The translations under genes were made by a program, and so were the position numbers. From the NCBI GenBank assembly GCA_003165595.1, contig PLWQ01000027.1, positions 24,864 to 82,367 of the forward strand: DNA of 57,504 bases, read 5' to 3'. This document shows positions 1 through 57,504 of this stretch, in pieces; the first letter of the stretch is position 1; the number at the start of each line of letters is the position of its first letter. The notes under the pieces are model-generated. The model had not been told where the DNA came from. It did not search any database and was given only the letters and a program-made list of their open reading frames with translations. This stretch comes from Fibrobacterota bacterium. GTDB taxonomy: Bacteria > Fibrobacterota > Chitinivibrionia > Chitinivibrionales > FEN-1185.

Positions 1-27
1 ACATCGGGACAATTTTTAGAGGTCCCC
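1..27. repeat. Arm of an inverted-repeat element, cut by the window edge
   Basis: The reverse complement of these 27 bases matches positions 44966-44992 with one mismatch. That second site is the left end of a 196-bp inverted-repeat element. The window therefore seems to begin inside or at the edge of another copy. Positions 28-147 hold no gene that I can support. An open frame runs upstream from the first transporter gene to 85 but has no ribosome-binding site. Confidence 0.5.
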
Positions 28-147
28 GACGTATCTTCGCTTGAACAGCAATCGCCTGGACACTCCGGGGCCTCTAGTTTTAAGGTGCCTTGCAGGCCTT
101 CTTCTATATATTTTTCAGTTCCTGCTTTTTTCTTTGAGGAGTGGTTT

Positions 148-1956
148 ATGTTTCATGGCCGGAGCCGCATAGTGTGCGCTTCGATTTTCGCGACGCTGTT
201 TGCATGCGGAGCACCCCATCATCAGGCCGGCGTTCCCGGAGCCGTCGATTACGCATCGATCCAGAACAAGGCCGAACATTTTGTCTGGTCTGTCGGTTCG
301 GTGGGCGGCGAACTGGTTCAGGCGACGTTTTCCGACCCGCGCTCGTATAATCCGATAACGTCAACCGATATCTTCACGCGAGAAATCACGGGCCTCATGT
401 ACGAGGGGCTCGTCCATATCAGCGGCATCACGCTGAAGCCCGAACCCGGGCTGGCGAAATCGTGGACCGTCTCGGACGACGGTCTCACGTGGGATTTCTT
501 CCTGCGCCCCGACGCGGTCTGGTCCGACGGCGTACCGTTCACGGCAGCAGACGTGGCGTTCACCTTTGACAGCCTGGTGTTCAACGATTCGATCAACCCG
601 AATTCGTCCCGCGACCTGTTCACCATAGAGGGCAAGAGACCGGTGGTGACCGTCGTAGACAGCGCCACCGTACGGTTCACGCTGCCCCTTCCGTACGCCC
701 CGTTTTTACGTGCCATGGCCCAGGAAATCCTGCCCCGGCACAAATATGCCGGATTTGCAAAAGCGAATCTCTTTTCCGGGGCGCTCGGCGTGCTTACGCC
801 GCCCGATTCCATCGTGGGCACCGGGCCCTTCCTGCTCGAATCGTTTGTCGCCGGTCAAAAAACCTCCCTCAAGCGCAACCCGGTGTACTGGCAAAAGGAC
901 TCGGCCGGAAACAGGCTTCCCTATCTGTCACGCGTGGTGTTTACGGTTGTCGCGGACCAGAACGCGGAGCTTTCACGGTTCAAGCTCGGCCAAATCGACT
1001 ACATGAAAGCGAAGGGAGAGGATTTCCCCGGACTTGTCAAGGGAGAATCGCGCGGGGACTTTACGGTGTACCGCCTCGGCCCGTCCTCGGGCAGTTACTT
1101 CGTGTTCTTCAACCAGAACAACGGACGGGACCCGTCGACGGGCAAACCGTATGTCGACTCTGTAAAGCTCTCGTGGTTCTGCAACCGCGCCTTCCGGCAG
1201 GCCGTGGCCTGCGCGCTCGACAAACAAAGCATGATAAAGAACGTGATGAACGGGCTCGGCTATCCCCAGTGGGGGCCAATGAGTCCTTCGGAGGGATTTT
1301 TCTTCAATCCCGACGTGGCCGCCTACCCGTTCGATACCGCAAAAGCAAGGGCGCTCCTCGCGGGAGCAGGATTTACAGGCAAAAACAAGGACGGCGTCAT
1401 TGAAGACGCGTCCGGGCATCCCGTTGAATTCGCAATCTGCACCAACAGCGGCAACACGGTGCGCACCAGGCTTGCCGACATGATCTGCGCCAACCTCGCC
1501 GCGGTGGGCATCAGGGCACATGTGACCCGAATGGAGTTCGGCAGCCTCACCGAGCGCATCGACAAACCGCCGTACGCATGGGACGCGATCCTGCTCGCGC
1601 TCAGCGGTAACGTCGACCCGCACTTCGGCTCAAACGTGTGGCGATCGAGCGGCTACCTTCACATGTGGCATCCGGGCCAGAAAATCCCGGCCACGCCGTG
1701 GGAGGCGCGCATCGACAGCATTTTTGCGGCGGGCAGCAGGGAGCTCGACGAAGACAAACGCAAGGATCTCTACGACGAATGGCAGCGCATCGCGGCGACC
1801 GAGCTTCCCCTTGTCTACACAGTGCTGCCCGAGCAGATTTTTTGTCTTTCGAACAAATTCCACAACGTCAATCCAAGCGTCACCGGCGGATTGCTGTATT
1901 CCATAGAGCGCCTGTACGTGACGGGTCCGCAGACCGGCGCGCCTGCCGCGAAGTAG
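148..1956 (+). CDS. ABC transporter substrate-binding lipoprotein, family 5 (peptide/nickel type)
   Basis: This 602-residue protein is a family-5 (DppA/OppA-like) extracellular solute-binding protein that would capture a peptide or similar small solute outside the inner membrane. The start at 148 is preceded by GAGGA at 136-140. It opens a short basic and hydrophobic signal ending in the lipobox-like LFACG, so it is probably a lipoprotein. An in-frame ATG at 85 lies before the ribosome-binding site and is less likely. The family pattern is clear: an N-terminal lobe with 'SWTVSDDGLTWDFFLRPDAV', then 'GTGPFLL' and 'NPVYW', and a C-terminal lobe with 'FRQAVACALDK'. It is the first gene of a co-directional transporter operon, followed by a second binding protein 88 bp downstream. 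The substrate cannot be read from the sequence. Confidence 0.9.
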   Translation: MFHGRSRIVCASIFATLFACGAPHHQAGVPGAVDYASIQNKAEHFVWSVGSVGGELVQATFSDPRSYNPITSTDIFTREITGLMYEGLVHISGITLKPEPGLAKSWTVSDDGLTWDFFLRPDAVWSDGVPFTAADVAFTFDSLVFNDSINPNSSRDLFTIEGKRPVVTVVDSATVRFTLPLPYAPFLRAMAQEILPRHKYAGFAKANLFSGALGVLTPPDSIVGTGPFLLESFVAGQKTSLKRNPVYWQKDSAGNRLPYLSRVVFTVVADQNAELSRFKLGQIDYMKAKGEDFPGLVKGESRGDFTVYRLGPSSGSYFVFFNQNNGRDPSTGKPYVDSVKLSWFCNRAFRQAVACALDKQSMIKNVMNGLGYPQWGPMSPSEGFFFNPDVAAYPFDTAKARALLAGAGFTGKNKDGVIEDASGHPVEFAICTNSGNTVRTRLADMICANLAAVGIRAHVTRMEFGSLTERIDKPPYAWDAILLALSGNVDPHFGSNVWRSSGYLHMWHPGQKIPATPWEARIDSIFAAGSRELDEDKRKDLYDEWQRIAATELPLVYTVLPEQIFCLSNKFHNVNPSVTGGLLYSIERLYVTGPQTGAPAAK

Positions 1957-2044
1957 CCGCGTTGCGGTTCGGCATGCGGAAAGATTGCACAAGGCGACGG
2001 ATTGCCGCCAGGGATCTTAGGCAGGGAAACGGCGCGAATCGTAC

Positions 2045-3970
2045 ATGAAATGGTTCTACATCCTTTCCACGGCGCTCGTAGCAACTCTGGTTGCGCTGCC
2101 GCTGTTCGTGCTGCACACTGCCGGAAGCGGCATTGGCGCTCCCGGTGTGGTTTACAACGCGATCTACAGCGCAGACGTCAAGTCGCTCGATCCCGCCACC
2201 TGCGGCGACGTCACGTCGTCCACCATCCAGGCGAATTTCTATGAGGGCCTGTACACCTACCACTATCTCAAGCGGCCGGTGGAAGTGGTGGAGCAGCTCG
2301 CATCGGGCATGCCGCAGGTGTCTGCCGATGGGTTGACATATACCATCAGGCTCAAGAAAGGCATTCTCTACCACCGCAACCCCTGTTTCGGGAAAGACCC
2401 CGCGGGCCGGCACGGCTGGAACACCAGAACAGTCGTGGCCCAAGATTTTGTGCTTTCGCTCAAGCGCGTGGCCGATTACCACGTCAATACCGGGCTTGCC
2501 TGGGCCTTTCTCGCAGACCGGATCGTGGGGCTCGACGCCTACCGCGAGAAGACCCGGCAATTCCGCATCGGCGATTTTTCACGGTACGACATTCCGGTTG
2601 AAGGCATAGCGGCGCCCGACAGCTTCACGCTCGTGCTCCGGCTCACGGCGCCGTTCCCGCAGTTTATTTACGTTCTCGCCATGAACAACGTGTACGCACC
2701 CGTGCCGCGCGAGGTGGTAGACTACCATTTGTCTACAACAAGCGACGGCAGGGGCGGCCGGGTCTCCATTCCCGTGCAGGACCGCGTTCCCGAAATCATG
2801 GAGCAGGAACAGGTGGTCGGCACCGGCCCCTATATCCTCACCACCTTCAAGCGCAAATGGTCCATTGCCATGGAGCGCAATCCCGAGTACCGCGAAGATT
2901 TCTATCCTGCGGAAGGAGAAGGGCCGTCGGCCGGCTACGAAGGCGACAAGGCGGCGGGCCTGCTTGCCGACGCGGGCAGACGCGTCCCGTTTGTCGACAG
3001 GATCAATTTCCGCTATGTTGAGGAAGAGTACGCCACCTGGATGCTTTTCTTGAGCAAGCAGGTTGACGTAACAGGAATTCCCGTGGAAACGTTCCAGGCG
3101 GTGATCACGCCGGGCAAGGAGCTCACCGACTCGTGGAAAAAGAAGCGTATTTCCCTCAGCAGGACGTCGGACCCCGTTATCTACTGGATCGCCTTCAACA
3201 TGGAAGACCCGGTACTCGGGAAAAGCAAGTCGCTGCGCCAGGCGATTTCTCTGTGCTACGACGCGGAGAACGAAATACGAATCCTTTCGAACGGCAGGGG
3301 AATCCGGGCCGTCAATGTGGTTCCCTCGTCGTTTGCCGGGCACACCGAGGCAGGACCGGGGCCGTATTTCCGCTTCGACACGGCAGCCGCGCTCCGCAAG
3401 ATAGAGGATGCGAAAAAAGAACTGGCTGCCGCGGGCCTGCTTGTCAACGGCAAGATCCCGGAGCTGAAGTTCGACATGTCGGACGGCCCGATGAATCTGC
3501 GCATGGCCGATTTCGCGCGCCAGCAGTTTGCCCGGCTGGGCCTGAGGCTCAAGTGTATTTTTAACGACTGGCCCACGCTCCAGCGGAAAGTGCAGAACAA
3601 ACAGATTCAAATGTACTACATGGGGTGGGCGGCGGATTATCCCGACGCAGAGGATTTCCTGCAGCTGTTCTATTCGAAAAACATCGACAAGGGGACCAAC
3701 AATTCCAACTACAGGAATCCCGAGTTCGACAGCCTGTACGAGGCGATTCGCGTTATGCCCGACAGCCCCCAGCGCATGGCCCTGTACGTCCGCATGATCC
3801 GGCTTATCAGCGAAGACTGCCCGCTCATGCCTATTTACGAACCGGAGAACTTCACTCTGTATTACGACTGGATGCTCAACATCAAGCAGCACCCGATCGG
3901 CTACGGCTACCTCAAGTACCGACGCATCGACGCCCGGTTGCGGCATGCGCTCGGCGGAAGTGAGGGATAG
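2045..3970 (+). CDS. Second ABC transporter substrate-binding protein, family 5
   Basis: The 641-residue product is a second family-5 solute-binding protein. It is longer than its neighbour and clearly diverged from it. Residues 1-30 form a hydrophobic signal or anchor (MKWFYILSTALVATLVALPL) without a lipobox, so it may stay membrane-tethered or be cleaved by signal peptidase I. Family signatures include 'SLDPATCGDVTSS', 'VVGTGPYILTTF', 'NPEY' and 'LRQAISLCYD', and the C-terminal lobe carries 'MGWAADYPDAEDFLQLFY', which is typical of oligopeptide-binding proteins. The start has only a weak ribosome-binding site. The 3' end lies a few bases from the permease start at 3975/3978, so translation is probably coupled. 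Two binding proteins for one permease set suggest either two substrates or a division of labour. Confidence 0.9.
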   Translation: MKWFYILSTALVATLVALPLFVLHTAGSGIGAPGVVYNAIYSADVKSLDPATCGDVTSSTIQANFYEGLYTYHYLKRPVEVVEQLASGMPQVSADGLTYTIRLKKGILYHRNPCFGKDPAGRHGWNTRTVVAQDFVLSLKRVADYHVNTGLAWAFLADRIVGLDAYREKTRQFRIGDFSRYDIPVEGIAAPDSFTLVLRLTAPFPQFIYVLAMNNVYAPVPREVVDYHLSTTSDGRGGRVSIPVQDRVPEIMEQEQVVGTGPYILTTFKRKWSIAMERNPEYREDFYPAEGEGPSAGYEGDKAAGLLADAGRRVPFVDRINFRYVEEEYATWMLFLSKQVDVTGIPVETFQAVITPGKELTDSWKKKRISLSRTSDPVIYWIAFNMEDPVLGKSKSLRQAISLCYDAENEIRILSNGRGIRAVNVVPSSFAGHTEAGPGPYFRFDTAAALRKIEDAKKELAAAGLLVNGKIPELKFDMSDGPMNLRMADFARQQFARLGLRLKCIFNDWPTLQRKVQNKQIQMYYMGWAADYPDAEDFLQLFYSKNIDKGTNNSNYRNPEFDSLYEAIRVMPDSPQRMALYVRMIRLISEDCPLMPIYEPENFTLYYDWMLNIKQHPIGYGYLKYRRIDARLRHALGGSEG

Positions 3971-3977
3971 CGCCGTG

Positions 3978-5315
3978 ATGCACTACGTTCTTCGCCGCCT
4001 TGCGCAGGCCGTGTTTACCGTGCTCGGCGTGATGCTGCTGACGTTTATTTTGTTCCGCGTGATAGCGGGCGACGTTTCAACCGCATACGTAAATCAGAAG
4101 CTCGGCGCCGAGGCGCGCCAGGCTTTCTACGAAAAGCACAAGCTCGACCGTCCGGGCGTGTTCAATTATCACCGGCGGCTGCTGGTTTCCGACAACACCT
4201 CCGGGCCGCACCAGTTCGAAATCGCCGATCAAAACGGCTCGCTTGCCGCCCGCGCTCTCAACCTCCACCTGGCGCCCCTGGAGCCGGCCCGCGGCGCGCA
4301 GGCGTTGTCGTCCGCTCCTCGACTGGCCGGACGGCTTGTGTTTGCGCTGTCGCCATCGACGCCGCTGGCCGCAATGACCGACGGCAAACCGCTCGTTTCA
4401 CAGAAGACGGGCTCGGCGGCCTCTCCCGCGTGGAAGATCTCGCTTTCCGACGGAACCGTTCTCGACGTTGACCTGTCCAAAGCCCGCACCTGCGGCGACC
4501 TCATCGCGGAAATCGGGGCCAGCCCCGGCAACAACGGCAAGTTGACGACTGCGATTTCGACCTGGTCGCCCCTCTCGCTGTTCGATTCGCAGTTCTTCTG
4601 GCACCTCTGGGAAAACGTGACATTCTCGGGCAGGAGCTACGCAACGAACCAGAGCCTGCTTGAAATCGTCGGCGAGCGCGGCAAGTTCTCGCTGTCCATT
4701 ACCGTGCCTGCCATGGTGCTCACCTGGCTGTTTGCGATGATCATCAGCTGCTTCGTGGCCTACTACCGCGACACCTGGATCGATAAGGTCGGCGTGCTTC
4801 TCACCGTGCTCGGCATGTGCGTTCCCTACCTCGCCTACATGCTGCTGGGCCAGTGGGTGATGTTCAAGATCGCGCCCGAATACGCGGCCGGACTTGCCCA
4901 TCCGTCAAGCATCTACGTACCCGTGTTTATTGCCGTTATCGCCGGCCTGGGCGCCGAGGTTCGGTTTTACCGCACCATCATCCTCAACGAAATCAACAAA
5001 GATTACGTTCGCACTGCGCGCGCAAAAGGCGTTCCCCTTCCGTCAATATTGTTTCTGCACGTGCTCAAGAATTGCATGCTCCCCATTCTCACCGAGCTGA
5101 TAACAACCATTCCGTTTCTGATACTCGGATCGCTTCTGCTCGAACGGTTTTTCGGGATTCCCGGGCTGGGCGATCTTTTGCTCACCAGCATCACGTCGCG
5201 CGACGTGCCCATTGTTACCGGACTCACGTATCTTACGGCTGTGCTGTACGTGGTGAGCCTGCTGATTACGGATGTGCTCTACGCGGTGTTCGATCCGCGG
5301 ATTCATTTACGATAA
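3978..5315 (+). CDS. ABC transporter permease (DppB/OppB type) with a large external insert
   Basis: This inner-membrane permease is 445 residues long, whereas DppB/OppB proteins are usually 300-350. Residues 8-30 are the first membrane helix. The conserved permease core begins near residue 225 and contains the EAA-type cytoplasmic loop ('GAEVRFYRT...DYVRTARAKGVP') and the C-terminal 'LLERFFGIPGLGDL...DVPIV' signature. Between helix 1 and the core there are about 125 extra residues (roughly 75-200), expected to face the periplasm. They contain 'DGTVLDVDLSKARTCGDLI', which resembles flagellin hook-IN-like repeats. The start is ATG 3978 or GTG 3975, after TGAGGGA at 3961-3967. An in-frame start at 3945 inside the previous gene is less likely. 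Confidence 0.88.
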   Translation: MHYVLRRLAQAVFTVLGVMLLTFILFRVIAGDVSTAYVNQKLGAEARQAFYEKHKLDRPGVFNYHRRLLVSDNTSGPHQFEIADQNGSLAARALNLHLAPLEPARGAQALSSAPRLAGRLVFALSPSTPLAAMTDGKPLVSQKTGSAASPAWKISLSDGTVLDVDLSKARTCGDLIAEIGASPGNNGKLTTAISTWSPLSLFDSQFFWHLWENVTFSGRSYATNQSLLEIVGERGKFSLSITVPAMVLTWLFAMIISCFVAYYRDTWIDKVGVLLTVLGMCVPYLAYMLLGQWVMFKIAPEYAAGLAHPSSIYVPVFIAVIAGLGAEVRFYRTIILNEINKDYVRTARAKGVPLPSILFLHVLKNCMLPILTELITTIPFLILGSLLLERFFGIPGLGDLLLTSITSRDVPIVTGLTYLTAVLYVVSLLITDVLYAVFDPRIHLR

Positions 5316-5330
5316 GGAATAAGAATAAGA

Positions 5331-5448
<118 letters not shown>

Positions 5449-5488
5449 ATATTGCCTTGCCGATGCGAAAACGAATTAGGGTGCCACG

Positions 5489-6412
5489 ATGAAGAAGTCA
5501 CACGAAACAAACGCAACGCCCGTGAGCCGCGGGCTGTGGGCCGACGCGGCACTGCGCCTGCTGCGCGACAAGGCGGCAATGGCCTGTTTCGCCGTGATCA
5601 TTATTTATGCGGCCATTGCCATCGGCAGCCCCATGGTATTCGGCGACTGGAGCGCGGCGCACGATTACAATCACCGCAACGAGTCGCCGTCGTGGCAGTA
5701 TCCGCTGGGCACCGATGCGCTCGGCAGGTCGGTGCTTGTCAAGGTGTTTCTCGGGGCGCATGTGTCGATGACCGTGGGTTTCATGTCCAACGTCATCGCA
5801 TTGCCGCTGGGCATCCTGCTGGGCGCTCTGGGCGGGTTTTTCGGCCGCAGGATCGACGATTTTGTCGTGTGGCTGTACACCACGCTCGCGTCGATCCCGG
5901 GAATCATCCTGCTTATCGCGCTCAAGTTCGCCTTTGCCGACAAAGTGCTTTTCCCGGGCTCGTTCTTTGAACTTGACTTAAGCGGAATGGCCGGTGTTTA
6001 TGTCGCTCTGGGGCTCACCAGCTGGGTGGGCACATGCAGGCTCGTGCGCGCCGAAACAATGAAGCTCAAGGAGCTCGACTTCGTGCTGGCGGCGCGCGCC
6101 ACGGGCCGAGGCAACCTGGCCATCATGTTCCATCATATCGTTCCCAATCTCATGCATATCGCAATTATCAACTTTTCGCTGGGATTCGTGGGCGCGATTG
6201 GCGCGGAAGTCATTCTCAGCTTTCTCAACCTTGGCGTGCAGAACCTGCCGAGCTGGGGGAAAATGATCAATGAGGCGAGGATGGATCTTATTGTCGGGCG
6301 CTGGTGGGAGCTTACGGCCGCTGCCGGCGCCACGTTCATCATTGTTCTGGCGTGGAACATTTTCGGCGACAGGCTGCGCGATGCACTTGACCCGAAATTG
6401 AGAAATGTGTGA
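5489..6412 (+). CDS. ABC transporter permease (DppC/OppC type)
   Basis: The 307-residue product is the second permease subunit of the peptide-type importer and sits in the inner membrane as partner of the DppB-like protein. It has an N-terminal cytoplasmic segment, a first helix at about 32-55, the DppC-type 'PLGTDALGRSVLVKVFLGAH' motif, and the EAA loop 'LDFVLAARATGRGNLAIMFHHIVPN'. The C-terminus, 'GDRLRDALDPKLRNV', is typical of the family. A family A hairpin separates it from the upstream permease, which may lower or adjust its expression. Confidence 0.92.
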   Translation: MKKSHETNATPVSRGLWADAALRLLRDKAAMACFAVIIIYAAIAIGSPMVFGDWSAAHDYNHRNESPSWQYPLGTDALGRSVLVKVFLGAHVSMTVGFMSNVIALPLGILLGALGGFFGRRIDDFVVWLYTTLASIPGIILLIALKFAFADKVLFPGSFFELDLSGMAGVYVALGLTSWVGTCRLVRAETMKLKELDFVLAARATGRGNLAIMFHHIVPNLMHIAIINFSLGFVGAIGAEVILSFLNLGVQNLPSWGKMINEARMDLIVGRWWELTAAAGATFIIVLAWNIFGDRLRDALDPKLRNV

Positions 6413-6634
6413 AAAGAGAGTGGCAAAGTAACAAAGTGACAAAGTTGAAAGTGGAATACAGAATGCAGAAGACAGAAGGCGGAGCATGCGACTGTATTTG
6501 AAGTAACTAGGTGGCAGCGTGACAAAGTAGCAGAGTTGAGGACAAGTGAGTAAGGCGTATTTCCTTGAACTTTTCAACTCTTAAACTTCTCAACTTGAAA
6601 CTTTCTCGCTTTGAACTTCCAAGGACTTTACGGC
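6413..6634. repeat. Intergenic repeat island with family C/D oligomers
   Basis: This stretch has no gene. It is a string of short imperfect repeats: CAAAGT/GACAAAGT units at about 6423-6446 and again near 6518-6540, and TTGAACTTTTCAACTC-like units at 6565-6602. The latter are the complement of the GTTGAAAA-rich family C seen at 49942 and 57180. The ribosome-binding site AAGGA of the next gene lies at 6621-6625. Confidence 0.55.
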
Positions 6635-7717
6635 ATGGCATCAGGTGAAACATTGCTCTCGGTCTCCGATCTGCGGACCTACTTCGATACCGAGGCCGGG
6701 GTCGTCAAGGCCGTTGACGGCGTGAGCTTCCGCGTTCGCAAGAACGAGCTGTTCGCGCTCGTGGGCGAGAGTGGCTGCGGCAAGAGCATCACCGCGCTTA
6801 CCATCATGCGGCTCGTTCCCTGCCCGCCGGGAAGGATCGTGTCGGGCCGCATCATGCTCGACGGCACGAACCTGCTCCAGCTCACGGAACGCCGCATGCA
6901 GGACGTTCGCGGCGCCCAGGTGAGCATGATCTTCCAGGAGCCCATGACCTCGCTCAATCCCGTATTCACATGCGGGAGCCAGATCGTTGAGGCCATCATG
7001 CTGCACCGGAAGGCGTCGGCCCGCGAAGCCAAAAGCCTTGCCGTGGACATGCTTGCCAAAGTGGGAATTCCAGAGCCCCTGCAGCGCTTCGGCGAGTACC
7101 CTCACCAGCTCTCGGGCGGCATGCAGCAACGCGTGATGATCGCCATCGCGCTGTCGTGCAATCCGAAGCTGCTCATTGCCGACGAGCCCACCACGGCGCT
7201 TGACGTCACGATTCAGGCACAGATCCTCGACCTGCTCCGCGACCTGCAGCGTCACGGCCAGAGCATTCTTCTCATCACCCACGATCTGGGCGTGGTTGCG
7301 GAGGCGGCAACGACCGTCGGCGTGATGTACGGGTCGCGTCTTGCGGAACTTACCGATGTAAAGAGCCTGTTCGAAAAGCCGCTGCACCCGTACACGCATG
7401 GCCTGTTCCGCTCGCTGCCCAGGCTCGGCGAAAAGAAACACCGGCTCGTTACCATTTTGGGAACCGTGCCGTCTCCTCTGCATTTCCCGGAGGGGTGCAG
7501 GTTTCACCCGCGCTGCACGCTCACGCGCACTCATGCGCTGTCGGCATCGGCGGCGGAGACGCTTGACATCGGCGCAGCCGACGGCCCGTGCCGGGTGCTC
7601 GCCCGGTGCGCGCGGGAGGCGCCCGCGCTGCTCGAAGTGTACCCGGGCCATTGGTGCGCGTGCTGGGAATGCGAGGGATATTCGGAGGGGAAAGAGACGG
7701 ATCCGTCGGCAGGATAG
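6635..7717 (+). CDS. ABC transporter ATP-binding protein (DppD/OppD type)
   Basis: This 360-residue cytoplasmic ATPase powers the importer. It has Walker A GESGCGKS (residues 44-51), the signature LSGGMQQR, and Walker B '[14 protein letters not shown]'. The C-terminal oligopeptide-transporter extension carries 'GCRFHPRC', whose cysteines bind an iron-sulfur cluster in some relatives. The ATG at 6635 has AAGGA nine bases upstream. A TTG at 6611 in the same frame lies in the repeat and is unlikely. The partner ATPase follows after a family B hairpin. Confidence 0.93.
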
Positions 7718-7729
7718 AAATACGAATGT

Positions 7730-7852
7730 TTCACCGCAAAGGCGCAAAGGACGCAAAGTGGTATGGAATGTTGTCTATTTACAGGTGACGACTCAAGACG
7801 GCATTTTCTTCTTGGCGTTCCTCTTCGCGTCTTTTGCGCCTTTGCGGTGAGA
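7730..7852. repeat. Family B hairpin repeat (CGCAAAG type) between the ATPase genes
   Basis: The left arm at about 7730-7758 reads TTCACCGCAAAGGCGCAAAG followed by GACGCAAAG. The right arm at about 7825-7851 is the inverted complement (GCGCCTTTGCGGTGA). It has the same layout as family A, but the heptamer is CGCAAAG instead of CACAGAG. Confidence 0.85.
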
Positions 7853-7875
7853 CTCTTCTTAGTTCGGACTGACCT

Positions 7876-8934
<1,059 letters not shown>

Positions 8935-8951
8935 CCGAACAAGGAGGCACA

Positions 8952-9614
8952 ATGTCGGAATTGCTTTCCCAAATCGCAACCTGCGTCGAACGCGGCAAGA
9001 TCAGCGTCGCGGCACCGTTCCCCCTCGACCTCAAGGGCGCGCCCGGCGCGGACGAACTCACTGCTGCCGCGCTTGCCGAAGGAATCGCTCCCCAGGACAT
9101 CCTGTCCAAGGGGCTCGTTGTGGGTATGTACAACGTGGGCGAGAAATTCCGTTGTAACAAAGTCTTTATTCCCGACGTCCTCATGTCGGCCAAGGCGATG
9201 TACGCGGGCATGAAGCATCTGCGGCCTTTTTTCCAGTCGGGCCAGGTGCAGCGCAAGGGAACCCTGGTGATCGGCACCGCGGCAGGCGATCTCCACGATA
9301 TCGGCAAGAATCTGGTTGCCATGATCGTCGAAGGCGGCGGGTGGGAAGTGGTGGACCTTGGCGTCGACGTGCCGCTTGACAAATTTGTTAAAGCCGTGGA
9401 AAGCAATCCCGGATGCAGCGTGGGCATATCCACCCTGCTCACCACCACCATGTCGAACATGCAGAAGATCACGGCTGCGCTCAAGGAGAAGTTTCCCGGC
9501 ATCAGCGTGATCATCGGCGGGGCGCCCATTACCAAGGAATTTGCCGACAAGATCGGCGCGGGCTATTCGGCCGATCCGCAGGGCGCGGTGAGTTTTTTGA
9601 ATTCGGGGAAATAG
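8952..9614 (+). CDS. Corrinoid (B12-binding) methyltransferase protein
   Basis: The 220-residue cytoplasmic protein has the architecture of methyltransferase-associated corrinoid proteins (MtbC/MttC/MtmC-like). A helical cap (about 1-95) contains 'NVGEKFRCNKVFIPDVLMSA', followed by a Rossmann-like cobalamin-binding domain. The motif DLHDIG at 113-118 supplies His115 as the expected lower ligand to cobalt, and 'GISTLLTTT' and 'IIGGAP' complete the B12 pocket. It would carry a methyl group on cobalamin between two methyltransferase partners. The start has GGAGG directly upstream. The next gene encodes a homocysteine-methyltransferase-like enzyme, a plausible partner. No MttB/MtbA-type or methyl-THF methyltransferase gene is visible here. 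Confidence 0.92.
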   Translation: MSELLSQIATCVERGKISVAAPFPLDLKGAPGADELTAAALAEGIAPQDILSKGLVVGMYNVGEKFRCNKVFIPDVLMSAKAMYAGMKHLRPFFQSGQVQRKGTLVIGTAAGDLHDIGKNLVAMIVEGGGWEVVDLGVDVPLDKFVKAVESNPGCSVGISTLLTTTMSNMQKITAALKEKFPGISVIIGGAPITKEFADKIGAGYSADPQGAVSFLNSGK

Positions 9615-9626
9615 GAAAAACAAGAA

Positions 9627-9745
9627 CTCACCACAGAGACACAGAGAGCACAGAGAAAAAATCATGAACTCAGGGAAAGAAATAGTATTGCGCATTCTTT
9701 GATCTTCTCTATTGTCTCTGTGTACTCTGTGTCTCTGTGGTGAAA
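9627..9745. repeat. Family A hairpin repeat between the corrinoid and methyltransferase genes
   Basis: The left arm at 9627-9657 (ACTCACCACAGAGACACAGA followed by GAGCACAGAG) faces an inverted right arm at about 9713-9745 (ending TCTGTGTCTCTGTGGTGAAA). It fills the whole gap between the two methyl-transfer genes and could fold into a long hairpin in their shared transcript. Confidence 0.85.
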
Positions 9746-9764
9746 CATTCTTCCTAAGGAAACC

Positions 9765-10664
9765 ATGAAAACCATCGTCGAAACCGTCAAAGCCGGCGCC
9801 GTGCTCGTATCCGACGGCGCGTGGGGAACGTTTCTCCATAAGAAAGGCCTCGAACCGGGCCAGTGCCCGGAACTCTGGTGCATCACCCGCAGAAGCGACG
9901 TGCTCGACATCGCACGCAGCTATGTCGCGGCCGGCGCGGACATGATCGAATCGAACAGCTTCGGCGCCAACAGGCTCAAGCTAGCCCATTTCGGACTTGA
10001 CAGCCGCGCAAAGGAAATAAATCGCGCGGCGGCCGAGGTCTCCCGGGAGGCGGCAGGCCCTAACCGCCACGTCATCGCGTCCATGGGCCCCACGGGAAAG
10101 ATCCTGATGATGGGCGACGTGTCCGAAAACGAGGTCTACGACGCTTTTGCCGAGCAGGCAACGGCCCTGGCCGACGGCGGCGCTAACGCCTGCTGCATCG
10201 AAACCATGACCGCCATTGACGAAGCATGCCTGGCCGTACGGGCAGCGGCCGACAACACCAAACTTGAAATCATCGCCACGTTTACCTTCGACAAGACCAT
10301 GGACAACACCTACCGTACCATGATGGGCGTGTCGCCCGCCGACATGGCATCTGCGCTTGTCAAGGCGGGCGCGCACGTGATCGGCACCAACTGCGGCAAC
10401 GGTATGGAACGCATGATCGAAATCGTGCGCGAGATTCGCGCGGCAGACGGGAAAACGCCGATCCTTGTCCACGCTAACGCCGGGCTGCCGGAGAACAAGG
10501 ACGGCGACATCGTGTTCCCGGAAACGCCGGGCATGATGGCGGCGCTGGTGCCGCAGCTCGTGAGCGCGGGCGCAAATGTCGTGGGCGGGTGCTGCGGCAC
10601 CACGCCGGCGCATATCGCGGCGATGAAGAAGGCGGTGCATGGGTTGATACAGGCTAATAGCTAG
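9765..10664 (+). CDS. Homocysteine S-methyltransferase-family enzyme (MetH N-terminal / BHMT type)
   Basis: This 299-residue enzyme matches the zinc-dependent homocysteine methyltransferase barrel. The N-terminal part reads 'VLVSDGAWGTFLHKKGLEP', with 'SNSFGANR' at 63-70. The zinc ligands are expected to be Cys210 in 'GTNCGNG' and Cys276/Cys277 in 'GGCCGTTPAHI'. In methionine synthase this domain takes the methyl group from a corrinoid domain. Here the corrinoid protein is a separate gene just upstream, so the pair may act as a split methyl-transfer system. The methyl donor is unknown. Simple methionine synthesis is possible, but so is demethylation of an imported methylated compound. Confidence 0.88.
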   Translation: MKTIVETVKAGAVLVSDGAWGTFLHKKGLEPGQCPELWCITRRSDVLDIARSYVAAGADMIESNSFGANRLKLAHFGLDSRAKEINRAAAEVSREAAGPNRHVIASMGPTGKILMMGDVSENEVYDAFAEQATALADGGANACCIETMTAIDEACLAVRAAADNTKLEIIATFTFDKTMDNTYRTMMGVSPADMASALVKAGAHVIGTNCGNGMERMIEIVREIRAADGKTPILVHANAGLPENKDGDIVFPETPGMMAALVPQLVSAGANVVGGCCGTTPAHIAAMKKAVHGLIQANS

Positions 10665-10817
10665 CGAAGCCTCGTCGGTCAACCGACGCTTGCCTGTCAG
10701 TCGCCCCGGCAAACCCGTCTGTTCTGCTCCCGCCGTAATGCTTCGCAGGGGAATCACCTGAGGACAAACAGCAACAACGGCGAGTTATTATGCCAATCAC
10801 AGAGGGCCAGTATTTCG

Positions 10818-13781
10818 TTAATTTACAGTCAGCACAAATGATGCGTTCTTGACAAGTGTTCCATCGGATACGGTTACCGTAATCACCACCCGGCCGGTTT
10901 TGCCAGCAGCGGGTGTAATTGTCACAGTCCGGCTCGCACCGGTTCCGCCAACCACGATACTTGCATCAGGTACGAGGGCTTGATTTGTACTCGCAGCCGC
11001 AGCGGTCAAGGATGCAGCGGCTCCAACGGTAAAGCCGATCGGACCGGTGGAAGCGCCGGCAGCAACACTTTGATCCGCTATTGCGGAAATGGTCGGCGCG
11101 CTGGCTGCCGTCAGACCTGCAGCCGTGTACAATTCGTTATCAACGTCCAATTGGATGACCTTGACATTATCCACACCTGTCGGGTTGATGCTCTTGCCCA
11201 GGGCCGACATGCTCGCCCGTTCGACATTCTGCGGCAGGTAAAACAGCGACGTCCAGGTCGCATAGGCGCTCCATGCCTTGGATGCCGCCTGGAAATTTGC
11301 AATTTCGGAGGCTTTACTGCCCTGAGCGGAAGCAAGAGCCGCCTGGAGCTTGCAGCCATAGTAGCGGCCCAAAAGCGCCAGGGCCGTGATGTCGCCAAGC
11401 GTCTCCGATAGCTCGGGACTGCTCACGCTGCCCGGCATTGTGCCCAGGATCTGCAGCGTCCTGTTTGCCTTTGTCAAAACACTGTCTATAGCCGCGGGTG
11501 CGGGAATTGCCCCTGCCTTGCCGGTATTTGCAATGTAATTGGAAATACTGGTTACATCATTTTCGTTTTGCGTGGAGGTGTTGAGAAAATCGGCAATAGT
11601 AAGAAACCCGCCTTGTTGGAGGCACATTTCATAATACTCGCTGTAGTCCGCGCCGGCGCTTCGCATGCTGTGCGCCATGATAGATGCATCCGACACATTC
11701 ACCCACGCATTGAGAAGCGTAGCAGCATCGACCTCCGGAAACCTGGCTGCCAGAATACTTAAGTAGCGTTGAGAAGAAAGCGTGGGATCGTACCCAAGCC
11801 GGCTGAACAGGAGGGCTGTCCACCAGCGTTTCTGGATAACAAGCTCGTGCGGGTTCTTAAATGTCAGGCTTGCCGAATCCATGCCCCACGTTCTGTTTCC
11901 GCCGATGTTGATTGACGCCAGATGGGCAGTATCGCCCATATCTTTGATGTACGACCGCAGCCATTCCGGATCACCGCCGCCGCGGAACATGACGTAGCTG
12001 TCGTCTCGACAGGTGAGCCAGTAGCGATGATTGGCAGTTGCTTTTATAAAGTTTCCGCCCGGTGTAAGCGTGGTGAACATGAATGCGCCCGAGTATTTAT
12101 CTTCATGACCCAAAGACGTTCTTTCGGTAAAACCCGTAATTTTGGCGCATTCCTGGTCCAGTGTGCTGCCGATATCGCTGCGAATATACGAACCAAACAG
12201 GCGATTCTGATTGGGGTCCACGGCGGCGAGTCCGTCCATAATCCCCTGCGCATAGGTTTGGGCAAGCCAGGAATCAGGCGTGCCGCCCATGGACTCCTGG
12301 TCTGCAAATCCTATGCCCCGAAGGAGCGGATAGGTTTTAACCAGCTGCACGTTGCTTGCATAATAGTATGCCTTGCTCGCGGCATCACCCTTGACAAATG
12401 TATGGTTGCCGTATTTCCCTTCGAGATAGATGTCCCAACTCATCATCCAGAATTCGACCCCGCGGTCGGCGGCATACTGCATCACCGCTTTCCAGAAATT
12501 GATCTTGTCGTTTATGTTGTTGATGCCCGCCGGTTTGTAAATCGAACCGTCTCCCATCATGACATCATTCAGTGCAACGTCCTCAAAGCCCGGCGTTACC
12601 ACCATTGCCGGCCATGGGACCTTGTTCCAGATCGCCATCTGGTTCATTCGCAGGCGGGCCATTTCGTCGAAATAGGTGTGCCAGAAGTTCATGTCCCAGC
12701 ATTCCTTTATAGCAAGCTGCGACAAATCGTTTGCATCATCATAACTGAATGCGCGTTTGTCAAACGGGCAGTTGAATTTGACGCCTCTGTAGTGGAGGTA
12801 CGGGTTCTGATCCTCGGTCTGCAGGGAGGAAAACCCATGCGCAATCCCGGTAAGCTCGGCCACCTCGAGCCCGCCGTACATGGCGCCCGTAGTATCGCCG
12901 CCCAAAACCCACCACGTCGTTGCGGAGCCCGAGGCATCTTTACGAATAGCGAAGCCCTGTGGTTTCGGGGCCGGCGCAGGTACGGCTGCAGGCGTGGCAA
13001 GAAAGGCCTGGGCCGCGGAAGTGTTCATGGTGGTGATGACGATGCGTACGGAACCTGTGGCGCTCGCGAGACCGGCAAGGGGGACATTTGCAACAGAGAA
13101 TCCGGATTTTAGCAGCCCTGTCTGGAGTTCCGACGCCGCAAAACTGATTGGGTGAACCGCGGTATCGTAGACAATCGAGACAGCCGCGGAAGCTCTTGTG
13201 AAGTCGATAGTCGTGGCGGAACCGTCGGTAAGAACGTAGGTCTTTGTGGGATATCCCGATTTGCTGCAGGTGACGGTCACGTCCGCAGCCTTTTTGGCCA
13301 GGGCGTATGCGGACTTTATGTCCACACCTTCAAACGAAAGCTCCTTGCCCAGGTTTACAAAACATTTACGGGCAGACATGTTTCTGCCGGTAATGGTGAC
13401 AAAATAAATGCCCTGGCCGCTTCTTGGCAGTGTCAACCTTTCTCCCAGCCCGATTCGGCGCTGAAACACGTTCTGCCCGCGCAGGTTGGTGAGCGACACC
13501 GTGGCTCTTTCACCGGAAGCAAGAGGAATCTGCGACAGGAGGCTGTTGTGCAGCGACTGACGCGGCTGAATAGCCGCGGCGGTGCTATCGGAAAGGGTCA
13601 GTTTTCCCGAGGCGTCCGATACCGCTGAAGCACCGCCATCCTCGCAGCTCACGCCGGCGATAGGGGCTTTTGTCGAGTCCTGCATTGTAATGACAATCGT
13701 CGACCAGCTCACCTGAACGGACAATGCGACAAGAAACAACGCCCTTGAAAGTACGCTTGTGCCCTCAATCCGGTTTCTCAT
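10818..13781 (-). CDS. Large secreted glycoside-hydrolase-like protein with nested N-terminal sorting-like module
   Basis: The 987-residue protein has a signal peptide (about 1-27). Next comes a carboxypeptidase-regulatory-like strand pattern ('APIAGVSCEDGGASAVSDAS'), a FlgD/T9SS-sorting-like module at about 90-150 ('VSLTNLRGQNVFQRR...GQGIYFVTITGRN'), and the rest of the first domain ('VTCSKSGYPTKTY'). The central part begins like the N-terminal domain of GH67/GH20 enzymes ('YDTAVHPISFAASELQ') and continues with a barrel-like region ('YLHYRGVKFNCPFD', 'VEFWMMSWDIYLEG'). An Ig/cadherin-like domain ends the protein. The start at 13781 has a GGAGGG site. It is a candidate alpha-glucuronidase-like or related polysaccharide-degrading enzyme, but the exact family is uncertain. 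Confidence 0.62.
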   Translation of the reverse strand: MRNRIEGTSVLSRALFLVALSVQVSWSTIVITMQDSTKAPIAGVSCEDGGASAVSDASGKLTLSDSTAAAIQPRQSLHNSLLSQIPLASGERATVSLTNLRGQNVFQRRIGLGERLTLPRSGQGIYFVTITGRNMSARKCFVNLGKELSFEGVDIKSAYALAKKAADVTVTCSKSGYPTKTYVLTDGSATTIDFTRASAAVSIVYDTAVHPISFAASELQTGLLKSGFSVANVPLAGLASATGSVRIVITTMNTSAAQAFLATPAAVPAPAPKPQGFAIRKDASGSATTWWVLGGDTTGAMYGGLEVAELTGIAHGFSSLQTEDQNPYLHYRGVKFNCPFDKRAFSYDDANDLSQLAIKECWDMNFWHTYFDEMARLRMNQMAIWNKVPWPAMVVTPGFEDVALNDVMMGDGSIYKPAGINNINDKINFWKAVMQYAADRGVEFWMMSWDIYLEGKYGNHTFVKGDAASKAYYYASNVQLVKTYPLLRGIGFADQESMGGTPDSWLAQTYAQGIMDGLAAVDPNQNRLFGSYIRSDIGSTLDQECAKITGFTERTSLGHEDKYSGAFMFTTLTPGGNFIKATANHRYWLTCRDDSYVMFRGGGDPEWLRSYIKDMGDTAHLASINIGGNRTWGMDSASLTFKNPHELVIQKRWWTALLFSRLGYDPTLSSQRYLSILAARFPEVDAATLLNAWVNVSDASIMAHSMRSAGADYSEYYEMCLQQGGFLTIADFLNTSTQNENDVTSISNYIANTGKAGAIPAPAAIDSVLTKANRTLQILGTMPGSVSSPELSETLGDITALALLGRYYGCKLQAALASAQGSKASEIANFQAASKAWSAYATWTSLFYLPQNVERASMSALGKSINPTGVDNVKVIQLDVDNELYTAAGLTAASAPTISAIADQSVAAGASTGPIGFTVGAAASLTAAAASTNQALVPDASIVVGGTGASRTVTITPAAGKTGRVVITVTVSDGTLVKNASFVLTVN

Positions 13782-14092
13782 GCAGCCCTCCTTGTTTTTT
13801 GATTGCGCTGTGTGAATTCCATAATTGATTGGAAACTGCTGCAAGCAGGACTCACCGTTTGTTGTGATGATGGAAAGAATATACGCAGAAAAACGAAAGG
13901 CTTCCAGGAAAAGAAAGTATTTGATAAATTATCTGTACTAAAATGAGTACAAGAAAGAGGCGCTTGTTATCGAGGAAATCACTCGTAATATATTGTAATC
14001 AAATGGTAAAAATATTTTATCATTTCCACGTTAAATACAATTTTATATGCATATTAGCAATAAGATGAGTACATAACATGCTTCTCTCCCGA
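13782..14092. promoter_or_regulatory. AT-rich upstream region of the secreted glycosidase, with two candidate operator motifs
   Basis: This 311-bp gap is much more AT-rich than its neighbours and should hold the promoter of the gene that starts at 13781. Two motifs stand out. TGTACT at 13934-13939 and AGTACA at 13946-13951 form an inverted repeat with a 6-bp spacer. GTAATATATTGTAAT at 13985-13999 is a direct repeat of GTAAT one helical turn apart. It recurs with one change at 16718-16732, upstream of the TIGR02147 gene. I could not fix the -10 and -35 boxes with confidence. Confidence 0.45.
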
Positions 14093-15769
14093 TTATTTGA
14101 AACTGATTATGGAAAGCGCCCTTCGCTGACTCTGGTAACAGAGTTTGATCCACGAGTCCGACCGCGCAACGCCGGAAATTCTCAATTCGTCAATATTGCC
14201 GCTGAAGAAACCGCCCCCGGGCAGTCCGGGGCATCGGCCGATCCACACCATTGCGGCGGCGCCGTCGGCAGTCGGTACCTTGTACGTAGAATTCGCCATC
14301 GGCAACAGTACCCCGTTTTCAAATATTGAGACTATGCCGCTGTCCGCGCCAAGATACTCCCATCTCAAAGCGAAGTGGTTGTAGTCCGGAACCTTGAGCG
14401 AATCAATTGTCGTCGCAACGCCGCTTCCATATCCTGCTATCGAGGGATAGGTCCCGTCGGTGAGCGGGTTGGCCGGACCGCCGCCCATAAAGAGCATTCT
14501 TCCGCCGCTTGACCATGTCGACACGCTGTCGCCTTTGTATAAAACACAACCGCCGTTATTGTTTGGTTGCACCCATGCTTCCACAGTGAAGCTGTTGCGG
14601 CCAATCTCCGTGATGGAATGATTGATCGGAATATAGTCGTTCACTCCGTTAAGGGAGCAGCCTTTGCCGATAACGCCGGTCTGGCTTGTTGTCGAAACAA
14701 AATCGTCTCCGTCGTTACCATTGCCGGTTGCGTCTTTGTAAAGGCCGGCAGTTCCTGTTCCAGCCGCTCCTTCGCTGAAATGCCACACCGCTTTATAGTG
14801 GGCAGCGGTGCCGAATACGGTCGCTCCGTTCGAGGCTGCAGGGGCCGAGGGGCTTCCCGACCAAAGAATGATGTATTGAGTATTGTTGTTGCCGAAAACG
14901 GTATCCATTTGTACCCATACGGCGGCATCGGCGCCGCCGCTGTCCCATTGTTCTATTTCGAACGGCAGGGGCTTGCCGTCCGCCTTTGTAAAGCGTATGT
15001 CCGATCCCGTGCCGGTAGCACGGGAGAAGTCGTATGTCGTGTCCACGAGCCGGATCAGAAGCGGGAAGCTTGTGATGTTCTCGCTCACTGCCGCGCCGGT
15101 TGCGGAGGTGTTGATGAATATCCATGTGGCATAGCGCCACGCACTGTGCGGCAGGACGGTTATGCTGTCACTCGCCGCCGCAACGCTGTCTATCACGACC
15201 GGCTTGAAGACCGTATCCGTGGAAACAATTCGCAGGCGAAAGATTCCCGCTGGCAGGCCGGCCAGGGTGAATTCACCGGCCGGCGAGACCGGCACCCTGC
15301 GTTCAAGTCCGTACACCTGCACAAAGAGCGGATGTGCCGTTGCAGTCGCGGAATCCACGAGGCCCGTTACCGTTGCATAGGGCCGCAGGGTGTCGGTGCC
15401 AAGATCGAGTTTCTGAGCATTATTGACAATAGTGCATCGCATCAGAAGCGCATGCGCGGTGTCGTCGTTGATTTCTATCGAATAGGCTCCTGCGGAGAGC
15501 GAATCGATGACAAAAACGCCGTTGGGCCCCACCACCGTTTCGGCCTTGACGCGGAATGCTTTTGCAAGCGGAGTGACGGTTTGGCCCAGGTAATCCTGTG
15601 TCCGCAGCGTCACGAGTGCGCCGGCCGCGGGTTGTGAACGTGAGGTAAATACGCTTGCCGTGACCCTTGCATTTCCCTGTTCGCTCGTCCCTGCGATTTG
15701 CGGTCCCACGGAACACGCGCACGCCGTCAAGGAAGCCACGACAATGCAGTCAACCCACTTTTTCATCAT
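14093..15769 (-). CDS. DUF2341/LamG surface lipoprotein
   Basis: The 558-residue product begins with a short signal and a cysteine-rich lipobox region (SLTACACSVG), so it is probably a lipoprotein. Two carboxypeptidase-regulatory-like beta-sandwiches follow (about 30-190; 'AAGALVTLRTQDYL', 'ATVTGLVDSATATAHPLFVQ'). After them come a DUF2341 domain ('WRYATWIFINTSATGAAVSE', 'DIRFTKADGKPLPFEIEQWD') and a LamG/concanavalin-like domain ('FTVEAWVQPNN', 'GNIDELRISGVARSDSWIKL'). DUF2341-LamG pairs are typical of carbohydrate-interacting surface proteins in Fibrobacterota. The start at 15769 (or ATG 15766) has AAAGGGG just upstream and lies inside the 3' end of the TIGR02147 gene, so the two genes overlap by 20 bp and are probably translated together. 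Confidence 0.8.
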   Translation of the reverse strand: MMKKWVDCIVVASLTACACSVGPQIAGTSEQGNARVTASVFTSRSQPAAGALVTLRTQDYLGQTVTPLAKAFRVKAETVVGPNGVFVIDSLSAGAYSIEINDDTAHALLMRCTIVNNAQKLDLGTDTLRPYATVTGLVDSATATAHPLFVQVYGLERRVPVSPAGEFTLAGLPAGIFRLRIVSTDTVFKPVVIDSVAAASDSITVLPHSAWRYATWIFINTSATGAAVSENITSFPLLIRLVDTTYDFSRATGTGSDIRFTKADGKPLPFEIEQWDSGGADAAVWVQMDTVFGNNNTQYIILWSGSPSAPAASNGATVFGTAAHYKAVWHFSEGAAGTGTAGLYKDATGNGNDGDDFVSTTSQTGVIGKGCSLNGVNDYIPINHSITEIGRNSFTVEAWVQPNNNGGCVLYKGDSVSTWSSGGRMLFMGGGPANPLTDGTYPSIAGYGSGVATTIDSLKVPDYNHFALRWEYLGADSGIVSIFENGVLLPMANSTYKVPTADGAAAMVWIGRCPGLPGGGFFSGNIDELRISGVARSDSWIKLCYQSQRRALSIISFK

Positions 15770-16604
15770 TTTCCCCTTTGGGTCGTGCTCGTTGGGCCAC
15801 AGGAAAAAATTCCAGAACCAGTGTGTAGATCGCATCAGTCGGTTCATCCGAGCCGGCAATCGCAACAAGTCTCTTTCTGAATTCTGCGATTTCCTGCTTT
15901 AGTATCGGCAGTTTGCTCTGAGGAATCCCCATCACCAGGCTGGAAACGTCACGCTGCGACGGCGCGAAACGGTCTATGGACTCAACGCCGAGCCTGGCGA
16001 ATTCACGGTTGGTGTTGCGTACGGCAAGCGAATTCACTTCCGCACCGGTCGTGATGTCGGGGGCGGCCTGCCTGTATTTTCCACCGGCGTCCTTGACAAG
16101 GAACCCGAGCCGCAGCTGCATGTGAACGCTGTCTCGCGCCTCGGACAGCTTGATGGCAGGAACGACCGCCCGCGCCAGTTTCGCATAGTCTTCGTTCCAG
16201 TCGAACGCCACGGCCAGTTCGCGTATGACGGGATTGTACCATTTCTCGTAATAATCGTACATGTGAAAAGGGATGTTCTTCTGCGGCTTTCGGTAGCGCA
16301 GCCCGCGCAGGATGGCGAGGTATTTCTGCTTGGTCTCCTCCTGTTTGGCCTGGTTAAACAGCACGAGATTTTCGAAAAAACGGCCGTCGCGCTCCGACAG
16401 CCCCAGCCCCTTGACAAAGGCTGAGATCGTTGACAGGGTAAGGTTGCGTTTGCCGCCGACAACCTCTTTGTAAATTGAGGGTGAATTCAGTCCCGCTTTG
16501 ATGCAGAAACTGCGGTAGGAAAATCCGGACAGCGCTTTTTTCTTTTCAGCATAAAAGTCTGCCAAAAATGTGCGAAAGTCGGAATAGAATTCTATTGACT
16601 TCAT
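15750..16604 (-). CDS. TIGR02147 family protein (Fibrobacter-type putative regulator)
   Basis: The 284-residue protein starts 'MKSIEFYSDFRTFLADFYAE' and has 'FSYRSFCIKAGLNSPSIYKE', a helix-turn-helix-like stretch at about 25-65. The typical C-terminal half follows ('DVSSLVMGIP', 'EFRKRLVAIA'). This is the TIGR02147 family, expanded in Fibrobacter; its function is not established, and a DNA-binding or regulatory role is usually inferred. Its last 20 bp overlap the start of the DUF2341 lipoprotein gene, so it probably controls or partners that protein. The start at 16604 fits the family start but has a poor ribosome-binding site. An upstream in-frame start at 16640 is possible. Confidence 0.85.
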   Translation of the reverse strand: MKSIEFYSDFRTFLADFYAEKKKALSGFSYRSFCIKAGLNSPSIYKEVVGGKRNLTLSTISAFVKGLGLSERDGRFFENLVLFNQAKQEETKQKYLAILRGLRYRKPQKNIPFHMYDYYEKWYNPVIRELAVAFDWNEDYAKLARAVVPAIKLSEARDSVHMQLRLGFLVKDAGGKYRQAAPDITTGAEVNSLAVRNTNREFARLGVESIDRFAPSQRDVSSLVMGIPQSKLPILKQEIAEFRKRLVAIAGSDEPTDAIYTLVLEFFPVAQRARPKGENDEKVG

Positions 16605-16991
16605 GACATGAATATACCCGGAATTGGAAGGGAATACCATAGAAATATCATTTTCTACAATAATTTCGCATTAAATTGCAGCACATTTCTAAACACTTTA
16701 CCACATATCTAATCATTGTAATATGTTGTAATTATATAATATACGAAAACTACTGCTCCTGAGCTTTTCTTGAATATCCTCAATCTTTGCAGCTATTTTT
16801 GAGTACACTGGCTAAATCTTTTTGGTATTGAGCAGCGCCGCCGATTGCGGGAATCCGGTGGCACAGGTTGCCAAACCCTTTTGCAAAACGCGGAAGGTAA
16901 TTCATCGAAGGCGGGCTCTGCGCCCGGGAAGCTGGGGTTATCGGAGATCCGAGCGTCGTCGCGTCCAAAACTTTTGCAGTTCGTGCCTCAC
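16605..16991. promoter_or_regulatory. Intergenic region with AT-rich promoter segment and a structured GC-rich segment
   Basis: There is no gene in these 387 bp. Positions 16605-16760 are AT-rich and should contain the promoter of the TIGR02147 gene. They include GTAATATGTTGTAAT at 16718-16732, the partner of the motif at 13985-13999. Positions 16843-16956 are GC-rich and can fold: GGTTGCCAAACC, CGGGCTCTGCGCCCG and CGGAGATCCG are local hairpins. On the + strand the ends resemble parts of the cyclic-di-GMP-I riboswitch (GGCACAGG...CAAACC and AGC...GGGGTTATCGG), but the GNRA-capped stem is missing and no + strand gene follows. Confidence 0.4.
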
Positions 16992-18716
16992 CTACCGCAG
17001 GACCGCTATCTTGACGACTTTCTTTTCCGTTTGGCCTGCGCCGTCCGAATAGTGCACCGTGATGTGGGCAAAGTACACGCCGTTGGCGACGCCGGCCAGG
17101 TTCCAGTCGAAAACCTGTTTCTGGCCCGCCTCACAACCGGCCTCCTTGCGGAACACGGGTTTGTCGGCCATGGTGTAAACAACCATGGACATTTGAGCGG
17201 GGCGGTTCACGTACACCTGGATATGCGACACGCTGCCGCGCGCGGGGTTGGGATAGCAGTAGGTGCTTGTTGGAAAATCCAATCCCGGCGCGGTCTCCAA
17301 CAGGTTGTATGCAGACACCGTCCCGGCCAGCGTCGCGATGAAGAGTTTGCCATCCGCTATCGCAGGCGATGAAATGATGTCGGCGTGCAGCGTGTCGGAC
17401 CACACGGGTTTTCCCGTGGTCTTGTCCAGAACGTGCAGGGCGCCGTCTCCCCAGCCCACAAACACGCTGCGTTTCGAAGCCAGCGGCGAGGAACAGTAGC
17501 CGATTCTCGCGCAATTCCTCAGTTCCGAGAACCGCCATTTTTCTACGCCGGTCTTCTTGTCGAGCGCGAGCAGGGTGAAGCTCGGCATGTACTGGTAATT
17601 CGTCGAACCGCCGACCGTTGCCTCCTTGAGCCCAAGCGCCTTTTGCACCACATACACGTTCGCTTCGTCGATGGCCACCGACGAAGTCTTGAGGCCGCCG
17701 GTGGCCATCCAGCCTGTCGCATCGGTCAATGTGGCGGCGGCCTTGGCCAGCAGGCCGCCGGACATGGCGCTTTTGCGCAGCAGGCCATCAATGATCGGCT
17801 GGCGGTACTGCGGCGAGAACCGCAGGAGCGACAGCAATTGCGCGGGTGGAATCGGGCTTGCCTTGATCCTCTTGGAAAGGCTCAACGCCGGCAATCCCTC
17901 GCTTCGCCACAGCACCTGCCCCTTGACAAGATCGACGGCATACACCGCCGCGTCGCCGTCGCCCGGCGCGAAGTAGACCGTGCCTGCGTCCTTGTCGATG
18001 GCAGGCGACGACATGTATACGCTGCCCGCCGTTCCCACGCTCCACACAATCTTGCCGCTCTGGCCGTCGAGTCCGTAAAGCCGGCCGTCATTCGCGCCAA
18101 GCACCACGGCCTGGCCGTACAGGGCGGGCGACGAATACGAAGTCTGGCCGAACGCCACGGTCCATGCAGCATTGGTGCGCGTCCATTTTGGAAGGACTGT
18201 CGTGTATCCGGAAACCCCGTGATACGGCAAACCCATGCCGCACAGAATCGTGCCGTCGGCCATCATTGCCGGCGACGAGAGCTGCAACCCCGCATCGAGA
18301 AACGAGACGTCGTCGCCGTTGGCCGCGTCGAGAATGTACACCGTGCCGTCCCTTGAACCGACGATCACCCGGCCGCTCATCACCAGCGGCGACGAGTCGA
18401 TCCAGCCTTTGGTCTTGCGCTTCCACAGAATCTTCCCGCTGCCTGCGTTGATCGCGTAGATCGCGCTGTCGCGTCCCCCGATGTAAAGCACGCCTTTGAC
18501 AACCGACGGCGACGATACCACCGCACAGTTGAGCGTGTCGACCCAATCCGGCTGTTTCGACGGATAACCCACGACGTCGCCGCTATACCCGGTGCGCTGC
18601 GCGTCTCCCCGGAACATAGGCCAGTCGGAGGCGAGGCTGGGGCTTATGAGAGCCGCCGCGGCGAGCACGGCGCAGACGAATGGTTTACCGATGATTGATG
18701 CGTAACGAACCCGCAC
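16992..18716 (-). CDS. Secreted PQQ-like beta-propeller protein with C-terminal FlgD/sorting-like domain
   Basis: The 574-residue protein has a clean signal peptide (about 1-30, ending SPSLASD) and then 'WPMFRGDAQRTGYSG', the usual start of PQQ-repeat propellers. Repeated blades carry 'GVLYIGGRDSAIYAINAGSG', 'GTVYILDAANG', 'GRLYGLDGQSGKIVW' and 'GALHVLDKTTGKPVW'. The last 90 residues ('YCYPNPARGSVSHIQVYVNR', 'NGVYFAHITVHYSDG') form a FlgD-like/type A sorting-like domain in its normal C-terminal place. The fold does not reveal a function; quinone-enzyme activity is unlikely because catalytic features are not evident. It starts 27 bp after the giant surface-protein gene on the same strand and is probably in its operon. 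Confidence 0.85.
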   Translation of the reverse strand: MRVRYASIIGKPFVCAVLAAAALISPSLASDWPMFRGDAQRTGYSGDVVGYPSKQPDWVDTLNCAVVSSPSVVKGVLYIGGRDSAIYAINAGSGKILWKRKTKGWIDSSPLVMSGRVIVGSRDGTVYILDAANGDDVSFLDAGLQLSSPAMMADGTILCGMGLPYHGVSGYTTVLPKWTRTNAAWTVAFGQTSYSSPALYGQAVVLGANDGRLYGLDGQSGKIVWSVGTAGSVYMSSPAIDKDAGTVYFAPGDGDAAVYAVDLVKGQVLWRSEGLPALSLSKRIKASPIPPAQLLSLLRFSPQYRQPIIDGLLRKSAMSGGLLAKAAATLTDATGWMATGGLKTSSVAIDEANVYVVQKALGLKEATVGGSTNYQYMPSFTLLALDKKTGVEKWRFSELRNCARIGYCSSPLASKRSVFVGWGDGALHVLDKTTGKPVWSDTLHADIISSPAIADGKLFIATLAGTVSAYNLLETAPGLDFPTSTYCYPNPARGSVSHIQVYVNRPAQMSMVVYTMADKPVFRKEAGCEAGQKQVFDWNLAGVANGVYFAHITVHYSDGAGQTEKKVVKIAVLR

Positions 18717-18743
18717 GAATGCACTCCTATTCTGTTTTCCGTG

Positions 18744-21700
18744 TCATTGCAGCTTGAACGCGTTGAGGTTGCCGCCGGTGGTGCCGAAAATGACCAGTGT
18801 GTCGCGCGTATCTATAACGGGGCCGGCGCTGGCGTTACCGCTTGTATAGGTAAACGGCCAGGTTGTCTTTTCGGCCTGCGAACTTGCGTCAAATGCATGG
18901 TACTGGCCGTCGCTGCTGCCGAGGTACACGGTGCCGTTGTACTCGATGGGACCCGACTGGATCGTGGCGCCCGCGGCGTACGTTTTGGTCACCGCGCCGG
19001 CGGTCGTGACCTGCTGGGCGGCGGTCCCCGTGGCGACATAAATTACGGAGGCCCCTTTCTGGGTGAACGGCGGTCCGCTGTTGGCTGCGCCGAGACTCGC
19101 CTGCCACACCTGGGCCATGGTCGAAGCGCGCACCGCGTACAGCGAGGCGCTTGCCGGAGCCACGTACAGGGTGTCGCCGCTCATCAGCAGCGGCTGCTGC
19201 ACGGATGCGCCCGCGTTGAACGTTGACAAGGGCGTAAAGTCGTAGGAATCGCCTTTTGAGACAACGCCGTCGGTCCCGGCGACATACACCCAATCGCTGC
19301 TCACCACGGGATCGGCCGATGTGCTGATGTTGGGGACCGACGCGGTCCACAGCGCCGCGCCCGTAGCGATATTTCTTTTTGTCAAGTTCCCCGTATAGGC
19401 GACATAGAAACTCGAATCGTCCGGGCTGGCATAAGGATTTCCCGCAGTTGCGCCCAGGTTGATGGGCGTAAAGAGCTGGGACGACGACGCGCCGTTGTCC
19501 TGCCTTCCCACCACCATGGTGCCGGCTGAGGCCAGTACGCGGTACTTGTTTGCCGACGGGGAAAAAATGTAGGTGGGCATGTTGCACACGTTGGGAGTGG
19601 TTGAATAGCTCCATTTTGTGGCCCCTGTGGCGGCATTGATTGCGTAGAGCGAATAGGCGTTGGCGCCCGCGCCCACATACTCGGCGCTGTCGCCGATGGC
19701 GCCTCCCAGCACCGTGCCGATGGATGTCCTGCTCCACCTGGGCGTGGTCTGGTTGCGGGTGTACCCGCTCATGTTCTGCGCCGTGTCGTTATTTCCCCAC
19801 GTGTCAAATGCCCAGATCTTGAAATAGTACGTGGCGTTGCCGGTGAGGCCCGTAATGGTTGTTGCATTTGTCGATTTACTCTTGAGCGTTGCATCGCAGG
19901 TTGTGTCCCATTTCATTGCGGTGCCGGCGCCTGCCGCCACGTCGCTGCGCACCAGGCCATAGTAGATCTGATAGCAGCTGAAATCGGCATCCGTCGCGGT
20001 TGTCCAGGAGAGAGAAATTGAATTTGCGTTCGAGTCGGTTACCACAAGGTTCGCCAGCCCCAACGGTTTTCTCGTGTCAAGGAAGAACTGCTCTGTTTTC
20101 GTCGTGTCCTGGTAGGTCCCGTCGCTGGCGATAACGCGTCCGTAGTAAAAGCCTTCGGTGCTGCTGCCCAGCTGCGCCCGCACGCCCCATTTGATAACGC
20201 GGTTGGTCGACGGGGAGTTTGCGGCGATTCCCGCGCCGATCGCCCCGGCAGTATTGCTCATTGCCGTCCACGAGCCGCCCAGCGGTTCGTATTGGGCCGA
20301 AATCGTCACCGTGGCATTGTCCGGATCTCCCACTTCGTAGGTCATCTGCGCGGAATCCTGGGTGATCTGTACGCCGGAGACAGTGTCGGAAGCGCCCGGC
20401 CCTGTCACCACCGGCGCCGTGGAAAGACTGACCACCTGCGAGCCGATTTTCTGCGTCTGGTAGCACAGTTTGATCCAGTCGGCCGTACGCGCGGACGTCT
20501 CCACTCTCGGCTCATCCAAGGAACCGTCGAAGTAGTTGGTGTGGCCAAGGGGCGATGCTCCGAGACATGCCTCGCTGCGAATCGTGTTTACAGCTGCCAA
20601 AATTCCGTAGGGGGAACCCGTTTGGAGCGCGCCGTCGAGATAGAGTTGCACGGTGCCCAGATTGTTCGAGGTACCGGGAAACGAAGCGGCCAGATAATGC
20701 CAGGCAGTGTCGTAGGTCCAGTTGAACACATAGCCGTAACCGTTGATATCCGCCGCAAGCCCCCCGTTGTTTGACGTCCACAGAATAAAGCGCTGGCTGG
20801 CCGCATTGTTTCCCCATCCCGCAATCGCCCTGCCCGGCGAGCCCATATCGGAAGAACTCTTCTTGAACCAGAGCGAAATCGTACGGGCAAGAATGCCGTT
20901 GGGAAACTTGGTGTCGCTTGCCGTAAGGTAATTGTTCGTTCCGTTGAGCGTTATCGCCTTGGCAATAACCCCGGCTGTTCCATAGGCAATTCCGTTCACC
21001 GGGGTTGCCGTAGTAAGATTCGATGTTGCATCGGAAAGGTTGCCCGACGCTTCCTTTGCATGCCACACCGAGCTGAATCCGTTTGCAACCACAAAGGTAT
21101 TCGCGCTGCTCGATCTTGCGGGCGCCCCGGAACTGCCCCAGTACATGGTGATGTTCTGGGTCATGTTGTCGCCGTACACGGTGTCAATGGGCACCCAGAC
21201 TTCGGCCAGGGCGCCGGCGCTGTCCCACCGTTCTATCTCGTAGGACAGCGGCGTGCCATTGGTCTTTGCAAACCGGATATCATTGCCGCTTCCCTGCGCT
21301 TGACCGAAAGGAAAATTTGCGCTGGTGAGCCGTATAAGCAGCGGAAAGCCCACCTGGTTGGTGCTCACACCGGCCCCGGAAGGAGTGGTATTGACATAGA
21401 CAGGACGTGAATAGGCCCAGGTGGCATAGTTCTCGGCGTCGAATGTCCAGTTGGTGTTGCCGCCGCCGCTCACGCAGGTGGAAGCGGCCTGTCCGGCCGC
21501 AAGGCTTGCTTTGCTGTTGGTGATCGTGGCATAGGTGGCTTTGAGCGTCCCGCCGGTAACGGCAATAGTCCAGACCGCCGCCGTGTTGAGGTTAAGCAGG
21601 TTGCCGCTCTGGCCGTCGAACTCGGCGTTGCCTGTGACGTTGATTGTCCTGCCGGTAAGGTTCACCATGGTGCCGCTGGTGCCGTTCGTAATTGTGAAGT

Positions 21701-24700
21701 TGCCGGTGCACGTGACGGTAAATGTCTTGAGATTGAATTTTCCGCCGGACTGCAACAACCCGTTGCACTGAAGGTTGGCTCCGAGCTCAAGCGTGTCGGT
21801 GCCGGTGTGCGTAACCGCCGGTCCGGCGGCGTTTTTGGGCGTATAAATCTGCTTTGCTCCGCCTGTAAACTGCAGCGTGCCGGTGCCGGGCGTGACTGCG
21901 GCCAGGGACGACAAATTGCAGTTTCCGGAAACCTGCAGGGTGGAAGTCCCGAATGCAAGCGTGCCGGCGGTTGCCGTCACCGACGTTACCTTGTGCGTGA
22001 GGCCGCTGCTACCAAGCGTCAAGGTACCACTCGAAATTGTCAAGGCTCCGGCGGAAAGCGCAGCGCCCGAAATCGTGGTGCCGCCGGCGCCGTTCTGCGT
22101 GATCGCCGGAAATGTCTGCCCGGTCTTGGGCGTGAATATCTGCGCCGACGCGCCCGTGAATGCAAGCGTGCCCGCGCCGGCTATTGCTTCGGCGCCCGCG
22201 GAGCCGAAATCGGCGGTGCCGGTAACGGTGAGCGTGGAGCCGCTGAAGTCGAATGTGCCGGTGTAGCCCGATGTGAAGGTTATCGACTGCACGGTGGGCG
22301 ACGCGTTGAGCTTGCAATATTTGATTGAGGTATTGTCGAAGAAGACGTCGTCTGTGGACACAGGAACCGCGTTGCCGCTCCAGTTTGCAGCCGTGTTCCA
22401 GTTGCTGTCCACGCCGCCGCCGGTCCAGGTCTTGGGCATGACAATTGTGGATGTCCCGCTTTTCTGCGTCTGGTAGCAGAGCTTGATCCAGTCGGCGCTG
22501 CGCTCGGCGGTCGACGCGGTTACCTCGTCGAGCGTGCCGTTGAAATAGTAGTTGGCGGCGGGCGGAGGGTTGGCTCTTCCGTTCAAATTGTCGTAGCCGA
22601 TGCGCCAGTAACCGGTGCCGTTCCATCCCGCGACATTGCCGCTCGTGGCGACCTGCGCTCCATCGACAAAGAGGAACATGCCGGCGATTGACATTCGCGC
22701 GGCGGCGTAGTGCCAGGCGTTGTCGTTGTAGGCCGCGGCGCCGTTGATATACGACAGCCCGCCCGGCACCGCGCCGAATTCAAGCAGGCCGGCCGCGGTC
22801 ATGTAGAGATGACGGTCGTAGTTGGCGCTGGAGGCGGTCTGCTGGTCGCCGAAGCCGATGATCAGGCCGCCTTCGCCCGCGGCCGGCGCCTTGAACCAAG
22901 CCGTCAGGGTTATAACGTTGGGGTTGGTAAGGGTTTTTGTCGTGGAAACGAACTGGAGGCTTGTGTTGACAAGTGCAAGGCCCTGATCGATGTCGCCCGC
23001 GGCAAGCGAGGGGCTTGCCTGGGCGGTTCCGGTGTTTGCGTTTCCCGATGCGTCGCTCATGGTGGGCGGGGTCTGGTTGAGGTGCCACACGCCACTAAAG
23101 CCATTTGACGCGGGAAAGACCTGCGTGCCATCGGAGCGGCTCACCGACCCGCTCTTGCCCCAGTACATCACGAAATACTGGGTCTTGTTGTTGGCATAAA
23201 CCGTGTCGATTTTTACCCACAGCGCGGCAGCGCCGTTGGTACTGTCCCATCTTTCAATTTCGTACGGAAACGCGAGGCCGCTCGCTTTTGCAAACCTGAT
23301 GTCCTGGCCGCTGCCCAGGGCTTGGGCAAACGTGAAGTTCGTGGCGCTGAGCCGCACGAGCATGGGGAAATCGGTAACGTTCGCCGAGGTGTTGGCCCCG
23401 CTCGCGGTAGTGTTTATGTACACCTTGCGCGAGTAGGTCCAGTCGGCGTAATTCTCCGATGTGAATGTCCAGCCGCTGTTGGAACCGCTGTTGACCGATT
23501 GATTGGCCTGACCGTTGGGCGGCGCCGTGGTAACGGTGCTGTTGCCGATGTTCGCATAGGTTGCCGTAAGCGCGCCCCCGCCGCTCATTGCGATGTTCCA
23601 CGCGGAACCGGGGTTCAGGTTCATGAGGTTGGTGCTCTGACCCGTAAAGGACGCCTTGCCGCCCACGGTTATCGTTCGACCGCCCACGCCCAGATTCGCA
23701 AAACTTTTGTTGCTCCCGTTTGAAACCGAAAAGTCGCCGACCGTGGTGACGTCGCAGCTGTTCAGATTGAGGGTACCATTAGTCAAAGAGAAACTCTGGC
23801 ACTTGAGCGTACTGTTGGCCAGCTGCACCGTGTCGCTGCCGCTGTGCACGATTGCGGGATGAACGTACAAGGCGCTGAAGGGCGTGAACACCTGTTTCGT
23901 GGCGCCGGTGAGAATGATCTGCGCGGAGCTTCCCGCAACGCACGCCGACAGCGAATTGAGCGTCACATTACCCGGCACCGTTGTGGTGGCGTTGCCGAAA
24001 TCCAGGCTCCCGCTGCCCGAAATCGAGGCAAAGCCGTGGCTCACGAGCGAATCGCTCAAATCGAAATTCCCGCTTGTAATGGTGAGCGCCCCCGCGCTCA
24101 GCGAACTGAGCACGACGGTGCCGCCCGCCCCGTTCTGCACGATTGCCGGGAACGTCTGCCCGGCTTTGGGCGTGAATGCCTGCGCATAGACTCCGGTAAA
24201 CCCCAGGGTCCCGGTTGCAGGATCGATCACGCCGCCGGTGGAAAAATCGGCGTTGCCGGTCACATTGAGCCGATGGGTGGCGAAGGAAAACGTTCCGGTG
24301 TAATCGCCCGTAAAGGTAATTGACGGGACCGTGATGTCGACATCCAGCGAGCAATTCTTGGCGGAGGTTCCGTTAAAGACCACCATGGTGTTTGCGGTTG
24401 GGACGGCATTGTTCTGCCAGTTTGCGGCGGTGCTCCATTTACAGTTGGCGCCCCCGCCGGACCAGACATTGGGTGTAAGAAAATCCCACTTGACATTACC
24501 CGTTGCGTCGTTGCAGTTATAGGCCAAGCCGTCGTTGGTTGACGTGTTCTGGCTGCTTCCAATGGTCGCATAGTTTGCCGTAAGCTTTCCGCCCGCGCTT
24601 ATCCACCAGTTGCTGCCGGGGCTTAGTCCCAGGGTGCTGCCGCTGCTGGTTCCGCTCAGACTTGCGTTTCCGGAAACCGCGACGGTTCTGCCGCCAAGGT

Positions 24701-27437
24701 TCAAAATGCTGCCCGGTATTCCATTGGTTATGGTGAAGCCGCCCGCCAGCGCAGTTGTCAAGTTTTGACCGGCAAAGTCAAAAACGCCCGCCGATTGGGA
24801 AAATCCTTTAGCAATCAGCGATTGATTTGCAAGCTGCAAGGTTCCGGTGCCGGTGTGTGAAACGGCAGGCAGGTTCGTTGCCGCCTTGCCGATGAGGTGC
24901 TGTGTTCCCGTTCCGGTAAAGGCGAGCGTGAACCCGTAGTCGTTGATCGCGCCGCCGGAACGGAAATCGGCATCACTGCGGATCGAGAGCGCCTGCGAGG
25001 GGAAAAGGACCGCGGTGGGAATCACCTGCTGTGACACCGACGGGCTCGACCAGGAGAGCGATGCCACTGCCTGTCCGGCGTTCTCGTAGTATTCTATCTT
25101 GATGTCGTAGTACTGATTTGCCTTGAGCGCAATCGCGCCGTTCCACTGGGTCTGGCTCTGCGCCACCCATTTGTCAATTATCAGCGAGTCGTTCACCCAC
25201 ACGCGTATGCCGTCGTCGGCAGTGGCGTAGAAGGTGTAGGTCTCGGAATACGGCGGTACGATACTGCCCAGCCACCGTATGTTAAACAGGTCGGCGCTCA
25301 CCGAAGGGTCGGGCGAGCCGTTGCCCCAATTGAAATTGACGGTCTGGTCGATACGGGTGAGCGCGAGCGTACCGTTAAAGTTGGTCGAGTTGGTGTAGTA
25401 ATAGCCGGTTAATCCCTGGCCGTAGAAACCAAGGTTGCCGGTGTAGGCCGGGGTAAGCGTGATCGCCTTGACCGCTGCCGAAGCGTTGATCGCGCAGTTC
25501 TTTGCGGAGAAGATGTTGAAGACCACGCTGTCGGTGGAGATTGGAACAAGACTCGAACTCCAGTTGGCGGCCGTTGTCCATTGCGTGTCCGCGCCGTTGC
25601 CGGTCCAGACCTTGGCATTGGAGAAATCCCAGTTCGAATTCGAGCCACCGTCGGTGCAGCCCCAGGCAACGCCCTTGAAACCTACGCAGGTGCCGTGAGC
25701 AATTGTGGCAAAGCTGGCATCAATCGTCGCTCCCGACGAACTCGTTATGGTCCACGGGTTCGACGGGTTCAAGTTGACGGGCGTCCCCGACGTGCCGGTG
25801 ATGCTGATCTTGCCGGCGACCGTCAATGCCACATTGTCAAGGTTTAGTATCGAGCCGGTGGCGGCTCCCGTCATGATAAAGGTTCCAGCGTTTGCGGTGA
25901 AGGAATGTTGTCCGAAATCCAGGATGCCGGCGCTCTGGTTGAATGAGCTGCAGGTGAGATTCCCGCCAAGTTGCAGCGTCCCCGCCCCGGTATGGGTGAT
26001 AGGTGGATAGAGTGCGCTCGCCTTGGGAGTAAAGGTCTGCGTGCCGCTTGCCGCATTGAACACAAATGTGCCTGTTCCGGCAGTAAACGCCGCGATATTT
26101 GAGAAATCGGCCGGAGTCCCGGATATCTGAAGTGTTGACGTATTCATGTTGAGGCTGCCGGAGCCCGTAAGGCTTGACGTGACGTAGGTAAAGCCTGCCC
26201 CGAGCTTGACCAGGCCGGTGTTCACGTTGAGCGTATTGCACGTAGTCCCTGCCAAAACGAAATCCGTTTCCACCGAACCCGACTGCTTGATTGTCCCGTA
26301 TGAGCCGGTTGCGCATGGCCCGAATGTCTGAAGGGCTGACCCGGTAAATTCCAGGGTGCCGTTTCCGGTCACCGAGGTGAGTTTGTTCATGTAAACCGCG
26401 GTCTGCGATAATTGCAACAGCGACGTGCCGAAATCGACGATTCCACCGCCGGCAATAAATTGCGCCGGCGTATGGGTGAGACCCGCGCCAAGAGCGAGCG
26501 TTCCCTCGGACACGGTGAGCATGCCGCCGGTGAAATTATTTGTCGATAGCGTTGTTGTACCGCCTCCCTGCTGATATACGGGAGGCATGCCGCCGCCCGA
26601 ACGCGGATAAAAGGTCTGGCTGCCTGTACCGGCGAGAACAAGCGCGCCGCCCGTGGTATTGAACGTTCCTCCCGTTCGCAGATCGGCGTTGCCGTTTACC
26701 GTGAGCGTTACCGCGGGATAGAGGTTCGTTGTCGGAATGAACACAGAGTTTGGTATGCTTGGAGCGCATTTCCATTTGAGAATGGCGGATGCGTTACCGC
26801 CGTTTTCGTAGTACTCCATTTGAAAGAAATACTGCTGTCCGGCTGTCAAGGAGAGAGTGGGACTGCCCACATGATCCCCGGCGCCCTGGTCAACCCAGTC
26901 GTCGACCAAAAGCGTGCCGTTTACCCACAGCCGGCAGCCGTCGTCGGTGTTTGTCGTAAACGTGTAGGTTCCCGTGACCGGCGCAAGAATGTATCCTATC
27001 CATCGAACGCTGAAATGATCCACGGTGATGGACGGATCAGGGCTTCCGGCCGCCCAATTGAAATTGATGTTGGCATCGGTACGCGTGAGCGTGACGTCGG
27101 TGCCGAAGCTCATTGTGTTGGTGTAGTATTGCCCGGTCACTCCGTTTCCGCCGGGCGCGAAACTGAAGGTTGCGGTATAGGAAGGATCGAAGGTGAGGTT
27201 GTTGACGGTCTGCGGCGCGTCCAGGATACAATTGCTGTTGTAGCTGGGGGAAAAATACACGTCGTCGGTTAAGAGCGGAAGTGCATTGGTAGACCAGTTG
27301 GACGTGTTCGACCAGAGATGGTTCCCGCCGCCGTTTGTCCACGTGACGGTGGCTGCGCACAGTCTTGCGGGCCCAGCCAGCGCAAGAGCCACTACGCCGA
27401 TTTTGGTCCATGCCCCGAATTGTTTGCAAACGTTCAT
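18744..27437 (-). CDS. Giant multidomain surface protein (PA14, DUF2341-LamG, FN3, PQQ propeller)
   Basis: The 2897-residue protein begins with a signal peptide (MNVCKQFGAWTKIGVVALAL, ending at about 29). Four modules with 'WTGNGADTQWTTAANWS'-like openings start near residues 32, 608, 988 and 1666, each followed by beta-strand-rich repeats with 'GTLTLGSSGLTH'-like phrases. PA14 domains lie at about 98-223 and 674-800 ('TDDGCRLWVNGTLLVDDW'; 'ADDGIRVWVNDSLIIDKW'). DUF2341 plus LamG pairs lie at about 1332-1660 and 2006-2330. Fibronectin-type segments run from about 2345 to 2566, and a PQQ-like propeller fills the rest. This architecture suits carbohydrate binding or adhesion at the cell surface. 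In-frame starts further upstream exist (27512, 27674), but only 27437 opens a signal peptide. Confidence 0.85.
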   Translation of the reverse strand: MNVCKQFGAWTKIGVVALALAGPARLCAATVTWTNGGGNHLWSNTSNWSTNALPLLTDDVYFSPSYNSNCILDAPQTVNNLTFDPSYTATFSFAPGGNGVTGQYYTNTMSFGTDVTLTRTDANINFNWAAGSPDPSITVDHFSVRWIGYILAPVTGTYTFTTNTDDGCRLWVNGTLLVDDWVDQGAGDHVGSPTLSLTAGQQYFFQMEYYENGGNASAILKWKCAPSIPNSVFIPTTNLYPAVTLTVNGNADLRTGGTFNTTGGALVLAGTGSQTFYPRSGGGMPPVYQQGGGTTTLSTNNFTGGMLTVSEGTLALGAGLTHTPAQFIAGGGIVDFGTSLLQLSQTAVYMNKLTSVTGNGTLEFTGSALQTFGPCATGSYGTIKQSGSVETDFVLAGTTCNTLNVNTGLVKLGAGFTYVTSSLTGSGSLNMNTSTLQISGTPADFSNIAAFTAGTGTFVFNAASGTQTFTPKASALYPPITHTGAGTLQLGGNLTCSSFNQSAGILDFGQHSFTANAGTFIMTGAATGSILNLDNVALTVAGKISITGTSGTPVNLNPSNPWTITSSSGATIDASFATIAHGTCVGFKGVAWGCTDGGSNSNWDFSNAKVWTGNGADTQWTTAANWSSSLVPISTDSVVFNIFSAKNCAINASAAVKAITLTPAYTGNLGFYGQGLTGYYYTNSTNFNGTLALTRIDQTVNFNWGNGSPDPSVSADLFNIRWLGSIVPPYSETYTFYATADDGIRVWVNDSLIIDKWVAQSQTQWNGAIALKANQYYDIKIEYYENAGQAVASLSWSSPSVSQQVIPTAVLFPSQALSIRSDADFRSGGAINDYGFTLAFTGTGTQHLIGKAATNLPAVSHTGTGTLQLANQSLIAKGFSQSAGVFDFAGQNLTTALAGGFTITNGIPGSILNLGGRTVAVSGNASLSGTSSGSTLGLSPGSNWWISAGGKLTANYATIGSSQNTSTNDGLAYNCNDATGNVKWDFLTPNVWSGGGANCKWSTAANWQNNAVPTANTMVVFNGTSAKNCSLDVDITVPSITFTGDYTGTFSFATHRLNVTGNADFSTGGVIDPATGTLGFTGVYAQAFTPKAGQTFPAIVQNGAGGTVVLSSLSAGALTITSGNFDLSDSLVSHGFASISGSGSLDFGNATTTVPGNVTLNSLSACVAGSSAQIILTGATKQVFTPFSALYVHPAIVHSGSDTVQLANSTLKCQSFSLTNGTLNLNSCDVTTVGDFSVSNGSNKSFANLGVGGRTITVGGKASFTGQSTNLMNLNPGSAWNIAMSGGGALTATYANIGNSTVTTAPPNGQANQSVNSGSNSGWTFTSENYADWTYSRKVYINTTASGANTSANVTDFPMLVRLSATNFTFAQALGSGQDIRFAKASGLAFPYEIERWDSTNGAAALWVKIDTVYANNKTQYFVMYWGKSGSVSRSDGTQVFPASNGFSGVWHLNQTPPTMSDASGNANTGTAQASPSLAAGDIDQGLALVNTSLQFVSTTKTLTNPNVITLTAWFKAPAAGEGGLIIGFGDQQTASSANYDRHLYMTAAGLLEFGAVPGGLSYINGAAAYNDNAWHYAAARMSIAGMFLFVDGAQVATSGNVAGWNGTGYWRIGYDNLNGRANPPPAANYYFNGTLDEVTASTAERSADWIKLCYQTQKSGTSTIVMPKTWTGGGVDSNWNTAANWSGNAVPVSTDDVFFDNTSIKYCKLNASPTVQSITFTSGYTGTFDFSGSTLTVTGTADFGSAGAEAIAGAGTLAFTGASAQIFTPKTGQTFPAITQNGAGGTTISGAALSAGALTISSGTLTLGSSGLTHKVTSVTATAGTLAFGTSTLQVSGNCNLSSLAAVTPGTGTLQFTGGAKQIYTPKNAAGPAVTHTGTDTLELGANLQCNGLLQSGGKFNLKTFTVTCTGNFTITNGTSGTMVNLTGRTINVTGNAEFDGQSGNLLNLNTAAVWTIAVTGGTLKATYATITNSKASLAAGQAASTCVSGGGNTNWTFDAENYATWAYSRPVYVNTTPSGAGVSTNQVGFPLLIRLTSANFPFGQAQGSGNDIRFAKTNGTPLSYEIERWDSAGALAEVWVPIDTVYGDNMTQNITMYWGSSGAPARSSSANTFVVANGFSSVWHAKEASGNLSDATSNLTTATPVNGIAYGTAGVIAKAITLNGTNNYLTASDTKFPNGILARTISLWFKKSSSDMGSPGRAIAGWGNNAASQRFILWTSNNGGLAADINGYGYVFNWTYDTAWHYLAASFPGTSNNLGTVQLYLDGALQTGSPYGILAAVNTIRSEACLGASPLGHTNYFDGSLDEPRVETSARTADWIKLCYQTQKIGSQVVSLSTAPVVTGPGASDTVSGVQITQDSAQMTYEVGDPDNATVTISAQYEPLGGSWTAMSNTAGAIGAGIAANSPSTNRVIKWGVRAQLGSSTEGFYYGRVIASDGTYQDTTKTEQFFLDTRKPLGLANLVVTDSNANSISLSWTTATDADFSCYQIYYGLVRSDVAAGAGTAMKWDTTCDATLKSKSTNATTITGLTGNATYYFKIWAFDTWGNNDTAQNMSGYTRNQTTPRWSRTSIGTVLGGAIGDSAEYVGAGANAYSLYAINAATGATKWSYSTTPNVCNMPTYIFSPSANKYRVLASAGTMVVGRQDNGASSSQLFTPINLGATAGNPYASPDDSSFYVAYTGNLTKRNIATGAALWTASVPNISTSADPVVSSDWVYVAGTDGVVSKGDSYDFTPLSTFNAGASVQQPLLMSGDTLYVAPASASLYAVRASTMAQVWQASLGAANSGPPFTQKGASVIYVATGTAAQQVTTAGAVTKTYAAGATIQSGPIEYNGTVYLGSSDGQYHAFDASSQAEKTTWPFTYTSGNASAGPVIDTRDTLVIFGTTGGNLNAFKLQ

Positions 27438-27699
27438 TCGGCGTGAGTCACCGCAGTCAATAGCGCCGCTCTCCGCTGCCGGGCCCGGCCTCCTCTTATT
27501 CCTGCGATGCATCACCACGGCCAGCCTCGCTTGCAGCACGATAGAGACAAAAAGACAGACGCCTTGGACTTCGCGAAGAGCCGGCGCCAACGTCGTACGC
27601 CCCTCCTCGTGCGCTCTGTTCCGGACATGAAATTGATTTGCCGCTCCAGCAACATGCAGTCTAAGCGGCGCCAAGGGAATTCACTGCACAATCTTACCT

Positions 27700-27728
27700 A
27701 TTATACCGCAAACAGGCGCCGGGGTCAA
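27700..27728 (-). promoter_or_regulatory. Sigma-70-type promoter for the giant surface-protein gene
   Basis: On the minus strand TTGACC (27728-27723) and TATAAT (27705-27700) are separated by exactly 17 bp. The only downstream gene is the giant protein with its start at 27437, so the transcript would have a leader of roughly 255 nt. The rest of the 27438-27793 gap contains no gene that I can support. Confidence 0.6.
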
Positions 27729-27793
27729 TCAAGATGATTGTCACGAGAAACAGCGCCGCGCCTCACGGGTAAGCGCAGAATTTTTCAAGGCGG

Positions 27794-29221
27794 CTAGAGG
27801 CTCTTCCTGAAACGCCACAGGAAACCGATCCCGTACACAAGCCCCAGTTTCCGTTCGCGGATGAACCTCACGCAAAGCGTGGAAAAATGGATGAACTTGA
27901 AAAGCGGACGGCTGCGGAGGTGAACAATTTTCTTCAGGAGAGGAAGAAGACGCGGAAAAAATACGCTCAATTGCGCAATGCTCATGATATTGGTGAGAAG
28001 GGGGATCTGCGGTGCGATAAATACGGACTCGTCGTACGCCGAGGCCGGAAGGTTCCTGTAGTCGAGCGGTTTTTTGAGCCACCCCTTTTCCAGCGCAATC
28101 TTCTCGATCCCTGTGCCGGGAAAGGGAAGCAGCATTGCCGCTCCGAGAAATCTTGTCCCGATCTTGATGTTCAGCTCGATCGTCTTGAATGCCATTTCCT
28201 CGGTTTCGCCCGGAATGCCGAACATATTCCCGGTTTTCAGGTTGATGTGATATTTCCGGAGCAGGTCTCCAACAATAAACATCTTCTCATTGGAGATTTT
28301 CTTATTCAAGACCTCCTCCCGCAGCTTTTCGTCGCCTGTTTCGAGACCGACGCAGGCCGTGAAACACCCGGACTCCGCCAGCATCGACACCAGTTCCTCA
28401 TCGGCGTGGTCGGCGCGGATCTGGCAGAGGAACGGCCTGTTTATTCTGCTTTTGTAAAGAATCGTGAACTCGCGCAGCCATTGTCTGTCCGACGTGAAAA
28501 GATCATCGAGAATCGATATGAACCGGGTTGGAGAGCGTTCAACGACATCCTGCATTTCGCTCACGAAGATTTCCGGCTTCTTGCGGCGAAAATACCTCCC
28601 CAGCCCTTTGAATCGCTGCTTGATGAGGTGGTTGTAACAGAAGTAGCAATCGTAGGGACAGCCGCGCTGCGAAAGGAACTGTTTCATTTCGTCTTTGGCG
28701 AGAACAGGATAGCGGCTGTAGTAGAGATCGAAGTCGTCTTCCCAGGTTATTTCCGGAAGCAGCGGGGGCATCGGATTGAGAACAAGGTCGCCGGACGCCG
28801 CCAGGTCTTTGCGGTAGACCAGCCCGGGAACCGACATGCACGCGTTCGTGCCGCCGGGGGACGGCAATGCGTCAAGCATCCCCCGCAGCACGGTTTCTCC
28901 CTCGCTTCTGCACAGAAAGTCGGCCCTGGTTTCGGCAAGAATTTCGGGGTACATAACGGCATGAATGCCGCCGATTACGAGCGGAACGTCCGGGAGGGCC
29001 GATTTGATTCTGGCGCACATACCGATAAGCCATTCGTGTTCCGACGTGATGACGCTGATGCCCACGACGCCCGGTTGCCGGGAAACGATTGCCGCGACCG
29101 CATCGTGTTCGAGGGAATCGATCACCACCGTAAAGTTGTGGCCGCCGTCGCGAAGATACCCGGCCAGCGACATGACGCCGAAATAACTCATTGCGCTTTT
29201 CTGGACAAAACAGACTCTCAC
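27794..29221 (-). CDS. B12-binding-domain radical SAM protein
   Basis: This 475-residue enzyme has an N-terminal cobalamin-binding-type Rossmann region (about 1-120: 'VRVCFVQKSAMSYFGVMSLA', 'GVVGISVITSEH', 'PLVIGGIHAVMYPE'). A radical SAM barrel follows, with CPYDCYFC giving cluster cysteines 188, 192 and 195, and later 'CVGLETGDEKLREEVLNK'. Such proteins carry out methylations or rearrangements in cofactor, lipid or antibiotic pathways; the substrate is not evident. GTG 29221 is chosen because the family normally starts at this strand and AAGGA lies ten bases upstream. It is divergent from the aminopeptidase gene across a 214-bp gap. Confidence 0.82.
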   Translation of the reverse strand: MRVCFVQKSAMSYFGVMSLAGYLRDGGHNFTVVIDSLEHDAVAAIVSRQPGVVGISVITSEHEWLIGMCARIKSALPDVPLVIGGIHAVMYPEILAETRADFLCRSEGETVLRGMLDALPSPGGTNACMSVPGLVYRKDLAASGDLVLNPMPPLLPEITWEDDFDLYYSRYPVLAKDEMKQFLSQRGCPYDCYFCYNHLIKQRFKGLGRYFRRKKPEIFVSEMQDVVERSPTRFISILDDLFTSDRQWLREFTILYKSRINRPFLCQIRADHADEELVSMLAESGCFTACVGLETGDEKLREEVLNKKISNEKMFIVGDLLRKYHINLKTGNMFGIPGETEEMAFKTIELNIKIGTRFLGAAMLLPFPGTGIEKIALEKGWLKKPLDYRNLPASAYDESVFIAPQIPLLTNIMSIAQLSVFFPRLLPLLKKIVHLRSRPLFKFIHFSTLCVRFIRERKLGLVYGIGFLWRFRKSL

Positions 29222-29435
29222 GGCGGCCGTCCTTGCTCTGGAGGAAACAAAGGGTGAAACAGCGGCGAAAAATACGCGGCACGGTAGTGACCCTATTGTA
29301 CGATTCGCGAGAACGATTTTCCAGAAATCGAAAGCATGGGTTTGGGACTGCCGGCTCCGCGGGATCACCCTCACCGCCGCCAGTGGACAGGCCGGCGAGC
29401 CAGAGCGTATCTTACAAGGAGGAGGAAACCACACT

Positions 29436-30647
29436 ATGCCACAGCCGGAATTTGTCCCGTCACCAAAGATTCTCCAAAAATATGCCGATGTCCTTGTCGG
29501 CTTTGCCCTCAATAGCGGCACGGGCATCAAGAGAGACGATGTTGTCTATCTGGTTGCGCAACTGCCCGGACTCCCGCTTGCGCACGCGGTATACCGGTCG
29601 ATCCTCGCGCGCGGCGGCCATCCGCTGCTCAACATCATGGACGACGACTTCAAGCTCTTGCATGTGACAAAAGCGAATACCCGCCAGCTCGGTTTCTTTC
29701 CGGACAAGTTTTACCGCGGCCTGGCCGACCAGATAGACCACTGGGTGCGCATCCTGTCCGACAAGGATCCGCTTTTTCTGGCAAAGGCCGACCCGAAGAA
29801 AGTGATCGCCTCGACGCGCAGCACGCAGCCGTTCCGCACGTGGCTTGACCAAAAGGAAGACAAAGGGAAATTCACCTGGACCCTGTGCACCTACGGCACG
29901 CCGGGGCTGGCTCGCGCTGCCGGTCTTTCGCTCAGGGAATACTGGGACCAGATTTGCCGCGCGTGTTTCCTGAACGATGCCGACCCGCTTTCCACCTGGC
30001 GATCCGTTTTTGCCGAAATGCAAACGACCCTGAACAAGCTCAACGGGCTTCCCATTGACAAACTTCATGTTGCCGCGCGCAATACGGATTTGTGGATCAC
30101 CCTGGGAGAAAAGCGGCGCTGGCTGGGCGGCAGCGGCAGGAACATCCCGAGCTTCGAGATCTTCACGTCGCCCGACTGGCGTGGAACCAGCGGCAGCATT
30201 TTCTTCGACTTGCCGCTCTACCGCTACGGCAATATCATCAAGGACATCAGCCTCGAATTTGCGAACGGGAAAATCGTGTCGGCAAAGGCCGGGAAGAACG
30301 AAAAGCTCCTCCACCAGATGATCGCGCAGAAGAACGCGGACAAGATCGGCGAGTTCTCCCTCACCGACACGCACTTCTCAAAGATCACCCGTTTCATGGC
30401 CGACACCCTGTACGACGAAAACTACGGGGGGAAATTCGGCAACACGCACCTCGCCGTGGGCAAGTCGTATCACGACACCTATGCCGGCAACACATCAAAG
30501 ATTTCCGAAAAGGAATTTGAAAAGCTGGGGTTCAATCATTCACCGGAACATACGGACATCATCGCTACTACTAACCGGACCGTTGCGGCAGTGATGAAAA
30601 ATGGAGACGAAAAGGTGATTTATGAAAAGGGGCACTTTGTACTATGA
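29436..30647 (+). CDS. M29-family aminopeptidase (aminopeptidase T/S type)
   Basis: The 403-residue metalloaminopeptidase is expected in the cytoplasm, where it trims N-terminal residues from peptides. It has the M29 N-terminal domain ('ILQKYADVLVGFALNSGTGI') and catalytic-domain motifs. Among these are 'GNIIKDISLEFANGKI', the histidine segment 'THLAVGKSYHDTY' and the terminal 'HSPEHTDII', which should supply metal ligands. A strong GGAGGAGG site precedes the start. It could digest peptides taken up by the transporter at 148-8934, but the genes are far apart. A family E repeat follows directly downstream. Confidence 0.9.
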   Translation: MPQPEFVPSPKILQKYADVLVGFALNSGTGIKRDDVVYLVAQLPGLPLAHAVYRSILARGGHPLLNIMDDDFKLLHVTKANTRQLGFFPDKFYRGLADQIDHWVRILSDKDPLFLAKADPKKVIASTRSTQPFRTWLDQKEDKGKFTWTLCTYGTPGLARAAGLSLREYWDQICRACFLNDADPLSTWRSVFAEMQTTLNKLNGLPIDKLHVAARNTDLWITLGEKRRWLGGSGRNIPSFEIFTSPDWRGTSGSIFFDLPLYRYGNIIKDISLEFANGKIVSAKAGKNEKLLHQMIAQKNADKIGEFSLTDTHFSKITRFMADTLYDENYGGKFGNTHLAVGKSYHDTYAGNTSKISEKEFEKLGFNHSPEHTDIIATTNRTVAAVMKNGDEKVIYEKGHFVL

Positions 30648-30658
30648 CGTTGTAATTT

Positions 30659-30865
30659 GGGCGTTCCCCGGGTATCGATTCTTGAGGGGGGAACCGCTAT
30701 TGGCGACAAACCATCTGCCCCGCGCGAGGTGGACCGCAGGGACCGCTGGTGCGGGTTGCCGGCCGACCCGGCAGCGCGAAGCGCGGCATTGGGCGGTCCG
30801 GCAACGAGGCCGGAAGGCCGAGCCCGGAGGGAGACCGACCCGAGCGAAGCGAGGGGCGCGCCCGG
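30659..30865 (-). repeat. Family E GC-rich intergenic repeat, copy 1
   Basis: This GC-rich element is bounded by GGGCGTTCCCC at 30659-30669 and GGGGCGCGCCC at 30853-30863. It contains the family core GCCGGCCGACCC and GGCGGTCCGGCAACGAGGCC in minus orientation. It lies between the aminopeptidase and the aldolase operon, and no gene occupies 30648-30926. Confidence 0.7.
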
Positions 30866-30926
30866 ATTTAAAGAGGTTACGAGACAACCTCAACTTCCCC
30901 CACCAAGGACAAATTCGAAATTAACC

Positions 30927-33044
30927 TTATCTCGGCGTCGCATCGGGCAACCCGCCGTCCACCGGAATGGTCGCCCCGGTGGTGGGCGTCTGGTGCGTCA
31001 CGAAAAACAGGACGGCGCGGGCCACGTGCTGCGCCGTTACCTTCGCCTTGAGCAGGTTTCTGGTGCGGTAGTATTCTTCGAGCCCCTTTTCGTCGAGCCC
31101 GCGCGATTTCATGCGGCCGGGCCCGACCTCTTTCCACAGTCCCGACTTTGTTGACCCATGCGAAAACACCGCGTCGGGAGCGACCATGTTGACGCGAACG
31201 CCCATGTCGGCGAATTCGAGGCTCGCAATGCGTCCGATCTGGTGCGCAGCCGCCTTGGTGGCGCTGTAGGCCCCGAATTGCGCGCCGGGCGAAAACACGT
31301 TCTTCGTCGAAACGAGCACGATGTCGCCGCCCGTGTTCTGGAGGCGAAAGAGCCTGCCGGCCTCGGCCGTCACGAGCAGGGTTCCCTCGATGTTGACGCG
31401 TTCGAGCTTGCGAAATGCGTCGAGGTTCATGTCGGCCAGGGACGACACGTGCGCGAGGCCCGCGTTGGCCACGACGATGTCGATGCCGCCGAATGCTTCC
31501 ACGGTTTTCTGGAACGCGGCCGCAACCGAAGCAGGGTCGGTAACGTCCAGCGGCGCGGCAAGGATGCAGTTGGCATACCGCGCGCGGAGCGCGTCGGCAT
31601 AGGCGTCGAAGCTTTCGCCCGGCAGGTCGGTGACGGTAACGTTGCATCCCTCCGAAAGCAGCGCTTCGCAAATACCGCTTCCGATGGCGCCGGCACTGCC
31701 GGTGACGAGCGCGATCTTTCCCCGCAGCCTGCGGGCGGGATCGGATTCCATTTTAGCAACCTGAAACCCCCGGAATTCCATGTCGAACAGGTGCTCTTCG
31801 GCAAGACCGTGATAGGTGCCGCCTGTTTCGTAGATGGCGCGCTTTACCGTAAAGGCCTGATTGGTGATGTCGCGCACCACCATCGCCATATCGATGTCGC
31901 GACCCGCGCACACCGCGCCCAGACCCGGCAGGAGCACCACGCGGGGCAGAAGGTCGAATCCGGCGGCATTGAATTCCGGGAGCCGCGACGCATATCGTTT
32001 TCCATATGCTTCGTACCTGTCCGAGAATGCGGCAATGTCCCGCGCCAGTTGCTCTCGCAGTATCTTGCCGTCGTCGTAGTTCGGATTGTCCACAAACAAG
32101 GGGTGCGATTTCATCCGCACGAGATAATCGGGCGTGAGCGGCTGGGACAACGCGATGCCGCGCCCCGGGTTGGAATCAAGAAGGCCCAGCACGTCCGGGG
32201 TGATGAGCGGCACGAGCGACATGGCGAGGTGCGGCGAGTCCGGGTCTCCCGACGCGGGCGACAGGAGCCCGCGGAGCACGGGGGCAAGCCGTGCGTACCG
32301 CGCCTGCGCGGTTTCCACGGATAGGTCTTTGTCAATATGAATGAGACGCCTGCGGTTGTTGCGGATGTATTCCTCGGCGCGGTTCACCATCTCCATGGTG
32401 TTGTCGTACGCCTGTTTGATGGATGTGCCGTAGGTAATGAGCCCGTGATGGCACACCACGATGCCGCGCATACCTTTCTGCGTGTCCAGCAGATCGGCGA
32501 CGGCGCGGCCGAGCGAAAGGCCGGCGTTTGCGTACGGCACCATCCCCACGTCGCTGCCCAGCGCCCTTGCAATGGTCTCTTCGCCGCTATCGCGGTTGGA
32601 AAGCGCAAGAATAGCCGACGGATGTGTGTGGACCACCGCGGTGCGGTCGACAAACGCGTGCATCAGCGTCTCTATTGACGGCAGCGAATCGCCCGGCAGG
32701 AGCAGGTGTATGCGGAACTCGTCCGCCATCATCTCGTCGGTGAGCGAGTCAACGGTGCGCAATTTCTTGAGATACAGGTGGTCGAGGCACACGAATCCCG
32801 ACGGGTCAATGGTACCCATGGCCGCGCCGGACGCCTTGACGAACAATGCGCTCCGTTCCTCGCCCGTGAGGGTCCGGATGGTGGTCTTGAGCGACGTGTT
32901 GCCGCCGCCGTGCATGGCAAGATCGGGTTCGCTTCCGACAAGCCGGGTGGCGTAGGCCAGCAGGGCGACATCGGCGCCGCACCGGGGGCTCCAGGTTTTT
33001 ACAAATGCGTCTGCGTCGGCTTCTATCCAACTGTTGCTTACCAT
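30927..33044 (-). CDS. Bifunctional class II aldolase / short-chain dehydrogenase
   Basis: The 705-residue cytoplasmic protein fuses two enzymes. Residues 1 to about 420 are a class II (AraD/RhaD-like) aldolase with likely zinc ligands in 'VVHTHPSAIL' (His139, His141) and 'VVCHHGLITYG' (His199/200). From about 435 a short-chain dehydrogenase follows, with the NAD motif TGSAGAIGSG and catalytic YSATKAA. Similar fusions serve rhamnulose-1-phosphate cleavage plus lactaldehyde oxidation in other bacteria. The gene overlaps the epimerase gene by one base (TAATG) and shares its operon. That context points to breakdown of a sugar phosphate or deoxysugar phosphate, but the substrate is not certain. 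Confidence 0.88.
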   Translation of the reverse strand: MVSNSWIEADADAFVKTWSPRCGADVALLAYATRLVGSEPDLAMHGGGNTSLKTTIRTLTGEERSALFVKASGAAMGTIDPSGFVCLDHLYLKKLRTVDSLTDEMMADEFRIHLLLPGDSLPSIETLMHAFVDRTAVVHTHPSAILALSNRDSGEETIARALGSDVGMVPYANAGLSLGRAVADLLDTQKGMRGIVVCHHGLITYGTSIKQAYDNTMEMVNRAEEYIRNNRRRLIHIDKDLSVETAQARYARLAPVLRGLLSPASGDPDSPHLAMSLVPLITPDVLGLLDSNPGRGIALSQPLTPDYLVRMKSHPLFVDNPNYDDGKILREQLARDIAAFSDRYEAYGKRYASRLPEFNAAGFDLLPRVVLLPGLGAVCAGRDIDMAMVVRDITNQAFTVKRAIYETGGTYHGLAEEHLFDMEFRGFQVAKMESDPARRLRGKIALVTGSAGAIGSGICEALLSEGCNVTVTDLPGESFDAYADALRARYANCILAAPLDVTDPASVAAAFQKTVEAFGGIDIVVANAGLAHVSSLADMNLDAFRKLERVNIEGTLLVTAEAGRLFRLQNTGGDIVLVSTKNVFSPGAQFGAYSATKAAAHQIGRIASLEFADMGVRVNMVAPDAVFSHGSTKSGLWKEVGPGRMKSRGLDEKGLEEYYRTRNLLKAKVTAQHVARAVLFFVTHQTPTTGATIPVDGGLPDATPR

Positions 33045-33760
33045 TATCGTATTCCCTTCAACGACGCCGTCATTGCATCAAAGTTTGTGCGAATTGCGTT
33101 TTTTTCGAACACGGCGCTGCCGCTTACCACGATGTCGGGCTTCATCGCGGCCACCGCGCCTATGGTCGCTTTTGTAATCCCTCCGTCGATGCAGAGAAGA
33201 ATGTCCCTGCCCGCTTCCATAATCATGCCGCGAACCTGCGCGGCGCGGCGGGCGGTGTCCGGGTACAGGGTCTGGCCGCCGAAACCGGGGTTGATCGCCA
33301 CCAGCGTCACGATGTCTGCTTCGTCAAGGAGCGGTTCAAGCGCCGAGAGCGGCGTTCCCGGGTTGAGGGCGATGCCGCGGCCGATGCCCCGCGACTCGTC
33401 GCGGACGTTTGGGAGGCCGCCGATGCGCTGGAGGCATGCGCGTGCGTGCACGCACGATTCCACATGCACCGTGATGATATCGGCGCCCGCGGCCGCATAC
33501 TGCGGCAGCACGTCGAAGGGGTTTTCTATCATCAAATGCACATCTTTGAGCATCGCGGTTTGTACGGACTTTACAAACGCAGGCCCGACCGTGAGCTGCG
33601 GAGCGAAATGTCCGTCCATACTATCAAAATGGAGCAACGTCGCGCCGCATGCTTCGAGCGTCGCAATGTCGCCAGCCAGCGCCATGAGATTGGCGCTTGT
33701 CGCGCCCACGGAGAGCGTCGGCGCAGCCGCGCGAAGGAGCGTGCAGACCGGGGCGCTCAT
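33044..33760 (-). CDS. Ribulose-phosphate 3-epimerase-like protein
   Basis: The 238-residue barrel protein has RPE-family landmarks: '[17 protein letters not shown]' (DVMDGHFVPN in canonical enzymes), 'VHLMIENP', 'AINPGFGGQ' and 'LCIDGGI'. The metal and catalytic aspartates of DSMDG and DGGI are retained, but the N-terminal 'SPSILSAD' segment is altered to 'LSVGATSAN', so this may be a specialised epimerase (for example an allulose-6-phosphate epimerase relative) rather than the housekeeping enzyme. Its ATG overlaps the upstream stop codon (ATGA), and its stop overlaps the downstream ATG, so all three genes are probably coupled. A longer reading frame reaches 34069 but lies antiphase in the upstream gene. 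Confidence 0.82.
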
Positions 33761-34647
33761 GCTTTGTGTTTCTTGAGGTTGGCGTGCGCAAGAAACAGCT
33801 CGAATGCCTGCTCGGGCTTCATGTTGTCGTGCACGACTTTGCGTACGGCCTTGATCATGGCGACCGGCGCCTCCGACTGAAAGATGTTGCGGCCCATGTC
33901 CACGCCAGCGGCGCCCTGCCGGATCGCCTCGTAGGCCATTTTGAGCGCGTCGAGCTCGGGCAGTTTCTTGCCGCCGGCGATAACGATGGGCACCGGGCAG
34001 GCTGCCGTGACCGTCTCGAACTCGGGTACGAAGTACGTCTTTACAACCGCGGCTCCCAATTCCGCGCACATTCGCGTCGCCAGCCGGATGTACTTGGCGT
34101 CGCGCACCATGTCCTTACCAACGGCTGTCACGCCCAGGACCGGCATGCCCACCCTGTTTCCCGCGTCAACGAGATTGGTGAGGTTCATCACCGATTGCGT
34201 CTCGTTTTCGCCGCCGACAAACACCTGGGTGGCCACGGCGCACGCGTTCACTCGAACGGCATCTTCCATGTTCATGGCGATATGCTCGTTTGACAATTCC
34301 TTGAGAATGCTCGGCCCGCCGCTGGCGCGCAGCACGGTCGCCTTGGCAAGCGACGGCGGAATTAGCGAACGCAGAATTCCCCGCGTGAGCATGAGCGCGT
34401 CGGCAAAGGGCGCCAGCGGCAGGATGGTTATATCGGGACGTTCCAGACCGGTGGTGGGCCCCTGAAAATACCCGTGGTCGAACGCGAGCATCACGGTTCT
34501 TCCCGATTCGCAATTGAAAATGCGGCCGAGCCTGTTCTTGAATCCCCAATCGTAGTTGTTGGAGCCTTTGAGGAAGAAGGCCTCATTTTTCTGCGGCTGA
34601 TCGGTATAGTAATTCTTCTCGGCTTTAGAGACGTCTGCTTCGGGCAT
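33757..34647 (-). CDS. lsrF: LsrF-like class I aldolase/thiolase (DhnA family)
   Basis: This 296-residue protein closely follows E. coli LsrF (3-hydroxy-5-phosphonooxypentane-2,4-dione thiolase). Shared stretches include '[11 protein letters not shown]', '[20 protein letters not shown]', 'TRGILRS', '[11 protein letters not shown]' and '[13 protein letters not shown]'. In E. coli this enzyme cleaves the phosphorylated autoinducer-2 product. Here no lsrA/B/C/D/K/R gene is in sight. Instead the gene starts an operon with an epimerase and an aldolase-dehydrogenase, which suggests a sugar-phosphate route using the same chemistry. The start at 34647 has GGAG upstream; an in-frame start at 34773 has none. 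Confidence 0.85.
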
Positions 34648-34760
34648 CGGGAGCTCCTTTGTTGGTTCCGACCGGAGGATTGGGCGAAGGAATGAAAATA
34701 ATAAATAGGGTGCGGGCGGGATGGAAAATCGTGAGGGGCCCGAGTGTGTGAGGGTTGAAG

Positions 34761-34783
34761 AACCCCGCGCCAAGTCGCGGGGA
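34761..34783. repeat. CCCCG...CGGGG hairpin
   Basis: The sequence AACCCCGCGCCAAGTCGCGG plus GGA forms a 7-bp stem (CCCCGCG/CGCGGGG) with a 6-nt loop. Two similar hairpins, with flanking A-rich bases and a preceding GAA/GAC, lie at 39856-39874 and 39922-39941. It lacks a T-run, so it is not a classical terminator. Nothing else is visible between 34648 and 34843. Confidence 0.5.
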
Positions 34784-34843
34784 CCGCGAATACAACCGGA
34801 TGTACGCCCCGGAGAGCAGCCTGCAATGCGCGGGCTGTGTTAT

Positions 34844-35254
34844 TCAGGGCTTCCAGCCCATTTCAAAAAGGATGTCTGCAAGAAGCACGCTTGAGACAAC
34901 GGTTACGCCGCACTGCTCCTTGCCGTACCATTTCCCGAAATGCTGTTTGTCTCCGGTCCACAGGTGGGTGCTTTTTGAACCTATTGCCCCGGCAAGGACC
35001 GGAATGTCGCATTCGGGAAGGTCAATCGGTCCGGCGTGAGCAAAGGCGTTTGACAAAATCACCGTCTTCTTAAGGCTTTCCAGCCCGGGTTCAAAATGCG
35101 GTCTTTTGCGCGCCAAATTCCTTCGCGCCTCCTCCCATGCGTGAGGATTGGTGACAAGCACCGCGTAGCCCGATGCCGCGTCAAGGAGTCTGCGCGTTGC
35201 AGTGTGCGGTGCGGCTGCGGAAAAAAGGATGTTTGCGTCAAGAAAAATCCTCAC
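34844..35254 (-). CDS. PIN-domain toxin (VapC-like ribonuclease)
   Basis: The 136-residue product starts 'MRIFLDANILFSAA' with the first PIN acidic residue at Asp6. Other likely metal-binding acids are Glu41/Glu42, Asp83 and Asp102 ('WTGDKQHF'). PIN toxins cut RNA and are neutralised by a cotranscribed antitoxin. Its GTG start overlaps the stop codon of the AbrB-like gene (GTGA), the usual layout of such pairs. The target RNA is not known. Confidence 0.85.
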   Translation of the reverse strand: MRIFLDANILFSAAAPHTATRRLLDAASGYAVLVTNPHAWEEARRNLARKRPHFEPGLESLKKTVILSNAFAHAGPIDLPECDIPVLAGAIGSKSTHLWTGDKQHFGKWYGKEQCGVTVVSSVLLADILFEMGWKP

Positions 35255-35490
35255 CTGTTCCGTCTCTTTCTTGCCAGGTGATTTTCAAGCGCGGCATCGG
35301 CTGCATCGAATTCGGCGACGCGCGAGTCCGAATATATCTCTATGGGGAACTCGACGGCAGGCTTGAGAAGAACGCCCTGTTCTGATGGTTCCGCCATAAC
35401 CACGCCGCCTTTTTCGAGCCCGAGCATTTTTCGAAAAGGCATAGGAAGCGTGAGGTTTCCCCGTTTGTTGATATGAATTGTTGATGACAT
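35251..35490 (-). CDS. AbrB/MazE-like antitoxin
   Basis: The 79-residue protein begins 'MSSTIHINKRGNLTLPMPFR', the swapped-hairpin AbrB fold used for DNA binding by MazE/VapB-type antitoxins. Its C-terminal tail ('EIYSDSRVAEFDAADAALEN') is acidic and probably occupies the toxin. AGGAGG precedes the ATG at 35490. The operator-like repeats in its promoter fit autoregulation. An in-frame upstream ATG at 35526 lies inside the -10 box and is unlikely. Confidence 0.85.
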   Translation of the reverse strand: MSSTIHINKRGNLTLPMPFRKMLGLEKGGVVMAEPSEQGVLLKPAVEFPIEIYSDSRVAEFDAADAALENHLARKRRNR

Positions 35491-35503
35491 GATAATCCTC
35501 CTT

Positions 35504-35554
35504 ATTACGGTATTACTGTAATTCAAATATACAGTAAGTTAGTGTTCTTGTCAA
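35504..35554 (-). promoter_or_regulatory. Promoter and operator of the AbrB-PIN operon
   Basis: On the minus strand TTGACA (35554-35549) and TATATT (35531-35526) are 17 bp apart, a near-perfect sigma-70 promoter. Overlapping the -10 box is the inverted repeat TTACTGT...ACAGTAA (35513-35519 and 35531-35537). Two ATTACxGTA(A)T units start at 35504 and 35512, eight bases apart. This is a likely autoregulatory operator; the leader to ATG 35490 would be about 30 nt. Confidence 0.7.
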
Positions 35555-35657
35555 TACCTTGAAGGGCTGCGTTACCGTTCCCGCTGAGCGAATGGGAATT
35601 CTCACTCCCGTCATTCTCGTCAACTATTTTGAAGAGAACGCCGAAGGACTGTACTCC

Positions 35658-36389
35658 ATGTACTTCAAACTCCTTGCCTGCGAGACCTTTACCCGGGAAA
35701 TCTGCGCCTGCATGGACGGCTTGCCGCATGCCGTGGACCTCGAATTCACCGCAATCGATTCCCACGATCAACCCGAGAAGCTGAGAAAATCCCTGCAGGA
35801 AAAGATCGACGCCGCAGACGCGTCGGGCCGTTCTTATGACGCCATTCTCCTCTGCTATGGTCTCTGCGGCAATGCCACGGCCGGTCTTGTCGCGCGCGCC
35901 ACGCGGCTCGTAATCCCGCGCGCGCACGATTGCTGCACCATTCTGCTGGGCTCCAGGAAACTGTTCCGGCAGCACTTTGAGGAATGTCCGAGCCAATCGT
36001 TTTCTTCGCGCGGGCACATGGAGCGAAGCACGGACGGCCACGTGCATCACGCATGGATGCTTGCGCCGGACGGCCGCCGGGCCCTGCTTGCAAGGATTTA
36101 CGGAGAGGAAAATGCCGACCTGCTTGCCCAGGTAATGGCCGGCCCGGACACGGGCCGCCAGGTGTATGTGAACGTCGGGCCCACGCACAGCAGCGAATGC
36201 ATCCTGGCTTTCAGGGAAAAGGCCGCCGCGGAAAAAAAGGACGCGGTAGTGCTGGAGGGAAGTCTTTCGCTCGTGCACAACCTCATGCTGGGCAACTGGT
36301 ACCCGGAGGACTTTCTTGTTGTCTATCCCGGCCGGACAATTTCCGGGGTATACGATTGGGACCGGATACTGGAAGTTAAGGAGGTGTGA
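35658..36389 (+). CDS. DUF1638 domain protein
   Basis: The 243-residue protein matches DUF1638: 'FKLLACETFTREICACM', 'YDAILLCYGLCGNATAGLVA', 'LVIPRAHDCCTILLGS', and a C-terminal 'LEGSLSLVHNLMLGNWYPED'. Several cysteines in conserved positions suggest metal or cofactor binding, but no activity is established. From memory, relatives occur near corrinoid methyltransferase genes in anaerobes, which may connect it with the corrinoid system at 8952 (inference). The start at 35658 has AAGGA at 35644-35648; the frame is open to 35559. Its last 14 bp overlap the convergent Mut7-C gene. Confidence 0.85.
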   Translation: MYFKLLACETFTREICACMDGLPHAVDLEFTAIDSHDQPEKLRKSLQEKIDAADASGRSYDAILLCYGLCGNATAGLVARATRLVIPRAHDCCTILLGSRKLFRQHFEECPSQSFSSRGHMERSTDGHVHHAWMLAPDGRRALLARIYGEENADLLAQVMAGPDTGRQVYVNVGPTHSSECILAFREKAAAEKKDAVVLEGSLSLVHNLMLGNWYPEDFLVVYPGRTISGVYDWDRILEVKEV

Positions 36390-37179
36390 GGCTTCGCGGC
36401 GAGGGATCCTTCGCCGAAGCGGCATTCCTCAAGTCTTCGATATCCGACGTGAGCTTTGCGTAATGGCTCCCCTGCCAGTATATCTTTCCGCATGATCCGC
36501 ATCGGTAGAACTCGTGATAGCACTCCCGGGTCTTCTCCGGCAACAGCGGCAGCACCGACTCTTTGTCAACGCGACCTATTGTTCCGTTGCATCCGATGCA
36601 CCTGGAAAAGGGCTTCATCGCGCCGCGCAAGTCGAACCGCAGCATCACCTCGCGGGCCTGTTCCCGCGGCTGCGTGCTCCGCACGCAATAGCCGCGCACA
36701 ACGGCCTTGCGTTTGAGAATTCCCCTGTCGCGCGTGAGGATGCACCGTTTGCCGGGGGACGCAATTTCCACGATGGCATTGTCGGAATAATCGTTTCTGT
36801 AAAGCGTGTCGAACCCGGCCAGCCGCAGCAGGCGTGCAAGCGAGCCGAGGTGCACGTCGCACACAAACGCCGGCTCCCGCAGCGGCGCGGGGCGAAGCTT
36901 TACAACAGGAGAAATATCGAGCGACTCGAACAGGGGATACACGCAAGCCGCGTCGCCGCAAGCGAGCCGGCAGTCGAACCCCTGCGACGCGCCGTTGACC
37001 GTGATCAGGTCGACCTCGGTGTGCGGAACGCCCAGCGCCTCGATTGCGTCCTTGACCGACGGCGTTCCGTCGAACGCGTACTCGAACCGGGTCTTGCGTT
37101 TGTGAAGCGGCAGGAAATCGTTGAGCTCTTCGAAGAAGCGAAAAAAGGCGGTGTTAGGGGGAAACTGAGCTTGTCTCAT
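36376..37179 (-). CDS. Mut7-C RNase-like protein with N-terminal ubiquitin-like domain and zinc ribbon
   Basis: The 267-residue protein has an N-terminal MoaD/ThiS-like ubiquitin fold (about 5-90, 'GTPSVKDAIEALGVPHTEVD'). A Mut7-C PIN-like nuclease domain follows (about 105-190), with 'FVCDVHLGSLARLLRLAGFD', 'NDYSDNAIVE' and 'ILTRDRGILKRK', where the acidic residues should bind metal. A C-terminal zinc ribbon contains CIGC and CGSC. This is the known Mut7-C-ub architecture, predicted to act on RNA. The start at 37179 follows the family pattern. Longer frames reach into a family E repeat and are artefacts. Confidence 0.85.
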   Translation of the reverse strand: MRQAQFPPNTAFFRFFEELNDFLPLHKRKTRFEYAFDGTPSVKDAIEALGVPHTEVDLITVNGASQGFDCRLACGDAACVYPLFESLDISPVVKLRPAPLREPAFVCDVHLGSLARLLRLAGFDTLYRNDYSDNAIVEIASPGKRCILTRDRGILKRKAVVRGYCVRSTQPREQAREVMLRFDLRGAMKPFSRCIGCNGTIGRVDKESVLPLLPEKTRECYHEFYRCGSCGKIYWQGSHYAKLTSDIEDLRNAASAKDPSPRSLTPP

Positions 37180-37195
37180 AATCCCGTATTTTGGC

Positions 37196-37405
37196 TGGGC
37201 GCCTGCCCTAGGCACCGGTTCTTTGTTCATGCTTCGCGTCCAGCTCAGCACCCTTCGGGCGCACTTCGTGCGTTGTCTCCGCACATCCTGTGCTCCGGCT
37301 CTCCAGACTCGGCTATTCGCCTCGGTGCCGGTCCGCCCTATGCCTGGCGGCCGGGGCGGCCGGCACTGTGCTCCGGCACACCTTCCGTCGCCCCTGGCGC
37401 AAGAA
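37196..37405 (+). repeat. Family E GC-rich intergenic repeat, copy 2
   Basis: This copy begins GGGCGCCTGCCC and contains the core CCTCGGTGCCGGTCCGCCC and GGCCGGCACTGTGCTCCGGC in plus orientation. It also has internal CG-rich hairpins near 37250-37290 and ends with GTCGCCCCTGGCGCAAGAA. It lies just upstream of the Mut7-C gene. Together with copy 3 and about 145 bp of unmatched sequence it fills the 583-bp gap 37180-37762. Confidence 0.7.
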
Positions 37406-37550
37406 ACTACCTCTTGCATTAGTTAAACAAACCGTAAATGTCAAGACCCGACGCAACTTACTGGTCGTCAACCGTCAGAAACTCTTGCTCAAGACCGCTC
37501 TTTGCAATATTCAACAGCAACTACCGGCCGCCGGTAGCCTGCACGCGTGC

Positions 37551-37687
37551 GTTAGGCAGGACCGCAATGCGCGCCAAAGCGCGGTACCGGCCGACCCGCG
37601 CCGAAGGCGATCCGGGCGGTCCGGCACCGAGGCCGAACGGCCGAGCAAGGAGGAAGGGCCGACCCGAGCGTAGCGAGGGGAACGCCC
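37551..37687 (-). repeat. Family E GC-rich intergenic repeat, copy 3
   Basis: In minus orientation, this copy runs from GTTAGGC at 37551 to GGGGAACGCCC at 37677-37687. It carries the core GGCCGACCCGCGCCGAAGGC and GGCGGTCCGGCACCGAGGCC. It faces copy 2 tail to tail. Confidence 0.75.
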
Positions 37688-37762
37688 AAACCCACTGTCA
37701 AGATTTGAGACAGGCTGTACTTCCCCCACCAAAAAATCTCTTTATCTTGACGAAGGCTGGAT

Positions 37763-38080
37763 TTATGCAATCAGGTCGATCACATCGCCGATCATCTGAT
37801 TCTGCACCTTGAATACCTTGGCATTGGCCGCGAGTGTGTTTTTGTCAACTATCATGTTGGTCATCTGCTGCGCAAGGTCGGTGCCCGACTCGCCGGGGTT
37901 GGGATTGGGAGTCTGGGTTATTGCGGAGATTCGCACGCCCATAGGTTGAACCGATGTCTGCTGGGCATTGAGCTGACTGTAACCCTGGGTTTGCACGTTG
38001 GCAATGTTATTTGCCGTAACGTCTTGCCTCGTGAGCGACACCTGCATTCCGGAAACTGCGGTATTGAGCGATATCTCCAT
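37763..38080 (-). CDS. Small flagellar basal-body rod-like protein
   Basis: The 105-residue product begins 'MEISLNTAVSGMQVSLTRQD' and continues 'VTANNIANVQTQGYSQ', the N-terminal rod/hook signature of FlgB/FlgC/FlgG. The end, 'NTLAANAKVFKVQNQMIGDV', is the matching C-terminal coiled-coil signature. The two ends are joined almost directly, so the protein resembles a minimal FlgC-like subunit or a stand-alone rod-type coiled coil. GGAGG lies upstream of the start. No other flagellar gene is nearby. It could be a dispersed flagellar gene or a repurposed secreted protein. Confidence 0.75.
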   Translation of the reverse strand: MEISLNTAVSGMQVSLTRQDVTANNIANVQTQGYSQLNAQQTSVQPMGVRISAITQTPNPNPGESGTDLAQQMTNMIVDKNTLAANAKVFKVQNQMIGDVIDLIA

Positions 38081-38251
38081 AAATGCCTCCTCGTTCACCC
38101 CTATTATACCATATATCGACTGGATTTGCCACTATTTAGTTGCAAGAGTACGAGCGCAGGGGTTGAAAAGTTAAAACGCTCAAGTGTCCCAGGTTCCGGT
38201 GCAGACAGGCACCCGCCTGCGGCAAAGATCGGGCATCATACTTCTCATCTG

Positions 38252-38725
38252 CTAGGAAATCAGCCTCAGACAGCATTTCTTGAACTTTTTCCCGCTGCCG
38301 CAGGGGCAGGGGTCGTTTCTGCTCACGTCGGAGTATTTCTTCCTGAACGTTTCCCCGCGCACCGACCCATCTTCCCTGAATTTCGCAAGAAATTTCTGTT
38401 GCAGTGCTTCCATGGTGTTCTCCCACCGGGATGCCGGCGGATAATGGCCTGTTTCGGAAACGTACCGGAAAAATGCGGACAATAACGCGGGAATGCCCTG
38501 CTTTGAGGCAGGCGGAAGATCCAGGGCGGTCATCCCGTCGAGCAGGGCGGTTTCAAGAACGGCGGATGTGAGGGACTCCACCGATTGAGCGCCTGCCGAG
38601 GCGCACTGCCGCAGAAAGTGCGTGATGATCCCGCCGCCGTGTTCCTTGACGCAGGGATCGAGGAGCTGGTAGTAACCGGACTGTGCGAATTCGTCGATAT
38701 GGGATTCGATGTCCGTCAATGTCAT
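38252..38725 (-). CDS. SEC-C motif protein
   Basis: The 157-residue protein is mostly helical and ends with the SEC-C zinc motif '[17 protein letters not shown]', as in SecA tails and YchJ-like proteins. Nothing in the first 120 residues identifies an activity. SEC-C modules often attach to ribosome- or quality-control-related proteins (general family knowledge). The start at 38725 has only a weak ribosome-binding site. It is followed on the same strand by the small flagellar-like gene after a 171-bp gap with no gene. Confidence 0.8.
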
Positions 38726-38779
38726 TGGATTCTTTTCGATCGCGATCTTTTTCGGTGGATTCGCAGAGAACAGAAAGAG

Positions 38780-39223
38780 TCAAAGTTTCTTCAAAACATC
38801 CGCGTCAATTCTGTCTTTCTCACGCCCCGTAGCCTGTTTGTTGATTATCAGTTTCATCTTCGATATGACCGGAACGGGGAGGCCGTCGATGGGAACAATT
38901 TCCTTGCCCTCGGATGCTTCACCAAAGTCCAGTCCATCTATTTTCGTAATGATATCAATGCGTCGCGGTGCGACTCCAATCTGCAGGATGGTTCCCGGAA
39001 CGGAGAAATCTTCCGCCGTCACTTTTCCCAGCGGCGCGCCGAAATCCGCGAGGGATTTGTACAGCCGCCCCGCATTGCCGGAGTCCGGCTTGACAAGAAT
39101 ATCAATGTCGCCCGTCGCCCGGGGTACGCCGTGGACGGCCAGAGCGTAAGCGCCCACGAGAAGAAAATCAACCCGGTTTTCGAGTAATAACGATAACATC
39201 TCTCTGTAATCTTGATTCAACAT
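38780..39223 (-). CDS. Nucleotidyltransferase-fold protein (DUF6036/MNT-like)
   Basis: The 147-residue protein has the nucleotidyltransferase opening 'VDFLLVGAYALAVHGVPRAT' and then GDIDILV, whose two aspartates would bind metal, plus a third acidic strand ('RRIDIITKIDGLDF'). It belongs with small MNT/DUF6036-type transferases, some of which are toxin-antitoxin components. The upstream gene on the same strand encodes a 63-residue protein and overlaps it by 56 bp. That tight arrangement suggests a two-gene module, but antitoxin or toxin activity is not proven. Confidence 0.78.
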   Translation of the reverse strand: MLNQDYREMLSLLLENRVDFLLVGAYALAVHGVPRATGDIDILVKPDSGNAGRLYKSLADFGAPLGKVTAEDFSVPGTILQIGVAPRRIDIITKIDGLDFGEASEGKEIVPIDGLPVPVISKMKLIINKQATGREKDRIDADVLKKL

Positions 39224-39360
39224 TATAGCTCCCGGAAATGGAATATATTTCTTCCGTAAGCTCCCATACGAACGACAAAGCCTCGGACTTTGTCAAGGGA
39301 ACGGGCCTTTCGGGGGAGTCGCCGGTTACTTTTGTAACGATTTTACGGTTGACGTTCATA
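39168..39360 (-). CDS. Small protein overlapping the nucleotidyltransferase gene
   Basis: The 63-residue protein (coding 39168-39359) has no signal or membrane segment. It has a basic start ('MNVNRKIVTKVTGD') and a central helix ('SEALSFVWELTEEIYS'). I do not recognise a family. Its 3' third overlaps the nucleotidyltransferase start by 56 bp in another frame, which argues that it is real and cotranslated. Position and size fit the small partner of an MNT-type toxin-antitoxin-like pair. The ribosome-binding site is weak. Confidence 0.55.
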
Positions 39361-40067
39361 GTAAGCGTTCTTATTTAAGGACCAGTAAAGAACCACGGCC
39401 ATAGGCCATGGCTTTGATGAAGGGGTAAAACCCCCGAAATCAAAGAAAGCACGTCAGTGCTTTTTCGTAACGTTGTGCTCCACGCCCATAGCGCGTGGTC
39501 TCTTTTCAAGAAAACGCCGCAGGCTTCCCTCTCGCGCTTATACATGCAGCACAAAATGACCGCTCCGTAACGAAAATACTTTAGGGGGCTTCTCATTATT
39601 AGTTTTCATGGTAGGCTGAGGTAGAACGAGCGGCAACGATTTTTGAAACCTCCTATAACCGGCAAACCGAATGACCAAGCCCGCGGTCGAAACCCACAGA
39701 AGCCCCGGATTGCACGATGGAAAAGAGTGGGGCTACGGAGCAAAAAGCTGTTTAACACAACCTTTTCAGGCAAGATTTACTATATTATGTAATACGGGAA
39801 CAGGTCCAACCATGAACAACGAAAGGGGTAAAAAACAGGAAAAGGTTTTGAAAGACCCCGCAGCAGCTGCGGGGAATCTTCCATCCCTATGGAAAAAGAA
39901 ATATTTGCATTCGCTCGCTAACCCCGAAGCGAGCTTCGGGGAATATGCTCGCTGTGGGATTCAATCGATATTTTGACCGTTAGTCTTAAAATAGAGTGGC
40001 CAGTAAGCCGGTTGCGATGTGAGGGGTATCAGCAAGATTTTAATCACATTAACAAGAGGGTGTTCTT
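39361..40067. repeat. Gene-free field of short hairpins
   Basis: About 700 bp without a convincing gene. It holds many short palindromes: CCACGGCC/GGCCATGG (39393-39411), GGGGT/ACCCC (39423-39434), AAAGCAC/GTGCTTT (39446-39463) and CCACGC/GCGTGG (39480-39498). Two perfect hairpins follow: CCCCGCAGC/GCTGCGGGG (39856-39874) and CCCCGAAGC/GCTTCGGGG (39922-39941). The last two resemble the hairpin at 34761. The density of palindromes suggests a decayed mobile element or a nest of REP-like sequences. The promoter of the GH30 gene should lie near the right end but is not clear. Confidence 0.5.
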
Positions 40068-41729
40068 ATGAAATGCGCAGGATTTTGCAGGAAGGTCGGG
40101 ATCTTCAGGAACATGATGCTGGTTGCAGTCGGCCTGCTTATGGCCGGAGCGGCCTATGGACAGTCCGTCACGTGGGTGCGGTCCTCCAGCGGCGGGGACC
40201 AGCTCAAGACACAAACGACGGCGTTTCACGCTGCGGGAACTGCAGCTGCGGTTACAATCAATGTAAACCCGTCTCAAACCTATCAGACCATGATGGGATT
40301 CGGCGGTTCTTTCACCGATGCAGGGGCTTATTCTTTGAACTTTCTCAGCGCAGCAGACCGCGCAACCGTGGTGAAGGCGTATTTCGGCCCCAGCGGCGCC
40401 AACTATTCCGTGTGCCGCTCCCAGATGGGCGCCAGCGATTTCTCCTACATGTTGTACAACTATGATGACGTGGCCGGAGACTTTACACTAAGTCATTTCA
40501 ACCTTTCACGGGATTCGACGTTTATACTCCCATGGATCAAGGACGCGATGGCTCAGAACCCGAATCTTAAAATCTTCGGTTCCCCCTGGAGCGCTCCGGG
40601 ATGGATGAAAACAAACGGCAACATGGATCACTGCGGGACTTTGAAAACCGACGCGCCAACCCAGACCGCCTGGTCATTGTACTTTGTTAAATATGCGCAG
40701 GCCTACGCGGCTGCCGGCGTTCCGGTATGGGGAGTGACCATCCAGAACGAGCCCGGCGCTGACCAGACGTGGCCTTCTATGTGCTATTCGGATGTTGCAG
40801 AGCGCGATTTCATGAAGAACTATCTTGGTCCAACCCTGGCATCCAATAACCTTGGCCCCACCAAATTGAACGTCATGTTCCTTGATCATAACAGGGATAT
40901 GATGATCCAATGGGCAAACACTTTTTATTCCGACCCAACGGTAACAGCCATGGTTTGGGGCGAGGCTATTCACTGGTACGATTACCAGAGTCTGTTCAGC
41001 GCCGTTAATCAGGTTTACTCGCAATACGACATTGCCGGTCCTCATAAGCACTTGCTCGCAACGGAACAATGCATAACCGGCTTCAATCAGAACAATCCCC
41101 CTTCATGGGCCAACAGCGCGGAACAATATGCCAAGGATATTTACGGTGACTGTCTCGCTGGTTCCGAAGGCTGGGTGGACTGGAACATGATACTTGACCA
41201 GCAGGGTGGCCCGAATGTGTCGAATAACTGGTGTGATGCAGGGGTCCTCATCAATACCAGCGCAAAGACATTCTCATTTACGCCTGTTTATTACTGCATG
41301 GCCCAATTTTCAAAGTATGTCCACACCGGGGCTGTGCGTATAGGCGCCACGGCAAGCGGGAACCCTACCCCGGACGTGATGGCGTTTAAAAATCCCGACT
41401 CCAGCATCGTGGTCATTGCGCATAATGCAGGGTCAACCGCATACAATGCCAGGGTCGTGGTGGGAACCAATCAGGTAGAGTACGCGAGCACTGCCATGTC
41501 GATTGACGATCTTACGTGGTACCCAGTGGGCGTTTCGGTTGTTAACAGTGCAAAAACACCGATTTCCGCGAAAGCCAAGCTTTCCGCATGGAGGCATGTT
41601 ATGGGTCTGCAGAATGGTTCGGCAAGCCAGGCCGGACGATACACGGTGGATGGGAAACGGATTTCCGAATCCGCTGCAAGCCATGTTACTCCAGGCGTCT
41701 ATGTTGACAAGCCAGCAATAACCCAGTAA
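40068..41729 (+). CDS. Secreted GH30 glycoside hydrolase
   Basis: The 553-residue enzyme has a signal peptide (about 1-31) and a GH30 barrel with 'QTMMGFGGSFTDAGAYSLNF', 'GSPWSAPGWMKTNGNM', and 'WGVTIQNEPG', where Glu228 is the expected acid/base. The nucleophile should be Glu333 in 'HLLATEQC'. A beta-sandwich follows the barrel ('KNPDSSIVVIAHNAG'). GH30 members act as beta-1,6-glucanases, xylanases or glucosylceramidases; the long form suggests GH30 subfamily 1 or 3. The tail 'YTVDGKRIS...TPGVYV' resembles a shortened sorting motif. It probably acts outside the cell on glucan or other polysaccharide. Confidence 0.92.
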   Translation: MKCAGFCRKVGIFRNMMLVAVGLLMAGAAYGQSVTWVRSSSGGDQLKTQTTAFHAAGTAAAVTINVNPSQTYQTMMGFGGSFTDAGAYSLNFLSAADRATVVKAYFGPSGANYSVCRSQMGASDFSYMLYNYDDVAGDFTLSHFNLSRDSTFILPWIKDAMAQNPNLKIFGSPWSAPGWMKTNGNMDHCGTLKTDAPTQTAWSLYFVKYAQAYAAAGVPVWGVTIQNEPGADQTWPSMCYSDVAERDFMKNYLGPTLASNNLGPTKLNVMFLDHNRDMMIQWANTFYSDPTVTAMVWGEAIHWYDYQSLFSAVNQVYSQYDIAGPHKHLLATEQCITGFNQNNPPSWANSAEQYAKDIYGDCLAGSEGWVDWNMILDQQGGPNVSNNWCDAGVLINTSAKTFSFTPVYYCMAQFSKYVHTGAVRIGATASGNPTPDVMAFKNPDSSIVVIAHNAGSTAYNARVVVGTNQVEYASTAMSIDDLTWYPVGVSVVNSAKTPISAKAKLSAWRHVMGLQNGSASQAGRYTVDGKRISESAASHVTPGVYVDKPAITQ

Positions 41730-41742
41730 CGAATCAGTATCG

Positions 41743-41779
41743 AAGAACCTCCGCTTCATGCAGCGGGGGTTCTTTTTTT
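41743..41779 (+). terminator. Rho-independent terminator after the GH30 gene
   Basis: AAGAACCTCCGCT and AGCGGGGGTTCTT pair across a TCATGC loop and are followed directly by a T-run. The position, just after the stop codon at 41729, fits termination of the GH30 transcript. Confidence 0.9.
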
Positions 41780-41973
41780 GTCTGTAAGGGGTCCCGGCCG
41801 CCCTGCCTCATGGCCTTCATGTGAGATTAAATTCCCGGGTTTACTTGACGGATTTTGAGACCGGCTGTTTTTATTCTATATTGTATTGTCCAGGCATCAT
41901 CGCCCTATTGATGCCTCAATGACTCAGTATCGACACGACAAACCAATACACTTTTTTCAAAGGAGTCTTACCG

Positions 41974-43383
41974 ATGAAGAAGTACAGGCTTCCTATCGCA
42001 GCACTTATCAGCCTTTTGTGCCTGAGCGGTTTGCTGCAGACCGCAAGCGCCCAGGAAACAGACACCGCAAGCACCTCAACATCACCCGGATTGACCGTGC
42101 TTGGACTGCGGTTTACCGGTTTCACATCCATGGAATTCGGCCAGATGCTGAACCCCTGGATGCTGACAAATCCAACGGCACGCGAGGATATTCTGCGCAC
42201 CTACGTCAATTTCGGCGTGACAAAGCAGGTAACGCCCCGGCTGAGGATCGAGGCGGCGGCCGAAGGGAAAATGTATTACAACACCTTCAACCAGGAACAG
42301 ACCTCGTCAATTTTAGAGGGGTTTTTCATGCCCACGACGTATTATGCTTTCTACATGGACCGCGCGTTCGGTTCCTATTCATTCGGGGATGTCGCGTCGC
42401 CGTTTCTTCAATTGACCCTCGGCTACTTTCCCTACAAATACAACCCGGATGTGCGTGACCTTGGGGAATACCTGTACAGAAGCGGCACATACCCTGCGTA
42501 TATTCTCAATCAATTTGATTTCCCGGAAGCCAGACTGGCAGGCTTGAAGGTGAGCAGCAATTTGTTCGGCATGCTTCACCAGGACCTTCTCCTGACATTA
42601 ACAACCGATTTGCCGCCATATTTTGATTTGAACCTCGGCTATGTTGTCTCATTCAATGATCCCAAGAAAATCATCGACATCGGAGCCGGGCTCATGTACC
42701 AGAGTCTCGTGCCTCTTGATGAAAACCTTACGCAGCCGAAGCGGGTTGACAACTCGTATATGAAAAACGCCACCGTTGATTCGCTGGGGAATATCATAGG
42801 CGATACGACAACGGAATATTATACCTCGGCCGGGCTCAAACTGATGGCGCGGTTTACTTTCGATATTAAAGGGTTTTTCGGCCCGACCATTCTGGGAAGC
42901 GAGGACTTGAAGTTGTACGGAGAAGCGGCAATCCTGGGTGTGGAGAATTATCCTTCGGACTATCCCACAAACAAGGTTAACCCCTACGGGTATGACACGC
43001 TCGCGCACAAGATTCCCGTAACCCTGGGATTCAATGTTCCGACATTCAAACTTCTGGATGTTTTTACCGCGGAAGTCGAGTATTACGGCTGCACCTATCC
43101 GAGCACGATACAGGTCAAGGATGAGACGGTATATAAGCCTGTACCCGTACCTCCGGGCAATCTAACGACAATAGGTGATCCTCGCAATTACTCCACACTT
43201 GACAACTGGAAATGGGCTTTCTACGCAAAGAAGAGTTTCAAAAACGGCATTTTCGTTGTGGGACAGGTCGCATGCGACCATATCCGAAATGAATCGCCGG
43301 TCAATGCGTTTTACGATACGGAGGAAATACTGCGTACCGACCGCTCATGGTGGTGGGCGTTCAAGCTGGGGTATAAGTTCTAA
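41974..43383 (+). CDS. Outer-membrane beta-barrel (porin-like) protein
   Basis: The 469-residue protein has a signal peptide ending TASAQ (about 1-26) and then alternating amphipathic strands. It ends in 'WWWAFKLGYKF', with the terminal phenylalanine recognised by the outer-membrane assembly machinery. Strand-like stretches such as 'LRIEAAAEGKMYYNTF' and 'LKLMARFTFDIKG' occur throughout. No enzyme motif is visible. It may be a channel or structural barrel. AAGGAG precedes the start. Terminators lie on both sides, so it is probably transcribed alone. Confidence 0.75.
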   Translation: MKKYRLPIAALISLLCLSGLLQTASAQETDTASTSTSPGLTVLGLRFTGFTSMEFGQMLNPWMLTNPTAREDILRTYVNFGVTKQVTPRLRIEAAAEGKMYYNTFNQEQTSSILEGFFMPTTYYAFYMDRAFGSYSFGDVASPFLQLTLGYFPYKYNPDVRDLGEYLYRSGTYPAYILNQFDFPEARLAGLKVSSNLFGMLHQDLLLTLTTDLPPYFDLNLGYVVSFNDPKKIIDIGAGLMYQSLVPLDENLTQPKRVDNSYMKNATVDSLGNIIGDTTTEYYTSAGLKLMARFTFDIKGFFGPTILGSEDLKLYGEAAILGVENYPSDYPTNKVNPYGYDTLAHKIPVTLGFNVPTFKLLDVFTAEVEYYGCTYPSTIQVKDETVYKPVPVPPGNLTTIGDPRNYSTLDNWKWAFYAKKSFKNGIFVVGQVACDHIRNESPVNAFYDTEEILRTDRSWWWAFKLGYKF

Positions 43384-43532
43384 CCAGGATTCTCCTGAAA
43401 AAAACACAGGATTGCCCTGATTTTAACTATGGAAAAAGAATTTCGATTTCAATTTCTTATCCGGATTATTCATGCGGGAAGTGTGCATAATCCGGATACA
43501 GAATCCAACCAAGCAAATTTGTCGAACGAGCC

Positions 43533-43576
43533 GAAGCCCCCGACTCCTTGCAACAGGAGCCGGGGGCTTCTATTTT
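43533..43576 (+). terminator. Rho-independent terminator after the outer-membrane barrel gene
   Basis: GAAGCCCCCGACTCCT and AGGAGCCGGGGGCTTC form a 16-bp stem with one mismatch and a TGCAAC loop, followed by a T-rich tail. It lies between convergent genes and may serve both. Confidence 0.8.
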
Positions 43577-43640
43577 CCCCGGAATAGCGTCTGTAAATCA
43601 AAACGTTTGTTTCGGAATCCAGGATTGTCCGGACCCGCCT

Positions 43641-44672
43641 CTAGGCGTGCCTGATCTCATGGATCGCCGCGGCGCTCTTTGGCACGAAAATCCTGCGCAC
43701 TTCAGATTTCAAACCGGTGGCAGGCAAATAGGCCGAAATGTCCGGTTGGGACATGAGATACAGAGCACCTTGCGGGTTTAAATGGGAAGCCAGGCCTGCC
43801 AGAACCTGTTTCAGGATCCTTCCGCCAAGATCAAACCGGTTGGGATCACGCTCGTGCTGGTGCTCCACGGCGAGCGGCGCTTCAAAGAAAATCGTGTCGT
43901 ACGACTGCGTTATACGATCGAACCCGTCGCTCACCCATGCGGATACCATCCCTTCTTTGCCCACGCGGCGCGCACATGCAATAGTATTTGCAACCGCGAT
44001 CGGGTTGATGTCTGTTGCGTCAACTGGAATGTTGTTGGCCAGCGCGATACACACCGCGTCGAGTCCGGCGCCTGTGCCGAGAACGAGCGCACGCTTGCAG
44101 CCGGCAAGGTTTGGCAACCCGACTTCGAGCAGGTTCTCAACATAGGGATTGTTATATGAATACACGCTCGGAAAGAGCGGAAGATCCGGCACCGGGCCAA
44201 CCGTTTTTGAAAAGACCTCAACTGCCACCGGCAGGGTGGGCTTCATGTTCCACACGATGCGGCAATCCTGCTGGCCCTTAAGCACCAGCGTGGCCCACCG
44301 GGGCCAGGGACCGGACAAATACTTCCCGGGCTGGCCGGAAAAGAATTCCGAGGTCTTTTGCCTGAGCAGAGCCGCAATATTCGAATTGCCGGAATAGGAA
44401 TCGAGCAAAAGCGTTGAATGACAAAATGTGAATTCCGTGTCGCCGCGGAGGAAAAGCAATGACATCGGATAGATCGCGCCGCTACTGCGAAAGCAGAGAA
44501 GCGCGGCCCTATTGTCTTTTGCCTCCAGGAACGAAACAGCAGGCGATTGAAGGGTGATGAGTTCGATGCCATCCTCGCGCTCCTGCGCAAGGGGAAGCTT
44601 TACTCCCAGGGAATCCAGGAAGAGAGCGACGTCCAGTTCCCGGGCAGAGGGCCGGGGTTGTTCGAGGCGCAT
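43641..44672 (-). CDS. Class I SAM-dependent methyltransferase
   Basis: The 343-residue cytoplasmic protein has a helical or mixed N-terminal part (about 1-185) and a methyltransferase core. Motif I is 'ALVLGTGAGLDAVCIALANN', with 'DATDINPIAVANTIACARR' for the adenosine pocket and 'YDTIFFEAPL' in place of the usual NPPY, as in some HemK/small-molecule methyltransferases. The altered motif suggests a substrate other than glutamine. The start at 44672 has an AGGTGA site upstream. The substrate is not known, and the convergent barrel gene gives no clue. Confidence 0.75.
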   Translation of the reverse strand: MRLEQPRPSARELDVALFLDSLGVKLPLAQEREDGIELITLQSPAVSFLEAKDNRAALLCFRSSGAIYPMSLLFLRGDTEFTFCHSTLLLDSYSGNSNIAALLRQKTSEFFSGQPGKYLSGPWPRWATLVLKGQQDCRIVWNMKPTLPVAVEVFSKTVGPVPDLPLFPSVYSYNNPYVENLLEVGLPNLAGCKRALVLGTGAGLDAVCIALANNIPVDATDINPIAVANTIACARRVGKEGMVSAWVSDGFDRITQSYDTIFFEAPLAVEHQHERDPNRFDLGGRILKQVLAGLASHLNPQGALYLMSQPDISAYLPATGLKSEVRRIFVPKSAAAIHEIRHA

Positions 44673-45249
44673 TCGGGAATCACCTTGCAGGTGTGTGGGG
44701 CGGAGCAAATTGTATTTGATTGCCGTATTCCGCTGAAAGGTAAATATAACCGCCGCAGGGAATGCGGGGCCAAAAATGTCGCGGCGCGAAAGGACCGATT
44801 CTATCGCGCTGGCACCCCGAGCAGACCGCTCAAGCGCGTCGGCCTAATATCCTTCTGTCAACTTTTACCCCGTACCTCCCCATGCTCGCATCCGGCCCTG
44901 AGCCCCGTGCACCCGCGGCTTTCCGATTTGTCCGTTGACTACTGAAAAATTTTACGGTATATTAAGGGGACCTTTAAAAATTGTCCCGATGTCATTGCGA
45001 GGAGCAAAGCGACGTGGCAATCTCCCGTAATTCATCACAAAAACGCGAGATTCGCGGACGCGTCTACTCCTGTAGTGCTGTATGCAGTTTTAGTCGTGGT
45101 GCTTCACTTCGTTCGCAATGACAGACCGCGTTTTTGAATATTTAGAGGCACCCTTAAGACGGTCGATTCTTTCGCCGTTGAGATCGATTCGTTTTTTCCA
45201 GCGCCCATAGTTATTTACTCGCAAAGACCTTAACTTGAAGGAAGGGAAC
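44673..45249. other. Intergenic region with an inverted-repeat element
   Basis: Apart from the 196-bp element at 44962-45157, I see no gene or clear signal here. Positions 44673-44960 contain only scattered short open frames. The ribosome-binding site of the small membrane protein (GGAAGGGAA) closes the region. Confidence 0.6.
44962..45157. repeat. 196-bp MITE-like inverted-repeat element
   Basis: The ends TTAAGGGGACCTTTAAAAAT (44962-44981) and ATATTTAGAGGCACCCTTAA (45138-45157) are imperfect terminal inverted repeats. Inside is a second inverted pair, TGTCATTGCGAGGAGCAAAG...(44990-45025) against a TCGCAATGACA arm at about 45093-45123. The left end recurs in inverse orientation at positions 1-27. 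No protein is encoded. Confidence 0.7.
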
Positions 45250-45807
45250 ATGAAGGCCATTGTTGCGTGCTCGGCAATTCTCGTTTTCTGTTCGCTGGCG
45301 GTGTCCAAGTCCGCGGATTCGCCGTCCATGCGCGATACGGTTACGGTGCAACGGAGCGCGCCTGCGGCGCAGGCCGCCCCGACCGAGGAAATCGTGGAAC
45401 CGCAGCGGAATTCAAACATTCAATCGGTTGAGAACCCGCAGAAATTCGAATATTCGTGCGGAGAGATACAGCACAAGATCGCATCTTTTAGCCGTGTGCG
45501 CAACGTGGGAATCGGATTGCTGAGCGGCGGCGTTGCGGCCGCTGCCATCGGGCTGGCCATGATCGTGAGCGCCAACGGCGTCACCTATTACAGCTACGAC
45601 AGTGAGTACGGGGAAAGCGGAAACATGACAGGCGCCATTGGCTCGGAAGTGACTGCCGTCGGGATACTGATGGCTGTGGCCGGGGGCGTTCTCACGACCA
45701 TAGGCGTCAAGAAGGTGGTGGAATACAAAAACCGCGAAAAGCAGCAGCGGTGCACCCTTGAAGTCGAGCTGTCGCCCAATGCCCTCGCGTTGGTATGCCG
45801 GTTCTAA
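45250..45807 (+). CDS. Small secreted or membrane protein of unknown function
   Basis: The 185-residue protein has a signal peptide ('MKAIVACSAILVFCSLAVSK'), a proline- and glutamine-rich linker, and two glycine-rich membrane-like helices at about 93-115 ('NVGIGLLSGGVAAAAIGLAM') and 137-160 ('AVGILMAVAGGVLTTIGVKK'). A basic stretch and 'CTLEVELSPNALALVCRF' end it. The small-residue spacing looks like a glycine-zipper envelope protein. I do not recognise a family. The start at 45250 has a good AAGGAAGGG site. Confidence 0.7.
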   Translation: MKAIVACSAILVFCSLAVSKSADSPSMRDTVTVQRSAPAAQAAPTEEIVEPQRNSNIQSVENPQKFEYSCGEIQHKIASFSRVRNVGIGLLSGGVAAAAIGLAMIVSANGVTYYSYDSEYGESGNMTGAIGSEVTAVGILMAVAGGVLTTIGVKKVVEYKNREKQQRCTLEVELSPNALALVCRF

Positions 45808-45913
45808 TGCGGAAAAGTGGATACCCGTCGGGCAGAGACCCTGCGCGCTTTGTCTCTACCCGACGGGGAACGCCCGAATCTTCTTCTTTATCTTCTTTAC
45901 AAAATCACATTTA

Positions 45914-47494
45914 TTATTGAACCCCGTCCGGATAGAGCGTATACGTATCCTTCCATGTTATCTCCGCACCCGGATTAAGTTTGACCGAGATGTACGGCTC
46001 GGGGCATATCGAACGCGGCGACGCCCAGAAATTATACTTGCACGGGACCCAGTTGCATTCCAGCTTGAGTGCCGCCTTGCCCGTGGTTTCCGAGACGATC
46101 GCGGTGTTGGCCGCTACGGTCGCGGGAATGCCGCCGAAACTCGCCCACAGGTAATCCGACCCCGAGAGCGTTGACGTTACGGAAATAACCTTGCCGCTTA
46201 TCGTGGACATTGACCCCCAGCTGCCGGGCGACGACGTCTGGTTGGAGCCGCCCGGAAGGATCGGCGCAAACCCGAAGGTGACCTGGTAGTTCCCGGCCAC
46301 CGGTTTGTCGTCGATAAGGGTGAAGTTATGAGTATAATGATCGGTGACGATATTTTTTGTCCCGGTATTCGTGAGGTCGAAGTCTATGCTGTACGAAGGC
46401 GCGGTGTCGGCGACGGTGATCCGCTTGACATAATTGTAATTGTACCCGCTGAAGGCGGTGAGCACGTGGGTAAACTGCACCCAGTATTTGCCCCGGACAA
46501 TGTTCCACACGCCCGGGTCGAGGATCTGGTAATTGGCGCGGAAGTCGTACGATCCGCCTGTTCCCTGCAGCTTGCCCACCCCTATTTTTAGAAACGGCTG
46601 CGTGCCGCTGTAGCCTGTTGCGCTGTCGATTCCGAATTCGCCGGCGGTGCCGGTGCCCTCGGACAGCGGGTCGTGGCTGCCCAGCGTGTAATCGCCATAC
46701 CAGGTGTGCCCCTTGTTCTGGGCCTTGCCGATGATTCCCGACCAGTCGAACCGCGTGCCGCGGGAATAGCCGTTCTTTGCATCGGGCTTATATAGTGTCA
46801 ATATGGTGGTCGCGTTGTTGATGATCATGCGCGGATACCCGGCCGGCGTCGTGAGGTACACGTCCGGCATCGTGTCGACGAGCCTGCCCAGGCACACCTT
46901 GACAGTATCGTAACCTGCTTTGACGATTCGCAGGGTGTCGGCGATCGTGTCCGCGGCCGTTTTGGAGAGGCGCGGGGTCAAGCCCGCGGCGGAGCCGGAC
47001 GCGCCGGCGAGGATGCCGCCGCCGACAAGGGTCACCCTGAGGTTGTACCGGTGGTCTCCGGCCGTAACCACGAGAATCCCGCACGCGAAACTCCGGATTT
47101 CGCGAAAGAAAAGCCCGCCCGCCACCACGTGCGTTCCGGGGCCGAGCAGGACCGCAGGTTTGGACGCAAGCACCCTTCCGTCAAGGCCGAACAGCTGGAC
47201 GCCGACACGCGTTTGAGAGCCGCACTGCATGCAGAGATCGGAACCCCGCATAAACACCGGCGCACTTTCTCCCTGCGACGATTGGAAAGCCCGCACCGGC
47301 GTTGATGACAGATGATAGGCGCCCGCGGCGGACGAGAGCCCGCTGATCCCGCCTTTTGTCAGCGCGACCGACGCTCCGGTGACGGGGACTGCGGTTTCGT
47401 CGACGACCTTTCCCGAGATGTCGATGGTTTGACCGAAAGCGCCGGCGAGAAAAAGACACGAGACGATGCATGCAGCCATGACTTTGGTTTTCAT
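45914..47494 (-). CDS. Secreted protein with nested sorting-like module and aldose-epimerase-like C-terminal domain
   Basis: The 526-residue protein has a signal peptide (1-21, 'FLAGAFGQ') and the first part of a carboxypeptidase-regulatory-like domain ('ISGKVVDETAVPVTGASVAL'). A FlgD/sorting-like insert follows ('VGVQLFGLDGRVLASKPAVL', 'ACGILVVTAGDHRYNLRVT'), and then the other half of the first domain ('DTLRIVKAGYDTVKV'). The rest ('YSRGTRFDWSGII', 'HYTHNFTLIDD', 'ITWKDTYTLYPDG') has strand patterns and histidines reminiscent of galactose mutarotase-like folds. It may modify or bind sugars. GGGGGGAAT precedes the start. Confidence 0.65.
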   Translation of the reverse strand: MKTKVMAACIVSCLFLAGAFGQTIDISGKVVDETAVPVTGASVALTKGGISGLSSAAGAYHLSSTPVRAFQSSQGESAPVFMRGSDLCMQCGSQTRVGVQLFGLDGRVLASKPAVLLGPGTHVVAGGLFFREIRSFACGILVVTAGDHRYNLRVTLVGGGILAGASGSAAGLTPRLSKTAADTIADTLRIVKAGYDTVKVCLGRLVDTMPDVYLTTPAGYPRMIINNATTILTLYKPDAKNGYSRGTRFDWSGIIGKAQNKGHTWYGDYTLGSHDPLSEGTGTAGEFGIDSATGYSGTQPFLKIGVGKLQGTGGSYDFRANYQILDPGVWNIVRGKYWVQFTHVLTAFSGYNYNYVKRITVADTAPSYSIDFDLTNTGTKNIVTDHYTHNFTLIDDKPVAGNYQVTFGFAPILPGGSNQTSSPGSWGSMSTISGKVISVTSTLSGSDYLWASFGGIPATVAANTAIVSETTGKAALKLECNWVPCKYNFWASPRSICPEPYISVKLNPGAEITWKDTYTLYPDGVQ

Positions 47495-47989
47495 ATTCCC
47501 CCCGGGAAGAGTTTGAACAAACGAGAGTAGTAATCTAAATAATGGGATGACTGGGGAGCTTCATGTGCGTTCCGGCAAGTTGTGCAGAATCGTGACATGT
47601 CCAATCTAATGCCGGTAGGGCCTGACCCTCATACCAAGCTCGCATGCTCGCTTTGGCTCGAACAGCACGAGCGGCAAACCCTTTGGCCTCGGGGGCGGCG
47701 CTGATGGCGGGAAGAGAATGCAGCTGTCAATTCATCGACCTCTACGGCGGCCAAGCTTGACATTTGTGCAAATTCACTTCTGCCAAGCGTTAGGCGGACT
47801 GAAGCGGTGTGCGGGAGCACAGTGCCGGCCGACCCGCGCCGCAGGCGCCAAGGGCGGACCGGCACCGAGGCTATTGGCCGAGCCCGCAAGGGGAACGCCC
47901 ATACTCCCATACTTATTTAGCGGCGGGGCGCCCAAATCTAAATTTTGATCCCGGTCTTGTTGCACCGGGCATGGAATTATTTTCAACCG
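47495..47989. other. Intergenic region with a family E repeat
   Basis: There is no gene here. Positions 47776-47900 are a family E repeat. Positions 47495-47775 show short direct and inverted oligomers (for example CATACCAAGCTCGCATGCTC), but nothing I can assign. The promoter of the secreted protein starting at 47494 should lie at the left end. Confidence 0.55.
47776..47900 (-). repeat. Family E GC-rich intergenic repeat, copy 4
   Basis: It runs from ACTTCTGCCAAGCGTTAGGC to GGGGAACGCCC in minus orientation, with the core GTGCCGGCCGACCCGCGCC and GGACCGGCACCGAGGC. Its first 18 bases are identical to the complementary end of copy 5. Confidence 0.8.
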
Positions 47990-48643
47990 ATGGCTATCTC
48001 CATCCCGATACTCTTTGAATCCGCAGACATCCTTGCCGTGTGCAAGCCCGAAGGCCTCACGTCGATTCCGGGGTCGGAAAAGGGAAAAGACACGCTTGTG
48101 GAAATGCTGTCGAAGCAATATGACCAGAAGCTCTTTGTGGTGCACCGCCTTGACAAGGACGTGAGCGGCGTGATGCTTTTCGCCAGAAACGCGGCAGCGC
48201 ACAAATGCCTCAACGACCAGTTCGCGGCGCACACGGTGAAGAAGACGTACCTTGCCCTGGTCCACGGCTGCCCGGAACCGACACAGGGAGTGATCAACAA
48301 ACCCATCCACAAGTTCGGGTCGGGCCGCATGGGCGTGGACCAGCTGCGGGGCAAGCCGAGCAAAACGGAATATGAGGTTGTCGAGGCCTTCGGCAAGTTC
48401 TCTCTTGTAAAAGCGCAGCCGCTTACCGGCCGCACGCACCAGATTCGCGTGCATTTCTATAGCATAGGCCACCCGATCGCGGGAGACAGGCTCTATGGCG
48501 ACAAAGCGAGCCAGGCCGCATGTCCGCGCCTGATGCTGCATGCGCAGTCGATTGCGTTCAAGCTGACGTCCGGGGAGGAAAAGACGGTTGAGGCGCCGCT
48601 GCCGGAGACGTTTACCGCGGTGATGGAATCGCTGCGCGGATAA
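47990..48643 (+). CDS. RluA-family pseudouridine synthase
   Basis: The 217-residue enzyme has the RluA core. 'ILAVCKPEGLTSIPG' opens it, and HRLDKDVSG carries the catalytic aspartate (Asp55). It continues with 'KKTYLALVHG', 'GRTHQIRVHF' and 'PIAGDRLYG'. It isomerises uridines in ribosomal or transfer RNA. No S4 domain is present, so it is a short member of the family. The target position cannot be told from the sequence. The start at 47990 is the family-typical one; a longer frame lies in the repeat region. Confidence 0.92.
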   Translation: MAISIPILFESADILAVCKPEGLTSIPGSEKGKDTLVEMLSKQYDQKLFVVHRLDKDVSGVMLFARNAAAHKCLNDQFAAHTVKKTYLALVHGCPEPTQGVINKPIHKFGSGRMGVDQLRGKPSKTEYEVVEAFGKFSLVKAQPLTGRTHQIRVHFYSIGHPIAGDRLYGDKASQAACPRLMLHAQSIAFKLTSGEEKTVEAPLPETFTAVMESLRG

Positions 48644-48647
48644 AGAG

Positions 48648-48768
<121 letters not shown>

Positions 48769-48989
48769 TTCTCTTCTTCATTTTTAACTGTCAACTTTCC
48801 CCTGCGCAGAGTCATTACCGCTGATTGAAACGCTTCACTCCTTGCCTTCTTCATATTCATTGCCGAAATTGCGAAAATATGCGGTCCGTGGCCCTTGTTT
48901 CTTCCGAAAAAGCGCTCCTGCAATTGTGCCCTGCCGGCAAACGTAATTTTACGGGACGGATAACCAGGGCTTTTCGAAAGGAGTGATAT

Positions 48990-49898
48990 ATGATTATCGT
49001 AACCGGTGCAAGCGGCAAGACGGGTTCCCGCACTGCGGATCTTCTATTGCAAGACAAGAAGCAGGTCCGTGTACTGGGACGGTCGGCCGATCATTTGAAA
49101 CATTTTGGCGACCGGGGCGCCGAGGTGATGGTGGGAGACCAGGGCGACCCTGACTTCCTGACCAAGGCGTTTACGGGAGCGGAGGCGGCGTATATCATCA
49201 TCCCGCCGAAGTACGATTACCCGCAGGATTACCGCACCTATTACAACACGATGAGCGACGCCATTATAACGGCCATCAAAACATCCGGCCTGAGGAAAGT
49301 GGTGTTTCTGTCGAGCCTCGGGGCCGAACGGGAGACCGGAACCGGGCCAATTCTGGGGCTTCACGACGCGGAGGCAAAGCTCAATGCGCTGAGGCGGGTC
49401 GACGTGGCGGTAATCCGCGCCGGGTTCATGATGGAGAACCTGCTGGTCAATCTTGACACAATAAGAAACAGAAGGATCCTGGGCGATTCGGTGGAGCCCG
49501 ACGTGCCGATTCTCATGGTTGCGTCGCGGGACATCGGCGACAAGGCCGCCGAAATCCTGCTCGACCGGAAGTTTAGGGGTCACAAAACAATCGAGTTGTT
49601 CGGCGACCGCGTTTCCTACCGTGATGCGGCGAAGGTGGTCGGACGATCTCTTGACATTCCAGACCTCCCCTATGTGCGTTTTGCCGACGACGATGCGATC
49701 AACGCGATGACGGGCATGGGCGTGTCCAGAACAGTCGCCGAGTCCTTTATCGAGATGAGCAGAGGGCTCAATACGGGGAAGCTGGCTGCCAGGAAACTCA
49801 AACCGGACAGCCCCAACGGGAGCACGCGCTTTGGTCAATTTGTGGATGAGGTGCTCAAACCGGCGTACAATTCGCAGGGGCTCAAGCGTGCGGCATAG
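48990..49898 (+). CDS. NmrA-like NAD(P)-binding protein
   Basis: The 302-residue protein is an atypical short-chain dehydrogenase of the NmrA type. It has 'MIIVTGASGKTGSRTADLLL' (GxxGxxG nucleotide motif), 'VLGRSADHLK', 'VMVGDQGD' and 'VVFLSSLGAERETG'. No YxxxK catalytic pair is obvious, as usual for the group. Such proteins act as redox-sensing regulators or quinone reductases. AAAGGAG lies seven bases before the start. No neighbour indicates a pathway. Confidence 0.88.
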   Translation: MIIVTGASGKTGSRTADLLLQDKKQVRVLGRSADHLKHFGDRGAEVMVGDQGDPDFLTKAFTGAEAAYIIIPPKYDYPQDYRTYYNTMSDAIITAIKTSGLRKVVFLSSLGAERETGTGPILGLHDAEAKLNALRRVDVAVIRAGFMMENLLVNLDTIRNRRILGDSVEPDVPILMVASRDIGDKAAEILLDRKFRGHKTIELFGDRVSYRDAAKVVGRSLDIPDLPYVRFADDDAINAMTGMGVSRTVAESFIEMSRGLNTGKLAARKLKPDSPNGSTRFGQFVDEVLKPAYNSQGLKRAA

Positions 49899-49910
49899 AC
49901 GGGGATAAGC

Positions 49911-50175
49911 AGTTCACCACGGAGACACGGGGAAGAAAGGAGAGTTGAAAAGTTGAAGAGTTGAAAAGAGTTGGATTCGCCATAGTGGTTTGCTGAGCGG
50001 GTACATCGTGAAAAGGGAGCGAGAATCGAGAAGCGAGGAGCGAGAATGAAGCAACACGACTATGTGTTTTCTGCTCGCTTCGCGCTTCTCTCGTGCGCGC
50101 GCACATGGGGCTTTCCTGTTCTTCACTTTCAACTGTCAAGTGTTAACTTTCAACTCTTCTCCGGGGTGAGTCTCT
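49911..50175. repeat. Composite hairpin repeat: degenerate family A arms enclosing family C
   Basis: The left side has GTTCACCACGGAGACACGGG (degenerate A) and then GAGTTGAAAAGTTGAAGAGT (family C, about 49942-49978). The right side has the complement of C (AACTGTCAAGTGTTAACTTT, about 50130-50157) and a remnant of A (CCGGGGTGAGTC). The whole 265-bp region can fold into one nested hairpin. Family C also occurs at 57180-57226. Confidence 0.7.
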
Positions 50176-50635
50176 AAATTCCCGTATGTCCGAACCCGCC
50201 CGTTCCCCTGTCCGTCTCCGACACGGATGCGCTTTCTTTAAAGTCAATATCATTCGACACCCCCGCGACCACGAGCTGCGCAATACGGTCGCCCCGCTTG
50301 ATTGTAAACGGCGCGCTGCCCGCGTTGGCAAGGATCACCTTCACTTCGCCCCGGTAGTCCGAGTCTATGGTGCCCGGAGAATTGAGCACGAACACGCCAT
50401 GCTTGATGGCGAGTCCGGAGCGCGAGCGCACCTGCACTTCGTACCCTTGCGGGATCTCAAAACAGAATCCGGTGGGCACCAGCGCGCGGCCTGACGGTTG
50501 GAGCACGACGTCGGCCTCCACGGCAGCGGCAATGTCGCAGCCGCTGGAGCCTTTGGTCATGCGAAGGGGTATGGGCAAATCGCCGGCGTGCGGCAACCGC
50601 CGGACCATGATTTTGGGAGGTGTCTTTTTGGGCAT
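50174..50635 (-). CDS. dut: Deoxyuridine 5'-triphosphate nucleotidohydrolase
   Basis: The 153-residue dUTPase hydrolyses dUTP to dUMP and pyrophosphate, keeping uracil out of DNA. All trimeric dUTPase motifs are present: SSGCDIAA (motif I), RSRSGLA (II), 'GVFVLNSPGTIDSDYRGEV' (III), 'RGDRIAQLV' (IV) and the terminal 'RGTGGFGHTG' (V). Motif I has Gly-Cys in place of the common Gly-Tyr. The start at 50635 has a weak GGAA site. A longer frame reaches 50707 without support. It is divergent from the end-joining operon. Confidence 0.95.
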   Translation of the reverse strand: MPKKTPPKIMVRRLPHAGDLPIPLRMTKGSSGCDIAAAVEADVVLQPSGRALVPTGFCFEIPQGYEVQVRSRSGLAIKHGVFVLNSPGTIDSDYRGEVKVILANAGSAPFTIKRGDRIAQLVVAGVSNDIDFKESASVSETDRGTGGFGHTGI

Positions 50636-50723
50636 GGGTGTTCCGTTTCCTGATTGGTTTGCCGATTGTTGCCTGAGCAAATTACGATGTGATCTGAGAA
50701 AAGTCAATTATTTGGAAAGGAAG

Positions 50724-50816
50724 ACTCACCACAGAGAAGAACAAGATTCACCGCAAAGGTTTGCCCTCGACCTGATCGGGGGCGCAAAGAACGCAAAAGG
50801 GCGCAAAGAAGAGAAG
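50724..50816. repeat. Composite of family A and B half-repeats upstream of the Ku operon
   Basis: A truncated family A unit (CTCACCACAGAGAAGAAC) is followed by family B heptamers (TTCACCGCAAAGG, GGCGCAAAGAACGCAAAAGG, GCGCAAAG). Between the B heptamers lies a foreign 22-bp piece. The unit occupies the divergent gap between dut and the first Ku gene, where their promoters should lie. Confidence 0.7.
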
Positions 50817-50888
50817 ATTCAGCAATGTTCAAAACATGATTTTCTGGCCCATATTTTGCAAGCCTTAGTTGTACAGAAAGGAGCGGGT

Positions 50889-51656
50889 ATGGCCTCAACA
50901 CTCTGGATCGGAAACATACAATTCGGCGGCATCAGCGTTCCTGTAAAACTCCACGCCGCGGTGAGTCAAGACCGTGTTCAGTTTCACCTCTTGCACAAAA
51001 CAGACCGCGTTAGACTGCGGCAACAGATGATATGCAAACTTGACAAGGCTCCCGTGCCTGCCGGGGAGCAGGTAAAAGGGTTTCAGGTGGACGAAAGGAA
51101 ATACGTTCTTATAGACGCGGAAGAACTCGAACAAGCCGAGCCTGAAGCAAGCAGGACCATTGATGTACACGAATTCGTAAAGACCGGCGAGATTGATCCC
51201 GTTTTCGTCGAACATGTTTATTACCTGGAGCCTGACGCTTCGCAGAAAGCGTACGGCGCGCTGGCCGCAGCTCTCAAAGACATGGACGCGCAGGGTGTTT
51301 GCACGTGGGTGATGAGAAAACGGGCCTATTTTGGCGCACTGCAGTCGGCCGGGCATGCACTCAGGCTCAACGTACTCCGGTACACCGACGAGATAGTACA
51401 GGCAAATTCACTTGGCCTTGAGTCGTTTGAATTGTCCGAAAAAGAGGTGGGCATAGGTTGCGAATTAATACAAAAGCTTACGGTACACTTTGAGCCGGGA
51501 AAGTACGGCAACGAACACCAGAAGAAGCTGCGGGACATGATAGAGAAAAAGGCGCATGGCCAGAAAATCGCGCTCTTCACGCCGAAGCACCTTAAACCCA
51601 CCGAGCCCGGCACATTGCTCGATGCGCTCGAAAAAAGCCTGAAAGGGGCCGCATGA
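50889..51656 (+). CDS. ku: Ku protein (end-joining), first copy
   Basis: The 255-residue bacterial Ku forms a ring that binds broken DNA ends and recruits the ligase. Recognisable features are 'LWIGNIQFGGISVPVKL', 'QVDERKYVLIDAEEL', 'TIDVHEFVKTGEIDPVF' and 'YYLEPDASQKAYGAL'. The C-terminus is short and moderately basic. The start at 50889 has AAAGGAG; the frame continues upstream through repeat sequence, which is not part of the gene. The stop overlaps the start of a second Ku gene (ATGA). Confidence 0.93.
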   Translation: MASTLWIGNIQFGGISVPVKLHAAVSQDRVQFHLLHKTDRVRLRQQMICKLDKAPVPAGEQVKGFQVDERKYVLIDAEELEQAEPEASRTIDVHEFVKTGEIDPVFVEHVYYLEPDASQKAYGALAAALKDMDAQGVCTWVMRKRAYFGALQSAGHALRLNVLRYTDEIVQANSLGLESFELSEKEVGIGCELIQKLTVHFEPGKYGNEHQKKLRDMIEKKAHGQKIALFTPKHLKPTEPGTLLDALEKSLKGAA

Positions 51657-52504
51657 TGATGCAGCACGGCAAGGCAAAAGCCGCACGAAGCAACGGGAAA
51701 AAGACCGAATCGGCTCCCCATGAAGCGCCCGCGCAGGGAATCTGGAGCGGCACCGTAAGCTTTAGCCTGGTGGCCATTCCTGTCCGACTTGTAAAGTTGG
51801 TGGAACCGGGCCGTATCTCGCTGCACCTGCTCCATGCCAAGGACTTCTCGCCCCTCGAACGCGCGATGTTTTGCCCCGAAGAAGAGAAAATCGTCCCGCA
51901 GGAAGAGATCATCAGGGGTTTTGAAATAGAACCGGGGAAACACGTCTTGATAACGGGCGAGGAACTGGAATCCGTGTCACCCGAAAGGAGCCGCACCATC
52001 GAGATAACGGAATTTATCGACATAAAGGAAGTTGACGCGCTCTATTACGACCATCCGTATTTCCTTGTCCCGCTCAAGGGCGGGGAAAAATCCTACCGCC
52101 TGCTGGCGGAGGCGATGCACAGGACCGCCAGAGCGGGCGTCGCGAAATTCGTTCTTGACGACAGGGAATACCTCGTGGTGATCATGAGCAGAGACGGCGC
52201 ACTGGCCGTGAGCACGCTTCATTACAGCGACGAAATACTGCCGGAAAACGCTTTGGCGCCGGCAGCCGAAGCCTCGGAAGAGAACGTCATCAAGAAAACC
52301 ATACAGGGAATGATGACCGGCTTTACCCCGGAGAAATACTCAAACGACCGCAGGGAAAAGCTCTTGAGCATTATCAACAAAAAGGTGAAGAAAAGGGCCG
52401 AGGTCGAAGCGCCGGAACCGGAGGAGGAAGAAGCGGCGGAAGGCGTGGCGGACCTGATGAGCGCCCTGGAGAAATCCATGCGCGCAACGAAAAAGGGCAC
52501 ATGA
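51653..52504 (+). CDS. ku: Ku protein (end-joining), second copy
   Basis: The 283-residue second Ku has an N-terminal basic extension of about 30 residues before the Ku core ('IWSGTVSFSLVAIPVRLVKL'). The same landmarks follow ('EIEPGKHVLITGEELES', 'TIEITEFIDIKEVDALYY'). A strongly acidic tail near 245-262 (EAPEPEEEEAAEG) sets it apart from the first copy. Two adjacent unlike Ku genes could form a heterodimer. Both of its ends overlap neighbours by four bases, so it is translationally coupled. Confidence 0.93.
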   Translation: MMMQHGKAKAARSNGKKTESAPHEAPAQGIWSGTVSFSLVAIPVRLVKLVEPGRISLHLLHAKDFSPLERAMFCPEEEKIVPQEEIIRGFEIEPGKHVLITGEELESVSPERSRTIEITEFIDIKEVDALYYDHPYFLVPLKGGEKSYRLLAEAMHRTARAGVAKFVLDDREYLVVIMSRDGALAVSTLHYSDEILPENALAPAAEASEENVIKKTIQGMMTGFTPEKYSNDRREKLLSIINKKVKKRAEVEAPEPEEEEAAEGVADLMSALEKSMRATKKGT

Positions 52505-53412
52505 ACGGGAAAACCGTGACTATTAACAGCCGGGAACTGTCGTTGTCAAACCTTGACAAGGACATGTATCCGCCGTATGGCTTTACAAAAACACGGTTGC
52601 TCGAATATTACAGCCTTATTGCGCAATTCATGCTCCCGTTTCTCGAGGGCCGGGCACTGACGCTCAAGCGTTATCCGCAGGGAGTGGACCGCGATTTTTT
52701 CTTTGAGAAGCGCTGTCCGCAACACCGCCCGGCCTGGATGGAAACCGCCGAGGTCCCTTATGGCGAGAAAAAAGTGATTACCTACTGCATGGCCAACAAC
52801 CTGGAATCGCTGGTGTGGCTGGGAAACCTTGCGTCGATCGAGCTTCATGTCCCCATGGCAAAGGCGGATTCCCCCGGCAATCCTGATTCAATGGTTTTTG
52901 ACCTTGACCCGGGCGACGGCGCCGGCGTCCTTGACTGCGCCAGGGTGGCGCTCATCGTGAGGGACCTGCTTTCGGGCTTGAAGCTTGAAAGCTTTGCAAA
53001 GACTTCCGGCAAAAAGGGGCTGCATGTCTTTGTGCCCCTTGATCCAGGGAAAACGACATTCCAGGACACGAAGACTTTTTCCAGGGCAGTGGCCGCCATC
53101 ATGCAGAAGAAATTTCCCGGCCTTGTGACGGCCAGGATGAACAAGGAATACCGCAGGAACAAAGTATTTATCAACTGGTCCCAGAACGACGCATCCAAGA
53201 CCATGGTCTGCGTCTATTCTTTACGCGCCGTGGAAAAGCCATCGGTGTCGTTTCCCGTTTCGTGGAAAGATCTTGAGAAAACGGCATCGCAGAAGGACCC
53301 CGGAAAATTCCAGGTCCTTGCGCCTGAAGCAAGTGCACTGGCTGAGAAAAAGGGTGGATTTTACCGGGAGCTGTTGGGAATGAAACAGAGGTTGCCGCAC
53401 ACATGGGCTTAA
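52501..53412 (+). CDS. ligD: LigD polymerase-domain protein (primase-polymerase)
   Basis: The 303-residue protein is a stand-alone LigD polymerase domain (AEP fold) that fills gaps and prefers ribonucleotides at DNA ends. Catalytic acidic residues Asp134 and Asp136 lie in VFDLDPGDG. 'GKKGLHVFVPL', 'INWSQNDASKTMVCVYSLRA' and the N-terminal 'SNLDKDMYPPYGFTKTRLLE' are typical. In many bacteria this domain is fused to the ligase; here it is a separate gene overlapping both neighbours (four bases with Ku, ten with the ligase gene). Confidence 0.93.
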   Translation: MNGKTVTINSRELSLSNLDKDMYPPYGFTKTRLLEYYSLIAQFMLPFLEGRALTLKRYPQGVDRDFFFEKRCPQHRPAWMETAEVPYGEKKVITYCMANNLESLVWLGNLASIELHVPMAKADSPGNPDSMVFDLDPGDGAGVLDCARVALIVRDLLSGLKLESFAKTSGKKGLHVFVPLDPGKTTFQDTKTFSRAVAAIMQKKFPGLVTARMNKEYRRNKVFINWSQNDASKTMVCVYSLRAVEKPSVSFPVSWKDLEKTASQKDPGKFQVLAPEASALAEKKGGFYRELLGMKQRLPHTWA

Positions 53413-54980
53413 AAGAATACAGGCAAAAACGCGCATTGGAAAAGACGCCGGAGCCCGGACCGGGATCTTTACAAACAAACGAGGGGCGTTATCTCGCGTT
53501 TGTCGTGCACAAGCACGCCAGCCGCAGGCTCCATTATGACCTGAGGCTCGAAATGGACGGCGTGCTCAAGAGTTTCGCCGTTCCCAAAGGGCCCTCTCTG
53601 GACCCGACCGTAAAGAGGCTGGCGGTCCATGTTGAGGACCACCCTTTTGAGTACAAAGATTTTGAAGGCGTTATCCCCGCGGGCAATTACGGCGCAGGCC
53701 GGGTGATAATCTGGGACAGAGGTTTGTACGGTTCGCCTTTTGCAAAGGACAAACACGAAGGCGAAGAATTGCTTCTGAAAGGCCTGCGGAAAGGCGATTT
53801 GAAATTTGTGCTTGCCGGAAGCAAACTCAAGGGCGAGTTTGCCCTTGTCAAGACCGGGTGGGACGACAAATCGTGGCTCCTGTTGAAGAAAAAGGACCGT
53901 TACACGGTTGCCGACGACATCCTTGCGCAGGACCGATCGGTAGTTTCCAACAAGACCGTTGATGAACTCTCCGAAGAAAGCCCCGCCGGGCCCGCGAAAC
54001 GAACCGTAACGGCGGCGCAAAAACCGGTTGCAAACATCCCGGCCGGTGCGCCGGTGAGGCCCCTGCCGCACGGCATTGAGCCCATGCTGGCCGAGGCCGC
54101 GCAGAAGCCGTTCAACCACGCGGACTGGCTTTTTGAAGTGAAGTGGGACGGCTACCGGGCGATTGCGGAGCTGGACAAAGGGAATATCGCGCTTTATTCC
54201 CGCAACGGCATTTCGCTTGTAAAGAAGTTCGCTCCCGTTGTCGAATCCCTGCAAAAGCTCGGCATGCAAGCGGTGCTGGACGGCGAAGTGGTGATTGCGG
54301 ACCACAGCGGCAAGCCTGACTTCCAGAAGCTCCAGGATTATCCCAAATCAAAAAGCGGCCGTTTGCTGTATTATGTCTTTGACATCCTATACTACAGGGG
54401 CCGCGACCTGACCGGGCTGCCGCTTGTGCAAAGAAAGGAACTCTTGAAGTCGATCCTTCCACCGGACGAGCGCATCAAATACTCCGAACACATCCGGAAG
54501 GACGGCGTATCCTTCTTTAGCGCGGCGAAACAAAAGGGCATCGAAGGCATTGTCGCCAAACATTCTTTGAGCACGTACAAGCCCGGAACCAGGAGCAAGC
54601 AGTGGCTCAAGATAAAGAACCGTATTACCCAGGACTGCGTGATCGCCGGATTTACCGAGCCCCGCGGAGCGCGAAGATATTTGGGCAGCATCGTTCTCGG
54701 CGCGTACGACAAAGGCGCTTTTGTTTACATCGGCCATTCGGGCGGGGCCTTTGCCGCCCAAACCCTCAAAACGATGTACGAAAAACTCCGGCCCCTGGCG
54801 CGGAAAACCTGTCCGTTCAAAACTATGCCGCCCGGGGAAAGCCCGACCACCTGGATACGACCGGTGATGGTCTGCGAAGTCGCTTTTGCGGGCTGGACAA
54901 AGGAGATGTTGATGCGGCAGCCGCGTTTCCTGAGGTTCAGGGACGACAAAAAGCCGAACGAAGCGGTATTCGCCCCCTGA
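53403..54980 (+). CDS. ligD: LigD phosphoesterase-ligase protein
   Basis: The 525-residue protein joins a 3'-phosphoesterase domain (about 20-190) to an ATP-dependent DNA ligase domain (about 220-525). Phosphoesterase motifs are 'HKHASRRLHYDLRLE' and 'GVIPAGNYGAG'. The ligase nucleophile is Lys247 in KWDGYR, followed by 'VLDGEVV', 'FDILYYRGRDL' and 'KQWLKIKNR'. The protein would trim 3' ends and seal breaks held by Ku. The polymerase domain is encoded separately just upstream, so LigD is split into two proteins. Confidence 0.94.
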   Translation: MGLKEYRQKRALEKTPEPGPGSLQTNEGRYLAFVVHKHASRRLHYDLRLEMDGVLKSFAVPKGPSLDPTVKRLAVHVEDHPFEYKDFEGVIPAGNYGAGRVIIWDRGLYGSPFAKDKHEGEELLLKGLRKGDLKFVLAGSKLKGEFALVKTGWDDKSWLLLKKKDRYTVADDILAQDRSVVSNKTVDELSEESPAGPAKRTVTAAQKPVANIPAGAPVRPLPHGIEPMLAEAAQKPFNHADWLFEVKWDGYRAIAELDKGNIALYSRNGISLVKKFAPVVESLQKLGMQAVLDGEVVIADHSGKPDFQKLQDYPKSKSGRLLYYVFDILYYRGRDLTGLPLVQRKELLKSILPPDERIKYSEHIRKDGVSFFSAAKQKGIEGIVAKHSLSTYKPGTRSKQWLKIKNRITQDCVIAGFTEPRGARRYLGSIVLGAYDKGAFVYIGHSGGAFAAQTLKTMYEKLRPLARKTCPFKTMPPGESPTTWIRPVMVCEVAFAGWTKEMLMRQPRFLRFRDDKKPNEAVFAP

Positions 54981-55037
54981 ATCCCGGGAACGGGCGCAGG
55001 AACATCGAACGCAGCAAAAATGGAAAGTGGGGACCAC

Positions 55038-55769
55038 ATGAAAATTCTTACGGGTACAAGCGGTTACGGTTACAAGGAATGGAAGGGAAATTTCTATCCC
55101 GAGAAGTTATCCGCGGACAAGATGCTCGCCTTTTACAGCAAACGGCTTTCGACCGTGGAAATCAACAACACGTTTTATCGCATGCCCACAGCAAATGTCG
55201 TCCAATCGTGGGCCGAGCAGGTGCCGGCAGGGTTCACTTTTGTCATCAAGGCTCCCCAGATCATTACGCATGTGAAGCGCCTGAAAGACGTGAAGGAGGA
55301 GACGCGGTATTTTTTCAAAACGATCGCTTTTCTGGGCAAGAAGCTCGGCCCCGTGCTCTTTCAGTTTCCGGGCAGTTTTCGGGAGAACTTGCCTCTGCTC
55401 GAGGATTTTCTGGGCCTTGTCCCGCCGAAAGCTCTTTGCGCATTTTTGTTCAGGAACAAGTCGTGGTTCCAGGAAGAGACCTATAGCCTGCTTCGCAAAG
55501 GAAAATTCTGCCTTGGTCTGGAGGACACGGACGAAGAGCCGATACAGGATATTGTCGGCACCGCTCCGTGGGGTTATCTGCGATTGCGCAGGGCGGATTA
55601 CACCGAAGAAGAGCTCTCGCAATGGGCGGACAAAGTGACGGCTCAGGAATGGAAAAAGGCTTTCGTTTTTTTCAAGCATGAGGATGACGCGGCGGCGCGG
55701 GGCCCACAGCTTGCGGAGAGCTTTAGAGAGCTTGTGAGAAGTGACGCTAAGGTGGGAGCAATTCAATAA
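55038..55769 (+). CDS. DUF72 family protein
   Basis: The 243-residue protein is a DUF72 barrel with 'ILTGTSGYGYKEWKGNFYPE', 'VEINNTFYRMPTANVVQSWA', 'FTFVIKAPQIITHVKRLKD' and 'GPVLFQFPGSF'. The family has no firmly established activity; a nuclease or metal-enzyme role has been suggested. It is the last gene of the end-joining operon, 57 bp after the ligase gene, which hints at a link to DNA-end processing (inference). The start at 55038 has GTGGGGA upstream; ATG 55020 in the same frame is an alternative. Confidence 0.88.
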   Translation: MKILTGTSGYGYKEWKGNFYPEKLSADKMLAFYSKRLSTVEINNTFYRMPTANVVQSWAEQVPAGFTFVIKAPQIITHVKRLKDVKEETRYFFKTIAFLGKKLGPVLFQFPGSFRENLPLLEDFLGLVPPKALCAFLFRNKSWFQEETYSLLRKGKFCLGLEDTDEEPIQDIVGTAPWGYLRLRRADYTEEELSQWADKVTAQEWKKAFVFFKHEDDAAARGPQLAESFRELVRSDAKVGAIQ

Positions 55770-55770
55770 G

Positions 55771-56127
55771 ATTCACCGCAAAGACGCAAAGAACGCAAAA
55801 AATCGCAAAGAAGAGAAGATTCACCACAGAGACACAGAGAACACAGAGAAGAATAAAATTCACGGCAGAACGGGTGCGGCGAAATGAAGATAAAGGCCTG
55901 GGCGTTCCCCGGCCAAAGGCCGGGGCGGTTCTTCCTCCGGGCTCGGCCACAGGCCTCGGTACCGCCCTGCCGCTATGGCCTGTCGGCCGCGGTCAGGCGG
56001 TACTGCGCTCTGCGCACCCATCGGTCGCCCCTAACGCTTGGCAGAAGTTTACTGCCACAATTTTGGCAATCGCCCCTTCTTAACTGTTAATTCCTCGCCA
56101 TGCCCTCAGTGTCTCTGTGGTGAGTCT
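55771..56127. repeat. Nested repeat: family B and A arms enclosing a family E copy
   Basis: Family B (about 55771-55818, ATTCACCGCAAAGACGCAAA and more heptamers) and family A (about 55819-55851) form the left side. A family E copy lies within (55900-56048). A right family A arm (56105-56127, CTCAGTGTCTCTGTGGTGAG) closes the structure. The last residues of the HNH-like gene lie in that right arm. Confidence 0.75.
55900..56048 (+). repeat. Family E GC-rich intergenic repeat, copy 5
   Basis: It runs from GGGCGTTCCCC to CTAACGCTTGGCAGAAGT in plus orientation, with the core CCTCGGTACCGCCC. The 18-base right end is identical to copy 4. Confidence 0.8.
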
Positions 56128-57029
56128 TCGCAGTAGTCTTTTACCTTAGCGCACAGCGCGACGAAATCTTCGGGCGTGCGGCCGCTTTTGCAGCAGTTGA
56201 CGAGCCATGAGCAGATTTCAAACGAGAGGGCTTTTGTCGAGGGGTCGATGTGGTCGACCGTGGGCAGGAGCGTGAATTCTTCCAGAAATATCTCGTGATC
56301 GTCGCTGCCTTTTGTCGTGTTCCAGGCGCCGATCTTGTCCCACGCCAGAGGATCTCCGGTGTACGGATCGTGCAGGCCGGATGCGCAGACGGCGGCGTGG
56401 ATCGCCTCGCGGTAGAGAGACCTGCTCGCGCCCAGCGCGCAGGCGCGCTTCAATTTGAGGTCGCGCTTGTATAGTTCCTTCGCCCGCGCAAGCAGCCATT
56501 TGTCGTACTGCGGGAACGTGCAAATACCCTGCAAAAACGGCGGCAGAAGGTATTTGGCGGGAAATGTCACGACCCTCCCCTGTTTTCCGCTTGCCCGGTA
56601 CTCGACGATTCTGTTGCACAGAGCAATGAACTGACCGGGATTGAGGAAGCTTTTGCAGCAGTTCACCTCCCACGAACATATTTCAAAAGCAAGCGCGTTG
56701 CCCCGGGGATCCACATGATCGATGGTGGGCATCAAATAGAATTGCTTCACATAATCGGCATCGGACTTGGCGCTTTGCGGGTCCCACGTGCTTATCAGGT
56801 CCCACTTGAGTTTGTCTCCCGTATACGGATCAAGCGGCCCGCTTGCCCCGACCGCGCCGTTTACCGTCTCCTTGTATTGCACAATAGTGCTCTTTAATGC
56901 AACCGGAAGCTTCCGTCTTTTGTCGCGTTTGAACAGCGCCCAGGCCTTGACGCGGACCCAATTGTCGTAGGCCGCGGGAGTGAGCAGGCCTTGAAGGAAT
57001 TGCGGCAGGGGAAATGAGAAGGCGGGCAT
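56106..57029 (-). CDS. Tandem-duplicated HNH-like (His-Me finger) protein
   Basis: The 307-residue protein consists of two copies of one domain of about 140 residues (about 5-145 and 160-300). Each copy has a helical part with 'FLQG', a KRD motif, and DPYTGD followed by a tryptophan. Then comes PT(I/V)DH(V/I)DP and FEICSWxVNCCKS. The Asp-His pairs (104-105, 259-260), Asn123/Asn278 and Lys126/Lys281 fit an HNH nuclease core, although classic zinc cysteines are absent. The last six residues come from a family A repeat. I do not know a named family for the duplicated form. The start at 57029 lacks a clear ribosome-binding site; the longer frame runs into repeats. Confidence 0.7.
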   Translation of the reverse strand: MPAFSFPLPQFLQGLLTPAAYDNWVRVKAWALFKRDKRRKLPVALKSTIVQYKETVNGAVGASGPLDPYTGDKLKWDLISTWDPQSAKSDADYVKQFYLMPTIDHVDPRGNALAFEICSWEVNCCKSFLNPGQFIALCNRIVEYRASGKQGRVVTFPAKYLLPPFLQGICTFPQYDKWLLARAKELYKRDLKLKRACALGASRSLYREAIHAAVCASGLHDPYTGDPLAWDKIGAWNTTKGSDDHEIFLEEFTLLPTVDHIDPSTKALSFEICSWLVNCCKSGRTPEDFVALCAKVKDYCEDSPQRH

Positions 57030-57046
57030 GGATAGAATATAAAAGA

Positions 57047-57331
<285 letters not shown>

Positions 57332-57425
57332 TTCTTGACTTGCAAGACGGCAGAAATTGATTTATAAAGAGTTGAATCGAGAAATCGTTGAGCGTTGATC
57401 GGGCGATGCCGGGAGCGGAGGCACA

Positions 57426-57504
57426 GTGGCCGCAGCGCACGTGACAAACGAGGAGTGGAAATCTTTCTGGCTCGCAAAGGTGAGCGACGAGGTTGAAAGG
57501 CTCA
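57426..57504 (+). CDS. Start of a gene cut by the window edge
   Basis: A GTG start at 57426 has CGGAG five bases upstream and opens a frame that stays open for the 26 codons left in the window ('VAAAHVTNEEWKSFWLAKVS'). There is not enough to name a family. Confidence 0.5.
   Translation, partial: MAAAHVTNEEWKSFWLAKVSDEVERL

Follow-up and report, generated by a model that had tools for sequence, protein, structure and literature searches.

The window analysed here is a stretch of 57,504 nucleotides from a Fibrobacterota genome assembly of 5.39 Mb in 42 contigs. Near one end of it lies a gene for a tandem HNH-like protein, next to a DNA end-joining operon and among dispersed repeats. Re-reading of the sequence agreed in full with the preliminary description as to the open reading frame, its coordinates, the doubled motif sets and the two histidines. 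The frame opens with ATG and has no internal stops. An alternative GTG start at 57071 would give a protein of 321 aa; alignments of homologues begin at the ATG instead. The features of the locus are as follows.

50367..55769, plus strand: gene run Ku, Ku, LigD (polymerase), LigD (ligase) and a DUF72-like gene; the first Ku and the DUF72-like gene were recognised by eye only
55822..55839, plus strand: repeat R, downstream of the nuclease gene (repeat search)
55896..56074, plus strand: repeat P, a GC-rich palindromic dispersed element (repeat search)
56105..56122, minus strand: repeat R, supplying the stop and last codons (SPQRH-stop) of the gene (repeat search)
56106..57029, minus strand: tandem HNH-like protein, 307 aa (ORF reading, translation and self-alignment)
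56106..56555, minus strand: C-terminal HNH-like domain, with DPYTGD, PTVDH260IDP and FEICSWLVNCCK
56556..56588, minus strand: low-confidence linker, residues about 148-157 (pLDDT below 50 in the tandem model)
56586..57029, minus strand: N-terminal HNH-like domain, residues ~1-148, with DPYTGD, PTIDH105VDP and FEICSWEVNCCK
57049..57066, plus strand: repeat R, about 20 bp upstream of the ATG (repeat search)
57136..57153, plus strand: repeat R, second upstream copy (repeat search)

The two halves of the protein, each of about 150 residues, share 47% identity over 138 residues in self-alignment (E 1e-47). The motifs DPYTGD, PT(I/V)DH(V/I)DP and FEICSWxVNCCK each occur once per half, and the histidines stand at positions 105 and 260. 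The usual zinc cysteine pairs had been said to be missing and this is borne out, as no CxxC pair is present in the window protein; within the close family the only cysteines that stay conserved are Cys118 and Cys138. Profiles of Pfam, NCBIfam and PADLOC gave the window protein no named match. A profile search had been proposed in the preliminary description, and among PHROGs it returned endonuclease VII (PHROG 1035, E 3.9e-5), a match that is weak but repeated. Pfam HNH_4 matches one distant member of the family (E 0.0013). Searches of the PDB by sequence returned no match or spurious ones only, of the spider-toxin cysteine pattern kind, and Rfam gave nothing above threshold around the gene. 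A phage origin was considered and rejected, since one Fibrobacterota domain matched no phage record, a Gemmatimonadota domain gave marginal matches only, and IMG/VR scans yielded a single match of 26 residues.

The AF2 model of one half, based on a 17-sequence alignment, has a pLDDT of 88 and a pTM of 0.82. In this model two long helices (17-37 and 48-62) make up the helical N-terminal half of the domain and are followed by the DPYTGD turn, then strand 101-105 carries PTVDH and ends in the DH pair, strand 115-119 carries FEICS, and the Asn-bearing helix comes last. A model devoid of the beta-beta-alpha fold had been named beforehand as evidence against an HNH assignment; AF2 places such a core in both halves of the tandem protein, the second copy being formed by strands 256-260 and 270-274. 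The tandem model as a whole has a pTM of 0.45, and given this value and the flexible linker the placement of the halves relative to each other is not confidently predicted. Foldseek found no match in the PDB at E below 0.001, and its best match in BFVD had an E of 0.016. The structural neighbours of the tandem model in VIA-align were a type II restriction endonuclease (4l0k, Z 5.0), the Gme HNH nickase (4h9d, 4.7), EcoKMcrA (4.4), the HNH domain of Cas9 (about 3.3), T4 endonuclease VII (3.0 over 60 residues), Cap5 (2.7) and ScoMcrA (2.5), and such values, at most 5.0 throughout, lie within the range of chance arrangements. HNH enzymes nevertheless head the alignment rows for both halves and most of the solved structures listed are HNH nucleases; the HNH fold can be argued despite the low Z because most rows share a single fold class and span the stretch with the motifs.

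Conservation of the putative active site points in the same direction. Across 14 diverse homologues, some with identity as low as 22%, Asp104, His105, Asn123 and Lys126 do not change, and the His, Asn and Lys do not vary in 22 aligned rows. The beta-beta-alpha cores, the HNH-dominated structural neighbours and the invariant His, Asn and Lys thus uphold the earlier idea of an HNH-like protein with two site sets. Judged from sequence and models, the family is very probably one of HNH-type nucleases, and its best reading is that of a predicted, uncatalogued family of HNH (beta-beta-alpha-metal, His-Me finger) endonucleases. In established enzymes with one-metal HNH chemistry, Asp and Asn are the metal ligands and His is the base (PMC4081073). 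By analogy with them, a single metal ion would be held by Asp104 and Asn123, with His105 as the residue that would activate the water.

Each of the known systems shares some of these properties with the window family and departs from it in others. T4 endonuclease VII, the protein of PHROG 1035, has in common with it the profile match and the predicted beta-beta-alpha core, but the family lacks the Cys4 zinc site and has a different N-terminal helical half, and the window protein does not match the Pfam endonuclease VII family and unites two domains on a single polypeptide. HNH type II restriction enzymes and nickases are the best structural neighbours, yet they show no detectable sequence relation, and the window locus is without a cognate methylase among the neighbours read by eye. 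The modification-dependent enzymes EcoKMcrA and ScoMcrA have a similar HNH core, whereas no recognised modified-base reader domain is found in the family; the association with methylating systems described below would be consistent with a Type IV role. Cap5, the CBASS effector, likewise serves defence with two HNH domains acting together, but these belong to different chains and are brought together under a domain that senses a second messenger, while the window protein has its two HNH-like domains fused and no sensor domain.

The host genome contains eight intact, divergent loci of the family, as well as fragments of the gene on contig C15. Five of the loci are tandem (C10, which is the window copy, C32, C4, C9 and C41) and three are single-domain (C21, C27 and C2). 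The closest deposited relatives of the window protein come from MAGs of Fibrobacteres and Chitinivibrionales, and within the Fibrobacterota matches were seen in 5 of 167 genomes, one of them merely marginal. Elsewhere homologues were found in 3 of 395 genomes of Gemmatimonadota, 6 of 387 of Verrucomicrobiota and 1 of 396 of Acidobacteriota, and in the Pseudomonadota on three plasmids. The duplicated protein is more than a product of chance, for this genome has seven other intact loci, of which four are tandem, and homologues occur in five phyla. The distribution is sporadic, with mostly one copy per genome outside the Fibrobacterota, and fragments also occur in genomes other than the host. The nuclease genes would move between lineages by horizontal transfer.

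The gene neighbours of the homologues were surveyed as the preliminary description had proposed. Of about 22 loci, at least 10 are embedded among defence genes or adjoin them, a count that is not blind as the neighbours for the PADLOC scan were picked by eye. In Paraburkholderia sabiae the homologue follows brxL by 21 bp within a BREX-1 operon. In the PADLOC scan, the C2 copy was found to be followed downstream by BrxF, BrxC and PglXI; type IIG enzymes adjoin C32, G002:C500 and the Gemmatimonadota copy, and one lies near G643; a type III methylase adjoins G002:C46; DrmD-like (DISARM-like) helicases adjoin C4 and G1246, the latter also with adjoining ZacB/ZacC-like genes; and PDC-M41A adjoins C41. 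At some homologues, e.g. L027 and L075, a methyltransferase stands beside the nuclease, at about 26 bp. As a control, 110 random proteins from the host genome gave no matches to restriction-modification, BREX or DISARM families and only scattered matches to others. In the Verrucomicrobiota search, a RecA-like ATPase gene was read from the sequence directly before the homologue in two genomes (L122:648-1977 and L124:7718-9030).

The window copy itself has no recognised defence neighbour, as is also the case for C27, G002:C21 and G1265, and it is not in or next to a BREX locus. The defence role once suggested for this gene is carried by the neighbourhoods of its homologues and not by its own. 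An accessory anti-invader role is likely for the family. Least certain of all is what the window copy itself does; a defence function for it would follow by extension from the family. A 2026 survey of BREX counts standalone HNH domains among the auxiliary nucleases (PMC12839542). The small HNH genes in or by BREX operons that it covers are comparable to the P. sabiae homologue, and the portions of the survey consulted do not name the window family, which moreover occurs at type IIG and type III loci and elsewhere, and includes tandem forms.

The tandem form deserves separate attention. No tandem was present among the homologues found in phyla other than the Fibrobacterota, and phrase searches of the literature found no tandem single-chain HNH nuclease. 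In a tree of 23 domains a single clade was rejected for the N halves (AU p 0.008) and for the C halves (AU p 0.013). Both halves of G002:C137 group together, those of C41 do so less firmly, and the window protein and C32 appear to share one duplication. This pattern suggests that the tandem form arose more than once, though gene conversion between halves could imitate it. The repeated origin is suggestive of a built-in dimer. Each tandem half that was aligned keeps the catalytic residue set, which favours two working sites, and the tandem form is probably a tethered pair of active sites. It could be possible that, after head-to-tail fusion with both sites kept, the two tethered sites nick both strands with no need of a dimer, but as a double-strand cutter the protein is proposed here tentatively.

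On balance we favour, with moderate confidence, a new HNH family of accessory anti-invader nucleases whose tandem form probably holds tethered sites. This reading builds directly on the domain duplication, the conserved residues, the predicted fold, the sporadic spread and the defence-linked homologues; DNA cleavage, metal use, a defence role for the window copy and the division of strands we infer. Within anti-invader islands, members of the family would serve as accessory nucleases, chiefly next to systems based on modification (BREX, type IIG, type III). A more ambitious form of it is rather unlikely as a whole, namely that of an exchangeable, single-chain pseudo-dimeric HNH restriction effector, recruited repeatedly by unrelated methylation-based systems (BREX, type IIG, type III, DISARM-like), in which the fusion evolved more than once and one chain cuts both strands. 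If the favoured reading is true, an unannotated HNH family missed by current defence finders would be a new entry among accessory nucleases in BREX and restriction-modification islands, and a natural single-chain HNH pair would become available for studying double-strand cleavage by beta-beta-alpha-metal nucleases.

The repeats around the gene bring in a different explanation. Copies of R (CACCACAGAGACACAGAG) and P bracket the window gene, so that it does lie among repeats as previously described. A second window copy of P lies at 47760-47898; P recurs on many contigs of the genome, with at least 44 matches and 128 candidates at first look, and Rfam gave no match to the copy at 55896-56074. 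The gene could be a self-spreading endonuclease gene, homing-like or element-associated, which cuts DNA for its own mobility or that of a repeat, with defence islands merely collecting mobile DNA. Seven of the eight intact loci in the host genome are within 300 bp of R or P, as against 16 of 324 control ORFs (Fisher p 2e-8), and the number of divergent intact copies in one genome, the fragments there and in others and the patchy spread would all agree with it. IntI-like (C9), XerD-like (C32) and P4-type (G643) integrases are nearby by sequence reading, as is a RAYT-like transposase (L077:6053-7030) located 19 bp upstream of the tandem gene G035:C183 on the same strand. However, the position and orientation of R and P vary around the nuclease genes, and no flanking unit other than these variably placed repeats is common to the copies. 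R also forms short inverted doublets next to ordinary or housekeeping genes; on these grounds R was rejected as the gene's own mobile ends. No copy examined sits inside an intron or intein or splits a conserved gene; at the loci read they are free-standing intergenic ORFs. Outside the Fibrobacterota the homologues are for the most part single copies, and several share an operon with genes of BREX or restriction-modification. Self-spreading is thus an unlikely account of the family. As for the mobility raised in the preliminary description, the closeness to repeats stands, but R does not single out these genes, and we read the gene as sitting in repeat-rich intergenic DNA rather than in a defined mobile unit.

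Some observations on these elements may be added. At C9, the IntI-like protein next to the tandem copy (L065:2995-4293) is by sequence reading an integron integrase, with genes on its 5' side pointing away in a cassette-like manner. An integron cassette was rejected for the nuclease gene, as the HNH gene is on the 3' side of this integrase and, by eye, the core motifs of P do not follow each other in the order of an attC site. An inverted R pair flanks the one PDDEXK_3 (GxxExxY) gene that was detected in this genome (L128:2028-2477, at G000:C16:30627-31076), and most other paired R clusters are plus/minus doublets with nothing in between, their two copies separated by about 60-160 bp. Possibly R derives, in the manner of a MITE, from an R-GxxExxY-R element.

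Two further readings are very improbable. The first is a repair or recombination nuclease, either an endonuclease VII-like resolvase or an end-processing partner of the Ku-LigD operon. The preliminary description was right about this operon, in which Ku, LigD polymerase and LigD ligase were identified, and its closeness together with the weak endonuclease VII match speaks for a repair function. But the nuclease gene is on the opposite strand, convergent with the operon and separated from it by about 340 bp of repeat-rich DNA, and the Cys4 site and Pfam match expected of endonuclease VII are absent. Neither Ku nor LigD was seen at the other loci read, so the neighbourhood looks incidental and the Ku-LigD run is probably not part of the system. 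The second, that the domain has lost its nuclease function and survives as a module for DNA binding or regulation, could call on an Akkermansiaceae homologue (L028:441-1268, also L062) which has an N-terminal extension and Leu and Ser in place of the His and Asn, but the other intact aligned domains, including both halves of the aligned tandems, keep Asp, His, Asn and Lys save for one change of Asp to Asn. Variation of the His and Asn had been named as evidence against the HNH assignment; it is confined to this one copy and does not extend to the 14 diverse homologues. The Akkermansiaceae homologue may be an inactive derivative.
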